DNA of 64,000 bases, taken from assembly GCF_003432035.1 (NCBI RefSeq), contig NZ_QOHO01000049.1:62001-126000 (forward strand), given 5' to 3'. A model generated the notes under the pieces. That model searched no databases, was not told where the DNA came from, and was given only the letters and a program-made list of their open reading frames with translations. Source of the DNA: Lacrimispora amygdalina (GTDB lineage: Bacteria > Bacillota > Clostridia > Lachnospirales > Lachnospiraceae). The position numbers and the translations under genes were made by a program. This document shows positions 1 through 64,000 of this stretch, in pieces (the stretch's first letter is position 1; each line of letters opens with the position of its first letter).

Positions 1-408
1 GAACCTTCTGTGGCAGAGCTTGCAGAAGCACTTGACATGTCCGAGGACAAGGTTATGGAGATCATGCAGATTGCCAGAGAGCCTGCATCCTTAGAGACTC
101 CCATTGGTGAGGAAGATGATTCTAACTTAGGCGATTTTGTGGCTGATAATAATGTGGTAACACCGGAAGGCAACGTTGAGTCTGTCATGTTAAGAGAACA
201 TATTGACGCGCTTTTAGGTGATTTAAAGGAAAGAGAGCGTCAGGTAATTGTTCTGAGGTTCGGCTTGGAAGACGGACATCCGCGCACATTGGAAGAAGTG
301 GGGAAAGAATTTAATGTTACCCGCGAACGTATCAGGCAGATTGAGGCTAAGGCACTTAGAAAGCTGAGAAATCCAGTCCGCAGCAAGCGAATCAGAGATT
401 TCTTATAA
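1..408 (+). CDS. rpoD: RNA polymerase primary sigma factor RpoD/SigA, 3' part
   Basis: The open frame runs in from the left edge (first codon GAA at 1), so only the last 135 codons are present. They cover the end of region 3 and all of region 4 of the housekeeping sigma factor. The stretch [18 protein letters not shown] is typical of region 3.2. The C-terminal block [32 protein letters not shown] is the region 4.2 helix-turn-helix that reads the -35 box. The protein directs RNA polymerase to TTGACA/TATAAT promoters, and many such promoters are visible in this window. A GTG at 10 is not a real start. The gene ends with an intrinsic terminator at 416-450. Upstream genes (dnaG is usual) lie outside the window. 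Confidence 0.95.
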
Positions 409-415
409 GACATAG

Positions 416-450
416 AAAAGGCGCGGCTGATACTGATCTGCGCCTTTTTG
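416..450 (+). terminator. Intrinsic terminator of rpoD
   Basis: AAAAGGCGC (416-424) pairs with GCGCCTTTT (440-448), with the U-run inside and after the 3' arm. It lies 7 bp after the rpoD stop and separates rpoD from queH. Confidence 0.85.
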
Positions 451-482
451 TCATTTCTGAAGACGGCAGGGAGGAAGACACC

Positions 483-1118
483 ATGAACCCAAGGAATTAT
501 CAGAAGGAATTGGACCAGATCATAGAAGGATTAAAGGAGCAGAAAAAAGTTCCGAAACTGCTGATACACAGCTGCTGTGCTCCATGCAGCAGCTATGTAT
601 TGGAATATTTGTCCCAATATTTTGAAATTACTGTTTATTTTTACAATCCCAATATATATCCACCGATGGAATATATAAGACGTGTGGAGGAACAGGAACG
701 GCTTATTAATGAGATGAAATTCGTACATCCGGTTATCCTGCAGACCGGGGCCTATGAACCGGGAGAGTTTTACCGGATCGTAGAAGGTCTTGAGAAAGAA
801 CCGGAAGGCGGATTACGGTGCTTCCGCTGCTATGAGCTCCGCCTCCAGGAGGCAGCCAAGATAGCCCAGGCGGGCAGATTTGATTACTTTACAACCACCT
901 TATCCATAAGCCCCCTTAAGAATGCAGATAAGCTGAATGAAATTGGTGAAAAGCTTGGCAAAGAATACCGGGTTTCTTACCTTCCTTCTGATTTTAAAAA
1001 GAAAAACGGGTATAAGCGTTCCGTGGAGCTGTCAAAGGAACATGATCTTTACAGACAGGATTACTGCGGCTGCGTATTTTCTCAAAGAGAAAGGCAGTCA
1101 AAAGAATCTTCCTGCTGA
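483..1118 (+). CDS. queH: Epoxyqueuosine reductase QueH
   Basis: This 211-residue protein matches the QueH (formerly DUF208) family, which performs the last step of queuosine tRNA modification: reduction of epoxyqueuosine to queuosine. It is a non-homologous replacement for the cobalamin-dependent QueG. The conserved cysteines expected to bind iron-sulfur and metal centres are visible: HSCCAPCS (Cys31, Cys32, Cys35), RCFRCYELR (Cys113, Cys116) and DYCGC (Cys195, Cys197). A GGGAGGAAG ribosome site lies at 469-476, a few bases before ATG 483. No other queuosine gene is adjacent, so the gene is either monocistronic or reads through from rpoD. The family call is confident. Confidence 0.9.
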   Translation: MNPRNYQKELDQIIEGLKEQKKVPKLLIHSCCAPCSSYVLEYLSQYFEITVYFYNPNIYPPMEYIRRVEEQERLINEMKFVHPVILQTGAYEPGEFYRIVEGLEKEPEGGLRCFRCYELRLQEAAKIAQAGRFDYFTTTLSISPLKNADKLNEIGEKLGKEYRVSYLPSDFKKKNGYKRSVELSKEHDLYRQDYCGCVFSQRERQSKESSC

Positions 1119-1165
1119 CAGTGCCCTTACTTTGGAAATTATATGAAAGACATACCGGGTTTGTC

Positions 1166-1194
1166 TTGACACAAATTCGATATTGTAATAGAAT
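1166..1194 (+). promoter_or_regulatory. SigA promoter of the HPr gene
   Basis: TTGACA (1166-1171), 17-bp spacer, TAGAAT (1189-1194). It lies 46 bp upstream of the HPr start codon. Confidence 0.8.
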
Positions 1195-1239
1195 TAACAG
1201 CGTGGAGTATAAAAAATTGAGGATAAAGGAGTGAACATT

Positions 1240-1506
1240 ATGTTATCAAAATCACTGACTGTTGTAAATCCATCCGGACTTCATTTAAGACCGGCAGGCG
1301 TTCTGTCTCAGACAGCTATGAAATTTAAATCTGATATAATTATTGAATACGGAGAGAAGAGGATTGTTGCCAAGAGCGTATTAAACGTAATGGCAGCAGG
1401 AATCAAATGTGGCGCTCAGATCAATGTGATCTGCGACGGCGAGGACGAAGAAACGGCTATGAAGACCATGACTGAAGCGATTGAGAGTGGTCTTGGGGAG
1501 ATGTAA
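1240..1506 (+). CDS. ptsH: Phosphocarrier protein HPr
   Basis: This 88-residue HPr-fold protein passes phosphate from enzyme I to the EIIA domains of sugar phosphotransferase systems such as FruA at 46888. I chose ATG 1240 over GTG 1231. AAAGGAG at 1225-1231 sits eight bases before the ATG, and this start places the catalytic histidine exactly at position 15 (GLHLRPAG). It also places the HPr kinase target serine at position 46 (AKSVLNVMAAG). Both sites are intact, so it can serve in transport and, through Ser46 phosphorylation, in CcpA-type catabolite control. The region after Ser46 (NVMAAGIKCG) is not the commonest HPr sequence, so a second HPr paralogue elsewhere is possible. It is monocistronic with its own promoter and terminator; ptsI is not nearby. 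Confidence 0.88.
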   Translation: MLSKSLTVVNPSGLHLRPAGVLSQTAMKFKSDIIIEYGEKRIVAKSVLNVMAAGIKCGAQINVICDGEDEETAMKTMTEAIESGLGEM

Positions 1507-1544
1507 TCCGTATCTTTTTATCGTATATAATTGGAATGAAAGGC

Positions 1545-1573
1545 CCTGGAACGATGGTTCCGGGTCTTTTTTT
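1545..1573 (+). terminator. Intrinsic terminator of ptsH
   Basis: CCTGGAAC (1545-1552) and GTTCCGGG (1557-1564) form an 8-bp stem with one G-U pair and a GATG loop, followed by a run of seven T. Confidence 0.8.
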
Positions 1574-1852
1574 GTATCCGCTGATTTTTTATTTATTTCT
1601 CTGTTGTATGGAAATGTTTGAAAAGCAGATTGAATGGCAGCAGTATCCAAGAATTGACTTAATGAAAAAAATAAACACTTAATAATAATAAGCCATAACT
1701 TAAAAAAATTAGAAATTTATACCACCGAAGGAAAATCTGACTTTAATTGTGTTTAAACAATAAAATATATCAATGATAAACATAAAAAATCAGAAATAAA
1801 TATTATAAATGTAAAATAATCTAATTATCTGACAATAGCAAAATAAAACACA
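1574..1852 (+). other. AT-rich spacer upstream of gltB, no gene seen
   Basis: About 280 bp of very AT-rich DNA with no credible open frame, ribosome site or long hairpin. It contains a short palindrome around GTTTAAAC (about 1750-1757). It may hold regulator binding sites for gltBD, but none can be named. Confidence 0.5.
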
Positions 1853-1881
1853 TTTACAAAGTGCGAAAAATGTAGTATTAT
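1853..1881 (+). promoter_or_regulatory. SigA promoter of gltBD
   Basis: TTTACA (1853-1858), 17-bp spacer, TATTAT (1876-1881). The predicted leader of about 58 nt contains a small hairpin (GCACCTC / GAGGAGC, about 1906-1925, one mismatch) before the ribosome site AAAGGATG. Confidence 0.7.
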
Positions 1882-1946
1882 CAACTAAAATCACTGTTAC
1901 ACTTTAGCACCTCAAAGCAGAGGAGCAGTCAGGAAAGGATGAGATT

Positions 1947-4900
1947 ATGGATAAGAGTTTACAATCCCCTAATAAAACAGGTACTCCGGGACTTTATGAT
2001 CCCCGCTTCGAGCATGATAACTGCGGTATCGGTGCAGTAGCAAATATGAAAGGGATAAAGACCCATAAGACAGTGGAGCAGGCTCTCCATATCGTGGAAA
2101 ATTTAGAGCACAGGGCAGGAAAAGATGCTGACGGCAAGACTGGTGACGGTGTTGGTATCATGCTTCAGATCTCTCACAAATTCTTTAAGAAAGTAACCAG
2201 ACCGTTAAACATCGGAATTGGTGAAGAAAGAGAATACGGTGTGGGCATGTTTTTCTTACCCCAGGATGAACTTGCCAGAAACCAGGCAAAGAAGATGTTT
2301 GAAATTATTGTACAGAAGGAAGGCCTTGAATTTCTGGGCTGGAGAGATGTACCCATTCATCCGGAACTGATTGGAGCAAAAGCAGTAGAACGTATGCCTT
2401 ATATCGTTCAGGCTTTTATTAAGAAGCCTGCTGATGTTAACAAAGGACTGGATTTTGACCGGAAACTTTATGTGTCCAGACGTATTTTTGAGCAGAGCAA
2501 TGATAATACCTATGTAGTATCATTAAGCAGCAGGACAATTGTTTATAAAGGAATGTTCCTTGTAAAAGAATTAAGACAGTTTTTTACAGACCTTCAGGAT
2601 AAGGATTATGAATCAGCCATTGCAGTAGTTCATTCCCGCTTCAGCACCAACACCAATCCAAGCTGGATGAGAGCCCATCCCAACCGTCTGATTGTACATA
2701 ACGGGGAGATCAACACCATTCGCGGAAATGTGGATAAAATGATGGCAAGGGAAGAGAACATGGAGTCTGAGTATTTCAGCAGTGATATGCATAAAGTTCT
2801 TCCTATTATAAATCAGGAAGGCTCTGACTCTGCCATGCTTGACAATGCCCTGGAATTTATGATGATGAGCGGTATGGATTTACCTCTGGCAGTCATGGTA
2901 ACCATTCCTGCTCCATGGGAGCATGATAAATCCATGCCTCAGGAAATCAGGGATTTCTACCGTTACTACGCTACCATGATGGAACCATGGGACGGTCCGG
3001 CATCCATCGTATTCAGTGACGGAGATCTGGTAGGAGCAGTTTTAGACCGTAACGGACTCAGACCTTCCAGATACTATATCACCGATGATGACCATATGAT
3101 ACTGGCATCTGAGGTAGGAGCTATCGACATCGAACAGAGCCATGTGGTAAAGAAAGAACGTCTCCGTCCAGGTAAGATGCTTTTAATCGATACGGTAAAG
3201 GGCTGTCTGATTACCGATGAGGAATTAAAAGAGTCTTATGCCCAGAGAAAGCCTTACGGCGAATGGCTGGATTCCAACTTAATCGAATTAAAGGATCTGC
3301 CTATTCCAAATAAAGGCGTTCCGACCATGACCAGGGCAGACCGTGCAAGAATGCAGAAAACCTATGGTTATACTTATGAAGAATACAAAACCATGATTCT
3401 TCCTATGGCATTAAATGGAGCAGAAGCAGTCTCAGCCATGGGAGCAGACAGTCCGCTGGCTGTATTAAGCAAAAAGCACCAGCCGCTTTTTAACTACTTT
3501 AAACAGCTCTTTGCCCAGGTAACCAATCCGCCGATCGACTCCATTCGTGAGGAGATTGTGACTTCCACTACGGTTTATGTGGGAGAAGAAGGCAATATTT
3601 TAAAAGAAGAGGCGGAAAACTGCAAGATCTTAAAGGTAAATAATCCCATTCTGACCTGTACGGATTTACTGAAAATCAAACATATGAAGAGACCGGGATT
3701 TAAGGTAGAGGTAATTCCCATTACTTATTATAAGAATACGTCACTGGAAAAAGCCATTGACAGGCTGTTTTTAGAAGCGGACAGAGCTCACCGGGATGGG
3801 GCTAACATCATTATCTTATCAGACCGTGATATTGATGAAAATCATGTGCCGATTCCGTCCCTGCTGGCAGTTTCCGCGCTCCAGCAGCATTTGGTAAAAA
3901 CAAAGAAAAGAACCTCGGTTGCCCTGATTCTGGAAAGCGGCGAGCCAAGGGAAGTTCATCATTTTGCCACACTTTTAGGATATGGTGCCTGTGCGATCAA
4001 TCCGTATCTGGCTCAGGAATCCATTCATAATTTAATTGATAACGGAATGCTTGATAAAGATTATTATGCAGCAGTGGAGGATTATAATTCTGCAGTGTTA
4101 CATGGTATTGTAAAGATTGCCTCCAAAATGGGTATTTCTACCGTTCAGTCTTATCAGGGAGCCCAGATTTTTGAAGCCATCGGTATTTCAAAGAAAGTGG
4201 TTGATACGTATTTCACCGATACTGTTAGCCGGGTAGAGGGCATCAACTTAGAGGATATTGCCAATGACGTGGACACACTTCATTCCGCAGCATTTGATCC
4301 CCTTGGTCTTGATGTGGACTTAACCTTAGACAGCGTAGGCAGCCATAAGGAAAGAGCGGGACAGGAAGAGCATCTTTATAATCCCCGCACCATTCATCTG
4401 CTGCAGCAGGCAACCAGAACAGGCAGCTATGAAACATTTAAGGAGTACACCCACGCTCTGACAGAGGAAGGCCAGATGGTCAATTTAAGAAGTCTTTTAG
4501 ACTTTGATTATGGAAAGACCAAGGAAGTTCCTTTAGAAGAAGTGGAAAGCGTGGAATCCATTGTGAAACGTTTTAAGACAGGTGCCATGTCATATGGTTC
4601 CATTTCTCAGGAAGCTCACGAAGCTCTGGCCATTGCCATGAACCGGATTCACGGGAAATCAAACAGCGGTGAGGGCGGTGAAAGCCTGGAACGTCTGACG
4701 GTAGGACAGGACGGATTAAACCGCTGCTCTGCCATCAAGCAGGTGGCTTCCGGACGTTTTGGTGTGACTTCCAGATACTTAGTCAGTGCAAAAGAGATTC
4801 AGATTAAAATGGCTCAGGGTGCAAAGCCAGGAGAAGGCGGACAGCTTCCAGGACAGAAGGTTTATCCGTGGGTAGCCAAAACCAGACACTCAACAACTGG

Positions 4901-6506
4901 TGTAGGATTAATTTCACCGCCGCCTCATCATGATATCTATTCCATTGAGGATCTGGCCCAGTTAATTTATGATTTGAAGAATTCCAATACCAGTGCCAGA
5001 ATTTCTGTGAAACTGGTATCAGAAGCAGGAGTCGGTACTGTAGCTGCCGGTGTTGCCAAGGCAGGTGCCCAGGTTATTTTAATTTCCTCCTTTGATGGAG
5101 GAACCGGAGCCGCACCCAGAAACTCCATCTACAATGCAGGGCTTCCATGGGAGCTTGGTGTGGCGGAAGCGCATCAGACTCTGATTATGAACGGACTTCG
5201 TGATAAGGTGATTCTGGAAACAGACGGAAAGCTGATGACCGGGCGGGATGTTGCCATTGCCTGTATGCTGGGTGCCGAGGAATTCGGCTTTGCAACGGCA
5301 CCGCTTGTAACATTAGGATGTGTTATGATGAGAGTCTGCAACTTAGATACCTGCCCGGTCGGCGTTGCCACCCAGAATCCTGAGCTTCGCAAGCGCTTTA
5401 AGGGAAAACCGGAGTATGTTGTGAATTTCATGTATTTTATCGCAAAAGAGCTTCGGGAATACATGGCAAAACTGGGAATCCGCACAGTTGATGAGCTGGT
5501 TGGAAGAACGGATCTCTTAAAGAAAAAGAATCAGATCTCCAATGAAAGAGCAAAGAAAGTGGATTTCTCCGCAATTTTAGGAAACCCATATGCAGGAGAA
5601 AAATTAGCAGGCTACGATAAAAAACTGGTTTATGATTTTGAACTGGATAAAACCATTGACGAAAAGATCATTTTAAAGAAATTACGGCAGGCCCTTACGG
5701 CAGGTCAGAAGAAGGGACTTCAGATCGATGTTTCCAATACCGACCGTGCTCTGGGAACCATATTCGGATCGGAAATAACAAGACTGTATCCGGATGGACT
5801 TGCCGAGGATACCTTTACCATTAACTGTACAGGAAGCGGCGGTCAGAGCTTCGGCGCATTTATTCCCAGGGGTCTGACACTGGAGCTTGTAGGAGACAGC
5901 AACGATTACTTTGGAAAGGGACTTTCCGGCGGCAAGCTGGTGGTTTATCCTCCTCAGGGCGTTAAATTTAAGGCGGAAGAGAACATTGTAATCGGTAATG
6001 TGGCTCTGTACGGCGCAACCAGCGGAAAAGCCTTTATCTGCGGTGTTGCAGGTGAACGTTTCTGCGTAAGAAACTCCGGCGCGACGGCAGTAGTGGAAGG
6101 TGTAGGCGATCACGGCTGTGAATATATGACAGGCGGACGCGTGGTGGTATTAGGATCTACCGGTAAGAATTTTGCGGCTGGTATGAGCGGCGGAATTGCT
6201 TATGTATTAGATGAGAAGAGAGACTTATACAAACGCCTGAATAAGGAAATGGTTTCTTTTGAAGAGGTTACCAATAAATACGATGTTCTGGAATTAAAGG
6301 ATATGATTAAGGAACATGTGGCTTATACCAACTCCGCAAAGGGCAAGGAAATCCTCGACAACTTTGGAGAATATCTGCCTAAATTCAAGAAAATCATGCC
6401 TCATGACTACAGGCGCATGATGAATACCATTGTTCAGATGGAAGAAAAGGGTTTAAGCAGCGAACAGGCGCAGATTGAAGCATTTTATGCCAATACAAAG
6501 AAGTAA
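1947..6506 (+). CDS. gltB: Glutamate synthase (NADPH) large subunit
   Basis: This 1519-residue alpha subunit of NADPH-GOGAT releases ammonia from glutamine and channels it to 2-oxoglutarate to make glutamate. Domain order is visible: an N-terminal class II glutamine amidotransferase whose nucleophile is Cys26 (DNCGIGAV), a central domain, an FMN-binding synthase domain (GEGGESLERL, AKPGEGGQLPGQKV), a 3Fe-4S cluster motif C-x5-C-x4-C in CVMMRVCNLDTCPVG near residue 1125, and a C-terminal Gly-rich beta-helix domain (GSGGQSFGAF, GDHGCEYMTGG). As in other GltB proteins, the 25 residues before Cys26 are probably removed. Full length. It is followed 12 bp later by gltD in one operon and depends on the promoter at 1853. 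Confidence 0.97.
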   Translation: MDKSLQSPNKTGTPGLYDPRFEHDNCGIGAVANMKGIKTHKTVEQALHIVENLEHRAGKDADGKTGDGVGIMLQISHKFFKKVTRPLNIGIGEEREYGVGMFFLPQDELARNQAKKMFEIIVQKEGLEFLGWRDVPIHPELIGAKAVERMPYIVQAFIKKPADVNKGLDFDRKLYVSRRIFEQSNDNTYVVSLSSRTIVYKGMFLVKELRQFFTDLQDKDYESAIAVVHSRFSTNTNPSWMRAHPNRLIVHNGEINTIRGNVDKMMAREENMESEYFSSDMHKVLPIINQEGSDSAMLDNALEFMMMSGMDLPLAVMVTIPAPWEHDKSMPQEIRDFYRYYATMMEPWDGPASIVFSDGDLVGAVLDRNGLRPSRYYITDDDHMILASEVGAIDIEQSHVVKKERLRPGKMLLIDTVKGCLITDEELKESYAQRKPYGEWLDSNLIELKDLPIPNKGVPTMTRADRARMQKTYGYTYEEYKTMILPMALNGAEAVSAMGADSPLAVLSKKHQPLFNYFKQLFAQVTNPPIDSIREEIVTSTTVYVGEEGNILKEEAENCKILKVNNPILTCTDLLKIKHMKRPGFKVEVIPITYYKNTSLEKAIDRLFLEADRAHRDGANIIILSDRDIDENHVPIPSLLAVSALQQHLVKTKKRTSVALILESGEPREVHHFATLLGYGACAINPYLAQESIHNLIDNGMLDKDYYAAVEDYNSAVLHGIVKIASKMGISTVQSYQGAQIFEAIGISKKVVDTYFTDTVSRVEGINLEDIANDVDTLHSAAFDPLGLDVDLTLDSVGSHKERAGQEEHLYNPRTIHLLQQATRTGSYETFKEYTHALTEEGQMVNLRSLLDFDYGKTKEVPLEEVESVESIVKRFKTGAMSYGSISQEAHEALAIAMNRIHGKSNSGEGGESLERLTVGQDGLNRCSAIKQVASGRFGVTSRYLVSAKEIQIKMAQGAKPGEGGQLPGQKVYPWVAKTRHSTTGVGLISPPPHHDIYSIEDLAQLIYDLKNSNTSARISVKLVSEAGVGTVAAGVAKAGAQVILISSFDGGTGAAPRNSIYNAGLPWELGVAEAHQTLIMNGLRDKVILETDGKLMTGRDVAIACMLGAEEFGFATAPLVTLGCVMMRVCNLDTCPVGVATQNPELRKRFKGKPEYVVNFMYFIAKELREYMAKLGIRTVDELVGRTDLLKKKNQISNERAKKVDFSAILGNPYAGEKLAGYDKKLVYDFELDKTIDEKIILKKLRQALTAGQKKGLQIDVSNTDRALGTIFGSEITRLYPDGLAEDTFTINCTGSGGQSFGAFIPRGLTLELVGDSNDYFGKGLSGGKLVVYPPQGVKFKAEENIVIGNVALYGATSGKAFICGVAGERFCVRNSGATAVVEGVGDHGCEYMTGGRVVVLGSTGKNFAAGMSGGIAYVLDEKRDLYKRLNKEMVSFEEVTNKYDVLELKDMIKEHVAYTNSAKGKEILDNFGEYLPKFKKIMPHDYRRMMNTIVQMEEKGLSSEQAQIEAFYANTKK

Positions 6507-6518
6507 GGAGGAGCGAAC

Positions 6519-8006
6519 ATGGGTAAGCCAACAGGATTTTTAGAATATAACAGAGAAACAGGAAGAACGGTAGATCCCAGGACCCGTTTGAAAAATTATA
6601 ACGAGTTCCATCTGCCCCTTTCTGAAAAGGAACAAAAATGCCAGGGTGCCAGGTGTATGGACTGCGGTGTGCCGTTTTGCCAGTCAGGAGTTATTTTAAA
6701 TGGAATGGTTTCCGGCTGCCCCTTAAACAATTTAATACCGGAATGGAATGACCTTGTCTATTCCGGTACATGGCAGCAGGCATATAACCGTTTAAAAAAG
6801 ACCAACAGCTTTCCGGAATTTACTGCACGGGTATGTCCTGCTCCCTGTGAAGCAGCGTGTACCTGCGGGTTAAACGGTGATCCGGTAGCCATTAAGGAAA
6901 ATGAATATGCCATCATTGAACGTGCTTACGCTTCCGGAATTGCCGGTCCAAGGCCTCCTAAAATCCGTACAGGTAAAAAAGTTGCGGTAATCGGATCCGG
7001 TCCTGCCGGTCTGGCAGCTGCTGACCAGTTAAATAAAAGGGGACACAGCGTAACCGTCCTGGAAAGAGAAGACCGTGCAGGCGGACTTCTGATGTATGGA
7101 ATTCCCAACATGAAACTGGAAAAGCATGTGATCGACCGTAAGGTTGAGATTATGAAGGCAGAGGGAATTGAATTTATTACCGGCGCCGATGTGGGTAAGA
7201 ATCATAAAGCGAAAGATCTGTTAAAAGAATATGACCGCATTATCCTTGCATGCGGTGCATCAAATCCCAGAGATTTAAATGTTCCGGGTAGAGATGCACA
7301 GGGAATATACTTTGCTGTGGATTTCTTAAAATCCACAACAAAAAGCCTGCTAAATTCCGATCTGCAGGATAATGAGTATATATCAGCAAAGGGGAAACAT
7401 GTGATTGTGATTGGCGGCGGAGATACCGGTAATGACTGTGTTGGAACGTCACTGCGCCATGGCTGTGCCTCTGTTACCCAGCTTGAAATGATGCCGAAGC
7501 TTCCTGAAACAAGGACTGAGGATAACTCCTGGCCGGAATGGCCCAAAGTGCTGAAAACTGATTATGGTCAGGAAGAAGCAATTGCTGTTTTCGGAAAAGA
7601 TCCAAGGGTATATCAGACAACTGTGAAGGAATTTATAAAAGATAAATCCGGCAAGCTGGTGAAAGCTGTTTTAATGAGCCTTGAGCCTAAAAAGGATGAG
7701 AAAACCGGACGGGTAAGCATGGAGCCGGTGGCAGGCAGCGAGAAGGAAGTTCCTGCTGATTTGGTTCTCATTGCTGCTGGTTTCCTGGGAGCCCAGAATT
7801 ATGTTGCGGATGCATTTGGCGTGAAGTTAAATGGAAGAAGCAACGTTGAAACAGAAGAGGGCAGATATAAAACCAATGTGGATAAGGTTTTTGTGGCAGG
7901 AGATATGCACAGAGGCCAGTCCCTTGTGGTATGGGCCATCAGAGAAGGCCGTGAAGTCGCAAAAGAAGTGGATATCAGCCTTATGGGCTATACAAATCTG
8001 GTATAA
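6519..8006 (+). CDS. gltD: Glutamate synthase (NADPH) small subunit
   Basis: This 495-residue beta subunit oxidises NADPH and feeds electrons through FAD and 4Fe-4S clusters to GltB. Visible features are two N-terminal cysteine groups ([14 protein letters not shown] and [12 protein letters not shown]) for the 4Fe-4S centres, an FAD-binding [10 protein letters not shown] near residue 155, and the NADPH-binding [11 protein letters not shown] near residue 300. The C-terminal [14 protein letters not shown] motif is typical of the family. AAGGAGG lies just before ATG 6519. Its position 12 bp behind gltB shows co-transcription and equal supply of both subunits. Confidence 0.97.
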
Positions 8007-8009
8007 TAA

Positions 8010-8045
8010 AAGGAAGAGAGGCAGTTATGTCTCTCTTTCTTTTTT
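8010..8045 (+). terminator. Intrinsic terminator of gltBD
   Basis: AAGGAAGAGAG (8010-8020) pairs with CTCTCTTTCTT (8031-8041), 11 bp with one G-U, followed by T residues. Confidence 0.85.
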
Positions 8046-8178
8046 GCACAATACCTGGGTTCCGTCAACAGACCATAATTCATATCTGATCTGTTAATTG
8101 TTAAATTTAAAACAAATTATTGGAATAATTGATGAAAATAATTTATATGTAAAAATTATGAGAAAAATACAAAGAATA

Positions 8179-8207
8179 TTGAAAATAATGGAAGAATGAG
8201 TTATAAT
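8179..8207 (+). promoter_or_regulatory. SigA promoter of the 2-oxoacid oxidoreductase operon
   Basis: TTGAAA (8179-8184), 17-bp spacer, TATAAT (8202-8207). An AAGGAGGT ribosome site follows at 8221. Confidence 0.85.
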
Positions 8208-8234
8208 TAGTCAAAATTTAAAGGAGGTAAACCT

Positions 8235-9902
8235 ATGTACAATATTCTGATTGGTGGCGCTGCCGGACAAGGCATCGATACCACGGTTACAATTCTGGAA
8301 AAACTGCTGAAACATTCCGGATATTATATTTATACCACCAGAGATTTCATGTCCCGCGTGCGAGGCGGGCATAATTTTTCTCTTCTGCGTTTTGGGACGG
8401 AGGCAATAACCTCCCACAGCTATCGTCTCGATGGAATCATTGCCTTAAATGAGGAAACCATTGATTTACATAAGCATGAACTGACGGACAATGGTTTTAT
8501 ACTATGTGACAGCAGCTTTCCTTATTCCGACGAAGATTCCAGAGTCATGAAACTTCCCATGAATAAAATTGCAAAAGAACTGGGAAATGGAAAGGCATCT
8601 GCAAGCGTGGCAGCAGGTGCAGTATTGAAGCTTTTTGGAGAGCCTTTTACATACGTGGAGGAAGTCATGGCCAAAGTCATGAAGAAAGAGATCCTTGAGG
8701 TTAATGTAAAGGCGGCTTTGGCAGGGTACTCCGCCGCCCAGGCAAAGTTTCAGCATATGAATGGCGGCTATAAGGATTACATGCTTATTTCAGGCAGCGA
8801 GGCTCTGGGACTTGGCGCGGTGGCCGGAGGACTTAAGTTTTATTCTGCCTATCCCATGTCACCTTCCACGGCTGTGTTGGAATATCTGGCTTCTGTGGGA
8901 CATAAGGCAGGAATTGTTGTGGAACAGGCGGAAGATGAGATAGCAGCGGTTAATATGGCATTAGGTGCTTCTTTTGCTGGTGCAAGGGCCATGACAGGGA
9001 CCAGCGGAGGCGGTTTCTGCCTCAAGGTGGAAGCGCTGGGATTTTCCGGCATAGCGGAGATTCCGCTGGTAGCCGTAGATGTGCAAAGACCAGGTCCGGC
9101 GACCGGTCTGCCTACACGTACAGAACAAAGCGATTTAAAATTCGTAATTTCTGCATCACAAGGGGAATTTCCCAGGCTGGTCATAGCCTTAAGAAATCAG
9201 GAGGATGCTTTTTATCAGACGTTTAGGGCGTTAAACCTGGCGGAAAAATACCAGATTCCGGTCATACTGCTCAGCGATCAGTATCTTGGGGATGGAACGG
9301 CCTGTGTAAAACCCTTTGATATATCCGGGCTTAAACTGATCAGCCATGCAGAAGAAGCAAAAGGAGAGTATCTTCGTTACAAGATAACGGAAGACGGCAT
9401 CTCTCCCAGACTTATTCCTGGACTGACCAGCCATCTGGTGGCCGCTGACAGTGATGAGCATGATGAAAGAGGATGGATCACGGAATCCGCTGAAGTCAGG
9501 AACCAAATGGTGGACAAGAGGATGAGAAAATTAAAGGGCCTTATGAAAGAACTGTCGGAGCCGGAGTTTATGGGAGAAGAACAGTGCGGCACCCTTCTCC
9601 TTGGCTGGGGCTCTGCCTGGGGTCCCATCAGGGAAGCGGTATCCCTGCTGAATAAAAATGGGGATGGAAGCTATGGAGCGCTGGTGTTCGGAGACATATA
9701 TCCCCTTCCACAGGAAAAGCTGAAACTCTATGCAAAGGGCAGGACGATCATCAACGTGGAACAGAATGCCACAGGCCAGCTGGCCTCCCTCATAAGGGAG
9801 CAGACAGGTATAGAATGCCAGAGAAGTATTTTGAAATACGACGGCAGACAGATATCCGGTGAAGAAATTGCAAAAAAGGTGCTGGAAGGAGGTACCAGAT
9901 AG
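8235..9902 (+). CDS. 2-oxoacid:ferredoxin oxidoreductase, fused gamma-alpha subunit
   Basis: This 555-residue protein joins the gamma domain (about 1-175, starting ILIGGAAGQGI..) to the alpha, pyrophosphate-side domain (about 185-550, with SGSEALGLGAVAGG and YPMSPSTAVLEYLA). With the beta subunit at 9903 it forms a two-gene enzyme of the KorAB type. That enzyme decarboxylates a 2-oxoacid to its acyl-CoA and reduces ferredoxin, or runs in reverse. The YPMSPST motif near residue 210 and the substrate-loop stretch DVQRPGPATGLPTRTEQ support the OFOR family. The substrate (2-oxoglutarate, branched-chain or indole pyruvate) cannot be read from the sequence. Location after gltBD, which consumes 2-oxoglutarate, fits a KorAB role but does not prove it. 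The Shine-Dalgarno sequence is AAGGAGGT. Confidence 0.9.
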   Translation: MYNILIGGAAGQGIDTTVTILEKLLKHSGYYIYTTRDFMSRVRGGHNFSLLRFGTEAITSHSYRLDGIIALNEETIDLHKHELTDNGFILCDSSFPYSDEDSRVMKLPMNKIAKELGNGKASASVAAGAVLKLFGEPFTYVEEVMAKVMKKEILEVNVKAALAGYSAAQAKFQHMNGGYKDYMLISGSEALGLGAVAGGLKFYSAYPMSPSTAVLEYLASVGHKAGIVVEQAEDEIAAVNMALGASFAGARAMTGTSGGGFCLKVEALGFSGIAEIPLVAVDVQRPGPATGLPTRTEQSDLKFVISASQGEFPRLVIALRNQEDAFYQTFRALNLAEKYQIPVILLSDQYLGDGTACVKPFDISGLKLISHAEEAKGEYLRYKITEDGISPRLIPGLTSHLVAADSDEHDERGWITESAEVRNQMVDKRMRKLKGLMKELSEPEFMGEEQCGTLLLGWGSAWGPIREAVSLLNKNGDGSYGALVFGDIYPLPQEKLKLYAKGRTIINVEQNATGQLASLIREQTGIECQRSILKYDGRQISGEEIAKKVLEGGTR

Positions 9903-10748
9903 ATGGATAAATTCACAACTTATGAAACAGCATGGTGTCCGGGGTGCGGAAATTTTTCCATATTAAACAGCTTAAAAACAGCATTGGAGGAGCTTGGCAT
10001 AGAGCCAAATCAAGTATTGATGGCAGGAGGAATCGGTCAGGCGGCAAAAACGCCTCAGTATTTAAATGTCAACAGCTTCTGCGGACTACATGGAAGGGCA
10101 CTTCCGGCTGCAGCAGCCGCCAAAATAGCCAATGAAAAGCTGACTGTTATAGTCAATTCCGGAGACGGGGATTCTTACGGTGAGGGCGGTAATCACTTTA
10201 TTCATAATATAAGAAGAAATGTCAATATTGCACATTTTGTTCATGATAATCAGATATATGGCCTGACAAAAGGGCAGGCATCACCTACCAGCGGGGAAGG
10301 ATTTGTTACGGGAGTTCAGACCGACGGCAACTTAAATACGCCTTTAAATCCGGTGCTTCTTGCGATTGCTTCGGGAGCGGGATTTGTTGCCAGAGGCTTC
10401 AGCGGTGATTCAAAACAGCTGGTAAACATCATGAAGGAGGCGATTAGGTATCCGGGATATGCATTTGTGGATATTCTTCAGCCCTGCATCACCTTCAACA
10501 AAATCAATACCTTTGCTTACTATAAAAATATGGTGGCGCCTCTTGGGGAGGATTATGATCCGACGGACCGAATGGAAGCCATTAAAATGTCAATGGAAGT
10601 GAGCGAAAAAATCCCCACTGGAATCCTGTACCGGGAAGAAAAAACAGAGTTTCACCGAAAAAACAGGATTTTAAAAGATGGGAGGCCGCTGATAGAACAA
10701 AAAACAGAGGATAGCGTGCTTAGGGAACTAATTGACAGCTTTATATAA
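9903..10748 (+). CDS. 2-oxoacid:ferredoxin oxidoreductase, beta subunit
   Basis: This 281-residue thiamine pyrophosphate-binding beta subunit completes the two-gene oxidoreductase. It starts immediately after the stop of the fused subunit, with the ribosome site (GGAAGGAGGT) inside the upstream gene, so translation is probably coupled. CPGCG near residue 13 and further cysteines at about 58 and 197 match the ligands of the single 4Fe-4S cluster in this class. GDGDSYGEGGNHFIH is the thiamine/Mg site, and YGLTKGQASPTS is a family signature. There is no separate ferredoxin-like delta subunit, so electrons should leave directly to a soluble ferredoxin. Confidence 0.92.
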   Translation: MDKFTTYETAWCPGCGNFSILNSLKTALEELGIEPNQVLMAGGIGQAAKTPQYLNVNSFCGLHGRALPAAAAAKIANEKLTVIVNSGDGDSYGEGGNHFIHNIRRNVNIAHFVHDNQIYGLTKGQASPTSGEGFVTGVQTDGNLNTPLNPVLLAIASGAGFVARGFSGDSKQLVNIMKEAIRYPGYAFVDILQPCITFNKINTFAYYKNMVAPLGEDYDPTDRMEAIKMSMEVSEKIPTGILYREEKTEFHRKNRILKDGRPLIEQKTEDSVLRELIDSFI

Positions 10749-10760
10749 TGTGAAACTGTA

Positions 10761-10804
10761 AAATCAGGGCAGGAATCCATACGAAAGGATTTCTGCCCTG
10801 ATTT
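10761..10804. terminator. Bidirectional terminator between korB-like gene and FNT channel gene
   Basis: AAATCAGGGCAG (10761-10772) and CTGCCCTGATTT (10793-10804) form a perfect 12-bp outer stem with further inner pairing. The genes on either side converge, so one hairpin can serve both. Confidence 0.75.
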
Positions 10805-10827
10805 ATGCGAAAAGGAAGATGATGCTG

Positions 10828-11457
10828 TCAGGAATGGACAGGCAATGCCTCTTCTTTTAAATACTTCTTTGCCATGGGAATGAGACAGCCTCCTGTTAAG
10901 TTCCCGGCAGAAATCACCAGGATATATAAGAAGGCCTTTGCACTCCAGGCACCTGCCATGGTGAAATAAAACATATCCGCGATGCTGTGCTCGTATCCGG
11001 ATAGAATAAATACCATTACAGGAAGAACCAGAGCAAAGTATTTACCGATTCCGTCCCGAATGGTCTGAAAGCCTACCACTGCAATGCACATCATTACGCC
11101 GCACATCATGGCCATGACAAAGGTGCTGAACAGTGTGTCCGAAAGCTTCAGACTGACAATTTCAGAGGCGTGGGCAGTTAATCTGGCGAGCTTTGTGTGC
11201 CTGAATATTGCCCCTGTCCCTGTGGTTCCTGCAAAATTACCTATGTACACCAAAAGAACAGTTAGAAGATAAGACGGCTTTTCCTCTATAATGTAGCATA
11301 CCTTCCCGGTAAAGAGGTAGAAACCAAACGTATATATGGTAAATAACCCGATGGTAAATAAGAAAGAACCTGCTATGTGGTTCTCCAGGGTTAAATAGAT
11401 AACGCCTCCCATGCTGATTGCGATCCCTGCAATAACTGCTTTTATAAATGTTTTCAT
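10828..11457 (-). CDS. Formate/nitrite transporter family channel
   Basis: This 209-residue integral membrane protein has six predicted hydrophobic segments. It matches the FNT family of pentameric channels for small anions (formate, nitrite or hydrosulfide). The signature GYEHSIADMFYF near residue 153 contains the central pore histidine, and NLTGG near residue 188 is the second repeat's conserved Asn-Gly turn. It is short compared with FocA (about 285) and lacks the long N-terminal tail, which is closer to NirC or the clostridial hydrosulfide channel. No pyruvate formate-lyase, nitrite reductase or sulfite reductase gene is adjacent, so the substrate is open. It has its own promoter on the minus strand. 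Confidence 0.85.
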   Translation of the reverse strand: MKTFIKAVIAGIAISMGGVIYLTLENHIAGSFLFTIGLFTIYTFGFYLFTGKVCYIIEEKPSYLLTVLLVYIGNFAGTTGTGAIFRHTKLARLTAHASEIVSLKLSDTLFSTFVMAMMCGVMMCIAVVGFQTIRDGIGKYFALVLPVMVFILSGYEHSIADMFYFTMAGAWSAKAFLYILVISAGNLTGGCLIPMAKKYLKEEALPVHS

Positions 11458-11526
11458 CTGTGCGGCAACTCCCTTTTTATTCTGTTATGTTTTTACTGTA
11501 TATCTGTCTTTTCAGAGCCATGTCAT

Positions 11527-11554
11527 ATTATAACATAAGAAAAGGAGTTTACAA
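11527..11554 (-). promoter_or_regulatory. Promoter of the FNT channel gene
   Basis: On the minus strand TTGTAA (11549-11554), 16-bp spacer, TATAAT (11527-11532). The -10 box is perfect and the -35 box matches 4 of 6. Confidence 0.65.
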
Positions 11555-11593
11555 GTGCAATTGACTTTTTGACAAAATTTATCAGAATCTGCA

Positions 11594-11621
11594 TAAAAAT
11601 ACCGCCGGCAATGACCGGCGG
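11594..11621 (-). terminator. Intrinsic terminator of ychF
   Basis: On the minus strand CCGCCGG (11621-11615) pairs with CCGGCGG (11608-11602), a 7-bp GC stem, followed by TATTTTTA. It lies just after the ychF stop. Confidence 0.8.
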
Positions 11622-11632
11622 ATGCAGCATTT

Positions 11633-12730
11633 TTATACGTTGAAACGGAATAAAATTACATCTCCGTCTTTTACCACATATTCTTTTCCTTCTAACCGTA
11701 CCAATCCTTTTTCCTTGGCAGCGTTGTAAGTTTTGCAGTCCAGCAGATCCTGGTAATTGACAACCTCTGCACGGATAAAGCCCCGTTCAAAATCTGAGTG
11801 GATTTTCCCAGCAGCTCCAGGTGCCTTTGTGCCTTCTTTTATGGTCCATGCTCTGGTTTCAGTCGGACCGGCAGTTAAGTAACTGATAAGACCCAGCAAG
11901 TGGTAGCTGGCAGCAATCAGCTTTTCCAGACCGGATTCCGTAAGTCCTAAATCTTCCAGGAACATCTTTTTTTCGTCTTCTTCCAGCTCTGCAATTTCCT
12001 GTTCAATCTGAGCGCAGATAACAAAAACCTCACTGTTGTTATCCTTTGCAAACGAACGGACCTTTTCTACATAAGCATTGGAAGCTCCATCATCGGCAAG
12101 GTCGTCCTCACAGACATTAGCAGCAAAAATAACCGGCTTATAAGTAAGAAGATTAAGGGTGGATATAAACTCTGCCTCATCCTCGTCATCTGTTTCCATG
12201 CTTCTGGCAAGATTACCGTCCTCTAAGTGTGCTTTGATTTTCTTTAATACGGCTAATTCCTTTGCAAGAGATTTATCATTCATGGCGCCTTTGGCTGTTT
12301 TGGCAATTCTGCGGTCCAGGATATCCAGATCGGAAAAAATAAGCTCTAAATCAATGGTTTCGATGTCCCGGAGGGGATCTACGCTTCCGTCCACGTGGAT
12401 GACATTGGGGTCCTCAAAGCAGCGCACTACATGGACAATGGCATCGACTTCGCGGATGTTGGAAAGAAACTGGTTTCCCAGACCTTCTCCTTTGGAAGCA
12501 CCTTTTACAAGACCTGCGATGTCAACGAATTCAATGACTGCAGGTGTAATTTTAGCGGAATCATACAAAGCGGCCAGCTGTCCTAAACGTACATCCGGAA
12601 CAGGAACAACTCCTACGTTTGGATCAATTGTACAGAAAGGATAGTTGGCAGACTCTGCTCCAGCCTTTGTGAGTGAATTAAACAGAGTACTTTTCCCTAC
12701 GTTCGGCAAGCCGACAATACCTAATTTCAT
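11633..12730 (-). CDS. ychF: Redox-regulated ATPase/GTPase YchF (Obg family)
   Basis: This 365-residue member of the Obg/YchF P-loop family binds ribosomes and, unlike most GTPases, prefers ATP. The P-loop GLPNVGKST spans residues 7-15 and [10 protein letters not shown] is the G3/switch II region. FAANVCEDD replaces the usual NKxD guanine motif, as is characteristic of YchF. The C-terminal TGS domain shows as [20 protein letters not shown]. Length is normal. The gene is monocistronic on the minus strand with a terminator at 11594-11621. No strong promoter was identified upstream; the AT-rich divergent region 12731-12880 must contain it. Confidence 0.95.
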
Positions 12731-12880
12731 ATCAAATACCTTCCTAATATTGTTTATATTGATGGTTGATTTTTATCTGCAACTAATATAGAATATCATA
12801 TTATCCACAAAATTAAAAGAGAAAAACAAAAAGAACAAAGCTCTTGTCGAAATATAGTTGAATATGTCGGGCGAATATGT

Positions 12881-12909
12881 TTGATTTTTGTGTTTTACCG
12901 GGGTAAAAT
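12881..12909 (+). promoter_or_regulatory. SigA promoter of lgt
   Basis: TTGATT (12881-12886), 17-bp spacer, TAAAAT (12904-12909), 28 bp before the lgt start codon. Confidence 0.7.
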
Positions 12910-12936
12910 AAAGAAAACATCGAAAGGAGAAGACGA

Positions 12937-13815
12937 ATGGCAAATACGGCAGATATTAGTTTTGTGCATTTGGGAATCACCATTGACCATCTGCAAAACA
13001 GTATCTCGATATTTGGATTCCGCATTGCATTTTACGGTATTATCATTGGGATTGGAATCTTGACTGGTCTTTGGGTTGCTGCAGGCGATGCAAAGCGCAG
13101 AGGGCAGGACCCGGATATATATCTGGATTTTGCACTGTATGCAATCATTATATCTATTATGGGAGCCCGGATTTATTATGTGATTTTTGACTGGGCTAAT
13201 TATAAAGACAATCTGATTCAGATATTTAATCTCAGGGCAGGAGGGCTGGCAATCTACGGTGGCGTCATAGGAGCTGTCATCACCCTCACGGTTTACACCA
13301 GAGTGAAGAAACTTTCCTTCTTTTCTTTGGCGGACACTGGTTGCTTAGGACTGATTACCGGGCAAATTATAGGAAGATGGGGAAACTTCTTTAATTGCGA
13401 AGCGTTCGGCGGATATACAGACGGCCTGTTTGCTATGAGAATCAGAAGGGCGCTTGTTAATGAGAATATGATATCTAAGGAGCTGTTAAACCATTTGATT
13501 GTGAAAGATGGTGTGGAGTTTATTCAGGTTCACCCCACTTTCCTTTATGAATCAGTATGGAACTTATGTGTTCTGATATTTATGTTATGGTATCGGAAAC
13601 GTAAAAAATTCGATGGGGAGATGCTTCTGATCTACCTGCTGGGCTATGGATTGGGACGAGTATGGATCGAAGGACTCCGTACAGATCAGCTGATCTTTTT
13701 TAGTACTGGCATACCGGTGTCTCAGGCGCTGTCATTGATTTTGGTAGTGATATCTACTCTTGTGCTCTTCTGCAAACACAGACAGATACGAATAAAGAGC
13801 AAAGGAGAATCATGA
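12937..13815 (+). CDS. lgt: Prolipoprotein diacylglyceryl transferase
   Basis: This 292-residue polytopic membrane enzyme transfers diacylglycerol from phosphatidylglycerol to the lipobox cysteine of prolipoproteins, the first step of lipoprotein maturation. The Lgt signature GRWGNFFNCEAFG near residue 147 contains the essential arginine and asparagine. HPTFLYES near residue 202 and GLGRVWIEGLRTD near residue 240 are also diagnostic. Seven hydrophobic segments are visible. The spo0E-like gene begins 1 bp after the stop, with its ribosome site inside the last lgt codons, so the two are co-transcribed. Confidence 0.95.
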   Translation: MANTADISFVHLGITIDHLQNSISIFGFRIAFYGIIIGIGILTGLWVAAGDAKRRGQDPDIYLDFALYAIIISIMGARIYYVIFDWANYKDNLIQIFNLRAGGLAIYGGVIGAVITLTVYTRVKKLSFFSLADTGCLGLITGQIIGRWGNFFNCEAFGGYTDGLFAMRIRRALVNENMISKELLNHLIVKDGVEFIQVHPTFLYESVWNLCVLIFMLWYRKRKKFDGEMLLIYLLGYGLGRVWIEGLRTDQLIFFSTGIPVSQALSLILVVISTLVLFCKHRQIRIKSKGES

Positions 13816-13816
13816 T

Positions 13817-13969
13817 ATGATAATGTCAAAAGAAGAGTTAATACAGAATATCGAAGTTGCAAGGGAAAGATTAAATACAAGTATTGATCACGAGGATGGA
13901 GAAGTGATTTATCTTAGAAGCGTGGAGTTGGATAAATTAATTGAACAATATATTGAAGCAGGTTATTAA
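13817..13969 (+). CDS. Spo0E-like aspartyl-phosphate phosphatase, 50 aa
   Basis: This short gene begins MIMSKEELIQNIEVARERLN and ends in the family signature SVELDKLIEQY (residues 35-45, equivalent to the SQELD motif). Spo0E-family peptides are two-helix hairpins that remove phosphate from Spo0A~P and so restrain entry into sporulation. Fifty residues is within the normal range for the family. ATG 13817 is chosen because AAAGGAG at 13801-13807 lies nine bases before it; ATG 13823 is a possible second start. It follows lgt by 1 bp and a strong terminator follows at 14012. The motif and size make the family call good; the target Spo0A is inferred from homologues. Confidence 0.85.
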   Translation: MIMSKEELIQNIEVARERLNTSIDHEDGEVIYLRSVELDKLIEQYIEAGY

Positions 13970-14011
13970 CAGGATAAATAAAAACATATGGTTTAAATCG
14001 AGTGTTTTTGG

Positions 14012-14050
14012 AGAACAGAATGTGTAGAGATACATATCCTGTTCTTTTTT
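14012..14050 (+). terminator. Intrinsic terminator of lgt-spo0E-like operon
   Basis: AGAACAG (14012-14018) pairs with CTGTTCT (14039-14045), with a further seven pairs inside and a GAGA loop, then six T. Confidence 0.85.
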
Positions 14051-14171
14051 GGCTTACAGCCTCGTCATTCTGCATCCTTTAAAACAAAGGGAGAGCAATA
14101 AGTAAATACAAAAAGCCATCGTTTCGCAGTATAATTATCTTTGAGGCTGCAATGTATACATGTATTTAGTA

Positions 14172-14200
14172 CTGATAAGGTAGAAATCTACCTATACAAT
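14172..14200 (+). promoter_or_regulatory. Promoter of the MarR-type remnant
   Basis: CTGATA (14172-14177), 17-bp spacer, TACAAT (14195-14200). The spacer is filled by operator 1, which points to autorepression. Confidence 0.55.
14178..14193 (+). promoter_or_regulatory. MarR-type operator 1 (perfect palindrome)
   Basis: AGGTAGAAATCTACCT: 7-bp perfect arms around AA, placed exactly between the -35 and -10 boxes. Confidence 0.65.
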
Positions 14201-14204
14201 ATAA

Positions 14205-14220
14205 AGGTAGAGGTTGACCT
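14205..14220 (+). promoter_or_regulatory. MarR-type operator 2 (imperfect copy)
   Basis: AGGTAGAGGTTGACCT repeats the left arm of operator 1 and has an imperfect right arm. It starts 27 bp after operator 1, over the expected transcription start. Confidence 0.55.
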
Positions 14221-14241
14221 ATTATGAAAGGAGTGAATGCA

Positions 14242-14539
14242 ATGAAGCGTTATGATATGATTCCCCATGACTTTTACATTAAAAATATAGCTCATGTGTT
14301 ACGTTATAAAAACGACCAGAAGCTGGCGGCATATGATATTACCGAGCCGCAAGCACGCCTTTTGGGGCACATTGATGGAGCACAAAGATCAGGGAAGGAA
14401 ATTAGCCGCAGATATTTGAGTGGAGCCATGCAGATTTCCGGACCATCAGTAACAAGCTTACTTAACAGTCTTGAAAAGAATGGATTTCATCCAGGAAAAA
14501 AATCATGAATACTCTGCTGAAAGAACGTATAACATTTAA
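14242..14539 (+). pseudogene. Truncated, frameshifted MarR-family regulator
   Basis: The frame encodes an N-terminal helix and the winged-helix DNA-reading part of a MarR protein (ARLLGHIDGAQRSGKEISRRYLSGAMQISGPSVTSLLNSLEKNGF). After NGF the frame runs to a stop at 14508, giving only 88 residues against about 140-150 normally. Reading shifted by one base after TTT (14485-14487) continues as FIQEKNHEYSAERTYNI to a stop at 14539. That resembles the MarR wing better, so a single-base change in a short T-run probably broke the gene. The C-terminal dimerisation helices are missing in either frame. The start is ATG 14242, eight bases after AAAGGAG. Two operators remain upstream and no partner transporter gene follows. 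A small functional regulator cannot be fully excluded. Confidence 0.7.
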
Positions 14540-14814
14540 TCCCGATGAAGTATAATATTTTTCATTTTATAGATCATACTGTTACCATCAGGCGATGGCA
14601 TTCCAGGATGGAATTATAAAAAAAAGTTACATTAAAATGCTTAAAAAATTATCATAAAATAAATTTGTAATTAGAATAGGTGATTGCCACAATCCTGTAT
14701 ATTTGGAGAGGTTTTGGCAATTGCCTTTTTTGTCCCGTAATGGAAAATATTGGAAAAAGTCCGCTAACCCCAGTAAATAAGCCAAATTAAATTGAAAATT
14801 ATTCGAAATTATCC
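14540..14814 (+). other. Non-coding region between the MarR remnant and mraZ
   Basis: No credible open frame. It holds two short hairpins (CCATC/GATGG and ATTCCA/TGGAAT, about 14580-14620) and the isolated terminator at 14679-14731. It may be the remains of a deleted target gene of the MarR regulator. Confidence 0.45.
14679..14731 (+). terminator. Isolated intrinsic terminator with a long loop
   Basis: GGTGATTGCCA (14679-14689) pairs with TGGCAATTGCC (14715-14725), 11 bp with two G-U pairs, a loop of 25 nt, then six T. It lies about 140 bp after the MarR remnant and could end that transcript or a small RNA. Confidence 0.65.
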
Positions 14815-14843
14815 TTGCGTTTTTGAATCAAATGTACTAGAAT
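14815..14843 (+). promoter_or_regulatory. SigA promoter of the division/cell wall cluster
   Basis: TTGCGT (14815-14820), 17-bp spacer, TAGAAT (14838-14843), directly upstream of the MraZ boxes. Confidence 0.7.
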
Positions 14844-14853
14844 TAGAGTACAA

Positions 14854-14893
14854 GTGGTGGAAAGTGGTACGAAGTGGTAGGAAATGGGGGAAA
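14854..14893 (+). promoter_or_regulatory. MraZ operator: four direct repeats spaced 10 bp
   Basis: GTGG occurs at 14854, 14864 and 14874, and ATGG at 14884, each followed by a purine-rich filler. The exact 10-bp period puts all repeats on one face of the helix. This matches the known repeated GTGG/TGGG-type sites that MraZ binds to control its own operon. A further GTGG at 14895 is off by 1 bp. Confidence 0.8.
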
Positions 14894-14937
14894 AGTGGTT
14901 TCATTTTCCCAATCCGAAGTACAAGCAGGTGATTAGT

Positions 14938-15363
14938 ATGTTCATGGGCGAATACAATCATACGGTCGATGCGAAGGGACGACTCATTGTCCCATCCAAA
15001 TTCAGAGAGCAGCTAGGAGAAGAATTCGTTGTGACGAAGGGCTTGGACGGCTGTTTATTTGTGTATGACAATCATGAGTGGAGCGCCCTGGAAGAAAAGT
15101 TAAAAAGCCTGCCGTTAACTAACACCAATGCCAGAAAGTTTTCCAGATTTTTTCTGGCAGGAGCAAGTTCCTGTGAAGTGGACAAGCAGGGAAGAATTCT
15201 GCTTCCGGCAGTATTAAGAGAACACGCCGGAATCGATAAGGACGCAGTTTTAGTAGGAGTTGGAAGCAGGATTGAGATCTGGAGCAAGGATGCATGGACA
15301 GCAGCCAATACCTATGATGATATGGAAGAAATCGCAGAAGCTATGGAAGGACTAGGTATATGA
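14938..15363 (+). CDS. mraZ: Transcriptional regulator MraZ
   Basis: This 141-residue protein has two SpoVT-AbrB-like repeats ([21 protein letters not shown] near the start and [18 protein letters not shown] in the second half). MraZ forms a ring that binds repeated GTGG-type boxes in front of its own gene and represses the division cluster. ATG 14938 gives the normal N-terminus. The longer frame from ATG 14884 begins inside the fourth operator repeat and adds residues not found in the family. It is the first gene of the cluster, and its stop overlaps the rsmH start (ATGA), so the two are translationally coupled. Confidence 0.95.
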
Positions 15364-16298
15364 TGTTTGAACACAAATCAGTGCTGCTTTATGAAACCAT
15401 TGACAGCCTGAATGTTAAACCGGATGGGATTTATGTTGATGGAACCTTAGGAGGCGGCGGACATGCTTTGGAAGTATGCAGACGCCTGGGGGAACACGGA
15501 AGATTAATCGGAATTGACCAGGACTCGGATGCCATTGCTGCAGCAACAGAGCGGCTGAAAGAATATAAAGACAAGGTGACCGTAGTCAGGAGCAATTACG
15601 AAAATATACACGGAGTTTTAGCGGAACTGGGAATCGAAAAGGTGGATGGTATTTATCTGGATCTGGGAGTATCCTCCTATCAGCTGGATGTGCCGGAGAG
15701 AGGGTTTACCTATCGGGAAGAGGATGCTCCATTAGATATGAGAATGGACCAGAGAAACCCGCAGACCGCTGCCGATATTATCAATCAATACAGCGAATTT
15801 GATTTATACCGGATTATACGGGATTACGGAGAAGACAAGTTTGCAAAGAACATTGCAAAGCACATTGTAAGGGCAAGGGAGACCAAACCCATCGAAACCG
15901 CGGGAGAACTGTCAGAAATCATCAAAGGGGCAATTCCTGCAAAGATAAGGGCTGTGGGAGGTCACCCGTCAAAGAGGACCTTTCAGGCAATCAGAATTGA
16001 ACTGAATCACGAACTGGACGTATTGAAAAACTCTCTTGATACCATGATCGGACTCTTAAATCCGGGAGGAAGGCTTTCCATCATCACCTTTCACTCCTTG
16101 GAAGACCGCATTGTAAAGACAAGGTTTAAGGACAATGAAGATCCCTGTATCTGCCCGCCAGGCTTTCCAGTCTGCGTCTGCGGGAGAAAAAGCATGGGAA
16201 AGGTTGTAACAAGGAAGCCGATTTTACCGTCAGAAGAAGAAATATCGGAAAACAAACGCTCAAAGAGTTCAAAGCTTCGCGTGTTTGAACGAATCTAA
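15360..16298 (+). CDS. rsmH: 16S rRNA (cytosine1402-N4)-methyltransferase RsmH
   Basis: This 312-residue SAM-dependent enzyme methylates C1402 in the 30S P site. [13 protein letters not shown] near residue 30 is the SAM-binding loop, [10 protein letters not shown] near residue 100 is the conserved motif after the SAM domain, and [15 protein letters not shown] is family specific. [11 protein letters not shown] near residue 245 and the cysteine-containing [13 protein letters not shown] follow at the C-terminus. It begins at ATG 15360 or 15363, overlapping the mraZ stop. Length and position are normal for Firmicutes. Confidence 0.96.
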
Positions 16299-16315
16299 AA
16301 AGGGAGGAAAAAAGA

Positions 16316-16795
16316 GTGGCTGCAAGAAGAAATGTGCATTCCTATGGGAACTCTGCCTATGTGCAGGGGAATACTGTCCGTAAAACCATGCCGGTCAGAA
16401 GACCGGTTTCTACGCCGGATGAAATTCGCCGTCCTGTGCCTCATCACGTCAGACGGAACCGCGAGAAAGCATTACAGATGGATTTGCCTTATGTAATTAT
16501 GCTGACGATTGCTGCAGTCATTACCCTTTGCTTGTGTGTGAACTATTTGCATCTGCAGTCCTCAATCACTGCCAGCATTCATGAAATCGAAACCCGGGAA
16601 GTACAGCTGGAAAAACTGAAAACAGAAAACGATGCATTGGAAATGAACATTAACACTTCCGTTGATCTTGATCATGTGTATAAAGTTGCCACTGAGGAAC
16701 TGGGTATGGTCTATGCGAATAAAGATCAGATCCTTCACTATGATAAAACGGAAAGTGAGTATGTAAGGCAGAATGAGGACATTCCGAAACAATAA
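16316..16795 (+). CDS. ftsL: FtsL-like cell division protein
   Basis: This 159-residue single-pass membrane protein has a basic N-terminal cytoplasmic tail of about 55 residues, one transmembrane segment (about 57-78, PYVIMLTIAAVITLCLC) and an extracellular coiled coil (about 80-120). A short conserved-looking end (TEELGMVYANKDQILHY) follows. This layout and the position between rsmH and a class B PBP identify FtsL, which scaffolds DivIB/DivIC and activates the septal transpeptidase. The start is GTG 16316, eight bases after GGGAGG. Its last codons overlap the next gene by 23 bp. Confidence 0.8.
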   Translation: MAARRNVHSYGNSAYVQGNTVRKTMPVRRPVSTPDEIRRPVPHHVRRNREKALQMDLPYVIMLTIAAVITLCLCVNYLHLQSSITASIHEIETREVQLEKLKTENDALEMNINTSVDLDHVYKVATEELGMVYANKDQILHYDKTESEYVRQNEDIPKQ

Positions 16796-19028
16796 TAAAA
16801 ACAGGAGCAAAAGAAGTAAAGTATTTCCTCGTTATATGCAGGAAAAGCTGGCGATTACGGTTTTGGTAATTACGCTGGCTTTGTTTGCATTGGTCATGGT
16901 CCTTTATAACCTGATGACGAAGAAAAAAGAAGATTATAACCAGATTGTGCTGTCCCAGCAGGAGTATGACAGCAGAGTAATCCCCTTTAAGAGAGGGGAT
17001 GTGCTGGATCGAAACGGCACCTATCTGGCAACCAGTGAAAAGGTGTACAATTTAATTCTTGATCCCAGGCAGATCATGACGGATCCGGATTCATACTTAG
17101 AACCTACAGTGAATGCATTAACCGAGTGCTTTGGATATGACCGGACTGAAATTATGAATCTCATTCAGGAGAAAAAAGACAAGCAGTATGTCCGTTATGC
17201 AAAGCAGCTGACCTATGATGACAAGGATAAATACGAAAAATATAAAACTGAAAAAGCGGAAGAATTAAAAAAAGCCCAGAAAGCCATAAAAGGGATCTGG
17301 TTTGAAGATGAATACAAGAGAGTATACCCGTACAATTCTCTGGCGAGCAAGGTGGTAGGATTTGCCAATGGAGACGGCATGGCTGGAACCGGAGGCATTG
17401 AACAGTATTATAATACAACCCTGATGGGAGTCAATGGCAGGGAATACGGTTATTTAAATGATGATTCCAATTTAGAACGGGTAATAAAACCGGCTTCTAA
17501 CGGCAATACCGTTGTATCCACCGTTGATGTCAATGTACAGAAGATTGTGGAAAAGTACATTGCAGAATGGGAACAGCAGACAGGAAGCAAACGGGTAGGC
17601 GTGGTTGTGATGGATCCCAATAACGGAGAAGTTCTTGCCATGTCCGATGACAAGAGTTTTGACTTAAATAAACCACGTGATTTACGTCCTGAGTTTACGG
17701 CAGATGTTCTCAGACAGCTGGGTGTAAAGGAAGCGATGGATGATTATAAAAGGAAGAATAAGGATGCGCAGCCGCTCACCCCGGAGACGGTTTCCCAGCA
17801 TTATTCGGATGAAGAAATCGTATCTCTGGGCACACAGGTGGCATGGAACCAGACCTGGCGTAATTTCTGCATCAGTGACGGCTATGAGCCGGGGTCTACA
17901 GAAAAGATATTTACAGTCTCCGCAGCATTGGAAGAGGGTGCCATAACCGGAAAAGAGACGTATGAATGCAATAAGTTTCTTGAAGTAGGCGGACACAAAA
18001 TCAACTGTGTCAGCAGATACGGACACGGACTCATTACTGTGGAAGAAGGTCTGATGAAGTCCTGCAACGTGGTTATGATGCGGATTGCCCAGCAGATGGG
18101 AAAAGAGAAATTCTATAAATACCAGCAGATATTTGGATTTGGATCCAAGACGGGGATTGATCTGCCGGGAGAAGCAGATAATAAATCCGTTATGTATACT
18201 GCCGATACAGCCGGTCCCACAGACCTTGCAACCAACTCCTTCGGACAGAACTTTAACTGTACCATGATTCAGATGGCTGCAGCTTACTGCTCAGTCATAA
18301 ACGGCGGTTCTTACTATGAACCCCATGTAGTAAAACAGATTTTAAATGAACAGGGATCAGTTATGAAAAAAGTAGATCCTGTACTGGTAAGGGAAACCGT
18401 TTCTGAATCCACAACCAAGTTCATTAATGAGGCATTATTTAAGACAGTCAATGCAGAAGGGGGAACAGGCGGTGCTGCCAGAATTGCCGGATATAAGGTT
18501 GCCGGTAAAACAGGAACTGCAGAGAAAATTCCCCGTGATAAAACAAACTACGTTGTATCTTTCTGCGGATACGCTCCTTCGGATAATCCCCAGGTGCTGG
18601 TTTATGTGGTAGTTGATGAACCTCATGTTGAGGATCAGCCTCACAGTACTTATGCCAGCCAGATTTTCCAGAAGATTATGACTGAAATTCTTCCTTATTT
18701 AAATATATTCCCGGATACACAGGAGGGAGGAACACTCTCCTCTGAAGATGCTGCCACACTTCCACAGCAGGAAGGTATTACAAATGAAACACAGGCATCT
18801 TCTGAAAGCGGAGAGACTGAGGCGGAGCCAACTTCCGGGCAGCCTTCAAAAGAAGTGCCGACCATGGAAAATGGAGAAACAGTACCGGAGGAATACTTAA
18901 ATCCCGATGAAGAATACGTAAAACGGGAAAGCGGCGGAGATACGGATTTACCGGCGGCTCTTCCAGGCGGTGCCGCAGATACTTCTGCAGATACCCAGGA
19001 GGGCCAGGACACCCAGCCTTCAGAATGA
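16773..19028 (+). CDS. Class B penicillin-binding protein (FtsI/PBP2B-type) with acidic tail
   Basis: This 751-residue septal transpeptidase candidate has a basic cytoplasmic start, one membrane segment (about 25-48), a PBP dimerisation domain and a transpeptidase domain. The active-site triads are visible: SxxK as Ser375-Thr-Glu-Lys378 (most FtsI proteins have STFK), SCN near residue 431, and KTGT (VAGKTGTAEK) near residue 578. An extension of about 100 residues, very rich in Glu, Ser, Thr and Gly, follows the catalytic domain in place of PASTA repeats. The start at 16773 lies inside ftsL, so the genes are coupled. It cross-links septal peptidoglycan with FtsW (23308). Confidence 0.88.
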   Translation: MRTFRNNNKNRSKRSKVFPRYMQEKLAITVLVITLALFALVMVLYNLMTKKKEDYNQIVLSQQEYDSRVIPFKRGDVLDRNGTYLATSEKVYNLILDPRQIMTDPDSYLEPTVNALTECFGYDRTEIMNLIQEKKDKQYVRYAKQLTYDDKDKYEKYKTEKAEELKKAQKAIKGIWFEDEYKRVYPYNSLASKVVGFANGDGMAGTGGIEQYYNTTLMGVNGREYGYLNDDSNLERVIKPASNGNTVVSTVDVNVQKIVEKYIAEWEQQTGSKRVGVVVMDPNNGEVLAMSDDKSFDLNKPRDLRPEFTADVLRQLGVKEAMDDYKRKNKDAQPLTPETVSQHYSDEEIVSLGTQVAWNQTWRNFCISDGYEPGSTEKIFTVSAALEEGAITGKETYECNKFLEVGGHKINCVSRYGHGLITVEEGLMKSCNVVMMRIAQQMGKEKFYKYQQIFGFGSKTGIDLPGEADNKSVMYTADTAGPTDLATNSFGQNFNCTMIQMAAAYCSVINGGSYYEPHVVKQILNEQGSVMKKVDPVLVRETVSESTTKFINEALFKTVNAEGGTGGAARIAGYKVAGKTGTAEKIPRDKTNYVVSFCGYAPSDNPQVLVYVVVDEPHVEDQPHSTYASQIFQKIMTEILPYLNIFPDTQEGGTLSSEDAATLPQQEGITNETQASSESGETEAEPTSGQPSKEVPTMENGETVPEEYLNPDEEYVKRESGGDTDLPAALPGGAADTSADTQEGQDTQPSE

Positions 19029-19101
19029 ATTTCAACCCAAAGGGACTCATAAAAAAAGACGGATTTCATATACTGTAACAATGATGACGATGGAGCAGCT
19101 T

Positions 19102-20862
19102 ATGAATTCGAACAAAACACATCACAGAGAGAAAATAGCCCTCCTGTTTTTCCTGTTGTTTCTGGCCATGACAGGACTTATGGGTCGGCTTATTTTTCTA
19201 ATGGTCTTTCGCTCGGAGCATTACAGTGCCATGGCTTCTGATCTTCATGAGAGAGAGAGGACCATTAAAGCTGCAAGAGGTAATATTATTGACGCGAAAG
19301 GAACTGTCATTGCAACAAACCGCACCGTCTGTACCATATCGGTCATCCACAATCAGGTGAAGCAGGCAGATGAAGTTACGGCGGTTCTTTCTAAGGAATT
19401 GGGGCTTAATGAAGCAGAGGTCCGCAAGAAAGTGGAGAAGTACAGCTCCAGGGAAATTATTAAGACAAATGTAGACAAGGCTTTGGGAGACCAGATCCGC
19501 TCCTATCATCTGGCAGGAGTCAAGGTAGATGAAGATTACAAACGGTATTATCCCTACGATACCCTTGCTTCCACAGTGCTTGGATTTACAGGAGGAGACA
19601 ATCAGGGAATCATCGGCCTGGAGGTAAAATATGAACAGTACTTAAAAGGACTCAACGGTAAGATACTGACCATGTCGGATGCAGCTGGCATTGAGATTGA
19701 AAATGCGGCAGAAGACCGGATAGAGCCAATTGCAGGACAGGATCTTCATATCAGCCTTGATGTGAATATCCAGCGCTACTGCGAGCAGGCAGCCTATCAG
19801 GTGATGGAGAAAAAAGGTGCAAAACGGGTATCAATTATCATCATGAATCCGCAAAACGGGGAAATAATGGCAATGGTGAACGCACCTGAATTTAATTTAA
19901 ACGATCCGTTTACACTAAATACCGCAGCTGAGGTTCCGGCAAATGAAAAAGAAAAACAGGATCTGTTAAATAAAATGTGGAGAAATCCATGCATCAACGA
20001 TACTTATGAGCCAGGTTCCACCTTTAAGATTGTGACTGCTGCAGCCGGGTTAGAGGCAGGAGTTGTAAAACTGACCGATCAGTTTTCCTGCCCGGGCTTT
20101 CGGGTGGTGGAAGACAGAAAAATCAGGTGCCACAAAGTGGGCGGTCACGGATCGGAAACCTTCCTTCAGGGCATGATGAATTCCTGCAATCCGGTCCTTA
20201 TTGATGTGGGACAGCGCCTTGGAGTGGATAATTACTATAAATATTTTGAGCAGTTTGGTTTAAAAGGAAAGACTGGAATCGATCTGCCCGGCGAGGCGTC
20301 GACAATCATGCACAAAAAAGAGGATATGGGGCTGGTGGAGCTGGCAACCGTATCATTCGGCCAGTCATTTCAGATCACCCCAATGCAGCTGATTACTACG
20401 GCTTCTTCTCTTGTTAACGGCGGCAACCGCATCACTCCGCATTTTGGAGTAAGTTCCGTGAGCTCTGACGGGAAATCCGTACACACATTTACCTATCCGG
20501 TAAAGGAGGGGATTGTATCAAAGGAAACCAGTGAAACCATGCGTTATATCCTGGAACAGGTTGTTTCTGAGGGAAGCGGAAAAAGAGCGAAGATTGAAGG
20601 ATATCGGATCGGAGGAAAAACAGCAACCTCTGAGAAGCTTCCAAGAAGCTTAAAAAAGTATATATCCTCATTTATAGGATTTGCACCAGCGGATAATCCT
20701 AAAGTAATTGCTCTTATAACAATTGACGAACCACAGGGCATTTACTATGGCGGAACCATTGCTGCACCTGTGATTGCTGATATTTTCAAGAACATTTTTC
20801 CTTATCTGGGAATAGAGCCAGCAGAGGAAAAAACTGTTTCTTCGTTTCGAATCAGTGGTTGA
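19102..20862 (+). CDS. Second class B penicillin-binding protein (SpoVD/FtsI-type)
   Basis: This 586-residue class B PBP has one membrane segment (about 13-32), a dimerisation domain (RAARGNIID-type start, KAARGNIIDAKG) and a transpeptidase domain. SxxK is Ser306-Thr-Phe-Lys309 and SxN is SCN (MNSCNPV). The third motif reads KTA (GGKTATSEK) where KTG is usual. ATG 19102 is chosen because GGAG at 19091-19094 lies seven bases upstream; the longer frame from 18970 overlaps the previous gene and has no ribosome site. Tandem class B PBPs here suggest one vegetative septal enzyme and one sporulation enzyme (SpoVD-like). Which is which is not settled by sequence alone. Confidence 0.85.
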   Translation: MNSNKTHHREKIALLFFLLFLAMTGLMGRLIFLMVFRSEHYSAMASDLHERERTIKAARGNIIDAKGTVIATNRTVCTISVIHNQVKQADEVTAVLSKELGLNEAEVRKKVEKYSSREIIKTNVDKALGDQIRSYHLAGVKVDEDYKRYYPYDTLASTVLGFTGGDNQGIIGLEVKYEQYLKGLNGKILTMSDAAGIEIENAAEDRIEPIAGQDLHISLDVNIQRYCEQAAYQVMEKKGAKRVSIIIMNPQNGEIMAMVNAPEFNLNDPFTLNTAAEVPANEKEKQDLLNKMWRNPCINDTYEPGSTFKIVTAAAGLEAGVVKLTDQFSCPGFRVVEDRKIRCHKVGGHGSETFLQGMMNSCNPVLIDVGQRLGVDNYYKYFEQFGLKGKTGIDLPGEASTIMHKKEDMGLVELATVSFGQSFQITPMQLITTASSLVNGGNRITPHFGVSSVSSDGKSVHTFTYPVKEGIVSKETSETMRYILEQVVSEGSGKRAKIEGYRIGGKTATSEKLPRSLKKYISSFIGFAPADNPKVIALITIDEPQGIYYGGTIAAPVIADIFKNIFPYLGIEPAEEKTVSSFRISG

Positions 20863-20937
20863 TTATTCAGGTAAAAAGACGTATACTACTAACTGTGTAC
20901 TTTTGATATACAAATACATAAATGATTGAGGTGTGAC

Positions 20938-21906
20938 ATGATTAACGAAACGATTTTGGCAATCATCATAGCTTTTGCCATCAGCGCAATGCTGTGTCCC
21001 ATAGTAATACCGTTTCTGCACAAATTAAAATTTGGCCAGGAAGTCCGTAAGGAAGGTCCGGAGAGCCATTTGAAAAAACAGGGAACCCCTACCATGGGCG
21101 GACTGATTATATTAACCAGTATTATTATTACGTCTCTGTTTTACGTAAAAGATTATCCGAAGATTATACCGGTTCTGTTTGTGACGGTGGGATTTGGTAT
21201 CGTTGGATTCCTTGATGATTATATTAAAATCGTAATGAAAAGGTCCGAAGGACTGACTCCTGTACAGAAGATGGCAGGCCAGCTGGTCATAACAGGTATT
21301 TTTGCTTTTTATCTGCTTCATTCCAAAGATGTGGGGACTGCGATGTTAGTTCCGTTTACAGGAGGATTTAAAAACGGTATCTATTTGAATCTTGGTATCT
21401 TATTTGTACCGGCGGTATTTTTCATTGTAATTGGAACAGACAACGGAGTGAACTTTACAGACGGTCTTGACGGTTTGTGCACCAGTGTTACCATACTGGT
21501 TGCCACATTCTTAACGGTAGTAGCCATAGGAGAAAGAACCGGCATCAGCCCCATTACCGGTGCGGTAGTGGGCAGCCTGTTAGGATTTCTCCTCTTTAAT
21601 GTATACCCTGCCCGGGTGTTTATGGGGGATACCGGTTCGCTGGGGCTGGGAGGCTTTGTTGCCTCCAGTGCTTTTATGATGCAGATGCCGGTTTTTATTG
21701 CAATTATCGGATTTATCTATCTGCTTGAGGTGTTATCCGTCATTATTCAGGTAACATACTTTAAAAGAACAGGCGGGAAGCGTTTTTTTAAAATGGCTCC
21801 CATTCACCATCATTTTGAACTTTGCGGATGGTCTGAAACAAGGGTGGTGGCTGTATTTGCAATTGTTACGGCAGTTCTTTGCCTGCTCGCATATCTTGGA
21901 TTATAG
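20938..21906 (+). CDS. mraY: Phospho-N-acetylmuramoyl-pentapeptide-transferase MraY
   Basis: This 322-residue polytopic membrane enzyme attaches phospho-MurNAc-pentapeptide to undecaprenyl phosphate, making lipid I. It shows about ten hydrophobic segments and the catalytic acidic motifs FLDDYIK near residue 90 and NFTDGLDGL near residue 168. GDTGSLGLGG near residue 230 and the histidine motif PIHHHFEL near residue 285 are also present. ATG 20938 is preferred to TTG 20926 because the latter is part of the GAGGTG ribosome site. It is followed 12 bp later by murD. Confidence 0.96.
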   Translation: MINETILAIIIAFAISAMLCPIVIPFLHKLKFGQEVRKEGPESHLKKQGTPTMGGLIILTSIIITSLFYVKDYPKIIPVLFVTVGFGIVGFLDDYIKIVMKRSEGLTPVQKMAGQLVITGIFAFYLLHSKDVGTAMLVPFTGGFKNGIYLNLGILFVPAVFFIVIGTDNGVNFTDGLDGLCTSVTILVATFLTVVAIGERTGISPITGAVVGSLLGFLLFNVYPARVFMGDTGSLGLGGFVASSAFMMQMPVFIAIIGFIYLLEVLSVIIQVTYFKRTGGKRFFKMAPIHHHFELCGWSETRVVAVFAIVTAVLCLLAYLGL

Positions 21907-21918
21907 GAGAGAAACCAT

Positions 21919-23265
21919 ATGAGTCAGAAAATTTTAGTTGCAGGAAGTGGAAAAAGTGGGATCGCCGCCTCCAGGATGATTTTAAAGACTGGCGATGAAG
22001 TTGTTTTATATGACAGCAATGACGCTTTAAAAGAGGATGAGCTGTTAAGCGGGTTTGGAAAAGCGGATAAAATTTCCCTAATTCTCGGAGAATTGAAAAA
22101 AGAGGATTTAAAGGATATCACACTTTGTGTAATCAGTCCTGGCATCGGACTTGATGCACCTTTTGTATCTGTCTTAAAGGAAGGGAATATACCCATCTGG
22201 AGTGAAATACAGCTGGCATATCATCATGCAAAGGGAAAACTGGCTGCCATTACAGGAACCAACGGAAAGACAACCACCACAGCCCTTACCGGCGAAATCA
22301 TGAAAGCATTTTACGATGATGTTTATGTAGTGGGGAATATCGGAATTCCTTACACGGATGAGGCGTTAAAAACAACGGAGGATTCCGTGACTGTTGCGGA
22401 AGTCAGCAGCTTTCAGCTGGAGACCATCACAGATTTCCGGCCTGATGTCAGTGCAATTTTAAATATTACACCGGATCATTTAAACCGTCATAAAACCATG
22501 GAATGTTACATAGAAGTGAAAGAAAGCATCACCGTAAACCAGACAGAAAATGACTGCTGTATTTTAAATTATGACGATCCCGTGCTTCGGGAATTCGGAG
22601 AGCATATGAAACCCCGCGCCATCTATTTCAGCAGCAGAAAGCCTCTCAAAGAGGGCTACTGTATGGATGGAGACTTTATTATCCGCAATCATGACGGCAG
22701 GCGGGAAGAGATTGTAAACATTCACGAATTAAATCTTCTGGGGCGCCATAACCATGAGAATGTAATGGCTGCCATTGCCATTGCATCGGAACTGAATGTA
22801 CCCATGGAAGTGATTAAAAAGGCTGTGTGTGAGTTCCAGGCGGTGGAGCACAGAATTGAGTTTGTTGCTGAAAAAGCAGGAGTGAAGTATTACAACGATT
22901 CAAAGGGAACCAATCCTGATGCGGCGATTCAGGCAGTGAAAGCGATGCCGGGACCGACCATTCTGATCGCAGGAGGATACGATAAGAATTCCGAATACGA
23001 CGAATGGATTGAATCATTTGACGGAAAAGTGAAATACATGGTGCTTCTTGGCCAGACCAGGGAGAAAATAGCGGAATGCGCAGCAAAGCACGGGTTTACC
23101 AATGTGATGTATGCGGAAGATATGCAGGAAGCGGTAAGAGTCTGTGCTTCTTACGCAAACATGGGAGATTATGTGCTGCTCTCTCCGGCATGCGCAAGCT
23201 GGGGAATGTTTAAGTGTTATGAAGAACGGGGAGAGATTTTTAAAGAATGTGTCCGCAGTCTTTAA
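21919..23265 (+). CDS. murD: UDP-N-acetylmuramoylalanine--D-glutamate ligase
   Basis: This 448-residue cytoplasmic Mur ligase adds D-Glu to UDP-MurNAc-L-Ala using ATP. It has an N-terminal Rossmann domain (VAGSGKSGIAAS), a central ATPase domain with P-loop GTNGKTTTT near residue 115, and the motif LNITPDHLNRH. The C-terminal domain carries YNDSKGTNPDAA and a TILIAGGYDK stretch. Length is standard. AGGAGAG precedes ATG 21919. It lies between mraY and ftsW as in most Firmicutes. Confidence 0.96.
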   Translation: MSQKILVAGSGKSGIAASRMILKTGDEVVLYDSNDALKEDELLSGFGKADKISLILGELKKEDLKDITLCVISPGIGLDAPFVSVLKEGNIPIWSEIQLAYHHAKGKLAAITGTNGKTTTTALTGEIMKAFYDDVYVVGNIGIPYTDEALKTTEDSVTVAEVSSFQLETITDFRPDVSAILNITPDHLNRHKTMECYIEVKESITVNQTENDCCILNYDDPVLREFGEHMKPRAIYFSSRKPLKEGYCMDGDFIIRNHDGRREEIVNIHELNLLGRHNHENVMAAIAIASELNVPMEVIKKAVCEFQAVEHRIEFVAEKAGVKYYNDSKGTNPDAAIQAVKAMPGPTILIAGGYDKNSEYDEWIESFDGKVKYMVLLGQTREKIAECAAKHGFTNVMYAEDMQEAVRVCASYANMGDYVLLSPACASWGMFKCYEERGEIFKECVRSL

Positions 23266-23307
23266 TTATGAGCGGGCACTGTAATCTGAATGGCGAGGAG
23301 GAATGGT

Positions 23308-24459
23308 ATGGCGGAAAAAAGGCCAGTAGTTAAGAAAAACAGGCCGCGCCGTTTTTATGACTACAGTTTGCTGTTCACTGTTATATTTCTGTCTGTTTTC
23401 GGTCTGGTTATGATATACAGTTCCAGCTCTTACGCCGCCCAGTTAAAGTTTGGCAATGCATCATTTTTTATGATGAAGCAGGCGAAGATCGCTCTGGGCG
23501 GATTTGTCATAATGATAGTACTTTCGAAACTGGATTACCACTGGTATGGGAAATTTGCAGTGTTTGCCTATGTGCTTTCTTATGTTTTGATGATCGCCGT
23601 TTCCCTTTTTGGTAAAAAATTTAATGGAAAACGCCGATGGCTGGGAGTAGGAAGCCTGACGTTTCAGCCTACGGAATTTGTAAAAATCGCTCTCATTGTT
23701 ATGCTGGCTGTAATGATTGTACAGATGGGAAAAAACATCAATACAAAAAACGGTGTGGGGCTTATTATCGTGACAACTCTGCCCATTGCGGGAATTGTTG
23801 CTGCAAACAATTTAAGTTCCGGTATCATCATTGTAGGAATTGCGTTTGTCATGCTGTTTGTGGCGTGCAAAAAGAAATGGCCGTTTTTTGCCTGCGGATT
23901 TGGAGGAGTCGGGCTTTTGGCATTTGCCGGACCCATAGCTACGGTTCTTGAAAAGTTAAATATTCTTCACGATTACCAGCTGGGAAGAATACTTGTCTGG
24001 CTGAACCCTGAGGCATATCCTTCTACGGGAGGTTATCAGGTGCTGCAGGGACTTTATGCCATAGGTTCCGGCGGCCTGGTAGGAAGAGGTCTGGGTGAGA
24101 GCATACAGAAGATGGGGTTTGTGCCTGAGGCACAGAATGATATGATTTTCTCCATTATCTGTGAGGAACTGGGGCTTTTTGGTGCGGTATCCGTGATCCT
24201 TATTTTTCTGTTCATGATATACCGCTTTATGCTGATCGCAGACAATGCACCGGATCTGTTCGGAGCACTTTTGGTGGTAGGGGTTATGGGACACATTGCC
24301 ATACAGGTTATCTTAAACATTGCCGTTGTAACCAATACCATACCAAATACCGGAATTACTCTTCCCTTTATCAGTTACGGGGGAACCTCGGTCCTGTTTC
24401 TTATGGCTGAAATGGGCATGGTTCTCAGTGTTTCCAATCAGATTAAACTGGAAAAATAG
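23308..24459 (+). CDS. ftsW: Lipid II polymerase FtsW/SpoVE (SEDS family)
   Basis: This 383-residue SEDS glycosyltransferase polymerises lipid II during septation together with a class B PBP. It has about ten transmembrane segments. The family motif GKKFNGKRRWLGVGSLTFQPTE is split here as NGKRRWL and FQPTEFVK near residue 105-120. GRGLGESIQK, PEAQNDMIFSIICEELG and the final PFISYGGTS near residue 355 are also typical. ATG 23308 is chosen because GAGGAGG (23295-23301) lies six bases upstream; ATG 23290 would start before that site. It could be the sporulation paralogue SpoVE. Confidence 0.94.
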   Translation: MAEKRPVVKKNRPRRFYDYSLLFTVIFLSVFGLVMIYSSSSYAAQLKFGNASFFMMKQAKIALGGFVIMIVLSKLDYHWYGKFAVFAYVLSYVLMIAVSLFGKKFNGKRRWLGVGSLTFQPTEFVKIALIVMLAVMIVQMGKNINTKNGVGLIIVTTLPIAGIVAANNLSSGIIIVGIAFVMLFVACKKKWPFFACGFGGVGLLAFAGPIATVLEKLNILHDYQLGRILVWLNPEAYPSTGGYQVLQGLYAIGSGGLVGRGLGESIQKMGFVPEAQNDMIFSIICEELGLFGAVSVILIFLFMIYRFMLIADNAPDLFGALLVVGVMGHIAIQVILNIAVVTNTIPNTGITLPFISYGGTSVLFLMAEMGMVLSVSNQIKLEK

Positions 24460-24527
24460 CTGGATATGAAACCATTCTCTCACTTATAACATAGGATAGT
24501 ATATAAGAAACCATGGGAGGTACCGGT

Positions 24528-25778
24528 TTGTCAGTCATACAGGTCCAGGGGTTACGATCCTTAAAAGGTGAGATAAAAATTCAGGGTTCCAAAAATGCTG
24601 TTCTGCCGATTATGGCAGCGGCGGTTCTCCATAAAGGTACTACAGTGATTCATAATGTCCCCAGGATACAGGATGTGTTCTGTATGCTGGGGATACTTGA
24701 GCGTATCGGGTGTATTTACAGTCTTGACGGACATACGCTGACCATTGATGCTTCTGATATCAAATGTGCGGAGATTCCGGAAGAGTATATAAAAAGCATG
24801 CGTTCCTCTATTATATTATCAGGCCCGCTCTTAGGACGGCTGGGATTTGCTGTTACCAGCTTTCCCGGAGGCTGCTCAATAGGACAGAGACCGATTGATA
24901 TGCATCTGGCTGCTTTCCGCACACTTGGTGCAGTAATAGAGGAAAAAGAAGAGAAACTGTGTGCATCTGCAAAGGCACTGGCGGGTGCTGATATTTACTT
25001 TCCGTTTCCAAGTGTGGGAGCTACGGAAAATGCCCTGATGGCAGCTGTTTACGCGAACGGAATCACCGTGATACATGGAGCGGCAAAAGAACCGGAGATC
25101 ACTTCTCTCTGTGAATTCTTAAACAACATGGGTGCGGTCATACACGGAGCAGGAACCTCCAGACTTGCTGTAACCGGAGTTACAGGCTTGCATGATTCTG
25201 AATTTGTCGTGGCAGGGGACCGGATTGTGGCAGGTACTTATTTAACAGCAGTGATGGCAGCGGAAGGGAATGTGCTGCTTGATGGGGTCCGGCCGGATCA
25301 TCTGACTGCAGCTCTTTCCCTGGCGGAAAGAATGGGAGCCGAGTTAAAGCTGTATAAAAACCAGCTGGAGGTTTCCATGAGAGGACGTCCTGACTGTGTA
25401 GACGTTGTAACGGAACCTTATCCGGGATTTCCAACCGATCTTCAATCACAGGTGATGGCAGTGATGGCATCGGGATCCGGCTGTGGAAGAGTGAAGGAGA
25501 CGATTTTTGAAGGAAGGTACGGTGCAGCAAATGAACTTAAGAAACTGGGAGCTGACATCGTCATAGAGGGAAAACGGGCGATTGTACACGGACTCTATCC
25601 TTTAAAAGGCAATTACGTAGCGGCTCCAGATCTAAGAGGCGGTGCCGCCCTTGTGGTGGCAGGGCTTGCAGGCGAAGGCGTAACGGAGATTTCTGAGTGC
25701 CACCATATTGAACGGGGGTATGAGGATATCTGCAGGGATTTAAGCAGTATTGGAGCTGCAATCAGAGGTAAGGAATGA
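24528..25778 (+). CDS. murA: UDP-N-acetylglucosamine 1-carboxyvinyltransferase
   Basis: This 416-residue MurA catalyses the first committed step of peptidoglycan synthesis, adding enolpyruvate to UDP-GlcNAc. The catalytic Cys116 sits in GGCSIGQRP (the fosfomycin target), and Lys22-Asn23 in GSKNAVLP is conserved. TTG 24528 is the likely start: GGGAGGT (24515-24521) lies six bases upstream, and it gives the normal N-terminus (SVIQVQGLRSLKGEI). ATG 24513 overlaps that site. Finding murA between ftsW and ftsQ, where Bacillus has murG and murB, is a notable arrangement. Its stop overlaps the ftsQ start (ATGA). Confidence 0.93.
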   Translation: MSVIQVQGLRSLKGEIKIQGSKNAVLPIMAAAVLHKGTTVIHNVPRIQDVFCMLGILERIGCIYSLDGHTLTIDASDIKCAEIPEEYIKSMRSSIILSGPLLGRLGFAVTSFPGGCSIGQRPIDMHLAAFRTLGAVIEEKEEKLCASAKALAGADIYFPFPSVGATENALMAAVYANGITVIHGAAKEPEITSLCEFLNNMGAVIHGAGTSRLAVTGVTGLHDSEFVVAGDRIVAGTYLTAVMAAEGNVLLDGVRPDHLTAALSLAERMGAELKLYKNQLEVSMRGRPDCVDVVTEPYPGFPTDLQSQVMAVMASGSGCGRVKETIFEGRYGAANELKKLGADIVIEGKRAIVHGLYPLKGNYVAAPDLRGGAALVVAGLAGEGVTEISECHHIERGYEDICRDLSSIGAAIRGKE

Positions 25779-26503
25779 AAAACTTCAAAAAGAGCAGAAG
25801 AAAAATAACAGTTGCAATCATAGCAGTACTCCTTCTGGCCGGCACGGCAGTTTTTATGTCGCTGCAGATCAGAACCATTACTGTAACCGGCAACAAAAAA
25901 TATACTTCAGATCAGATCATAGACTTATTATTTAAGGATGGCTGGGACCGGAATGCGATATACTGCATTTATAAGGACCGTTTTCGGGAACACGAACAGA
26001 TTCCTTTCGTGGAAGATTACAAGATCGTATTCCAGAGCCCTGTCAGCATAGAAGTGATCGTATACGAAAAATCCGTGGTTGGTTATGTTTCCTATATGGG
26101 CAGTTATATGTATTTTGATAAAGACGGGATCATTGTGGAAAGTTCCAGCGGAAAGCTGACAGGAATTCCATGGATTACGGGGCTTAAGTATGGGCATATC
26201 GCACTTCACCAGCCCCTCCCCGTGGAGGATCCCAAAGTATTCGGCCAGATTTTAACCCTCACCCAGCTTTTATCCACCCATAAAATCCCGGCAGATGAGA
26301 TCCGCTATGATTCAGGGGGGAATGCAACTCTTGTGATGGGAGGCATCAGGGTATACCTTGGAAGCAATAACCAGATGAATGGAAAGATTTCTGAACTGAA
26401 TGATCAGCTGCCGGTCCTTGCCGGTTTGTCCGGCACCTTGTATCTGGATACCTATGACGAGGCGGAAACAGTCACTTCTTATCGGTTTGTGAAGGATAAG
26501 TGA
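25775..26503 (+). CDS. ftsQ: Cell division protein FtsQ/DivIB
   Basis: This 242-residue single-pass membrane protein has a short basic tail, a transmembrane segment (about 10-27, KITVAIIAVLLLAGTAV) and a POTRA domain starting RTITVTGNKKYTSDQI. The beta domain that recruits FtsL and DivIC follows. The POTRA start and the position between murA and ftsZ support the call. Its ATG overlaps the murA stop by four bases, implying coupled translation. No terminator separates it from ftsZ, but ftsZ has its own promoter at 26542. Confidence 0.88.
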   Translation: MKNFKKSRRKITVAIIAVLLLAGTAVFMSLQIRTITVTGNKKYTSDQIIDLLFKDGWDRNAIYCIYKDRFREHEQIPFVEDYKIVFQSPVSIEVIVYEKSVVGYVSYMGSYMYFDKDGIIVESSSGKLTGIPWITGLKYGHIALHQPLPVEDPKVFGQILTLTQLLSTHKIPADEIRYDSGGNATLVMGGIRVYLGSNNQMNGKISELNDQLPVLAGLSGTLYLDTYDEAETVTSYRFVKDK

Positions 26504-26523
26504 ATTTACATAATTTGCTTGGA

Positions 26524-26560
26524 ATTTTGTAAAAAAAATGGTTGATATTTTTTACAAAAT
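26524..26560 (+). promoter_or_regulatory. 13-bp perfect inverted repeat at the ftsZ promoter
   Basis: ATTTTGTAAAAAA (26524-26536) and TTTTTTACAAAAT (26548-26560) are exact reverse complements separated by 11 bp. The -35 box lies in the gap and the right arm fills the -35/-10 spacer. It is either an operator or, in RNA from ftsQ, a weak hairpin. Confidence 0.6.
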
Positions 26561-26570
26561 AAAATATTAT
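26542..26570 (+). promoter_or_regulatory. SigA promoter of ftsZ
   Basis: TTGATA (26542-26547), 17-bp spacer, TATTAT (26565-26570). Confidence 0.75.
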
Positions 26571-26582
26571 ATTAAATAGGTT

Positions 26583-26600
26583 TATACAGTAAGCTGTATA
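26583..26600 (+). other. Hairpin in the ftsZ leader
   Basis: TATACAG (26583-26589) and CTGTATA (26594-26600) pair around TAAG. It lies just after the expected transcription start and 5 bp before the AAAGGAGG ribosome site, so it may protect the mRNA or tune ribosome access. Confidence 0.5.
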
Positions 26601-26621
26601 TGGTTAAAGGAGGATATAATC

Positions 26622-27953
26622 TTGTTAGAGATTAAAATAAATGAGGCGGATAACGCTGCAAGAATTCTGGTAATCGGTGTAGGCGGTGCCGGAAACAATG
26701 CGGTTAACCGCATGATTGATGAGAATATAGCTGGTGTGGAATTTCTTGGAATCAATACGGACAAGCAGGCGTTGCAGTTTTGCAAGGCTCCCACAGCCAT
26801 GCAGATCGGCGAGAAGCTGACCAAGGGACTTGGTGCTGGTGCAAAACCTGAAATTGGCGAAAAGGCAGCGGAAGAGAATGCGGACGAGCTGGCTCAGGTC
26901 ATGAAGGGTGCCGATATGGTATTCGTTACATGCGGTATGGGAGGCGGAACAGGAACCGGTGCGGCTCCCGTTGTGGCTAAGATTGCAAAGGATATGGGAA
27001 TCTTAACGGTTGGTGTTGTAACAAAGCCTTTCCGTTTTGAAGCCAAAACACGTATGTCCAATGCAGTTTCCGGTATTGAGCGTTTAAAGGAAAGTGTAGA
27101 TACGCTGATTGTAATCCCTAATGACCGTCTTCTTGAAATCGTGGACAGGCGCACCACCATGCCTGATGCTTTAAAAAAGGCTGATGAAGTACTTCAGCAG
27201 GCAGTTCAGGGTATTACAGATTTAATTAATGTACCAGGACTGATTAACCTGGATTTTGCTGATGTCCAGACCGTTATGACCGATAAAGGCATTGCGCATA
27301 TTGGTATCGGGCGTGCAAAGGGCGATGAAAAGGCTTTAGAGGCAGTAAAACAGGCAGTATCAAGCCCGCTTCTTGAGACAACAATAGAAGGTGCAACTCA
27401 TGTGATCATTAATATCTCCGGAGATATCAGCCTGATTGAGGCCAATGAAGCAGCAAGCTATGTTCAGGAGATGGCAGGTGACGATGCGAATATTATTTTC
27501 GGTGCCATGTATGATGAGAATGCCCAGGACGAAGCAAGCATTACTGTCATTGCAACCGGACTTGATATGCAGAATGAGACACCTGTATCCAAGGTTATGA
27601 CTAATTTCTCCAACCCAAACTATAAACAGCCGAAAGCAGCACAGCAGGCGGGCAGCCAGGAAGCAGCAGCGACCGCAGCAGCAACTCCCGGATACAACCA
27701 GAACTTTAACCAGAATTATGGCAATACCAATAATTATTCCGGACAGGCTTATCCCAATAACCAGAATAACGGAGGTAATTACGGCAGTCCGAATTACAAC
27801 AATCCCAATTATAACAAGCAGCCAAACTACGGACAGGGAACTCCCCAGAATACACAGCAGAGTGCACCTCAGGGGAATGGCCAGCCTTATCGTCCGACTG
27901 TTAACAAAGAAGTACAGATTAACATTCCTGACTTTTTAAGAAATAAAAGATAA
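26622..27953 (+). CDS. ftsZ: Cell division GTPase FtsZ with Asn/Gln-rich linker
   Basis: This 443-residue tubulin homologue forms the Z ring. The GTP-binding domain (about 15-320) contains [13 protein letters not shown] and the tubulin signature [10 protein letters not shown] near residue 107. After it comes a linker of about 100 residues rich in Asn, Gln, Tyr and Gly with repeated NYN and NPNY units (about 345-425). The conserved C-terminal peptide ([13 protein letters not shown]) then docks FtsA or other membrane tethers. The start is TTG 26622, eight bases after AAAGGAGG and in register with the family N-terminus. It is transcribed from its own promoter and stopped by the terminator at 27968. 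Confidence 0.96.
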
Positions 27954-27967
27954 ATACATACATATCA

Positions 27968-27996
27968 GGCAGGTTCCCGTGAACCTGCCTCTTTTT
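27968..27996 (+). terminator. Intrinsic terminator of ftsZ
   Basis: GGCAGGTTC (27968-27976) and GAACCTGCC (27981-27989) form a 9-bp stem with a CCGT loop, followed by CTTTTT. Confidence 0.88.
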
Positions 27997-28011
27997 GAAA
28001 GGAGAAACATC

Positions 28012-28338
28012 ATGTTAAAGGATGAAAAAGACTGGGAGCTTTCTGACGATTATTATACGGAACAGGAGAATGAAAAGAAGCTTTCTCTGGAAGATTTTAT
28101 CTCAGATCAGGATTTAGGAGAAAATACGCTTATGAATCCCCCGCAGTCTGACGAACTATTAAGTAAGACCATAGAAGATGTTCATACAGTACTGGCTCTG
28201 GCCAAAGATGGAATGAGCATTGAAAAAATAGCTGAAACCACAGGACTGAATGAAAAATATGTTTATGATATCCAGGTTTGTGCACAGGGCTTCAGGGAGG
28301 ATGATGAGATCGCAGTGGCTCATCTGGTACTGGGTTAA
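28012..28338 (+). CDS. Conserved-type protein of unknown function, 108 aa
   Basis: I do not recognise a named family. The protein is acidic in its first half (LKDEKDWELSDDYYTEQENEKK). The second half has a segment that looks like a helix-turn-helix: LALAKDGMSIEKIAETTGLNEKYVYDIQVCAQGF, with the typical spacing of a small resolvase/sigma-like HTH. The start is ATG 28012 after AAAGGAG; the longer frame from 27979 starts inside the ftsZ terminator. It lies just after ftsZ, has no visible promoter and probably depends on read-through. It is followed 18 bp later by a zinc-ribbon membrane protein, which suggests a pair. DNA binding is a guess from the HTH-like pattern. Confidence 0.65.
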   Translation: MLKDEKDWELSDDYYTEQENEKKLSLEDFISDQDLGENTLMNPPQSDELLSKTIEDVHTVLALAKDGMSIEKIAETTGLNEKYVYDIQVCAQGFREDDEIAVAHLVLG

Positions 28339-28356
28339 AGAAGGGGAAAACAAAAG

Positions 28357-29298
28357 ATGGTGAAAAAGATTTGTCCGGTCTGTGATCTTCCGGTTAACGA
28401 GGTGAATTATTGCCCCAGGTGCAGGCGGGTGGTGAAAAAGCCTGTAAGCTGGGAAGTGAATTATTTATTAAATGAAAAGAGAAACCAGCAGGCTATGCCG
28501 GCAGGGCTGCCTCAGGCTGGCAGACTGACTGTAAATCAGCCGGCGGCCAATCCTTCCGTAACTGGTAAAAGACAATCAAATACACTCCTGTTTATTTTGA
28601 TTTTGGCTTTTGCGATTGTCATTATGGCGGGGGTCATTTTCAGCTGTGCTGTTTATTCCGTCGCTTTTGATGAGGATGACTATGAGACAGCAACAGGATA
28701 CGACGATTATGGGTATCGTGATCTGGATGAAACAGAAGTAATTGCAGCAGGGGAACGATGCAGCGGGTTCGATCATTTTGAAGCCGATGGAAGAGGTATT
28801 GCGGATTCCATGGCCCAGTTTCTGGAAAAAGGCGATTATGGCTATCAGATCAGTTCTAATGAGACCTATTCTGATAACTATGAGATGAATGAGGACAGCG
28901 GCCCGGTCACTTATTATGAGACAGTGGAAAGCGTTTATTTAATACCGAATACAGCCGATGGGGAAAGTTCCGATGAGGAAGAGTATGAGTATGTGGACAT
29001 TAACTATGATACCGCAACCGGAGAACTGCACCGGTATGTGTCCTATCTGGGGAACCAGGAAGCTTCGCTGGCGTACTTGGAACAGTTTCTGATGCTTACA
29101 GAGGCGGCCTGCGGGATTCAGACAGAGCAAAGCAGTATCCCCTCAATTATGGAACAGGCACAGTCAAGGCTGAACCAGCAGGAAGGAGCCTATATCCTGG
29201 AAGGAATCTTTGATATCAATCTATATTTTTACGAGGACCGGATCCAGATTTATGTTTCCTATAACAATCCGGAAGCTGTTAAAAATCAGGAAACGTAA
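28357..29298 (+). CDS. Zinc-ribbon, single-pass membrane protein of unknown function
   Basis: This 313-residue protein starts with a clear zinc ribbon, CPVCDLPVNEVNYCPRCRR (two CxxC pairs, residues 6-22). A 45-residue linker and one transmembrane segment (about 73-98, LLFILILAFAIVIMAGVIFS) follow. The outside domain is strongly acidic and rich in Asp, Glu and Tyr (FDEDDYETATGYDDYGYRDLDE), then about 170 residues of likely beta-rich fold. No catalytic motif is evident. The cytoplasmic zinc ribbon plus extracellular domain resembles many Firmicutes envelope proteins of unknown role. AAGGGGA precedes ATG 28357. It probably belongs with the HTH-like gene upstream. Confidence 0.7.
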   Translation: MVKKICPVCDLPVNEVNYCPRCRRVVKKPVSWEVNYLLNEKRNQQAMPAGLPQAGRLTVNQPAANPSVTGKRQSNTLLFILILAFAIVIMAGVIFSCAVYSVAFDEDDYETATGYDDYGYRDLDETEVIAAGERCSGFDHFEADGRGIADSMAQFLEKGDYGYQISSNETYSDNYEMNEDSGPVTYYETVESVYLIPNTADGESSDEEEYEYVDINYDTATGELHRYVSYLGNQEASLAYLEQFLMLTEAACGIQTEQSSIPSIMEQAQSRLNQQEGAYILEGIFDINLYFYEDRIQIYVSYNNPEAVKNQET

Positions 29299-29314
29299 CA
29301 TCTAAACCCCGCTA

Positions 29315-29343
29315 TTGACAGAACATAACCGATCTGATATAAT
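29315..29343 (+). promoter_or_regulatory. Consensus SigA promoter of the hflKC leader
   Basis: TTGACA (29315-29320), 17-bp spacer, TATAAT (29338-29343). Both boxes are perfect, which is expected when expression is limited later by a riboswitch. Confidence 0.92.
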
Positions 29344-29353
29344 TATTTCAATC

Positions 29354-29448
29354 GCAAAAGGGAGTAGCTTCCGCCGCAAGGCTGGATAAGCGTGCGTCAG
29401 AACGATAAAGAGATTTATCCGCATACTTATGAAATGTCAAGACTTTTA
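29354..29448 (+). ncRNA. yybP-ykoY family (manganese-sensing) riboswitch aptamer, candidate
   Basis: The leader begins GCAAAAGGGAGTAGC. This matches the start of the yybP-ykoY aptamer (AAAGGGGAGUAG), in which helix P1 is followed by the conserved GGAGUAG loop. P1 forms between AAAAG (29356-29360) and CTTTT (29443-29447). GTGCGTCAGAACG (29392-29404) corresponds to the second conserved loop (GUCGUCA..CG), and a GATAAA/TTTATC hairpin (29404-29419) follows. The segment ends CAAGACTTTT, matching the conserved CAAGACCUUU. In this family Mn2+ binding joins the two loops and stabilises P1. The call rests on motif order and spacing recalled from the family; a covariance search would settle it. Confidence 0.75.
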
Positions 29449-29483
29449 CAGATACCGTATGGTATCCGCAAAGGTCTTTTTTT
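29440..29483 (+). terminator. Riboswitch expression platform: terminator that competes with P1
   Basis: AGACTTTT (29440-29447) pairs with AAAGGTCT (29470-29477), with an inner GATACC/GGTATC hairpin, followed by seven T. Its 5' arm contains the 3' strand of aptamer helix P1, so ligand-bound aptamer and terminator exclude each other. That is an ON switch. Confidence 0.85.
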
Positions 29484-29531
29484 ATACTCTTTTTGCGAAA
29501 ACACACAAAAAAGAAAGAGAGGAATTGAATT

Positions 29532-30509
29532 ATGGAAACAGTTAACCCGAAAGGAACGGAGCAGTTGAAAAAAATCCGAAGGCTGATCCGGAAATCCGGA
29601 ATGGCGGTTTTGCTCGCGGTGGCAGTTCCTGTTATAGCATTTGGCTCTGTCTATAATGTACAGGAGCAGGAGCAGGCAGTAGTGACAACCTTAGGTATTC
29701 CCAGAACGGTTGCGGAGCCGGGACTTCATTTTAAGATCCCGTTCGTGCAAAATGTGCATAAGGTAAATACCACAATACAGGGTTTCGCTGTGGGCTATGA
29801 TCCAGGTAACAATGAAAGCAGGGAAGAGGATTCCCTGATGATCACGAAGGATTATAATTTTGTAAACGTGGATTTCTTTGTGGAATACAAAGTTTCTGAT
29901 CCGGTGAAGGCCATTTATGCTTCTAAGGACCCGCTGACAATTCTTCAGAATGTATCTAGAAGCAGTATCCGTACTGTCATCGGCAGTTATGACGTGGATT
30001 CGGTGCTGACCAATGGAAAAAACGAGATTCAGTCCAAAGTGAAGGAGATGATCACGGCTAAACTGGCGGAGCACAATGTGGGGCTTACTGTGATTAATGT
30101 TACCATACAGGATTCAGAACCTCCGACAAAAGAGGTAATGGAAGCGTTTAAGGCGGTGGAAACAGCCAAGCAGGGGAAAGAAACGGCGATTAATAATGCA
30201 AATAAGTACCGAAATGAAAAACTTCCCGAGGCAACTGCCCAGACCGATAAAATTCTTCAGGATGCGGAATCTTCCAAGGCGAAAAGAATTAACGAGGCCA
30301 GTGCAGAGGTGGCGAAATTCAATGCTATGTATCAGGAATATATAAAAAATCCGGAAGTGACAAAAAAACGAATGTTTTATGAAACGATGGAAGATGTTCT
30401 TCCAAATATGAAGGTGATTATTGACGGTACGGACCAGACCAGTACCATCCTCCCTCTTGACAGCTTTACAGGAGGAGAAACCAGTGAGAAAAAGGAGAAT
30501 AAGGAATGA
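29532..30509 (+). CDS. hflK: HflK-like SPFH/prohibitin-domain membrane protein
   Basis: This 325-residue protein has a short cytoplasmic start, one membrane segment (about 22-42, MAVLLAVAVPVIAFGS) and an SPFH domain (VQEQEQAVVTTLGIPRTVAEPGLHFKIP..). A coiled-coil region with many Ala, Lys and Glu residues (about 215-265) follows. In Proteobacteria HflK and HflC form a large cage around the FtsH protease and limit its access to membrane substrates. It pairs with hflC, whose start overlaps its stop (ATGA). GAGAGG precedes ATG 29532. Transcription passes through the candidate manganese riboswitch, which links this complex to metal status. No ftsH is adjacent. Confidence 0.85.
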   Translation: METVNPKGTEQLKKIRRLIRKSGMAVLLAVAVPVIAFGSVYNVQEQEQAVVTTLGIPRTVAEPGLHFKIPFVQNVHKVNTTIQGFAVGYDPGNNESREEDSLMITKDYNFVNVDFFVEYKVSDPVKAIYASKDPLTILQNVSRSSIRTVIGSYDVDSVLTNGKNEIQSKVKEMITAKLAEHNVGLTVINVTIQDSEPPTKEVMEAFKAVETAKQGKETAINNANKYRNEKLPEATAQTDKILQDAESSKAKRINEASAEVAKFNAMYQEYIKNPEVTKKRMFYETMEDVLPNMKVIIDGTDQTSTILPLDSFTGGETSEKKENKE

Positions 30510-31375
30510 AAAAGATAAAAACAGCCATAGGGATACTGCTTGCAGCAGCAGCCGTAACGGTGCTTTCCGGTTCGGTGATAGTCACCAATGAAAATGAATA
30601 CAAGCTGATCCGGCAGTTTGGAAGGGTGGAACGGGTCATTGATTCACCGGGTATTTCTTTCAAGTTACCAATAATCCAGACGGCAGATACCATACCAAAG
30701 CAGATACTCATTTATGATCTGGCGGCGTCCGATGTAATTACAATGGATAAAAAAACAATGCTCAGTGACAGCTACGTGCTCTGGCGCATTGAAGATCCGC
30801 TGAAATTTGCCCAGTCTCTGAATTCTTCCGTTGTGGGAGCAGAGAGCAGAATTGATACCGTGGTTTATAACTCGGTAAAAAATGTGATCAGCAGTATGGC
30901 ACAGAATGAAGTGATCAGCAGCCGTGACGGCGAACTTTCACAGGCTATCATGGAAAATGTAGGCGATAATATGGGACAGTATGGAATTCGTCTTCTGGCG
31001 GTGGAAACAAAGCGTCTGGATCTTCCGGCAGACAACAAAACGGCCGTATATGAAAGAATGATCTCGGAGCGTGATAAGATCGCAGCTACATTTACGGCGG
31101 AAGGCCAGGCAGAGGCAAAAAAGATACAAAATACAACAGACCGTGAAATTGCCATCAGCATTTCTGATGCCCAGGCAAAGGCAGCTTCAATCACATCAGA
31201 GGGAGAAGGGGAATATATGAGAATTATGGCAGAAGCTTATCACGATCCTCAAAGATCGGAATTCTATTCCTTTGTACGGTCTTTAGAGGCTGCGAAAACG
31301 TCTCTTGCCGGAAATGGCAATACATTAATTCTTCCGGGAGGCTCTCCTCTGGCCAGGATATTTACGGGACAATAA
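30506..31375 (+). CDS. hflC: HflC-like SPFH/prohibitin-domain membrane protein
   Basis: This 289-residue partner of HflK has an N-terminal membrane anchor (about 5-22, TAIGILLAAAAVTVLSG) and an SPFH domain (VIVTNENEYKLIRQFGRVERVIDSPGISFKLP). A coiled-coil segment (ISERDKIAATFTAEGQAEAKKI), typical of HflC, and a short C-terminus follow. It overlaps hflK by four bases and so should be made in equal amount. The pair is predicted to form the membrane microdomain cage of the FtsH system. In a Gram-positive anaerobe the precise partner is not proven. Confidence 0.87.
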   Translation: MKKIKTAIGILLAAAAVTVLSGSVIVTNENEYKLIRQFGRVERVIDSPGISFKLPIIQTADTIPKQILIYDLAASDVITMDKKTMLSDSYVLWRIEDPLKFAQSLNSSVVGAESRIDTVVYNSVKNVISSMAQNEVISSRDGELSQAIMENVGDNMGQYGIRLLAVETKRLDLPADNKTAVYERMISERDKIAATFTAEGQAEAKKIQNTTDREIAISISDAQAKAASITSEGEGEYMRIMAEAYHDPQRSEFYSFVRSLEAAKTSLAGNGNTLILPGGSPLARIFTGQ

Positions 31376-31393
31376 AATTAGGAATACTATATG

Positions 31394-31422
31394 TTGCGGG
31401 AAAAAGTTTTTTATGGTAAAGT
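31394..31422 (+). promoter_or_regulatory. Probable promoter of metF
   Basis: TTGCGG (31394-31399), 17-bp spacer, TAAAGT (31417-31422). It is a moderate match. No SAM riboswitch or S-box motif fits in the 85-bp gap. Confidence 0.5.
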
Positions 31423-31460
31423 GTTAAAATAAAAGAAGCAGAGGATAGGAGATTGACAGA

Positions 31461-32318
31461 ATGAAGATTACAGATATATTGAGCCAGGGACAGCCGACCT
31501 TATCTTTTGAAGTGTTCCCGCCCAAGACAGAGGATAAGTATGATTCTGTTGAAAAGGCTGCTGCTGAAATAGCAAAACTTCATCCCGCATTCATGAGCGT
31601 CACATACGGCGCAGGCGGAGGAACCAGTAAATATACCGTAGATATTGCTTCCGCGCTTCATCATGAGTATCATGTAACCGCTCTGGCCCATTTAACCTGT
31701 GTGTCTTCAACCAAAGAAAAGGTACGTCAGGTGCTGGGTGAGCTAAAGGACGCAGGGATAGAAAACGTGCTGGCATTAAGAGGAGATATCCCGCCTGATG
31801 CGCCTGATAAACGGGAATACAACTATGCCTCCGAGCTGATCCGGGAAATCAAGGAAACAGGGGATTTCTGTATTGGTGCTGCCTGTTATCCGGAAGGCCA
31901 TGTGGAATCGGCAAACAAAACCATTGATATGGATTATTTGAAACAGAAGGTGGAAGCAGGCTGTGATTTTGTTACCACGCAGATGTTTTTCGATAATAAC
32001 ATCTTATACAATTACTTATACCGTATACGGGAAAAGGGAATTACAGTTCCGGTGGTTGCAGGAATTATGCCTGTAACCAATGTAAAGCAGATCATACGGA
32101 GCTGCCAGCTGTCCGGAACCTATCTGCCCACCCGTTTTAAGGCCATTGTTGACCGGTTCGGGGAGAATCCGGCAGCGATGAAGCAGGCGGGAATCGCTTA
32201 TGCAACGGAGCAGATCATTGATTTAATTGCAAACGGTGTCAATGCCATCCATGTTTATTCCATGAATAAGCCGGATGTAGCCTTAAAAATCAAGGAAAAT
32301 CTTTCGGAGATACTGTAA
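31461..32318 (+). CDS. metF: Methylenetetrahydrofolate reductase
   Basis: This 285-residue flavoprotein of the MetF family (TIM barrel, FAD) reduces 5,10-methylene-THF to 5-methyl-THF, the methyl donor for MetH. Visible family motifs are FEVFPPKTED at the N-terminus (catalytic Glu), VTYGAGGG, HLTC, ALRGDIPP and TTQMFFDN. The length suits the single-domain bacterial enzyme. The next two genes are the MetH reactivation protein and MetH itself, so this is a methionine/methyl-THF operon. A partial terminator at 32331 may reduce downstream expression. Confidence 0.95.
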   Translation: MKITDILSQGQPTLSFEVFPPKTEDKYDSVEKAAAEIAKLHPAFMSVTYGAGGGTSKYTVDIASALHHEYHVTALAHLTCVSSTKEKVRQVLGELKDAGIENVLALRGDIPPDAPDKREYNYASELIREIKETGDFCIGAACYPEGHVESANKTIDMDYLKQKVEAGCDFVTTQMFFDNNILYNYLYRIREKGITVPVVAGIMPVTNVKQIIRSCQLSGTYLPTRFKAIVDRFGENPAAMKQAGIAYATEQIIDLIANGVNAIHVYSMNKPDVALKIKENLSEIL

Positions 32319-32330
32319 TCCGTGAAGCAG

Positions 32331-32363
32331 CAGGTCCGTTTCTGAAAAGAGCGGACCTGTTTT
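32331..32363 (+). terminator. Weak intrinsic terminator after metF
   Basis: CAGGTCCG (32331-32338) and CGGACCTG (32352-32359) form an 8-bp stem followed by only four T. It is only 26 bp before the next gene, so it probably attenuates rather than stops transcription. Confidence 0.55.
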
Positions 32364-32388
32364 AACAGGAAAAATCGGAGGGATAAGA

Positions 32389-33033
32389 ATGGAGATCAGC
32401 CGGAAGGAGATTCTTAGATATTTAGGATATGGCAATAAGGAAGGCGATGAGCAGGTAAGTGCATTGATCGAAGAAGCCCTGGAAGAACTTCTGGCTGCTG
32501 CATCACCAAAAAGCATTTACAGGTCATATCCCTTAACACTGCTGCCTGAAAATGAGATTGATTTTACCGTGTTCCGGACAAGAAGCCGGAATCTAAGCCG
32601 GAATCTGGCTGATTGTGAAGAAGTCATATTATTTGCTGCTACACTGGGAACCGGTGTGGATGTACTGCTTCACAAATACACCAGACTTCAGATGAGCAAG
32701 GCAGTCATCATGCAGGCTGCTGCCGCTGCAGTGATTGAAGAATACTGCGACGGGGTAAACCGTAAGCTGAAACAGGAGTATGAGGAAAAAGGCCTCTATT
32801 TAAGACCCAGATTCAGTCCGGGCTACGGTGATTTTTCATTGGAATGTCAAAAAGAGATTACAGCAGTTTTGGAAACACCCAAGCGGATCGGCATTATGCT
32901 TACGGAAAGCCTGCTTATGACTCCCTCCAAATCCGTGACGGCAGTTATGGGAGCCAGCAAAAAGCCTTACCGGTGTGAGATAAAAGGGTGCGAATCCTGC
33001 GAGAAATTGGACTGTGTATACCGGAGACAGTAA
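32389..33033 (+). CDS. Stand-alone MetH reactivation-domain protein
   Basis: This 214-residue protein matches the vitamin B12-dependent methionine synthase activation domain, which binds SAM and remethylates oxidised cob(II)alamin. Conserved elements are RPRFSPGYGDFSLECQ near residue 140 (equivalent to the RxSPGYG SAM-binding motif of MetH) and LMTPSKSVTAVMG near residue 183. The end CEIKGCESCEKLDC carries a CxxC-type cysteine group not found in E. coli MetH, perhaps for a metal or redox partner. It sits directly before metH, whose product lacks this domain, so the two together rebuild the full enzyme. Confidence 0.9.
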   Translation: MEISRKEILRYLGYGNKEGDEQVSALIEEALEELLAAASPKSIYRSYPLTLLPENEIDFTVFRTRSRNLSRNLADCEEVILFAATLGTGVDVLLHKYTRLQMSKAVIMQAAAAAVIEEYCDGVNRKLKQEYEEKGLYLRPRFSPGYGDFSLECQKEITAVLETPKRIGIMLTESLLMTPSKSVTAVMGASKKPYRCEIKGCESCEKLDCVYRRQ

Positions 33034-33060
33034 AGAAACTGAGTGCAGATGGAGGAATGT

Positions 33061-35499
33061 ATGACAGCGATTTTAGAAGAACTTAAAAACAGAATCCTAT
33101 TTTTTGACGGCGGAATGGGCAGTCTTTTACAGGCCAACGGCTTAAAACCGGGTGAACTGCCGGAAACATGGAATGTAACGCATTCCGGCTTAATCGTGAA
33201 GCTTCACAGAGATTATCTGGAAGCCGGTGCGGATATCATTAAAACCAATACCTTTGGTGCAAATGGTTTAAAATATAATCAGGATAAGGAATTTGATTTA
33301 GAGCAGATTGTAACTGCTGCCATGAAGAATGCAAAGGAGGCGGTGAATACTGCCGCTTATCCTGAGGGAAGAAAAAAAGGAGCGGTTGCCCTTGATATCG
33401 GTCCTACCGGCAAGCTTTTAAAGCCTCTGGGAGATCTTGATTTTGAAGATGCCTATGAGCTGTTTTCCCAGGTGGTAAGAATCGGAGAGCGTGAAGGCGC
33501 GGATCTCATTCTCATTGAAACCATGAGCGACAGCTATGAAGCAAAGGCAGCGGTTCTGGCAGCGAAAGAAAACAGCAGCCTTCCTGTTTTTGTAACGATG
33601 ATCTTTGATGACAAAGGAAAGCTTTTAACCGGCGGAAATGTGGAGTCCACAGTGGCTCTTTTAGAAGGTCTTGGAGTGGATGCACTGGGAATTAACTGCG
33701 GTCTTGGTCCTGTTCAGATGAAGGGGATTTTAGAGGACATCATGAAGGTGGTATCCCTTCCGGTTATTGTAAATCCCAATGCCGGTCTTCCAAGGAGTGA
33801 AGGCGGCAAGACGGTTTATGACATCGATGCGGATGAATTTGCCACAGTGATGAAGGAAATAGCGGATGCTGGGGCCTGCATCATCGGCGGATGCTGCGGA
33901 ACCACGCCGGAGCATATTCGGAAGATGGTTGCTTTGTGCAGGGATAATCCGGCCAGGCTTCCAAAGAAAAAGAACCGGACGGTCATTTCTTCCTATGCCC
34001 AGGCAGTTGTCATAGATAAGGATCCTGTAATAATTGGAGAACGTATTAATCCTACGGGTAAATCAAAGTTTAAACAGGCATTAAAGGATCATAACCTGGA
34101 GTATATCTTAAAAGAGGGCGTTCTACAGCAGGATAACGGTGCTCATGTGCTTGATGTAAACGTGGGACTTCCTGAGATTGATGAACCATCCATGATGGTA
34201 GAAGTGGTGAAAGAACTGCAAAGCATTATAGACCTGCCTTTGCAGATTGATACCTCCAATATGACTGCCATGGAACGTGCCATGAGAATCTATAACGGAA
34301 AGCCTCTTATCAATTCCGTCAATGGAAAGAAAGAGGTAATGGAAGCGATTTTCCCTCTTGTAAGGCGGTACGGAGGAGTAGTGGTAGCACTGGCTCTTGA
34401 CGAAGACGGAATTCCGGAAACTCCGGAAGGAAGAATTGCTGTATCGAGAAAGATCTATGACACAGCAGCCGGGTATGGAATCGGGAAAGAGGATATCATC
34501 ATTGATGCCTTATGTATGACAGTCAGTTCTGACAACAAAGGAGCTATTACTACTCTTGAGACTGTGAGACGGGTAAGGGATGAATTAGGAGGAAAGACCA
34601 TACTTGGAGTATCCAATATTTCCTTCGGTCTGCCTCAGAGAGAGATTGTCAATGCCGCATTCTTTACCATGGCTTTGCAAAACGGGTTAAACGCCGCTAT
34701 TATTAATCCCAATTCAGAGGCAATGATGCGCTCTTATTACAGTTACCGTGTTCTTGCTGATTTAGATCCCCAGTGCAGCAATTATATCAGCATCTACAGC
34801 GGAAATGTGGCTGTCCTTGGTGATGTAAAAAGACAGGCGGGAGATCAGAAAGCTTCAGGAGAAAGCGGAAAAGACCTCTCCTTGCGGGACAGTATAAAAA
34901 AAGGATTAAAAGACAGAGCTTATTCGGCTGTATCGGAACTGCTTGAAAACAGGGAGCCTCTTATAATTATTAATGAAGAAATGATTCCGGCACTGAATGA
35001 GGTTGGAAAAGGCTTTGAAAAGGGAACGGTGTTTCTTCCCCAGCTTTTAATGAGCGCTGAGGCGGCAAAAGCGGCTTTTGAGGTCATTAAGGAAAAACTT
35101 GCCCAAAGCGGTGCAGAGGAAAAGAAAAAGGGAACGGTGATTCTTGCCACCGTGAAGGGAGATATCCACGATATCGGAAAAAATATTGTAAAGGTCCTTC
35201 TGGAAAATTACAGCTATGAGGTGCTGGATCTTGGAAAGGATGTTCCCCCTGAAACCATTGTAAAGACAGCAATAGAACGGAATGTGAAGCTGGTGGGATT
35301 AAGCGCCCTCATGACCACCACGGTTCCAAGCATGGAAGAGACAATCAGGCAGTTAAGAAAAGAGGCGCCTTTTGTGAAGGTTATGGTTGGGGGTGCTGTT
35401 CTTACAAAAGAGTATGCCATGACAATCGGTGCAGACCAGTATTGCAGGGATGCCATGGCATCCGTGAATTATGCAGAGGATATATTTGAAGTAAAATAA
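33061..35499 (+). CDS. metH: Cobalamin-dependent methionine synthase, short form without activation domain
   Basis: This 812-residue enzyme transfers the methyl group of methyl-THF to homocysteine through cobalamin. The homocysteine/zinc domain (about 1-290) shows FFDGGMGSLLQ, a zinc cysteine in GINCG, and GGCCGTTPEHI. A pterin-binding domain (about 315-570, IIGERINPTGKSKFK) follows. Next come the cobalamin cap and the B12-binding domain with the DIHDIGKNIV base-off histidine motif near residue 705. It ends there, about 400 residues short of E. coli MetH, because the activation domain is encoded separately upstream. The start is ATG 33061, five bases after GGAGG; ATG 33043 lies before that site. 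Confidence 0.95.
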   Translation: MTAILEELKNRILFFDGGMGSLLQANGLKPGELPETWNVTHSGLIVKLHRDYLEAGADIIKTNTFGANGLKYNQDKEFDLEQIVTAAMKNAKEAVNTAAYPEGRKKGAVALDIGPTGKLLKPLGDLDFEDAYELFSQVVRIGEREGADLILIETMSDSYEAKAAVLAAKENSSLPVFVTMIFDDKGKLLTGGNVESTVALLEGLGVDALGINCGLGPVQMKGILEDIMKVVSLPVIVNPNAGLPRSEGGKTVYDIDADEFATVMKEIADAGACIIGGCCGTTPEHIRKMVALCRDNPARLPKKKNRTVISSYAQAVVIDKDPVIIGERINPTGKSKFKQALKDHNLEYILKEGVLQQDNGAHVLDVNVGLPEIDEPSMMVEVVKELQSIIDLPLQIDTSNMTAMERAMRIYNGKPLINSVNGKKEVMEAIFPLVRRYGGVVVALALDEDGIPETPEGRIAVSRKIYDTAAGYGIGKEDIIIDALCMTVSSDNKGAITTLETVRRVRDELGGKTILGVSNISFGLPQREIVNAAFFTMALQNGLNAAIINPNSEAMMRSYYSYRVLADLDPQCSNYISIYSGNVAVLGDVKRQAGDQKASGESGKDLSLRDSIKKGLKDRAYSAVSELLENREPLIIINEEMIPALNEVGKGFEKGTVFLPQLLMSAEAAKAAFEVIKEKLAQSGAEEKKKGTVILATVKGDIHDIGKNIVKVLLENYSYEVLDLGKDVPPETIVKTAIERNVKLVGLSALMTTTVPSMEETIRQLRKEAPFVKVMVGGAVLTKEYAMTIGADQYCRDAMASVNYAEDIFEVK

Positions 35500-35508
35500 G
35501 GTGCCTCA

Positions 35509-35536
35509 TTGACAAATATCGAATGAATGGTACAAT
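35509..35536 (+). promoter_or_regulatory. SigA promoter of trpS
   Basis: TTGACA (35509-35514), 16-bp spacer, TACAAT (35531-35536). The leader is only about 25 nt, too short for a T-box. Confidence 0.75.
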
Positions 35537-35566
35537 AAAACTTGACAATATATCTGGAGGTACAAA

Positions 35567-36658
35567 ATGGGAAAGATTATTTTAACGGGGGACAGACCCA
35601 CCGGAAAGCTTCATATCGGACATTACGTGGGTTCTCTGAGGCGCAGGGTGGAATTGCAGAATTCCGGCGAATTTGACGAAATTTTTATTATGATTGCGGA
35701 TGCCCAGGCATTGACGGATAATGCGGACAATCCGGAAAAGGTTCGTCAGAACATCATTGAGGTAGCGCTGGATTATCTTGCATGCGGACTGGACCCCAGT
35801 AAGAGCACGTTGTTCATCCAGTCTCAGATACCCCAGCTTACAGAGCTTAGCTTCTATTATATGAACCTGGTAACCGTTTCAAGACTTCAGCGCAATCCTA
35901 CCGTGAAATCGGAGATTGCCATGAGGAATTTTGAGACCAGCATTCCTGTGGGCTTTTTTACGTATCCCATCAGCCAGGCAGCCGATATTACAGCATTTAA
36001 GGCAACCACAGTTCCTGTAGGTGAAGATCAGGAACCTATGATTGAACAGACAAGGGAGATCGTGCGGAAATTCAATTCCGTTTACGGAGATGTTTTGGTT
36101 GAGCCAGACATTCTTCTTCCGGACAATCAGGCGTGCCTGCGCCTTCCCGGAACAGATGGAAAGGCCAAGATGAGCAAATCCCTTGGAAACTGTATCTACT
36201 TATCCGATTCGGAAGATGAGGTTAAGAAAAAGGTGATGAGCATGTACACAGATCCCAACCACCTTATGGTTTCCGACCCCGGAAAGGTGGAGGGCAATAC
36301 GGTATTTACCTATCTGGACGCATTCTGCAGGGAAGAAGATTTTAAAGAATATTTACCGGATTACAAGAATCTTGATGAGCTGAAGGAACACTATCAGAGA
36401 GGCGGACTTGGAGACGTTAAGGTAAAGAGATTCTTAAACAGCGTGCTGCAGGCGGAGTTAGAACCCATCAGAAAAAAAAGAAAAGAATACGAAGCAGATA
36501 TTCCTTACGTATACCAGATCTTAAAAGAGGGAAGCCGGAAAGCAGAAGCAGTGGCTGCAGATACCTTAAAAGAGGTAAAGGAAGCCATGAAGATCAACTA
36601 TTTTGACGATATGGAACTGATCGGGGAACAGGCAAAGCGGTTTAAAAGCCAGGAATAG
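35567..36658 (+). CDS. trpS: Tryptophanyl-tRNA synthetase
   Basis: This 363-residue class I synthetase charges tRNA(Trp). The HIGH motif is present as [11 protein letters not shown] near residue 16 and the KMSKS loop as AKMSKSLGN near residue 204. It is about 30 residues longer than the Bacillus stearothermophilus enzyme, mostly from a charged C-terminal half, as in a known TrpRS subgroup. CTGGAGG precedes ATG 35567. It is followed 8 bp later by a small RDAC-type gene and probably shares its transcript and the terminator at 36927. Confidence 0.95.
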
Positions 36659-36666
36659 AGGATGCC

Positions 36667-36909
36667 ATGAAGATCGTATCGTTTGGTGAGATACTGGAAT
36701 GCAATCAGCTTTTAAAAGACAGCGGATTGGAATTTAAGATCCATTTAAGAGATGCCTGCGGGAAACAATCCTGTTTTGTGGAATCTCTTAGTGACAGCAA
36801 TGGAACAAAGGAGTATCAGGCGCTTTATGAGATACTGGAAGCGTACTTTAAGAAACTGCGTTTTCAGTTGGAGTATAATGAAGATAAGACAAACTTCTGG
36901 ATGATTTAG
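36667..36909 (+). CDS. Small RDAC-type protein of unknown function, 80 aa
   Basis: This compact cytoplasmic protein begins MKIVSFGEILECNQLL, with LRDACGKQSCF at residues 27-37 and an acidic end. The Arg-Asp-Ala-Cys tetrad resembles a small clostridial family named for that motif, which has no established function. The two nearby cysteines could bind a metal or form a disulfide. It starts 8 bp after trpS and shares its terminator, so it is co-transcribed with trpS. The function is unknown. Confidence 0.7.
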   Translation: MKIVSFGEILECNQLLKDSGLEFKIHLRDACGKQSCFVESLSDSNGTKEYQALYEILEAYFKKLRFQLEYNEDKTNFWMI

Positions 36910-36926
36910 CTCCGGAAACTGGAATG

Positions 36927-36975
36927 CCGGAGTGGCTGCAAAGGAGAAAATTCTTTGCGCTTCTCCGGTTTTTTT
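36927..36975 (+). terminator. Intrinsic terminator of trpS operon
   Basis: CCGGAG (36927-36932) pairs with CTCCGG (36963-36968) around an inner GCAAAGGA/TTCTTTGC hairpin, followed by seven T. Confidence 0.85.
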
Positions 36976-36988
36976 GGCTTAAAATAAA

Positions 36989-37002
36989 ATAATAATTATT
37001 AT
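36989..37002 (+). promoter_or_regulatory. PerR/Fur-like palindrome upstream of ahpC
   Basis: ATAATAATTATTAT is a perfect 14-bp palindrome 12 bp upstream of the -35 box of ahpC. Its AT-only, ATAAT-based half sites resemble PerR and Fur boxes, which fits peroxide control, but the match is not exact. Confidence 0.5.
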
Positions 37003-37014
37003 CAATATTATTTA

Positions 37015-37043
37015 TTGAATTTTCTGGTAAACTATGCTATAAT
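37015..37043 (+). promoter_or_regulatory. SigA promoter of ahpC-ahpF
   Basis: TTGAAT (37015-37020), 17-bp spacer, TATAAT (37038-37043). A second short palindrome, TATAATTATA, covers the -10 box. Confidence 0.8.
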
Positions 37044-37134
37044 TATACCATGAATTAGCAATAACTAACTCATAAATTTAATCGAAACAAGCCATATTAA
37101 TTGAGTATAGCCATCAGGAAAGGAGATATATCGT

Positions 37135-37698
37135 ATGTCATTCATTGGAAAAGAGATCAGTGATTTTAAAGTACAGAGTTTTATAAATGGAGAATTTAAG
37201 GAAGTGGTTAAAAAGGATGTTCTGGGAAAGTGGTCCGTATTCTTTTTCTATCCGGCGGATTTTACGTTTGTCTGCCCCACGGAACTGGAAGATCTTGCAG
37301 ATAAATATGAGGATTTTAAAAAGGCAGGCTGTGAAATTTACAGCGTATCCTGTGATACCCATTTTGTTCACAAAGCATGGCATGATGCTTCAAAGACAAT
37401 TAAAAAAATTAAGTACCCCATGCTTGCAGATCCTACGGGTGCGCTGGCAAGAAGCTTTGATGTTCTGATTGAGGAATCGGGCATGGCGGAACGGGCAACC
37501 TTTGTTGTGAATCCGGAAGGCGTGATCGTGGCTTATGAGGTTATCGCCGGCAATGTGGGACGAAATGCAGAGGAGCTGTTCCGGAGAGTGGAAGCTTCCC
37601 AGTTCGTTGCCAAACACGGAGATGAGGTTTGCCCTGCGAAATGGAAACCAGGAGAAAAGACATTAAAACCCAGTCTGGATTTAGTAGGGCTTTTGTAA
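37135..37698 (+). CDS. ahpC: Alkyl hydroperoxide reductase subunit C (2-Cys peroxiredoxin)
   Basis: This 187-residue typical 2-Cys peroxiredoxin reduces hydrogen peroxide, organic peroxides and peroxynitrite. The peroxidatic Cys47 lies in FTFVCPTE and the resolving Cys166 in DEVCPAKW. Length matches E. coli AhpC. A strong AAAGGAG site precedes ATG 37135. The AhpF-like reductase that recycles it starts 12 bp downstream. Regulation by a PerR-type repressor is suggested by the palindromes around its promoter. Confidence 0.96.
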   Translation: MSFIGKEISDFKVQSFINGEFKEVVKKDVLGKWSVFFFYPADFTFVCPTELEDLADKYEDFKKAGCEIYSVSCDTHFVHKAWHDASKTIKKIKYPMLADPTGALARSFDVLIEESGMAERATFVVNPEGVIVAYEVIAGNVGRNAEELFRRVEASQFVAKHGDEVCPAKWKPGEKTLKPSLDLVGLL

Positions 37699-37710
37699 AG
37701 GCGGGATCTT

Positions 37711-40669
<2,959 letters not shown>

Positions 40670-40682
40670 ATAAGAGTAAGTG

Positions 40683-40717
40683 AGACCTGCAGGTAAAAAA
40701 GCCTGCAGGTCTTTTTT
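40683..40717 (+). terminator. Intrinsic terminator of eno
   Basis: AGACCTGCAGG (40683-40693) and CCTGCAGGTCT (40702-40712) form a perfect 11-bp stem followed by six T. Confidence 0.92.
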
Positions 40718-40828
40718 CTTGATGTATCAGGAAATAAATGATATGCTTATGAAAACGGTGGAATATTAAAGACACTTTTTCAATAGAATGAACAGTGATA
40801 CCCGTTATAAAAAGGGGAGTAAGTGGGA

Positions 40829-40852
40829 ATGTATGGGAAAGTGGGCGAATGA
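40829..40852 (+). CDS. Possible 7-codon leader peptide before the MBL gene
   Basis: ATG 40829 (M-Y-G-K-V-G-E) has a good ribosome site, AAGGGGAG at 40812-40819, and ends at TGA 40850-40852, four bases before the next start codon. The following gene has no clear ribosome site of its own. The mini-frame may deliver ribosomes to it by re-initiation. The evidence is positional only. Confidence 0.35.
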   Translation: MYGKVGE

Positions 40853-40855
40853 TAG

Positions 40856-41503
40856 ATGGCGGAAATAAAAAGAATCAGGTGCGGGAGTGAAAACTGCTAT
40901 CTGATAGAAAAAAACGGAAGAGCCATTCTGATCGATACCGGAAGAAAAGGCTTTGAAGAAAAGATTTTTAACCAGTGCAAAAAACACAGGGTAGAACTCA
41001 TAATTCTGACTCATGGTCATATAGAACAGGTTCAGAATGCGGCTCATTTATCAAAAGAGCTGAAAGCCCCGCTGGCAATTCACAGAGATGATATGGGGAT
41101 TATTAAGGATAATTTTAAGGAGCCTGTTTCTTATCAGGGGCTTTTAGGGATGGTAGTCGCCGATGTTGCAGCAAAAAACTTTGAAGAATCGGTAATTTCT
41201 GATTTTACACCTGATATTTTTTTAAAAGAGGGAGACCGGCTGGATGAATATGGCATTGACGGGACAATCCTTGAACTTCCCGGCCATACAAGAGGCTCCA
41301 TCGGGCTGGAACTGGAGAAGCGGGCTGTATTTGTGGGAGATGCCCTGATGAACTTATTTTATCCGGGACTTCCCATGATTTACTGTGACCAGGAAGCCAT
41401 GATAAGAAGTGCGGAGAAAATCAGTGCTCTTGGTGCAAGAAAAATTTACTTCTGCCACGGAAATCCGGCAGAAAACAGAACCTGGAGCCGGACAGAAAAT
41501 TAA
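40856..41503 (+). CDS. Metallo-beta-lactamase-fold hydrolase with altered metal motif
   Basis: This 215-residue protein follows the metallo-beta-lactamase pattern: ILIDTG near residue 25, LTHGH near residue 51, LPGHTRGSIGL near residue 140, VGDAL near residue 156, and a late CHGNP. The first metal motif HxHxDH reads His53-Gly-His55-Ile-Glu57-Gln58, so the Asp and third His are replaced. The later His, Asp and His are kept. It may bind one metal, use Glu as ligand, or have a different activity from glyoxalase II-like relatives. ATG 40856 is fixed by an in-frame TAG directly before it. It is followed 17 bp later by an Sfp-type transferase. Confidence 0.8.
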   Translation: MAEIKRIRCGSENCYLIEKNGRAILIDTGRKGFEEKIFNQCKKHRVELIILTHGHIEQVQNAAHLSKELKAPLAIHRDDMGIIKDNFKEPVSYQGLLGMVVADVAAKNFEESVISDFTPDIFLKEGDRLDEYGIDGTILELPGHTRGSIGLELEKRAVFVGDALMNLFYPGLPMIYCDQEAMIRSAEKISALGARKIYFCHGNPAENRTWSRTEN

Positions 41504-41520
41504 ACAGAGGATGTTTTAAG

Positions 41521-42099
41521 ATGATAAAAATTTACGTGGAAGAATTTGATCTGGCAGAGGGAGAGAATAAGCACGAAAGGGAGCACCAGGAGGGAGAGCT
41601 TCTTTTACGAAAGGGTCTGAAGGAAGACTATGGGATTGAGTATGGTGACGGCATTCCTGTTCCTGTTTTAAAAGGCAGGCACGGAAAGCCCCAATTAAAG
41701 GATTATCCTCATATTTACCATAACATCAGCCATACGGAAGGACTGGCTGCGTGTGCTCTGGGAGATGTGCCTGTGGGCATTGATGTGGAATTAATCCGCC
41801 CATTTTCAGAGAAGATCATACGGAAAGTGATGTCAGATCAGGAAAAAGAGCAGTATGGAAAGCTTAAGGGAGAGGAACGGACTGCTTTCTTTTTTAAGAT
41901 CTGGACGTTAAAGGAGAGCTATGTGAAAGCAGCAGGGTGGGGGATCACCATTCCCCTTACGGATTTTTCCTTTCACCTGGAGCCGGTGGGTGTCACATGC
42001 TCTGTTCCCGGAGTTCAGGTGGTACAGTATTGTGTGAAGAAAAGATATATATTGTCCATATGTTCATTTGAGCAGACGGAGATCACAATATCCGTTTGA
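41521..42099 (+). CDS. 4'-phosphopantetheinyl transferase (Sfp/AcpT type)
   Basis: This 192-residue enzyme transfers phosphopantetheine from CoA to a serine of carrier proteins. The signature VGIDVELIRP near residue 85 carries the Mg-binding Asp and Glu. FFFKIWTLKESYVKAAGWGI near residue 121-140 is the second signature (WTxKESxxKA). HNISHTEGLAACAL near residue 62 is the CoA-binding region. Its size is between AcpS (about 120) and Sfp (about 225). No polyketide or peptide synthetase gene is in the window, so its carrier protein is unknown. It probably forms a unit with the MBL-fold gene. Confidence 0.88.
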   Translation: MIKIYVEEFDLAEGENKHEREHQEGELLLRKGLKEDYGIEYGDGIPVPVLKGRHGKPQLKDYPHIYHNISHTEGLAACALGDVPVGIDVELIRPFSEKIIRKVMSDQEKEQYGKLKGEERTAFFFKIWTLKESYVKAAGWGITIPLTDFSFHLEPVGVTCSVPGVQVVQYCVKKRYILSICSFEQTEITISV

Positions 42100-42234
42100 A
42101 GTAAGACTTCACGGGAAAACTCATATGATCGGTGTTGGAATTCCTGTATTTAGAGTTAATATGAAAGAAGAGATTGACAGCAGCAGATTGCCGCGGTGGT
42201 ATTAAAAACAGCAGTATTTCATTAAACACCAGGG

Positions 42235-42263
42235 TTGCTCCTTGAACAAAAACGTGCTATGAT
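42235..42263 (+). promoter_or_regulatory. Probable promoter of the phosphoesterase operon
   Basis: TTGCTC (42235-42240), 17-bp spacer, TATGAT (42258-42263). Transcription would start near 42270, which favours a start codon after the GTG at 42269. Confidence 0.5.
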
Positions 42264-42268
42264 TCCAT

Positions 42269-43879
42269 GTGGAGAACCGGAAGAACCAGAGAGGAACTTT
42301 ATGGAATCAGATGAATAAGCGAAAGAAAAATATACTTCTGGTTTGTATTTATATGATTATGCTGCTGCTGTGCTTTTTTATTGTCCTGCTGATACAGAAA
42401 CTGAATTCTCCCCATGTAGAAAAAGGCGGCGGGAGCAAGGCGCCTATAGAAAGCACAGCAGTACCTTATACAGAAGAAGAACCGGAAACAGAGGATAACG
42501 CAGTAGCCGGAGAGAGTACCGGTAAGGAAGAAGATGCACAAGTGGAGGGACACCGTGCATCGGCGGTTCAGCCCGAAATGACGTGGGAAGAACCGGAAGA
42601 GAAGGTTAAACCATATGTGCCTCCTGTCATTGTGATTGCATCGGATGTCCATTATTTTTCACCGGAGCTGACGGATTACGGCGAAGCTTTTGGTGAACTG
42701 GAAAAACGGGATGACGGAAAAGTGGTCCGCTATATTCCCCAGATTATGGATGCATTTACGGACCAGATGGAGAAAAAGAAGCCAACAGCAGTGATTTTAA
42801 GCGGAGATTTAACTTTAAACGGAGAAAAAAAGGGACATGAGGCTCTGGCAGAAAAATTAACGGCTTTAGAAGAAAAGGGAGTTAAGGTCCTTGTTATACC
42901 TGGAAATCATGATATAAACAATCATGCGGCAGCGTCCTATTTCGGCAAAGAAAAGGAACCGGTTCAGGAAGCCAGTGCAAAGGATTTCTATGATATATAC
43001 CGCAGATTTGGATATGACCAGGCCAGGAGTCTGGATCAGAATTCTCTCAGCTACGTCTATGAACTGGACGAAAAGAACTGGCTTCTTATGGTGGATTCCG
43101 CCCAGTATGAGCCTTATAATAAGGTGGGGGGAAGAATTAAGGAAGAGACGCTTGGCTGGATGAAGACCCAGCTGGAAGAGGCAAAAAAACTGGGGGTAAC
43201 GGTGGTGGTAATTGCCCACCATAACCTTTTAAAAGAAAGCATCTTATATCCGCAGGACTGTACGCTGGAAAACAGCGGGGAAGTGGTAAGTCTGCTGGAA
43301 AGCTTCCGAGTCCCGCTCTACATAAGCGGTCATCTTCATTTACAGAAGACCAAAACTTACAGGCGGGAGCCTGGCGAAAAGGGGGCGGATTACCACATCA
43401 GTGAAGTCGTGGCCAATTCCTTTGCAATCAGCCCTAACCAGTACGGTGTTCTGAACTGGACCGGTGATAACCGGCTGGTTTATACAACGGAACAGACAGA
43501 TGTGGAGGATTGGGGAAAGAAAACCGGCACGATGGATGAAAATCTGCTTCATTTCAACGGGTATGCAGAAAAAAGCTTAAAAGACGTGGTGTATGAGCAG
43601 GTGAGCAGCCAGATTAAGAATCTTCCGAACGAGCAGATTGAGCAGATGGCAATGCTGTATGGAGATTTAAACAGGGATTACTGCGCGGGTAAGCCCATAG
43701 ATGCAAAAGAGATTAAATCCACCGCTGCATACCGGCTGTGGCAGAGGAATCTTCCGGACAGCCGCCTGTTTGCCCAAATCGATGAAATTTTAAGAGATAC
43801 GTCATCGGATCATAATACCTGGGAGGGCACAACACAAGAAACGAAAGAGGATGACAGCAATGAAAATGACTGTGAATAA
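42269..43879 (+). CDS. Membrane-anchored calcineurin-like metallophosphoesterase
   Basis: This protein of up to 536 residues has an N-terminal transmembrane anchor (LLVCIYMIMLLLCFFIVLLI), a Glu-rich linker and an extracellular metallophosphoesterase domain. All metal motifs are present in order: ASDVHYF, SGDLTLNG, PGNHDIN, IAHHN and SGHLHL. About 120 more residues follow. It may hydrolyse phosphomonoesters, diesters or cell-surface substrates outside the membrane; the substrate is unknown. The longest frame begins at GTG 42269, but the promoter at 42235 and the lack of a ribosome site there make ATG 42311 (MNKRKK..) at least as likely. The downstream EamA gene overlaps its end. Confidence 0.85.
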   Translation: MENRKNQRGTLWNQMNKRKKNILLVCIYMIMLLLCFFIVLLIQKLNSPHVEKGGGSKAPIESTAVPYTEEEPETEDNAVAGESTGKEEDAQVEGHRASAVQPEMTWEEPEEKVKPYVPPVIVIASDVHYFSPELTDYGEAFGELEKRDDGKVVRYIPQIMDAFTDQMEKKKPTAVILSGDLTLNGEKKGHEALAEKLTALEEKGVKVLVIPGNHDINNHAAASYFGKEKEPVQEASAKDFYDIYRRFGYDQARSLDQNSLSYVYELDEKNWLLMVDSAQYEPYNKVGGRIKEETLGWMKTQLEEAKKLGVTVVVIAHHNLLKESILYPQDCTLENSGEVVSLLESFRVPLYISGHLHLQKTKTYRREPGEKGADYHISEVVANSFAISPNQYGVLNWTGDNRLVYTTEQTDVEDWGKKTGTMDENLLHFNGYAEKSLKDVVYEQVSSQIKNLPNEQIEQMAMLYGDLNRDYCAGKPIDAKEIKSTAAYRLWQRNLPDSRLFAQIDEILRDTSSDHNTWEGTTQETKEDDSNENDCE

Positions 43880-44762
43880 AAGCCTTGGAAGGGGAAGCGT
43901 ATTTACTATATCGGGCGGGGTTTTATGGGGAATTTCAGGAACCTGCGGGCAGTATCTTTTACAGGTAAAAGGGCTGGCTTCCGACTGGCTGGTTCCGGTA
44001 CGCTTGCTGTGTGCGGGATTATTGCTGCTGTTTTTCTGTTTTCTGAAACAGGGGAAGCAGATTTTTGCACCTTATAAAGACGGCAAAGATACAAGAGATT
44101 TATTAATCTTCGGCATGGTGGGGATGTCGATGTGCCAGTATACCTATTTTACAGCGATTGGTTATTCCAATGCAGGCACAGCGACTGTGCATCAGTACAT
44201 AGGTCCTGTTCTCATTATGCTATATGTTTCTGCGCGTGCGGGGAAAATACCGGAGAAACACGAACTTCTCGCTGCAGCACTTGCCATGGCAGGAACTTTT
44301 CTGCTGGCGACTCACGGAAAACCGGGAAGCCTTGCCATCTCAGATCAGGCTCTTTTCTGGGGGCTCTGCTCTGCGGCGGCTCTGGCGGTTTACACCACCC
44401 AGCCGGGCAGGCTTTTAAAAAAGTACGGATCTATGGTAATTGCAGCATGGGGAATGCTTATTGGGGGAATTCTGCTGAGCCTGATATTCCGCCCATGGGA
44501 GAAGACGGTACCGCTTGATCCGGCAGCAGCTGCCTTCATGGGGATTATTATTCTGTTTGGCACGGTGATCGCATTTGCCTGTTATCTGGAAGGCGTAAAC
44601 TGTGTGGGCCCTAAGAAGGGAAGTCTGCTGGCGTCGGTAGAGCCTGTGTCAGCTACTGTGTTCTCTGTTCTTTTTATGGGAGTTAATTTTGGATTTATGG
44701 ATCTGTTTGGATTTGTGTGCATTATATCTACTGTCTTTCTTCTGACATCCGGGAAAGAATAG
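43860..44762 (+). CDS. EamA-family (drug/metabolite) exporter
   Basis: This 300-residue membrane protein has ten hydrophobic segments in two EamA repeats. The pattern is typical of DMT-superfamily exporters of amino acids and metabolites (GGVLWGISGTCGQYLL near the start, FTAIGYSNAGTATVHQYIGPVLI in repeat one, SLLASVEPVSATVFSVLFMG in repeat two). ATG 43860 is chosen because AAAGAGG (43844-43850) lies nine bases upstream; ATG 43851 is too close. It overlaps the phosphoesterase gene by 20 bp, so the two are coupled. The substrate cannot be told. Confidence 0.88.
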   Translation: MKMTVNKSLGRGSVFTISGGVLWGISGTCGQYLLQVKGLASDWLVPVRLLCAGLLLLFFCFLKQGKQIFAPYKDGKDTRDLLIFGMVGMSMCQYTYFTAIGYSNAGTATVHQYIGPVLIMLYVSARAGKIPEKHELLAAALAMAGTFLLATHGKPGSLAISDQALFWGLCSAAALAVYTTQPGRLLKKYGSMVIAAWGMLIGGILLSLIFRPWEKTVPLDPAAAAFMGIIILFGTVIAFACYLEGVNCVGPKKGSLLASVEPVSATVFSVLFMGVNFGFMDLFGFVCIISTVFLLTSGKE

Positions 44763-44769
44763 TCCATAC

Positions 44770-44798
44770 TTTACATTTTATTTCATATCCTTTATAAT
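44770..44798 (+). promoter_or_regulatory. SigA promoter of the rpiR-type gene
   Basis: TTTACA (44770-44775), 17-bp spacer, TATAAT (44793-44798). Confidence 0.8.
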
Positions 44799-44836
44799 GA
44801 TGAAATAATATTACATGAATTAGAGGTAAACGATAT

Positions 44837-45691
44837 ATGCAGGAAAGTATAAGTGTGTCCGGTGTTCTCTGCTCATCCTATGATTCTTTTTTTGAGGCAG
44901 AGAAAAAGATTGCGGATTTTATTCTCTCAAATAAAAGTGATATCATTGACATGACGGTGGCAGAACTGGCTCTGGCAAGCGGAACAAGCGATGCGACGGT
45001 CTCCAGATTCTGCAGAAGATGCGGATTTAATGGTTTTCACCATCTAAAGATTAATCTGGCAAAAGAGGTGGCTGAGGAACGGGGAAATTCCATTGAGATT
45101 TCCAATGACATCAGCCGTGAAAATATAGCCCAGTCTCTTCAGAATATCCTGGCTAACAAGGTCACTGAGCTGACTCAGACCATTTCCATGATGGACCCGG
45201 AAGAACTTGAGAAGATCTTATCCATTGTGGAAAAAGCCAGATCGGTTCAGCTGGTGGCTGTGGGCAATACCATTCCGGTGGCTCTCGACGGCGCCTTTAA
45301 GTTCAATCAACTGGGGATAGCGGCTGTTTCAGGGACCATCTGGGAAACCCAGATGGCATATACCTGCAATATGGGACCGGAGGATGCGGTCATTATCATT
45401 TCAAACTCCGGCTTTTCCAAACGCCTCATGACTCTTGTGGCAGTGGCGAAGGAAAACCGTGTACCAACCATTGCAATTACGAATAACCCTTCATCCCCTC
45501 TGGGACAGGCCTGCGACCGTCACATCACGACGGCTACCAGGGAAAAGCTTCTTTTGGGTGAATTTTGTTTTTCCAGGGTTTCGGCAACGACAGTGGTGGA
45601 AATTTTATATCTCTTTTTGTCAGTCAGTAAAAAGAATTCCCATGATCATATCAGACGCCATGAAATTGCAATCTCAGATGATAAAAAATAA
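44837..45691 (+). CDS. MurR/RpiR-family transcriptional regulator
   Basis: This 284-residue regulator has an N-terminal RpiR helix-turn-helix (about 1-80: FFEAEKKIADFIL, MTVAELALASGTSDATVSRFCRRCGFNGFHHLK). A C-terminal SIS sugar-phosphate binding domain (about 120-260: AVGNTIPVALDGAFKF, ISNSGFSKRL) follows. Such proteins sense sugar phosphates. It has its own promoter and terminator and lies directly upstream of fruK-fruA, so it is the likely regulator of that operon, perhaps through fructose 1-phosphate or 1,6-bisphosphate. In Bacillus and E. coli this role belongs to DeoR- or LacI-type FruR. The link is inferred from position. Confidence 0.9.
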   Translation: MQESISVSGVLCSSYDSFFEAEKKIADFILSNKSDIIDMTVAELALASGTSDATVSRFCRRCGFNGFHHLKINLAKEVAEERGNSIEISNDISRENIAQSLQNILANKVTELTQTISMMDPEELEKILSIVEKARSVQLVAVGNTIPVALDGAFKFNQLGIAAVSGTIWETQMAYTCNMGPEDAVIIISNSGFSKRLMTLVAVAKENRVPTIAITNNPSSPLGQACDRHITTATREKLLLGEFCFSRVSATTVVEILYLFLSVSKKNSHDHIRRHEIAISDDKK

Positions 45692-45717
45692 TAGACAATC
45701 TGAAAAAATCAGAAAGG

Positions 45718-45740
45718 AGAACCGAAAGGTTCTTTTTTTT
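45718..45740 (+). terminator. Intrinsic terminator of the rpiR-type gene
   Basis: AGAACC (45718-45723), GAAA tetraloop, GGTTCT (45728-45733), then eight T. Confidence 0.85.
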
Positions 45741-45864
45741 GATGGAAAGAATGAATTGCAGCTGTTTCTTTTGGGAACACTGGTATATGGGTAAATAGCA
45801 CAAAAAACAAAAGAAAAAATTGGCTTGATTTATTACTAATTGTGCAAAGCGCCGAAATGATATA

Positions 45865-45879
45865 AGAAATAATATTTCT
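45865..45879 (+). promoter_or_regulatory. Candidate RpiR operator upstream of fruK
   Basis: AGAAATAATATTTCT: perfect 6-bp arms around AAT, 13 bp upstream of the fruK -35 box. The spacing suits an activator or repressor site for the adjacent regulator. Confidence 0.5.
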
Positions 45880-45891
45880 CAAACAAACTTA

Positions 45892-45920
45892 TTGACGAAA
45901 TAAAGCAATCGTATTATAGT
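45892..45920 (+). promoter_or_regulatory. SigA promoter of fruK-fruA
   Basis: TTGACG (45892-45897), 17-bp spacer, TATAGT (45915-45920). Confidence 0.78.
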
Positions 45921-45970
45921 ATAGACGAGGGGATGAAATAAAATTTTATATACAGAAGGAGCAGTGATAT

Positions 45971-46888
45971 ATGATTTACACGGTAACATTTAATCCAGCT
46001 CTCGATTATGTCGTAAAAGTAGATCACTTCACTCTGGGATCCGTCAACAGAACGGAGCAGGAAGACATTTACTGCGGTGGCAAGGGACTGAATGTTTCAA
46101 CGGTTCTGGCCACACTCGGATACGGGAATACTGCACTGGGATTTGTTGCAGGATTTACCGGAGACGAGATCGAACGCAGAGTGAAAAACCTGGGATTTCG
46201 AAGTGATTTTATCCATGTTAAAAATGGGATGTCAAGAATTAATGTAAAGCTCAAATCCGGTGAGGAAACAGAGATTAACGGAATCGGGCCTGAGATTACG
46301 AAAAAAGATGTGGAGCAGCTTTATGAAAAGCTTGACTGTCTTTCGGACGGAGACATGTTAATCCTGTCAGGAAGTATTCCTGCATCAATCAATGATGATA
46401 TTTATGAGAGAATCATGGAGTATTTAGATAAAAAAGGAATTCGCATTGTGGTGGATGCGACCCGTGATTTACTTTCAAATGTGCTTTTTTACCACCCATT
46501 TCTGATAAAGCCCAACAATCACGAACTAGGGGAGATGTTCGGTGTGAGACTTGAAAGTGTAGATGAAATTATTCATTACGGAAAGCTCCTTCAGGAGAAA
46601 GGTGCGGAAAATGTACTGATTTCCATGGCAGGAGACGGTGCCGTGCTGATTACCCAGACAGGAGAAGTATTTCAGATGGGAGTTCCCTCCGGAACCGTGA
46701 AAAATTCTGTTGGAGCCGGAGATTCCATGGTTGCAGGCTTTGTAGCAGGCTATCTGGAAAACGGCAGTTATGAACACGCTCTGCGTCTTGGAAGCGCTGC
46801 CGGAAGTGCCACTGCATTTTCGGAAGGTCTTGCAGGGAAGGAAGATATCATGAAGCTTTATGATGAATTATTAAAGGAGGGGTATTGA
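45971..46888 (+). CDS. fruK: 1-phosphofructokinase
   Basis: This 305-residue PfkB-family kinase phosphorylates fructose 1-phosphate, the product of FruA, to fructose 1,6-bisphosphate. PfkB signatures are CGGKGLNVSTVLATLG near residue 34 and the C-terminal VGAGDSMVAGFVAG near residue 248, with the catalytic Asp. FNPALDYVV at the N-terminus is typical of FruK/LacC. AGAAGGAG precedes ATG 45971. Its TGA stop shares one base with the fruA ATG. The pair forms the classic fructose operon. LacC (tagatose 6-phosphate kinase) is a relative, but the fused FruA partner favours FruK. Confidence 0.94.
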   Translation: MIYTVTFNPALDYVVKVDHFTLGSVNRTEQEDIYCGGKGLNVSTVLATLGYGNTALGFVAGFTGDEIERRVKNLGFRSDFIHVKNGMSRINVKLKSGEETEINGIGPEITKKDVEQLYEKLDCLSDGDMLILSGSIPASINDDIYERIMEYLDKKGIRIVVDATRDLLSNVLFYHPFLIKPNNHELGEMFGVRLESVDEIIHYGKLLQEKGAENVLISMAGDGAVLITQTGEVFQMGVPSGTVKNSVGAGDSMVAGFVAGYLENGSYEHALRLGSAAGSATAFSEGLAGKEDIMKLYDELLKEGY

Positions 46889-48786
46889 TGAAGATTACAG
46901 ACTTACTGAAAAAGGAAAGTGTGGAGCTTGGGGTAAATGTTTCCAGTAAGGAAGCGGCCATCGACCGGCTGGTTGATTTGATGAACGCAGCCGGCAGACT
47001 GGGGAACAAAGCTGCCTATAAAGAAGGCATTCTGGCAAGAGAGGCCCTTGGCAGTACGGCAGTGGGAGATGGAATTGCCATTCCTCATGCAAAGGTAGCT
47101 GCGGTAAAAGAACCGGGACTTGCAGCGATTGTGGTACCGGATGGAGTGGACTATGACGCCTACGACGGTTCCCTGTCCAGAATCATTTTTATGATTGCAG
47201 CACCGGATGGAGAGGCGGATGTTCATCTGGAGGCATTGTCCAAATTATCCACTCTGTTAATGGATCCTGATTTTAAGGAATCTTTGATCCATGCCGGTTC
47301 CAAGGAAGAATTTTTACGCCTTATTGACGAAAAGGAAGCCGGAAAAGCCGCAAAACCAAAGGAAACAAAGAGCGGTTACCGTGTTCTGGCAGTAACAGCC
47401 TGTCCCACAGGAATTGCACATACCTTTATGGCAGCTGAGAACCTGGAACAGAAGGGGAAGAAACTTGGAATTCCTCTTAAAGCAGAAACAAACGGCGCGG
47501 AAGGTGTCGGCAATGCTCTGACAAAAGAGGAAATTGCAGCAGCGGACGGGATCATCATCGCAGCCGATAAGAACGTGGATATGTCCCGTTTTGACGGAAA
47601 ACGGGTTGTTGTGGCAACCGTTTCGGAAGGAATTCAAAAAGGAGAAGAACTGATTAAGCGTGCGGTGAGCAGTGAAACACCGGTATACCGTTACAATGGT
47701 CCTGCTTCTTCCGGAGAGGATTCCAGGCAGGAAGGATTTGGACGTTCCATTTACAAACATTTGATGAACGGCGTTTCCCATATGCTTCCTTTTGTAATCG
47801 GCGGCGGTATTTTAATTGCACTGGCATTCCTGTTTGATGATTATTCCATTGATCCTTCCAACTTTGGTAAAAATACGCCGCTTGCGGCTTATTTAAAGAC
47901 CATCGGAGAACAGGCATTTGGCATGATGCTCCCGGTTCTGGCAGGTTATATTGCCATGAGTATTGCTGACCGTCCTGGTCTGGCAGTAGGTTTTGTCGGC
48001 GGCCTGATCGCGAAAATGGGCGCTACATTTGCAAATCCTGCAGGCGGAAGTGTAAACTCCGGATTTTTAGGTGCACTGCTTGCTGGTTTTATCGGCGGTT
48101 ATATTGTTCTGTTTTTAAAGAATGCGTTTAAAAAGCTTCCAAAGTCCTTAGAGGGAATCAAACCGGTTCTTCTTTATCCGCTGATTGGTATCCTCCTTGT
48201 TTCCGTAGTAACCACCTTTATCAATCCTTTTGTAGGCGCTATTAATGACGGTCTGACAAGTCTGTTAAACGGTATGGGCGGAACAAGCAAAATCATACTT
48301 GGAGCAGTTGTTGGAGGCATGATGTCCGTCGATATGGGCGGCCCGGTTAACAAGGCAGCTTATGTATTTGGTACGGCACAGCTGGCAGAAGGAAACTTTG
48401 ATATCATGGCAGCAGTTATGGCTGGCGGTATGGTTCCTCCCATCGCAATCGCACTCTGTACCACATTCTTTAAGAAGAAATTTACAGACAAAGAGCGTCA
48501 GTCCGGTCTGGTAAACTATATTATGGGACTGTCCTTTATCTCTGAAGGCGCAATCCCATTTGCAGCAGCGGATCCACTTCGTGTGATCCCGTCCTGTATG
48601 ATCGGTTCTGCAGTAGCAGGCGGTCTTTCCATGGCGCTTGGCTGTACCTTAAGAGCACCTCACGGCGGAATCTTTGTTCTTCCTACAATCGGCAATCCGT
48701 TTGGTTATTTAATCGCAATTATTGTTGGTTCTTTTGCAGGCTGCCTTGTACTTGCAGCTTTAAAGAAAAACCTGCAGTCTGAATGA
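46888..48786 (+). CDS. fruA: Fructose PTS transporter EIIABC
   Basis: This 632-residue three-domain transporter takes up fructose and phosphorylates it at C1. Domain order is EIIA (about 1-150, phospho-site His67 in IPHAK), EIIB (about 165-265, phospho-site Cys172 in VTACPTGIAHTF) and membrane EIIC (about 285-630, with GGGILIALAFLFDDY, DMGGPVNKAAYVF and PFAAADPLRVIP). The start is ATG 46888 with AAAGGAGGGG upstream. TTG 46885 in frame is ignored because it lies between that site and the ATG. Phosphate comes from HPr (1240). A strong terminator follows. Confidence 0.95.
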   Translation: MKITDLLKKESVELGVNVSSKEAAIDRLVDLMNAAGRLGNKAAYKEGILAREALGSTAVGDGIAIPHAKVAAVKEPGLAAIVVPDGVDYDAYDGSLSRIIFMIAAPDGEADVHLEALSKLSTLLMDPDFKESLIHAGSKEEFLRLIDEKEAGKAAKPKETKSGYRVLAVTACPTGIAHTFMAAENLEQKGKKLGIPLKAETNGAEGVGNALTKEEIAAADGIIIAADKNVDMSRFDGKRVVVATVSEGIQKGEELIKRAVSSETPVYRYNGPASSGEDSRQEGFGRSIYKHLMNGVSHMLPFVIGGGILIALAFLFDDYSIDPSNFGKNTPLAAYLKTIGEQAFGMMLPVLAGYIAMSIADRPGLAVGFVGGLIAKMGATFANPAGGSVNSGFLGALLAGFIGGYIVLFLKNAFKKLPKSLEGIKPVLLYPLIGILLVSVVTTFINPFVGAINDGLTSLLNGMGGTSKIILGAVVGGMMSVDMGGPVNKAAYVFGTAQLAEGNFDIMAAVMAGGMVPPIAIALCTTFFKKKFTDKERQSGLVNYIMGLSFISEGAIPFAAADPLRVIPSCMIGSAVAGGLSMALGCTLRAPHGGIFVLPTIGNPFGYLIAIIVGSFAGCLVLAALKKNLQSE

Positions 48787-48797
48787 TCAGAGTAAGA

Positions 48798-48828
48798 AAA
48801 CACCCCTGTCAGTATGACAGGGGTGTTT
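48798..48828. terminator. Terminator of fruA, overlapping the end of a minus-strand gene
   Basis: AAACACCCCTGTCA (48798-48811) and TGACAGGGGTGTTT (48815-48828) form a 14-bp stem with a three-base loop, then GGTTTT. The stop codon of the minus-strand gene lies within this stem. Confidence 0.85.
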
Positions 48829-48997
48829 GGTTTTCTGCCAGAACGTTGTCCAAATTTCTGTTGACTTCAACAGAAGGAAGACTTTCCGGAGCTGCTTTGC
48901 GGATCTTGTACCAGTTTACGGCTGTAAATACGGCAATCATCAGGATGGCAAATGCTAAAATCAATCCGATAGCCCAGTACCTGTAATGTCTATTCAT
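48809..48997 (-). CDS. Small single-pass membrane protein, 62 aa
   Basis: The protein (MNRHYRYWAIGLILAFAIL..) has one transmembrane segment (about 8-27) and a soluble tail of about 33 residues ending TPLSY. I do not recognise a family. The start is the ATG at 48997 on the minus strand, with AAAGGAGC five bases upstream; longer frames add residues with no ribosome site. The last codons run into the fruA terminator stem, so the two convergent genes share DNA at their 3' ends. A weak minus-strand promoter may be TTGGCA with TACTGT 16 bp apart near 49040-49070. Confidence 0.6.
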   Translation of the reverse strand: MNRHYRYWAIGLILAFAILMIAVFTAVNWYKIRKAAPESLPSVEVNRNLDNVLAENQTPLSY

Positions 48998-49078
48998 AAA
49001 ATGCTCCTTTTTATCTGTATGGGATAGTGAAAGTATGGACGGATACAGTACGGATATACGAAAAAATGCCAAAAAGTG

Positions 49079-49107
49079 TTGATTATTAACCGGACAGGAA
49101 GTACAAT
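49079..49107 (+). promoter_or_regulatory. SigA promoter of the HAD phosphatase gene
   Basis: TTGATT (49079-49084), 17-bp spacer, TACAAT (49102-49107). Confidence 0.7.
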
Positions 49108-49162
49108 TTTTCTTAGAATGAAAAAAAGAGACGAATGAAGCACTGCAGTGAGGAGGCAGAAC

Positions 49163-49816
49163 ATGTATAAAAGCTGTATATTTGATTTAGACGGAACCAT
49201 TATTGATACAATAAAGTCCATGACTCACAGCATCAGCCTGACTATGGGGAACTTTGGATATGCTCCGGTTGATGAGGCACATACCAAACAGTTTGTAGGT
49301 GATGGATACCGGAGGCTTGTGGAACGGGCACTTCTGTATTCGGGAGATAAAGAGCTGGCTCATTATGAAGAAGCGCTTTCCATCTATGAAAAGACCTTCC
49401 GGGAAAACTGCCTTTATAAGGTGAAGGCTTATGACGGTATGCCTGAATTATTAACCTATTTAAAGGAAAAGGGAATTAAAATCGGCGTGCTGACCAATAA
49501 GGGGCATGAGCGGGCAGTAGAATGTGTGGAGGCTGTTTACGGAAAAGACTATTTTGACCAGATCATCGGGGAAGGAAATGGAATAAAAGTAAAGCCGGAC
49601 CCGGCGGGAGCTCTTTTAATGGCAGACCGTTTTTTACTGCCGCCTTCCGCCTGTCTGTATTTTGGTGATACGAACACGGATATGAAAACAGGCAGGAATG
49701 CAGGCATGGATACGGTTGGCGTAACATGGGGATTTCGGGACAGACAGGAACTGGAAGCATTTCAACCCAAATTTATCATTTCCCATCCCAGTGAGATTCG
49801 ACATGTTTTTGAATAA
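49163..49816 (+). CDS. HAD-family phosphatase (phosphoglycolate phosphatase/PpaX-like)
   Basis: This 217-residue HAD hydrolase has all four motifs: nucleophile Asp in FDLDGTIIDT near residue 7, the Thr of motif II in GVLTNKG near residue 113, a motif III Lys, and motif IV in YFGDTNTDMKTG near residue 172. A helical cap of about 70 residues follows motif I, as in Gph and PpaX. Likely substrates are phosphoglycolate, pyrophosphate or a sugar phosphate; sequence alone does not decide. ATG 49163 is chosen because AGGAGG (49151-49156) lies six bases before it; GTG 49148 precedes that site. Confidence 0.88.
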   Translation: MYKSCIFDLDGTIIDTIKSMTHSISLTMGNFGYAPVDEAHTKQFVGDGYRRLVERALLYSGDKELAHYEEALSIYEKTFRENCLYKVKAYDGMPELLTYLKEKGIKIGVLTNKGHERAVECVEAVYGKDYFDQIIGEGNGIKVKPDPAGALLMADRFLLPPSACLYFGDTNTDMKTGRNAGMDTVGVTWGFRDRQELEAFQPKFIISHPSEIRHVFE

Positions 49817-49840
49817 AAATCTGAAATAATGGAAAATTAA

Positions 49841-49873
49841 GGAGAGATATGTAAATGGATCTCTTCTTTTTTT
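49841..49873 (+). terminator. Intrinsic terminator of the HAD phosphatase gene
   Basis: GGAGAGAT (49841-49848) pairs with ATCTCTTC (49859-49866), 8 bp with one G-U, followed by seven T. Confidence 0.78.
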
Positions 49874-49893
49874 ATGAAGAGGATGGAGGAAAC

Positions 49894-50925
49894 ATGGCAA
49901 ATTCGAATTATTTAAAGTGGGGACTGATTATCATAGCATCGGTCTGGGCTTCCTTAATCGGATCAATGATGGGATATGCATGGAACATCGCCCATATGAC
50001 TCAAAAACTGCCGGAAGTGGAAATGCCTGAAATTCAAAATACCAATATCAGCATTGAGACACAGGAAAAGATGGAGGGATATTGGACGGTTGCTGTATTT
50101 GGGGTGGATTCCAGAGATGGAACTTTAGGAAAGGGAACCAGATCCGATATGCAGATGTTGTTTAATATAAACCTGGGAACCGGGGAAATAAGGGCGGTTT
50201 CCATTTACCGGGATACTTATTTAAAAGTGAATGATAAGGGGCGCTATGATAAGATTAATGAAGCTTACTTTAACGGTGGCCCTGCCCAGGCAGTAAAAGC
50301 GCTCACGGATAATCTGGATATTACTATTGATGATTATGCTTCCTTCACCTGGAAAGCAGTCGCAGATGCCATCAATATTCTCGGGGGAATCGATGTGGAT
50401 ATCAGCCACGATGAATTCCGGGTAATTAACGGATTTATCACAGAGACAGTGGAATCCACAGGTGTGGGCTCCCATCATTTAAAAAAGGAGGGACCGAACC
50501 ATTTAGACGGGGTCCAGGCGGTTGCTTATGCCAGGCTCAGAAAAATGGATACGGATTTTAAACGTACGGAAAGGCAGAGGGAGGTTGCCAATCTGGCACT
50601 GAAAAAAGCCAGAGAGGCAGATTTACCGACCTTAAACCGTCTGGCAAATGCCATACTCCCCCAGATATCCACCAGTGTGGGAATGAAGGATATGCTGCCC
50701 ATCATGAAAAATATAAAGAGATTTCATTTGACAGAGACGGAAGGTTTTCCCTCAAAGCTTGCAGATGCAAAAATTAACAGGAGGGACTGTGTAATTCCTG
50801 TTAATCTGGAAGATAATGTAAAACGCCTTCATCAGTTTTTATTTGATGAAGACCTGTATGAGCCTTCGGAAACTGTAAAAAAGACCAGCCGGCAGATTCA
50901 GGTAAATGTTAAGAATAAAAGATAA
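49894..50925 (+). CDS. LytR-CpsA-Psr family cell wall ligase
   Basis: This 343-residue membrane-anchored protein has one N-terminal transmembrane segment (about 8-30) and an extracellular LCP domain. LCP enzymes move polyprenyl-linked teichoic acid or capsule polymers onto peptidoglycan. Typical motifs are VAVFGVDSRDGTLGKGTRSDMQM near residue 70 (Arg and Asp of the pyrophosphate site), SIYRDTYL near residue 105, and YARLRKMDTDFKRTERQREV near residue 215. ATG 49894 follows GGATGGAGGA. The longer frame from 49855 starts inside the terminator stem of the previous gene and is rejected. No teichoic acid genes are adjacent. Confidence 0.9.
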   Translation: MANSNYLKWGLIIIASVWASLIGSMMGYAWNIAHMTQKLPEVEMPEIQNTNISIETQEKMEGYWTVAVFGVDSRDGTLGKGTRSDMQMLFNINLGTGEIRAVSIYRDTYLKVNDKGRYDKINEAYFNGGPAQAVKALTDNLDITIDDYASFTWKAVADAINILGGIDVDISHDEFRVINGFITETVESTGVGSHHLKKEGPNHLDGVQAVAYARLRKMDTDFKRTERQREVANLALKKAREADLPTLNRLANAILPQISTSVGMKDMLPIMKNIKRFHLTETEGFPSKLADAKINRRDCVIPVNLEDNVKRLHQFLFDEDLYEPSETVKKTSRQIQVNVKNKR

Positions 50926-51028
50926 TTTTACCTGCAGGATGTTAAAAACTTACCTTTTCCTTTCGAAAGAAATGTGCTATACTATGCTGATGAATCAGCC
51001 GTAAGAAAGGAAAGGCAGCAGCACTATC

Positions 51029-52384
51029 ATGGATAAAAAACGAAAAAAACGTTTTAAGTGGAACGTGAGCCAGACTCAGTATCTGGCTTATGGTTTCTTA
51101 GGAATTATTTTAACCGGGGCACTTCTTCTCATGCTTCCTTTTTCCAGCAAGGATGGGCAGTCAGAGAATTTTATCAATTGCCTTTTTACTGCCACAAGCG
51201 CTACCTGTGTTACGGGTCTGGTGGTCCGGGACACCTGGACCCAGTGGTCATTGTTCGGCCAGATTATAATCATGACAATGATACAGATCGGCGGACTTGG
51301 TTTTGTTACAGTGGGAGTATTTATCTCCATCGTGCTGAGACGTAAGATTGGTCTTAAGGAACGGGGGCTTTTGCAGGAAAGTGTAAATACTCTTCAGATT
51401 GGCGGAGTGGTCAGGCTGGCAAAACGGATATTAAAAGGTACGTTCCTTTTTGAAAGCGCAGGGGCAATTTTATTATCAATCCGCTTTGTCCCCCAGTTTG
51501 GATTTTTAAGAGGCGTGTTTTATGGTATTTTTCATTCCGTTTCTGCATTCTGTAATGCAGGATTTGACTTAATGGGACATATAGAACCTTATAATTCTTT
51601 TGTTTCCTATTACGATGACTGGCTGGTTAATCTGGTTATCATGTCATTGATTGTTATCGGTGGTATTGGCTTTATTGTATGGGATGATATTTATAAGAAT
51701 AAGCTGCATATAAAAAAATATCTCCTTCATACTAAGATTGTACTGGTCACAACTTTCATTCTTGTATTTGGAGGAGGTTTCCTTTTTTATCTGCTGGAAA
51801 GAAGCAATCTCCTGGTTGGAATGAACGCAAGCGGACAGATACTTACATCCCTGTTCAGTTCTGTAACGGCCAGGACGGCAGGTTTTAATACGACGGATAC
51901 CCATGCTTTGACGGATGGCAGTAAGCTTCTCACCATCATTCTCATGTTTATCGGAGGAAGCCCTGGTTCTACTGCCGGAGGAATTAAAACCACCACATTG
52001 TTTGTGCTTTTGATGTGCGTTCATTCCAACATCAAGCAGACTTATGGAGTCAATGTATTTGGAAGACGTCTGCAGGATGAGGCCATTAAGCGGGCTGGAA
52101 CTATTTTGACAATTAATCTGTTTCTGGCACTTTCCGCTTCGCTGGTAATTATGGCAAATCAGTCTCTTGGTTTTTCCGACATATTGTTTGAGACATTTTC
52201 CGCCATCGGTACAGTGGGTATGACAACCGGAATTACCAGAGATCTTAATACATTTTCCAGAGTGATCATCATATTATTGATGTACTGCGGAAGAATCGGA
52301 AGCCTGTCGTTTGCGCTTGCTTTTGTACAAAATCACAGAATTGCGCATGTGGAACAGCCCGCAGAAGCGATTAACGTAGGATAA
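51029..52384 (+). CDS. Potassium uptake protein TrkH/KtrB family
   Basis: This 451-residue channel-like transporter has four pore repeats of the SKT superfamily. Pore-loop motifs are visible in order: TATSATCVTGLVV, FHSVSAFCNAGFDLM, SSVTARTAGFNTTD and FSAIGTVGMTTGI. It works with the RCK-domain regulator encoded 14 bp downstream, so the pair is a Ktr/Trk-type potassium (possibly sodium-coupled) uptake system. The length is closer to KtrB (about 450) than E. coli TrkH (483). No c-di-AMP riboswitch fits in the leader of about 100 bp. Confidence 0.93.
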   Translation: MDKKRKKRFKWNVSQTQYLAYGFLGIILTGALLLMLPFSSKDGQSENFINCLFTATSATCVTGLVVRDTWTQWSLFGQIIIMTMIQIGGLGFVTVGVFISIVLRRKIGLKERGLLQESVNTLQIGGVVRLAKRILKGTFLFESAGAILLSIRFVPQFGFLRGVFYGIFHSVSAFCNAGFDLMGHIEPYNSFVSYYDDWLVNLVIMSLIVIGGIGFIVWDDIYKNKLHIKKYLLHTKIVLVTTFILVFGGGFLFYLLERSNLLVGMNASGQILTSLFSSVTARTAGFNTTDTHALTDGSKLLTIILMFIGGSPGSTAGGIKTTTLFVLLMCVHSNIKQTYGVNVFGRRLQDEAIKRAGTILTINLFLALSASLVIMANQSLGFSDILFETFSAIGTVGMTTGITRDLNTFSRVIIILLMYCGRIGSLSFALAFVQNHRIAHVEQPAEAINVG

Positions 52385-52398
52385 AAGAGAGGGGAATT

Positions 52399-53055
52399 AT
52401 GATGAAATCAATATTAATTATCGGCCTTGGCCGGTTTGGGCATCACCTTTGCATTAATATGGCAAGCCTTGGTAATGATGTTATGATCGTAGATCAGAAG
52501 GAGGAATGCTTAGAGGACTTACTTCCCTATGTTACCAGTGCAAAGATCGGTGACTGTACCAATGAAACCGTGTTAAGAAGTCTGGGCATTTCCAATTTTG
52601 ACATCTGCTTTGTATGTATCGGAACCAATTTCCAAAGCAGCCTTGAAATCACCAGTCTGGTGAAGGAACTGGGCGGCAGACGGGTAATCAGCAAGGCGAA
52701 CAGGGATATTCATGCCAAGTTTCTCTTAAGGAACGGAGCAGATGAAGTAATCTATCCGGACCGTGATATTGCAGAGAAGACAGCTGTCAGATACAGCACA
52801 GACCATGTCTTTGATTACATCGAACTGACTCCTGAATATTCCATTTATGAGATTCCGCCTCTTCCGGAATGGGTGCATAAAACCATCAGGGAAGTGGATA
52901 TCAGGAACCGTTACCATATCAGTGTTCTTGGAATTAAACGGGAAGGAAGAGCACAGCTTATGCCGCCTGCAGATTATAAGATTCAGGCACAGGAACATTT
53001 AATGGTGATCGGCAGGAGAGAACATATTGACAGTATATTAAAAGAAATGAAGTAG
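52399..53055 (+). CDS. Potassium uptake regulatory subunit KtrA/TrkA family
   Basis: This 218-residue cytoplasmic RCK protein forms a ring under the KtrB-like channel and gates it by nucleotide binding. The N-terminal Rossmann domain starts ILIIGLGRFGHHL (GxGxxG) with the acidic end of strand 2 in VDQKEE. The C-terminal RCK_C half (about 140-218) is where c-di-AMP binds in Firmicutes homologues. The single RCK unit, rather than the double unit of E. coli TrkA, supports a KtrA-type protein. It is co-transcribed with the channel gene and a Cys-rich membrane peptide. Confidence 0.92.
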   Translation: MMKSILIIGLGRFGHHLCINMASLGNDVMIVDQKEECLEDLLPYVTSAKIGDCTNETVLRSLGISNFDICFVCIGTNFQSSLEITSLVKELGGRRVISKANRDIHAKFLLRNGADEVIYPDRDIAEKTAVRYSTDHVFDYIELTPEYSIYEIPPLPEWVHKTIREVDIRNRYHISVLGIKREGRAQLMPPADYKIQAQEHLMVIGRREHIDSILKEMK

Positions 53056-53071
53056 CAGTTTCGGAGGGATT

Positions 53072-53254
53072 ATGTCAGTTTGGCTGGTTGAAAACTGGGC
53101 AACAATTTTAATATTAAGTATACTTCTGGTTCTGGTATTTTTTGCAGTCCGCAGTGTTGTAAAAAACAAAGGAAGCTGCGGCTGCGGCGGCTGTGATAAC
53201 TGTGCCGGCTGCGGTTCGGGCAGGAACAGGCAGAAAAAAAACAAGGATTCATGA
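53072..53254 (+). CDS. FeoB-associated-type Cys-rich membrane peptide, 60 aa
   Basis: The protein has an N-terminal transmembrane segment (about 9-28, WATILILSILLVLVFFAV), a short basic link and a cysteine cluster CGCGGCDNCAGCG (residues 36-48) with six cysteines. This is the pattern of the small FeoB-associated Cys-rich membrane protein family, which usually follows feoB. Here it lies 16 bp after the ktrA-like gene, with no Feo genes in the window. It could bind iron, zinc or another soft metal at the membrane. GGAGGG precedes ATG 53072. Family membership is from pattern only. Confidence 0.75.
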   Translation: MSVWLVENWATILILSILLVLVFFAVRSVVKNKGSCGCGGCDNCAGCGSGRNRQKKNKDS

Positions 53255-53260
53255 ACAATA

Positions 53261-53311
53261 AAAAACAGGGAACGGGCAGTGTGATATGTGAACTGCCCGT
53301 TCCCTGTTTTT
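53261..53311. terminator. Strong bidirectional terminator
   Basis: A perfect 20-bp stem (53261-53280 with 53292-53311; AAAAACAGGG.. / ..CCCTGTTTTT) with an 11-base loop, flanked by A and T runs. It ends the ktr operon on the plus strand and the EIIC-like gene on the minus strand. Confidence 0.93.
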
Positions 53312-53317
53312 ATGTTC

Positions 53318-54343
53318 TTATTTTAAGTCCAGCTTTAAGTCACCAAATTGGATCCATCCTGCTTTTCTCAGCAGTTCTCCTGAAACCAGTGTGATAACAG
53401 CCGGAAGGAGAAAGCAGACAAACAAAATACCAAGCCACATGTTTTTCCCGCCGCCCATGGCTGTATAAACTCCGATGGGGCCCACTAAGCCGCAGGTTCC
53501 CATGCCTGAGCCGGCTGGGATATTTTTCAGCTGGAAGACCATGGTGGCTATGGGACCGGTGATCATGGAGGCAAAGGTGGGAGGAATCCAGATTTTCGGA
53601 TTTTTTACGATATTTCCCATCTGCAGCATGCTGGTTCCAAGACCCTGCGCCATCAGACCGCCTACTCCGTTTTCACGGAAGGAGAGGACGGCAAATCCCA
53701 CCATCTGGGCACAGCATCCCGCTGTCGCGGCACCGCCGGCCAGACCGTCAAGAGAGAGGGCGATGCAGATGGCCGCACTGCTGATTGGCAGTGTCAGTGC
53801 GATACCGATGAGAGCAGAGACCAGTATGCCCATGTAAAAGGGCTGCAGTTCTGTGGCAGTCTTTACAAGGCTTCCGAACCAGCTCATAAACCCTGCGACT
53901 CCAGGTCCTATAAACTGAGCAATTAAAACACCGGAAATGATGGTAACTCCCGGTGTTACCAGGATGTCCAGCCTGGTTTCCTTTGACACCATTTTTCCAA
54001 GCTCTGTGGCAATCACTGTTGCGGCCAGTGCACCTACCGGTCCGCCTAAGGCATTGCCTGCAATACCGACGGTGGCGGCAGAGAACAATACCAGAGCAGG
54101 GGCATGAAGGGCATAGGCAATTGCCACGCCCAGAGCTGCGCCTGTGGCACTTTTTGCATAATCTGCAATTACGTTGAATAGTTCCAGGTTGAGCTGCTGG
54201 CCCAGAGTACCGAAGATGGTTCCGATCAAAAGAGACGCAAAAAGGCCGAATGCCATAGCACCCAATGCGTCAATGAGATAGGTCTGGACGGTAATTGTGA
54301 CGTTCTTCCTTTTCAGGAATTCTTTTACGCCGCGTTTTTCCAT
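53318..54343 (-). CDS. EIIC-like membrane protein (PTS_EIIC_2 type), orphan
   Basis: This 341-residue polytopic membrane protein is rich in Gly and Ala, with about ten hydrophobic segments (ALGAMAFGLFASLLIGTIFG, GPVGALAATVIATELGK, GPIATMVFQLKNIPAGSGMGTCGLVGPIG). It resembles the PTS EIIC-like family PF13303, whose members are usually encoded without EIIA or EIIB and whose substrate is unknown. No PTS partner is adjacent here. The start is the ATG at 54343 with AGAAGGAG ten bases upstream; the longer frame to 54379 has no ribosome site. It has its own promoter and the shared terminator at 53261. Confidence 0.78.
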   Translation of the reverse strand: MEKRGVKEFLKRKNVTITVQTYLIDALGAMAFGLFASLLIGTIFGTLGQQLNLELFNVIADYAKSATGAALGVAIAYALHAPALVLFSAATVGIAGNALGGPVGALAATVIATELGKMVSKETRLDILVTPGVTIISGVLIAQFIGPGVAGFMSWFGSLVKTATELQPFYMGILVSALIGIALTLPISSAAICIALSLDGLAGGAATAGCCAQMVGFAVLSFRENGVGGLMAQGLGTSMLQMGNIVKNPKIWIPPTFASMITGPIATMVFQLKNIPAGSGMGTCGLVGPIGVYTAMGGGKNMWLGILFVCFLLPAVITLVSGELLRKAGWIQFGDLKLDLK

Positions 54344-54407
54344 AATTAAAAATCTCCTTCTGTTGTTTGGTGCACACATTCGACCTTAAGTCAAAGCAGT
54401 TGCATGT

Positions 54408-54435
54408 ATTTTACCATAGTATGCCCAAAATTCAA
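54408..54435 (-). promoter_or_regulatory. Promoter of the EIIC-like gene
   Basis: On the minus strand TTGAAT (54430-54435), 16-bp spacer, TAAAAT (54408-54413). Confidence 0.65.
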
Positions 54436-54507
54436 GTTTTTCTTGCATTTAAGCATAAATTTGATAAAACATTAACAATATGCAGAGAAAAACCCTGGGG
54501 CCTCTGC

Positions 54508-54536
54508 TTGACTTTGTTCCCTGTTTGTGACACAAT
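54508..54536 (+). promoter_or_regulatory. Probable promoter of the COG0523 pair
   Basis: TTGACT (54508-54513), 17-bp spacer, CACAAT (54531-54536). An inverted repeat GCAGAG/CTCTGC (54482-54507) ends right before the -35 box and could be an operator. Confidence 0.55.
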
Positions 54537-54587
54537 AAGTAGTTGTAGTTCCTGTTAAACTCTGGAAAGAAAGAGGTATTGATTCGT

Positions 54588-55556
54588 ATGACAAAGATTG
54601 ATATTATATCCGGTTTTCTCGGAGCCGGAAAAACTACTTTTATTAAGAAGCTGCTGCAGGAAGCTGTTTCAGGCGAGCAGGTTGTCCTGATTGAGAATGA
54701 ATTTGGTGAGATAGGAATTGACGGCGGCTTTTTAAAGGATGCCGGCGTGGAAATCAGGGAAATGAATTCCGGCTGCATCTGCTGTTCTCTGGTTGGTGAT
54801 TTCGGACAATCCTTAAAAGAAGTGCTTACAACCTATCATCCGGACCGTATCATTATTGAGCCCTCCGGCGTAGGCAAATTATCCGATGTAATGAAAGCGG
54901 TTAAAGATGTGGCAGCTGAAATTCAGGTTACTTTAAACAGTGCGGTTACCATTGTAGATGCGCAGAAATGTAAAATGTACCGGAAGAATTTCGGAGAATT
55001 TTTCAACAATCAGATTGAGAATGCCGGAACTGTAGTATTAAGCCGTACCGATATTGCTCCCGCTGACAAGGTGGATCTTGCAGTTGAAATAATCCGGGAA
55101 CTGAATCCCCGGGCAGCGGTTGTTACAACACCCTGTGAAGAATTATCCGGTAAACAGCTTCTTGAAATAATCGAAAAGCCGGATACCATGGAAGATGATC
55201 TGATGAACGAACTGAAAGCGCATCACGATCATGAGGGAGGCTGCAGCTGCGGTCATGACCACGATCATCATCATGCAGATGAAGTATTCAGCAGCTGGGG
55301 ACTTGAGAATGTACCTGCAATGAGTAAGGAGACACTGGATCAGATTCTTGACGAACTTGCATATGGAGATGGTTTTGGAGATGTACTTCGTGCAAAGGGC
55401 ATGATTCCCGGCATGGAAAAGGGAACATGGCTTTATTTTGATCTGGTGCCGGAGCAATATGAAATCCGGGACGGGAAACCGGAATACACCGGAAAGGTTT
55501 GTGTAATCGGGGCTGATCTGAAAGAAGAAGAGTTAAAACAGGCCTTTGGCAGATAA
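54588..55556 (+). CDS. COG0523 (CobW/ZNG-type) metal-chaperone GTPase
   Basis: This 322-residue G3E GTPase has Walker A GFLGAGKTT near residue 9, the family metal site Cys63-Ile-Cys65-Cys66 (GCICCS), and ENEFGEIGID upstream of it. A His/Cys-rich loop with HHDHEGGCSCGHDHDHHH follows at about residues 210-228, then a CobW C-terminal domain. Such proteins deliver or manage zinc, cobalt or iron. The start is ATG 54588 after AAGAGG; TTG 54579 is too close to that site. It is followed 17 bp later by a second, divergent GTPase gene, so the two act together. The metal is not known; the His loop favours zinc, nickel or cobalt. Confidence 0.9.
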   Translation: MTKIDIISGFLGAGKTTFIKKLLQEAVSGEQVVLIENEFGEIGIDGGFLKDAGVEIREMNSGCICCSLVGDFGQSLKEVLTTYHPDRIIIEPSGVGKLSDVMKAVKDVAAEIQVTLNSAVTIVDAQKCKMYRKNFGEFFNNQIENAGTVVLSRTDIAPADKVDLAVEIIRELNPRAAVVTTPCEELSGKQLLEIIEKPDTMEDDLMNELKAHHDHEGGCSCGHDHDHHHADEVFSSWGLENVPAMSKETLDQILDELAYGDGFGDVLRAKGMIPGMEKGTWLYFDLVPEQYEIRDGKPEYTGKVCVIGADLKEEELKQAFGR

Positions 55557-55573
55557 ATGAATTGGAGGGAGTC

Positions 55574-56527
55574 ATGAGTAATATCGACGAAATGGAAGAT
55601 GATTTTATGCCGGTTTTCCTGATTGATGGATTTTTAGAGTCAGGAAAGACCCAGTTCCTTCAATTTACCATGGAGCAGGATTATTTTAAGGCGGAAGGGA
55701 AGACACTTCTCATTGTCTGCGAAGAAGGCGAAACGGAATACAGTGATGAGCTGCTGAAACGGACAAAGACAGCAGCCGTTTACATTGACAGCCTGGAAGA
55801 ATTAAACCAGGAAAGACTTCTGGAACTGGAGCTTTTGTATAATCCGGAGAGAGTCTTAATTGAATGGAATGGCATGTGGAATTTAGATGATTTAAAGCTG
55901 CCTGATGACTGGAAGGTCTATCAGCAGATAACGCTGATAGATATGTCTACCTTTGATCTGTATGCTGCCAATATGAAGTCACTTTTGTATTCCATGGTGC
56001 GCAATTCTGAGATGATTATCTGCAACCGCTGTGATGGAATAGAGGATTTGTCCGGCTATCGGCGTACACTAAAAGCCATGTGTCCCCGGGGAGAAATTGT
56101 ATTTGAAGATTTTGAGGGAGAAGTAAATGAAATCGCAGAAGAAGACTTGCCTTATGATATCAGCGCCGATTTAGTGGAAGTTTCACCGGAAGCATATGGA
56201 ATCTGGTATCTGGACTGCATGGAGCGCAGGGACCGTTACGAAGGGAAGACTGTGGAATTTACCGCCATGGTTTTAAAGACTCCGGACTTCCCGAAGAATT
56301 ATTTTGTACCCGGCCGTATGGCAATGACCTGCTGTGAAGACGATATGACGTTTCTGGGCTTTATAACCAAGTCCAGGGATGCCAAAGATCTTGAGACAAA
56401 GCAGTGGGTCCGCGTGAAAGCCAGAATTGCATATGAATACTGGAAAGATTATGAAGGGGAAGGACCGGTTTTATATGCTGAGACTGTGGAACCTGCCAAA
56501 CCAGTGAAAGGGTTTGTGCAGTTTTAA
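55574..56527 (+). CDS. COG0523-like GTPase fused to a TIGR03943/DUF1980-like domain
   Basis: This 317-residue protein starts with a P-loop, GFLESGKTQF (near residue 20), and a G3E-like fold to about residue 200, but lacks the CxCC metal site and His-rich loop of its neighbour. Its last 110 residues (KTVEFTAMVLKTPDFPKNYFVP.., AMTCCEDDMTFLGF, WVRVKARI) match the C-terminal beta-domain of TIGR03943/DUF1980 proteins such as YcgQ. Those are encoded beside a permease and are often under Zur control. I infer a single-chain variant of a metal-handling module. ATG 55574 follows GGAGGGAG; TTG 55562 precedes that site. It is co-transcribed with the GTPase upstream. Confidence 0.75.
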   Translation: MSNIDEMEDDFMPVFLIDGFLESGKTQFLQFTMEQDYFKAEGKTLLIVCEEGETEYSDELLKRTKTAAVYIDSLEELNQERLLELELLYNPERVLIEWNGMWNLDDLKLPDDWKVYQQITLIDMSTFDLYAANMKSLLYSMVRNSEMIICNRCDGIEDLSGYRRTLKAMCPRGEIVFEDFEGEVNEIAEEDLPYDISADLVEVSPEAYGIWYLDCMERRDRYEGKTVEFTAMVLKTPDFPKNYFVPGRMAMTCCEDDMTFLGFITKSRDAKDLETKQWVRVKARIAYEYWKDYEGEGPVLYAETVEPAKPVKGFVQF

Positions 56528-56557
56528 TGAGGTAAGATATTGTTAACCCGAATAATT

Positions 56558-56597
56558 GCAGTTGGAAGAGCGGTCTTATTTTTCCAACTGCTTTTTT
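56558..56597 (+). terminator. Intrinsic terminator of the COG0523 pair
   Basis: GCAGTTGGAA (56558-56567) and TTCCAACTGC (56582-56591) form a 10-bp stem, then six T. Confidence 0.88.
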
Positions 56598-56615
56598 CTT
56601 ATTATTACTGGAGTG

Positions 56616-58772
56616 ATGAAATTGAAAGTGCATAAAAAAAGACTTCTGAGAGGAATTGCTGCAGGTCTGGGATTTTTAGTCCTTTTGCTCACTGTGAATT
56701 TCTGGATTTTTAAAAGCTATCGGGAACATGTTATACAGATGACTCAGGACAATCTTATGGTGACGGCAAAATCCACTGCCAACAGCTTAAATCTGTTTTA
56801 TAAAGAAAAGCTGGAGGAATTTTCTCTTTTTATTCCAATTGCAGCAGAAAATGCGGATGAAATATATCTAAAGTCCTACATCGAATTAAATAAGGATTAT
56901 ATATCATCGATTGAATTACTGAATGAAAATAAAAAAGTCTTCTCCTTTAGCGGGATATCATATGAAATGGAAGCAAAAGAAGCGGTTAATAAGGCGCTTT
57001 TAAATGCGGATTTCAGAGAGGGGAAGGCCGTTTTGCTGGAACCTGTTTTAACTGGACCCGGCCATTTCACCCAGTTCATGGTTTCAGAAGTAAGAACAAC
57101 AACGGGCCGCTTTTTTTATGCGGTAGCTGCTATCAATACAGGGGAGGTTTATAAAAAGATAGTTCAGCCAATTAAAGCAGGCAAGAGCGGATATTCGATG
57201 GTTAAGGATTTATCCGGCGTTATTTTAATGCACCCTACAGAGGATCAGATCGGCCTGAATGCGGTAGAAGGGCGGCTGGAAAAATATAAAGACTATAACT
57301 TGGATCTTACTGGTCTGAAGGGACTGATAAAAAGACAGCAGGACAATGACGAAGGACGGGAAATTCTTGACAGCTATTGGTGGGGGGAGCTGACAAAAGC
57401 AAAAAAAGTCCTAGTTTATACAAGGGCTCATGTAGGTGATCAGCAATGGATTGTAAACGTTACCTTAAATTATAAGGAGATTGAAAAGCCTCTGGGACAG
57501 GCAGCCCGATTAAATCTGCTGGCAGCTGCAATCATACTGGTCCTGTTCTGGCTGTTTTTGTATTACTACATGAAAAAGGAGAATCAGACGAGGTCCATGG
57601 AAATAGAGGTGAAATATTTAAGAGAGTTAAACAGCACGCTGGAGGAGCTGCGGCAAAAGGAAGAACAGGTCAGGCATGGCAGCAGATTATGGGAAGTAGG
57701 AGCCTTATCAGGAATGATCAACCACGAATTTAACAATTATCTGACACCGATCCTGATTTATGGAGAACTTATACTTGGAGAGACCTGTGTGGATCCAGCT
57801 ATCAGGGAAAATGTAGCGGAAATGGTCCAGTCAGCAAAACGGGCGGCAGAAATGACGAAAGAGCTGGCTTCCTTTACAAGAAAGGATTCTGCAGGAGAAA
57901 AGCTGGTGGCGGTCAATGTGAAAGAACAACTGGAACGCAGCTTAAGAATGGTAAAGAAGCTTCTCCCTGCCAATATTAGTCTGGAAAAAGAAATTACCTC
58001 TGAGGAATGCTATATAAAGAGCGGCGAGACGATGATTTCCCAGATCATTTTAAATCTCAGTACCAATGCGATCTATGCCATGAATGGTAAACAAGGCAGA
58101 ATTACCGTGTCTGCAGGGCTTGTGGAAAAGAGCGGAGGGCAAATGTATGGCATTACCTTTGGCGATACAGGAACGGGCATGTCTGATGAGGTGAAAGCCC
58201 GCATTTTTGATCCGTTCTTCACGACCAAGGAAGAGGGGGCAGGAACAGGACTTGGTCTTAGCGTGATTAAAGGACTCATTGAAAAAGCGGATGGAACAAT
58301 ATCAGTGCAGTCGGAGTCAGACAAAGGAACTGTTTTTACCATAGAACTGCCTTTGTGTCAGAAAGAGGAACAAACCTCCTGGTTCTGCAGAAACGGTAAG
58401 AAAAATGGATTTAAGCGCATTCTGGTTGTGGAAGACCAGGAGGGAGTGGGAAAGGCGCTGGTAAAGGGTTTGGAAAAGAGAAAATACAAGGTTCAATCCT
58501 GCAAGAATCCTGTAGAGGCGCTTGGAGTTTTAAGAAAAGATGCAAAAGGAATCGATGTAATACTGACAGACTATTCCTTACCTGATATGGATGGCATAGA
58601 GTTTGCCGGTTTAGTCCGATGTATGGGAATTGATGCCAAAATCCTTCTGATCACTGCTGCAGACAACTATGAATCACTGTGGAAAAAGGCTGGTAAGAAT
58701 GTAGACGGAATCTTAGAAAAACCAGTTGCAATGATTCAAATTGAGGAAGCACTGGAATCTTTAAGTTCTTAA
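56616..58772 (+). CDS. Hybrid sensor histidine kinase with extracellular Cache-like sensor and receiver
   Basis: This 718-residue kinase has a membrane segment at about 13-33 and an extracellular sensor of about 250 residues that looks like a double Cache domain. A second membrane segment (about 305-325) and a short coiled coil follow. The kinase core has His370 in MINHEFNNYLTP, N box NLSTNAIYAMN, GDTGTGM and FFTTKEEGAGTGLGLS. A C-terminal receiver has phospho-acceptor Asp652 in ILTDYSLPDMDG. The frame from 56556 starts in the previous terminator. ATG 56616 or TTG 56622 (eight bases after GGAG) is the start. Next to a citrate-type transporter, it probably senses an organic acid. Confidence 0.88.
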   Translation: MKLKVHKKRLLRGIAAGLGFLVLLLTVNFWIFKSYREHVIQMTQDNLMVTAKSTANSLNLFYKEKLEEFSLFIPIAAENADEIYLKSYIELNKDYISSIELLNENKKVFSFSGISYEMEAKEAVNKALLNADFREGKAVLLEPVLTGPGHFTQFMVSEVRTTTGRFFYAVAAINTGEVYKKIVQPIKAGKSGYSMVKDLSGVILMHPTEDQIGLNAVEGRLEKYKDYNLDLTGLKGLIKRQQDNDEGREILDSYWWGELTKAKKVLVYTRAHVGDQQWIVNVTLNYKEIEKPLGQAARLNLLAAAIILVLFWLFLYYYMKKENQTRSMEIEVKYLRELNSTLEELRQKEEQVRHGSRLWEVGALSGMINHEFNNYLTPILIYGELILGETCVDPAIRENVAEMVQSAKRAAEMTKELASFTRKDSAGEKLVAVNVKEQLERSLRMVKKLLPANISLEKEITSEECYIKSGETMISQIILNLSTNAIYAMNGKQGRITVSAGLVEKSGGQMYGITFGDTGTGMSDEVKARIFDPFFTTKEEGAGTGLGLSVIKGLIEKADGTISVQSESDKGTVFTIELPLCQKEEQTSWFCRNGKKNGFKRILVVEDQEGVGKALVKGLEKRKYKVQSCKNPVEALGVLRKDAKGIDVILTDYSLPDMDGIEFAGLVRCMGIDAKILLITAADNYESLWKKAGKNVDGILEKPVAMIQIEEALESLSS

Positions 58773-58852
58773 CGGTTATTAAGAAATCAGTCAAAAAATA
58801 TATAGAACCTGTCCGTATATTTAAATTATTAAAATAAAAGGAGAGGTTTATT

Positions 58853-60166
58853 ATGTTTGTGGCAACAATTGGGTTTATTATGGTTATAGCAATCGTGGCT
58901 TTACTGCTGAAGGGAAAGATGTCCCCCATTGTAGTTCTGATCACTGTTCCCACTATAGCAGCGCTGATTATGGGATACAGCGTTGGCGAAGTGGGCGGTT
59001 TTATCAAAGAGGGAGTGGGGACTACCACCAGTAATGCTATTCTGTTTCTTTTTTCAGTTGTATTTTTTGGTGTCATGTCAGATGTAGGTGTATTTGATAT
59101 TATAGTAAACTTCCTGGTAAAAAAAGCGGGAGCGAATGTAGTATCCATAACGGTTGCAACGGCAATCATTGCAATTATTGCGCATCTTGACGGTTCGACT
59201 GCAACCACCGTTTTAATCAGCATACCTTCCATGTGGCCAATCTATAAACGAATGAAAATCCGGCCTCATGTTCTTCTCTGCATAGTGGCATCTGCCATGG
59301 GGGTTATGAATCTTCTTCCATGGGGAGGCCCCACAGCGCGGACGGCTACAGTGCTTGGAATGGATGCAACTATATTGTGGCATATGTTAATCCCGATCCA
59401 GGTTCTTGGTTGTATTGTTACCATTCTTTTGGCCGTGGTGCTTGGAATTCTGGAAAAGAGAAGGGGAGCCGGTCTGGTTGGAGATGCAGGAGATTGCGAT
59501 GTTGCTGAGGCAGCCGCTGCACAGGTACAACAGGGCCAGGAACTGAAACGGTCCGGACTCCTCTGGTTTAATATCCTGCTGACAGTAGGTCTGATAGCCT
59601 CCCTGATGTTAAATATTACGACATCTTATGTACTGTTTATGTTGTTCTTGTCAGCAGCGTTAATCATTAATTTTCCATCCCTAAAGGAACAGGATAACCG
59701 GATTAAAGCCCATGCACCTACAGCTCTGATCATATCTGCCACCATGCTGGCTTCTGGCGCTATGGTAGGAATCATGAACGGAACAAATATGCTGGATGCC
59801 ATGGCAAATGCAATTATCAGTGTACTCCCTGATGCACTTGGACGTTACATACACATTATTTTCGGAGTACTTGGAATGCCTCTTGGTATGGTAGTGGGCA
59901 CGGATGCTTATTTTTATGGAATTATGCCGCTTATCATTGAGGTTGGAACAAAATATGGGATAGCTGGTCTAAATACGGCAATGGCAATGATTATAGGTAA
60001 GAATGTAGTACTGATGATAAGCCCGCTGGTTCCTGCAACTTATCTGGCGATCGGACTTGTGGATATGGATTTAAAGGATCACATCCGTTTCTGCTTTAAG
60101 TGGTTATTCGCAGTGACTATGATCATGCTTTTGGGCGGTCTGCTGATGGGAATTATCAAGCTGTAA
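58853..60166 (+). CDS. CitMHS-family citrate (divalent metal-citrate) transporter
   Basis: This 437-residue membrane protein has about twelve hydrophobic segments. It matches the CitMHS family of proton symporters for citrate complexed with Mg2+ or Ca2+. Family stretches are AHLDGSTATTVLIS near residue 103 and MNLLPWGGPTARTA near residue 150. MPLGMVVGTDAYFYGIMP and ISPLVPATYLAIGLV are in the second half. A central loop of about 50 residues, rich in Ala, Gln and Glu (VAEAAAAQVQQGQE), divides the halves. AAAAGGAGAGG precedes the start. The kinase before and regulator after suggest substrate induction. The exact tricarboxylate is not proven. Confidence 0.9.
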   Translation: MFVATIGFIMVIAIVALLLKGKMSPIVVLITVPTIAALIMGYSVGEVGGFIKEGVGTTTSNAILFLFSVVFFGVMSDVGVFDIIVNFLVKKAGANVVSITVATAIIAIIAHLDGSTATTVLISIPSMWPIYKRMKIRPHVLLCIVASAMGVMNLLPWGGPTARTATVLGMDATILWHMLIPIQVLGCIVTILLAVVLGILEKRRGAGLVGDAGDCDVAEAAAAQVQQGQELKRSGLLWFNILLTVGLIASLMLNITTSYVLFMLFLSAALIINFPSLKEQDNRIKAHAPTALIISATMLASGAMVGIMNGTNMLDAMANAIISVLPDALGRYIHIIFGVLGMPLGMVVGTDAYFYGIMPLIIEVGTKYGIAGLNTAMAMIIGKNVVLMISPLVPATYLAIGLVDMDLKDHIRFCFKWLFAVTMIMLLGGLLMGIIKL

Positions 60167-60195
60167 CATCAATCGTATCTGATGACATGCTGTAT

Positions 60196-60224
60196 TTGCT
60201 TTTTTTTTCGGTTTGTTTTATACT
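60196..60224 (+). promoter_or_regulatory. Promoter of the response regulator gene
   Basis: TTGCTT (60196-60201), 17-bp T-rich spacer, TATACT (60219-60224). Confidence 0.65.
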
Positions 60225-60260
60225 GGAGAAGATACATGCAAAAATCGGGGAGAGAATGTG

Positions 60261-60953
60261 ATGACAGATAGGATTTTAGTAATTGATGATGACGGTTCCG
60301 TTCGTTTATCACTGAGACAGGTTTTTGAAAGAGAAAATAAAGAGGTAACTGTGGCGGACAGCGGTACTTCAGCGATTCAGCTGCTGGAACGATATATTTT
60401 TGATTTGATTATTCTGGATGTAATTATGGATGATATGGATGGGTTTTATGTAGTAAATCTGATCAGAAAAAAAGGCATCTATACTCCTGTTTTGTTTTTA
60501 AGCGGTCAGCTGGAAGAACAGAGCAAAATACTTGCCATCACTCTGGGCGGTGATGACTACATTACGAAACCGTTCAGTCTGGAAATGCTGACAACAAAGG
60601 CCAATGCTCTCATCAGAAGAAACAAAGATTATAATATGGAATCAAAGAAGGAACTGGTTTGCGGAGAACTACGGCTGTCTTTAAGTGATTTCACATTAAG
60701 AAAGAATGGAAAGCAGATACTTTTGACATCAAAAGAGCTGGCTTTAATAAAATTTCTCATGGAAAACCAAAATCAGGTTTTTACAAAAGAACAGCTCTAT
60801 GTCAATGTGTGGCAAAATTCAATTGTAGATGACAACACTATTATGGTGTATATGAAGCGCATACGGGATAAAATCGAAGATAATCCAAAACACCCGAAGT
60901 ATTTAAGGACAGCCTGGGGTCTGGGATACATATTTAAAGATGAGGTAAGATAA
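60261..60953 (+). CDS. OmpR/PhoB-family response regulator
   Basis: This 230-residue regulator has a receiver domain (about 1-120: ILVIDDDGSV acidic pair, phospho-acceptor Asp53 in IILDVIMDDMDG, the Ser in LFLSGQ and Lys in YITKPF). An OmpR-type winged helix (about 130-228, QILLTSKELALIKFLMENQNQVFTKEQL, DNTIMVYMKRIRDKI) follows. The start is ATG 60261 after GGGGAGAG; the longer frame runs through the promoter. It is the only DNA-binding output near the hybrid kinase at 56616, so it may receive phosphate from that kinase directly or through a phosphotransfer protein. Confidence 0.92.
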   Translation: MTDRILVIDDDGSVRLSLRQVFERENKEVTVADSGTSAIQLLERYIFDLIILDVIMDDMDGFYVVNLIRKKGIYTPVLFLSGQLEEQSKILAITLGGDDYITKPFSLEMLTTKANALIRRNKDYNMESKKELVCGELRLSLSDFTLRKNGKQILLTSKELALIKFLMENQNQVFTKEQLYVNVWQNSIVDDNTIMVYMKRIRDKIEDNPKHPKYLRTAWGLGYIFKDEVR

Positions 60954-61005
60954 AAGGACGAATTGCGGAATAACAGTTTGCTGTTATGCTGCAATTCGTC
61001 CTTTT
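60952..61005. terminator. Bidirectional terminator between regulator and deacetylase genes
   Basis: A perfect 15-bp stem: AAAAGGACGAATTGC (60952-60966) with GCAATTCGTCCTTTT (60991-61005), plus an inner AATAACAG/CTGTTAT hairpin. It begins inside the stop codon of the regulator gene. Confidence 0.9.
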
Positions 61006-61028
61006 GTCTCTATGCCTGAATAATATTA

Positions 61029-62435
61029 TTACATAGGCGGAACCGGCTTAGGTCTTGCCGGATCAAATACATCAGATACATTGAATAAATCACTTAAGCT
61101 GTCAGGATAGTAAAACATCCGGTAACCATCTAAATTCCTTCTGGCCTGTCTGAAGTAATCAGGTCCAAGCTGCATCCAGACGGGCTTACTGGCATCTACG
61201 TTGCAGAAGTAGCGGAAGCCCTTGGATTTTAAATATGTAAAACGTTCATTGCTGTCTGTATAGGGAGTCCAGCTTCCGATATCGCTTCCAAAGGGAAATA
61301 GTATGATGTCAGTAGGTCCGATAATAGACGCTACATTGCGTTCCCACTTATCCGTATCAGTCTTAAAGTGCTCCATGGAAATAGTACCCATATTACGGTG
61401 GCCCCAGCTGTGGGAAGACAGCTCCCAGCCATGGTCTTTTAATGACTGTGCAACCTTTGCAGCCGCCTGCCGGTCTGCCTCATAGTTAGGGTTCTTATCT
61501 TTATAGGCTTCGTCCGTCCGATAGCCAAGAATTCCGTTGTATCCGGTAAAGGCCAGGATTCCTCTTGCGCCTTTATAGGAAAAACCCGGGTGGGTTTTTA
61601 TAAAGTTTTCGAGGATCGGTACCAAATCATAATCACCTACGGAAACACTGCCGTCAGCCATCTGCATTTCACAGGTAGGATAGCCGTCCTCTCCGATAAT
61701 TATACGGGTGGCAAAGCCGTCCCCCTGCATATATTCATAATAACATAAATCATCCTGGGACAGTACAAAGGCTTTTTTACCAGGAGGCAGCATAATGTCT
61801 CCATATACAAACTTTGGATTGCCGTTTTCATCTTTCGTTTCATAAGCCAGATCGTGAATTTTTACAAGAACATAACCCTTGTCATACATGGACTGCATCA
61901 TTTTTATAAATTCATCTTTGGTAGTCATCATCTGGTTGTAACCGTCCTGCTTGGAATCACCGTCAAAAGCCTTAGATGTATCTATAATCAGTGAATGGAA
62001 AAAAATATGGGTGACTTCCTGAGGATTAATCCGGACAAGGGCAGCTTTAGAAGCCTCATAGCCGGTAACAGCTGAAACAACTTCCTCTTTTGATGATAAT
62101 GTGGCATCAGATTTTAAAAGGTTAATGGCTCCGTCATAATCGTATTGGGATGCAAGCTTCTCTGCGTTTGATAAAAGAGCCATCAGATTATCTGCCTGTG
62201 ATGTACTGGCATTGGTAGTTTCCTCAGAAGCAGGCTGTGCTTCACTTTCGGAAGAAACAGATGCCACCGATGAATCAGCAGGCAGAATTCTATGCCCCAT
62301 CTTTTTATTAATAATAATACCGCAGAGTATCATAATCATTACAATCAGCAGTCCGGCAAGAATGACTGCCACTAAATTTTTTGGATTTTTTGGCCCTTTT
62401 CCAACATTCCATTTACGATAATCATTTTGATTCAT
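61029..62435 (-). CDS. Divergent membrane-anchored NodB-type polysaccharide deacetylase
   Basis: This 468-residue protein has a cytoplasmic start, one transmembrane segment (about 22-43, LVAVILAGLLIVMIMILCGI) and a Ser/Glu/Ala-rich linker (about 55-85). A helical region and an extracellular NodB-like domain follow. The metal-binding His pair is seen as SSHSWGHRNMG. The usual TFDDG motif appears altered as LSQDDLCYY, and an expanded insert lies between them. It probably deacetylates cell wall or capsule sugars, but the changed first motif makes activity uncertain. A GAGG site precedes the minus-strand ATG at 62435. It is monocistronic and convergent with the response regulator gene. Confidence 0.82.
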   Translation of the reverse strand: MNQNDYRKWNVGKGPKNPKNLVAVILAGLLIVMIMILCGIIINKKMGHRILPADSSVASVSSESEAQPASEETTNASTSQADNLMALLSNAEKLASQYDYDGAINLLKSDATLSSKEEVVSAVTGYEASKAALVRINPQEVTHIFFHSLIIDTSKAFDGDSKQDGYNQMMTTKDEFIKMMQSMYDKGYVLVKIHDLAYETKDENGNPKFVYGDIMLPPGKKAFVLSQDDLCYYEYMQGDGFATRIIIGEDGYPTCEMQMADGSVSVGDYDLVPILENFIKTHPGFSYKGARGILAFTGYNGILGYRTDEAYKDKNPNYEADRQAAAKVAQSLKDHGWELSSHSWGHRNMGTISMEHFKTDTDKWERNVASIIGPTDIILFPFGSDIGSWTPYTDSNERFTYLKSKGFRYFCNVDASKPVWMQLGPDYFRQARRNLDGYRMFYYPDSLSDLFNVSDVFDPARPKPVPPM

Positions 62436-62562
62436 AACGAAACCTCATAATTCTGTTATATTTTTGGATGTATCTATTACTAAAATAACATTCCCTGTCC
62501 AAGTATAGCATACTTTGTAGAAAGATGAAATGAAAATGGGGTAATTTTTTTTAGTAAAAGTG

Positions 62563-62592
62563 GCATATGTAAGGGAAGAAGTCCCATACAAT
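62563..62592 (+). promoter_or_regulatory. Candidate forespore (SigF/SigG-type) promoter of the dacF-like gene
   Basis: GCATA (62563-62567), 17-bp spacer, CATACAAT (62585-62592). This resembles the SigG/SigF pattern GCATA..CATACTA. No good SigA promoter overlaps it. Confidence 0.45.
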
Positions 62593-62627
62593 GATAGAAA
62601 GGTATTGATCAGAGGAACGTGTATAAC

Positions 62628-63863
62628 ATGAAAAGAGTTACAGCATTTTTATTAAGCTTTTTTCTGCTATTTTCCTGTTTATGTCAGACGGCGGCAGGGC
62701 AGGTGCCGGATATAGCGGTTGCCTCGGACATGATTGTAAAGGCGGAAGAGGCACAGGCGGTTAACACAGAAGGCGGTCCGGCGCTGCAGTCTCCAAGTGC
62801 GATTTTGATGGAAGCATCTACCGGGCAGGTCATCTATGAGAAGGATGCAGATGAAAAAAGAAGTCCTGCCAGCATCACAAAAATTATGACGCTGATCCTT
62901 ATTTTTGATGCTCTTGAATCAGGCAAGATTAAAATGACGGATGAGGTTGTGACCAGTGCTCATGCCAAATCCATGGGCGGATCCCAGGTATTTCTGGAAG
63001 AAGGAGAAGTTCAGACGGTTGAAACTCTGATTAAATGTATCGTTGTAGCGTCAGGCAACGATGCTTCCGTTGCCATGGCAGAATACATAGCAGGAACAGA
63101 GGATGAATTTGTGAAAATGATGAATGAGCGGGCAGCCGCTCTGGGAATGGCAAATACCCATTTTGAAGATTGCTGCGGCCTTACGGAATCCCCCACTCAT
63201 GTAACCACTGCCAGAGATATTGCAATTATGTCCAGGGAACTGATCAATAAGTATCCCCAGATTCATAATTACTCTACAATCTGGATGGAAAATATCACTC
63301 ATGTGACAAAACAGGGAACGAAGGAATTCGGACTTTCCAATACCAACAAGCTTTTAAAAATGGCGACCAACTTTCAGGTAACCGGTTTAAAAACCGGATC
63401 TACCTCCATTGCTAAGTACTGTCTCTCTGCGACTGCCGAAAAAGACGGTGTCCGTCTGATTGCTTCCATCATGGCTGCACCGGATTATAAAGTGAGATTT
63501 GCAGATGCCCAGACTCTGTTAAATTACGGTTATGCAAATTGTAAGCTGTATGAAGACAAAGAGATGCTGCCTCTTCCGGATATGGTTGTGGATAACGGTG
63601 TAGAAGAGATAGTTCCCTTAAAGTATGGGGGGTCGTTTTCTTATTTAAGCCTGAAGGGGGAGGATTTTACTGCGATAGAAAGGAAGCTGGAGCTGGTTCC
63701 TTCCATAACGGCTCCCGTAGAAGATGGGCAGTCGGCAGGAAGCCTCATCTATACTCTTGGCGGGAAAAAGATCGGCGAGGTGCCGGTTCTGACAGCAGGG
63801 GCTGTGCGGGAGGCGAAGTTTGGAGATTATTTGAAACGTCTGCTGCATGTGTTTAGCTTGTAG
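62628..63863 (+). CDS. D-alanyl-D-alanine carboxypeptidase (DacF-like, peptidase S11)
   Basis: This 411-residue exported low-molecular-weight PBP trims the terminal D-Ala from peptidoglycan stem peptides. It has a signal peptide (MKRVTAFLLSFFLLFSCLC..), then the S11 catalytic triads: SxxK as Ser-Ile-Thr-Lys in SPASITKIMT near residue 82, SxN in VASGNDASVAM, and KTG in GLKTGSTSIAKY near residue 255. A C-terminal beta domain and a short amphipathic end follow (FGDYLKRLLHVF), which may hold it to the membrane. ATG 62628 is preferred to GTG 62619 because AGAGGA lies too close to the GTG. The forespore-type promoter suggests a role in spore cortex or germ cell wall, as for DacF. Confidence 0.9.
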   Translation: MKRVTAFLLSFFLLFSCLCQTAAGQVPDIAVASDMIVKAEEAQAVNTEGGPALQSPSAILMEASTGQVIYEKDADEKRSPASITKIMTLILIFDALESGKIKMTDEVVTSAHAKSMGGSQVFLEEGEVQTVETLIKCIVVASGNDASVAMAEYIAGTEDEFVKMMNERAAALGMANTHFEDCCGLTESPTHVTTARDIAIMSRELINKYPQIHNYSTIWMENITHVTKQGTKEFGLSNTNKLLKMATNFQVTGLKTGSTSIAKYCLSATAEKDGVRLIASIMAAPDYKVRFADAQTLLNYGYANCKLYEDKEMLPLPDMVVDNGVEEIVPLKYGGSFSYLSLKGEDFTAIERKLELVPSITAPVEDGQSAGSLIYTLGGKKIGEVPVLTAGAVREAKFGDYLKRLLHVFSL

Positions 63864-63906
63864 AAAAAAAGAATAATGCAGATGTTTGCATGTCTGGTTT
63901 TGGATT

Positions 63907-63955
63907 ATAGCAGCAGGTATCCTTTTCATTTCATTCAGAGGATACCTGCTGCTAT
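63907..63955. terminator. Long hairpin after the dacF-like gene
   Basis: ATAGCAGCAGGTATCC (63907-63922) and GGATACCTGCTGCTAT (63940-63955) form a perfect 16-bp stem with a 17-base loop, then TTTATGCTTTTTG. Probably a terminator, possibly used from both sides. Confidence 0.75.
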
Positions 63956-64000
63956 TTATGCTTTTTGTAAAGTGAATAATTATATAATTGAAGGCAGCGA

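Follow-up and report, generated by a model that had tools for sequence, protein, structure and literature searches.

HflK and HflC are SPFH proteins that modulate FtsH. SPFH cages occur in all forms of life; to our knowledge, their triggers are poorly known. The closest described relatives of the RNA leader considered here are the manganese riboswitches of the yybP-ykoY class (RF00080), for example the L. lactis yoaB leader. Crystal structures of this class show a four-way junction that includes helix P4, and an excerpt of PMC6754395 gives the L. lactis L3 letters as UCAAUUC and A41 as the invariant Mn2+-contacting adenosine. A second relative, SSRC10 (RF02617), is listed among small-RNA candidates in the excerpted text of PMC3675131 and, as a difference from our locus, lies in Streptococcus pyogenes before the gene of a putative calcium transporter. 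By our inference SSRC10 is probably the streptococcal Mn/Ca riboswitch leader of the P-type ATPase MgtA/CaxP in its terminated form; the P-ATPase-linked type of S. pneumoniae is described as Mn/Ca-sensing in an excerpt of PMC11434433. Searches of the open-licence literature returned no work joining yybP-ykoY with hflC, while target lists in works outside it could include SPFH genes. In the same literature no such leader was found for riboswitch with HflK, judged by title and the start of the abstract, none for manganese or yybP with SPFH, flotillin, YccF or LemA among the matches listed, and none for Mn2+ riboswitch with Lachnospiraceae.

We compared these systems with a 64,000-nucleotide stretch of Lacrimispora amygdalina DNA, referred to as the window, in which a leader RNA precedes hflK and hflC (Table 1). 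The original prediction had placed a perfect SigA promoter upstream and HflK and HflC downstream of this leader, and both assignments held, with every consensus position of the promoter matched and both proteins above their NCBIfam equivalog cut-offs. Transcription would be expected to start near 29350, and the start of hflC overlaps the stop of hflK. The pair thus agrees with the known FtsH modulators as proteins, but differs from them in having a metal-type riboswitch as its predicted control.

Table 1. Features of the hflK-hflC locus (positions in the window)
Feature	Position	Strand	Basis
Sigma-A type promoter, TTGACA-N17-TATAAT, TG before -10	29315-29343	+	12/12 consensus positions
yybP-ykoY-type aptamer, 99 nt, three-way junction without P4	29352-29450	+	R3 55.1 bits, E 3e-11; R1 115.6 bits (window leader in R1 training set)
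P1 (switch helix) 5' strand AAAAG; partner CTTTT 29443-29447	29356-29360	+	Alignment A2; P1 96.3% of cells paired, 70 sequences (alignment fitted to structure)
L1 5' side GGAGTAGC	29361-29368	+	Invariant in 16 aligned genus leaders
P2 hairpin, GCAA loop	29371-29385	+	Two-sided changes at all 5 pairs, 70 sequences
P3 arm: P3.1 29386-29396/29420-29430, L3, P3.2 29404-29409/29414-29419, GNRA loop	29386-29430	+	Sequence, fold, alignment
L3 5' side GTCAGAAC	29396-29403	+	Sequence
Linker GAAATGT, 7 nt, in place of P4	29431-29437	+	Sequence, alignment
L1 3' side CAAGA and P1 3' strand CTTTT, common with terminator	29438-29447	+	Sequence, fold
Intrinsic terminator, predicted to compete with P1: stem 29439-29478, T-run to 29483	29439-29483	+	MFE structure
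hflK (SPFH/Band_7)	29532-30509	+	Pfam Band_7 E 2e-32; TIGR01933 235 bits, cut-off 159
hflC (SPFH/Band_7)	30506-31375	+	Pfam Band_7 E 3e-27; TIGR01932 158.6 bits, cut-off 134.4

The motif order claimed for the leader, AAAAGGGAGTAGC followed by GCGTCAGAACG and CAAGACTTTT, is present at 29356-29447. A loose core pattern, written after the sequence had been seen, matched once in the window (29361-29447) and once across 200 Markov-1 windows of 64 kb each. Both the L1 motif (GGAGUA.., 29361-29368) and the L3 adenosine of the class are present; by sequence, A29399 would occupy the place of the Mn2+-contacting adenosine. L3 of the window combines GUCA with GAAC, and the same GUCA-plus-four layout occurs in 26 of 35 parsed P-ATPase-linked RNAs. 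The window RNA has L1 GGAGUAGC in common with the RF00080 consensus, and it resembles the class, the yoaB leader included, in an L3 with GUCA, in the P2 and P3 arms and in a P1 that has a strand in common with a terminator and would compete with it; the likeness presumably extends to the full L. lactis yoaB aptamer. The 16 aligned leaders of the genus show no variation in L1, in the L3 GUCA or on the 3' side. P1.2 opens with G29367-C29438; at its second pair the window clade has a C-U mismatch, found in 11 leaders of the window's own subclade, and P1.2 covaries in relatives. The 70-sequence alignment, which was fitted to the structure, holds 396 two-sided changes versus 124 ± 11 in shuffles, and covariation among the genus leaders alone is slight (three pairs with two-sided changes versus 1.3 in shuffles). 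When the aptamer is folded in isolation (29350-29449), its MFE structure contains neither helix P1 nor helix P2 in the modelled form.

The original prediction held that an RF00080 search without a significant hit would refute it, and such a result is what we obtained. RF00080 gave no match in the window at the gathering cut-off. At E ≤ 10 it matched neither 251 nt of leader nor any other part of the genome, and at E ≤ 0.1 it matched none of 20 loci of close relatives. No Rfam family scored above its gathering threshold in the window; on the leader at E ≤ 10, two miRNA, two snoRNA and one sRNA family appeared, all far below their cut-offs. We read the silence of RF00080 as a limit of the model, because among 14 named control genomes it gave a signal in nine and passed the cut-off in only two. 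L. lactis itself gave an RF00080 signal in this control search and none in a stricter one. In alignments to three loci that RF00080 matches, the consensus carries no pairs for P1, and its L3 is of the UCAACAUACUUGG type.

Three covariance models were used: R1, from hflKC leaders only, with the window leader in its training set; R2, an alignment and model of 70 rows, the window among them; and R3, from 21 RF00080-recognised sequences aligned with R2. The R3 input included two sequences from the window's genus (L020 and L022), and three of its sequences match RF00080 over the P3 arm only. On the 64 kb window R3 recovered the aptamer (Table 1), with the next best match at 9.8 bits. In the opposite direction, the best R1 match was the RF00080 site in 14 of 15 loci hit by RF00080, all 14 at E ≤ 0.15 and 12 of them at E ≤ 0.034, and one weak RF00080 match (L030) had no R1 match. 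Of the 29 phylum-wide R2 loci fetched, 20 were given to RF00080, which recognised 8 at E ≤ 0.1; SSRC10 recognised a further three. In relatives of the window RNA the SSRC10 model hit the corresponding position (L052, 43.2 bits; L055, 33.4 bits; L267, 67.8 bits, above the cut-off), and it did not match the window itself. With models from hflKC leaders and their relatives, RNAs also turn up upstream of genes for MntP, GDT1, TerC, P-type ATPases and Na/Ca exchangers. Given a consensus without P1 pairs and with another L3, and the recovery of the site by R3, we rejected the argument that a silent RF00080 places the leader outside the class, and the R3 E-value, together with the single pattern match in 200 random windows, led us to reject a chance motif. 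We conclude from its sequence that the window leader belongs to the yybP-ykoY (Mn2+) type, in a P4-less form.

The window RNA differs from the described class in its three-way junction, its invisibility to RF00080 and its hflKC target. The P4 of the four-way junction has no counterpart in it, with the 7-nt linker standing there instead. By eye, three RF00080-recognised sequences (L020, L022 and L024) lack a P4 hairpin and three others (L019, L021 and L023) have one, so P4 varies among recognised members and we did not take it as defining. The spacing from P3.2 to L1 could be parsed at 88 of 109 sites and was 16-24 nt at 82, too short for P4, and longer at six; P4 is therefore missing in most, not all, of the branch. 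One of the six longer-spaced sites (L134) has, by eye, a hairpin at the P4 place.

Folding of 29350-29486 gives an MFE structure (-37.5 kcal/mol, z -3.0, 1/200 shuffles equally good) with a terminator whose 5' arm includes the P1 3' strand, in agreement with what had been predicted. This terminator is absent from the output of a consensus terminator scan, probably owing to mismatches in the stem. Strand sharing between P1 and a terminator occurs in 122 of 125 related leaders versus 49 of 365 control sites, which supports the proposed anatomy of a transcriptional ON switch. The L. lactis Mn2+ riboswitch is likewise called an ON switch in the abstract of PMC9190785. One review, as excerpted, calls Mn2+ riboswitches OFF switches (PMC11477304), a description that runs against an ON reading of the window leader.

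Of 20 genomes of the genus that encode HflK, 17 have the RNA linked to hflKC, and it is found at 29 of 80 HflK loci fetched, so that its pairing with these genes is conserved, as the original prediction had proposed checking in related genomes. The remaining 51 loci had no R1 match, and R2 added one partial match among them (L193, 24 bits, cut by the contig end). The three HflK genes of the genus with 51-52% identity (L286-L288) had no RNA upstream with R1 or R2. In a family survey with one genome per genus, 11 of 101 genomes with HflK carry the RNA beside hflK, and 15 of the 109 sites examined precede SPFH genes. Other targets of the branch are Ca2+-type P-ATPases (36/109), Na/Ca exchangers (15/109), GcdB, CNNM and YccF, with KUP in relatives; we know of no established manganese role for KUP, GcdB or YccF. 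In this genome R3 has three matches: one upstream of hflKC, one of a Na+/Ca2+ antiporter gene and one of a gene for a P-type cation ATPase. Control of cation exporters is predicted for sister sites (P-ATPase, Na/Ca exchanger, MntP, GDT1 and TerC), also in this genome, and no exporter is the target at the hflKC site itself. The leader had been described as controlling hflKC rather than an exporter; hflKC does lie downstream, but we rejected the contrast as too strong, as exporters in the same genome carry the same RNA class. With the antiporter and the P-type ATPase under this class, hflKC seems to be an extra member of a regulon for ion export.

We consider it likely that the leader, as a P4-less member of the yybP-ykoY (Mn2+) class, acts as an ON riboswitch at the level of transcription, in a small regulon that induces an SPFH cage together with exporters. 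Its class, anatomy, conservation and gene links are computational results; the ligand, the direction of response and the purpose are predicted. Without ligand, the P1 3' strand would pair into the terminator and transcription would stop near 29483. Mn2+, or a similar divalent ion, would dock L1 on L3 and hold P1, blocking the terminator so that hflK and hflC are made. Because the RNA class is common to hflKC, the antiporter and the P-type ATPase, high cell metal would induce the SPFH cage and the exporters together, most likely for membrane protection or remodelling. The interpretation in the original prediction is supported in part: aptamer class, switch anatomy and the hflKC pairing agree with it, and its proposed induction by Mn2+ and link to FtsH-type proteolysis are putative. 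It is less probable, though worth serious consideration, that the aptamer has shifted in specificity to another divalent ion (e.g. Ca2+) or to metal plus alkaline pH, and that hflKC and the ion transporters answer envelope or ion stress. The targets, rich in Ca2+-type P-ATPases and Na/Ca exchangers and including GcdB, CNNM, SPFH, YccF and KUP, fit such a shift, as do a U in place of the Mn-contacting A at two sites (L071 and L081) and an L3 one base shorter at 15 of 20 sites before a 150-aa family. The Mn/Ca2+-sensing label of the S. pneumoniae relative points the same way, and yybP variants with altered ion specificity are expected in the excerpted text of a review (PMC7266159). However, the window L3 keeps the adenosine and has the length found in most parsed P-ATPase-linked sites; L. 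lactis has UCAAUUC at this place. For the ligand class of the ON riboswitch favoured here speak the kept A of GUCA and the P-ATPase-linked members, which correspond to the S. pneumoniae type (PMC11434433, excerpt).

The broken P1.2 pair and missing P4 of the window clade, the silent RF00080 and an isolated aptamer whose MFE fold lacks P1 would also suit a leader that is not gated by ligand, an attenuator or stability element descended from yybP whose binding was lost in the subclade. We regard this as improbable, since the invariance of L1, the L3 GUCA and the 3' side exceeds what a bare terminator needs and the overlap of P1 with the terminator is kept. That the leader belongs to another known riboswitch class, or to an RNA unrelated to yybP-ykoY and alike in motif by chance, seems barely credible: it would agree with the lack of any Rfam family at gathering score in the window, but not with the R3 match and its distance from the next, the two-way recognition with RF00080 or the rarity of the pattern in random windows.

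Returning to the ON riboswitch with a metal-type ligand, the gene links point to a tie between metal load and membrane upkeep. Tentatively, and with somewhat less than even confidence, we suggest that Lachnospiraceae and their neighbours hold a large three-way-junction branch of yybP-ykoY, mostly invisible to Rfam, which would run a regulon from cation load to membrane upkeep. It would join Ca2+/Mn2+ ATPases, Na+/Ca2+ antiporters and CNNM proteins to HflK-HflC, flotillin-like SPFH proteins, YccF and the unnamed 150-aa family, and its sub-branches with a short L3, or with U at the place of the Mn-contacting adenosine, would have switched to another ion. Most interesting to us is this union of cation exporters with membrane-scaffold genes (SPFH, YccF and the 150-aa family). 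A metal-type riboswitch before hflKC, flotillin-like and YccF genes, beside cation exporters, is a direct and testable candidate for the signal that SPFH cages answer. RF00080 misses what is a common riboswitch branch in gut bacteria, and so a connection to metal or ion stress can be drawn for genes of unknown function under this branch, such as the 150-aa family found with YccF.

The RNA leader upstream of hflK-hflC had been predicted to be a Mn2+ riboswitch of the yybP-ykoY class. The original prediction tied this to a match with RF00080, the Rfam model of the class, and on that point it failed: RF00080 found nothing at the leader even at E ≤ 10, no match in the 64-kb window at the gathering score, nothing in the whole genome of the window and nothing at E ≤ 0.1 in 20 loci from close relatives. 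We consider this silence weak evidence, because P1 pairs are absent from the model and its L3 is of the UCAACAUACUUGG kind, as seen in its alignments to three loci. Across 14 named control genomes, RF00080 gave a signal in 9 and exceeded its cut-off in 2. We built a covariance model (R3) from 21 sequences recognised by RF00080 at E ≤ 0.1, and it matched the window at 55.1 bits (E 3e-11; runner-up 9.8 bits), a score to be read with the make-up of R3: its rows were aligned with a wider model (R2) in which the window is 1 of 70 rows, R2 had been the first to pick up 8 of the 21 sequences, L020 and L022 belong to the genus of the window, and L025, L026 and L027 match RF00080 over the P3 arm only. 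The observation is confirmed, and the yybP-ykoY assignment holds in spite of RF00080.

In the other direction, R1, a covariance model of 16 hflKC leaders, was run unfiltered on 15 of the 16 RF00080-derived loci (all but L031, which duplicates L020). The top match fell on the RF00080 site in 14 of the 15, with scores between 14.9 bits (E 0.15) and 44 bits (E 8e-10), and L030, itself a weak RF00080 match, gave no match; the R3 search of the window was the stronger test. Genes downstream in these loci include MntP, GDT1/UPF0016, P-type ATPase and Na/Ca exchangers (Pfam on three).

A BLAST search of 61 genomes recovered the leader in 17, comprising its own and 16 of 24 other genus members (0/36 outside the genus), and it precedes hflK in all 17. 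Across 16 aligned genus leaders (L013, a near-copy of L012, was omitted), AAAAGGGAGTAGC, TGCGTCA, CCGCAT and CAAGACTTTTA are identical letter for letter; 95.2% of cells are paired and covariation is slight, with two-sided changes at 3 pairs vs 1.3 in shuffles and 34/500 shuffles equally high. When 70 sequences (the window and 69 survey hits) were aligned by fitting to the structure, 94.3% of cells paired, with 396 two-sided changes vs 124 ± 11 in shuffles, spread over 20 of 27 pairs (shuffles 17.1 ± 0.9), and this signal was lost when the strands were slid. P1.2, a helix outside the model, also covaries (n = 124: G-C/C-G 86, A-U/C-G 18, G-C/U-A 4, A-U/U-A 1, wobble forms 2; broken C-U 11, G-A 2), and the C-U form occurs in ten leaders, L001-L010, that of the window included. 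The leader has no P4, its P3 being connected to L1 by a 7-nt linker, and branch-wide this spacing is too short for P4 at 82 of 88 parsed sites. Among loci recognised by RF00080, we saw by eye no P4 in L020, L022 and L024 and a hairpin at that place in L019, L021 and L023.

Features of the hflKC locus in the window
Feature	Position	Strand	Remark
Upstream ORF	28357-29298		313 aa
Sigma-A promoter	29315-29343	+	12/12 consensus positions
Aptamer	29352-29450		
Terminator	29439-29483		
hflK	29532-30509		leader before start ~180 nt
hflC	30506-31375		

HflK and HflC both score above NCBIfam equivalog cut-offs and carry Band_7 domains. The upstream ORF, retained at this place in 16 of the 17 genus loci, has no Pfam match; by eye, its N-terminus is zinc-ribbon-like and a membrane segment follows. 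The leader has the anatomy of an ON switch with a putative response: its terminator 5′ arm includes the P1 3′ strand, an overlap shared by 122 of 125 leaders, made up of 109 survey sites plus the 16 of the genus, vs 49/365 other positions that share the start motif. Folding of the full leader with no ligand present favours the terminator. The minimum free energy fold of the isolated aptamer forms P3, with P1 and P2 not as modelled, and therefore the bound fold would need ligand. An ON switch is the likely mechanism, as proposed from sequence and folding, and the accompanying link to FtsH-type proteolysis is speculation. One review describes Mn2+ riboswitches as OFF switches (PMC11477304), while the abstract of another paper calls that of L. 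lactis an ON switch (PMC9190785).

Seen from the gene, HflK is present in 20 of 25 genus genomes and the leader in 17 of these 20; HflK in the other three is merely 51-52% identical. Among the best 80 of 566 HflK relatives in named genomes, 29 have an R1 match just 5′ of the gene on the same strand, seven of them on contigs of genus leaders known before. Carriers include Lacrimispora xylanisolvens, Hungatella effluvii, H. hathewayi, Konateibacter massiliensis, Murimonas intestini and Blautia caecimuris. In the family survey, HflK (E ≤ 1e-30) was matched in 101/299 genomes and lay beside an R1 site, by coordinates, in 11 of these; most family HflK genes are therefore without a detected site.

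R1 sites at E ≤ 0.1 occurred in 87 of 299 family genomes (one per genus), giving 118 rows, of which 109 besides the window were examined and eight left out (G266, G205, G149, G074, G353:C84, G261, G134 and G131). Gene labels come from BLAST clusters, of which only representatives were run against Pfam, and for L116 and L060 from the second ORF. The 109 sites precede P-type Ca-type ATPases (36), a 150-aa family without a name (20, YccF being the next gene in 13), Na/Ca exchangers (15), HflK/C-like SPFH proteins (11), OAD_beta/GcdB (8), flotillin-like SPFH proteins (4), CNNM/CorC (3), YccF directly (2), a 640-670 aa protein without label (2) and single others (6), with none readable at 2. SPFH genes thus follow 15 of the 109. 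The 150-aa family (138-178 aa; L038, L041, L054 and 17 other loci) mostly carries WGxxDMLGGG .. KHSK .. FADFFFDG, and gave no Pfam match (L038) and no NCBIfam match (L038, L054) in the members scanned. Judged by the limited open literature, the SPFH/YccF side of the regulon and the P4-less branch overlooked by Rfam are new.

R2 at E ≤ 0.01 had matches in 141/295 genomes of the order and 83/299 of the phylum. Among 54 such loci (L227-L280; L231 and L254 repeat family-survey sites), two could not be oriented; the other 52 precede P-type ATPases (24), Na/Ca exchangers (9), GcdB (5), GDT1-like genes (4), the 150-aa family (2), HflK-type (1), flotillin-type (1) and citrate-transporter-like (1) genes and unlabelled genes (5). 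The unlabelled genes include TerC, which is the ykoY family, at L276 and, by Pfam, LemA at L262. L262 lies outside the order, as do L270 and L271, whose targets look like LemA too, and the next gene in L270 has a TPM domain; these targets are again membrane proteins of unclear role.

The genome of the window itself holds three R3 sites: one before hflKC, one, at C20, before a calcium/sodium antiporter (TIGR00367 above cut-off) and one, at C87 and picked up by R3 alone, before a P-type cation ATPase identified by sequence. Relatives have a further site, reading AUCA instead of GUCA, before a KUP-type K+ transporter (assigned by Pfam at L281 and by sequence likeness at L284 and L289), and R2 matches are present in L282 and L283.

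The leader L3 is GUCAGAAC, facing a single C, and A29399 stands at the place of the invariant Mn2+-binding adenosine; the comparison with the whole L. lactis aptamer was made by eye. That adenosine, A41 in L. lactis and A48 in X. oryzae, binds Mn2+ via N7 (PMC6754395). The layout GUCA + 4 occurs in 78 of 122 parsed sites (16 being genus leaders), including 26 of 35 parsed P-ATPase sites. An L3 with one base fewer (GUCA or GACA + 3) is seen in 15 of 20 150-aa-family sites, in the two sites directly before YccF and in 3 of 11 SPFH sites (e.g. L054, L093 among the 150-aa-family and YccF sites). At L071:2501-2601 and L081:2501-2621, both before the 150-aa family, U replaces the Mn-contacting adenosine (GUCU), a possible ligand change.

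Our best guess is that Mn2+ would be the ligand of the leader, because the core is the Mn-class core and SSRC10 matches some of the relatives linked to P-ATPase or flotillin genes. The main rival is that the branch comprises yybP variants with other ion specificity, kept because the mixed targets fit the expectation of such variants in a review (PMC7266159). SSRC10 is a streptococcal RNA located upstream of a putative calcium transporter (PMC3675131), and S. pneumoniae mgtA is controlled by a Mn/Ca2+-sensing yybP-ykoY riboswitch (PMC11434433); we infer that one RNA accounts for both SSRC10 and the mgtA leader. RF02617 (SSRC10, 'Streptococcus sRNA 10') overlaps yybP-type riboswitches at L052, L055, L252, L267 and L279, and is perhaps a riboswitch leader under the wrong name.
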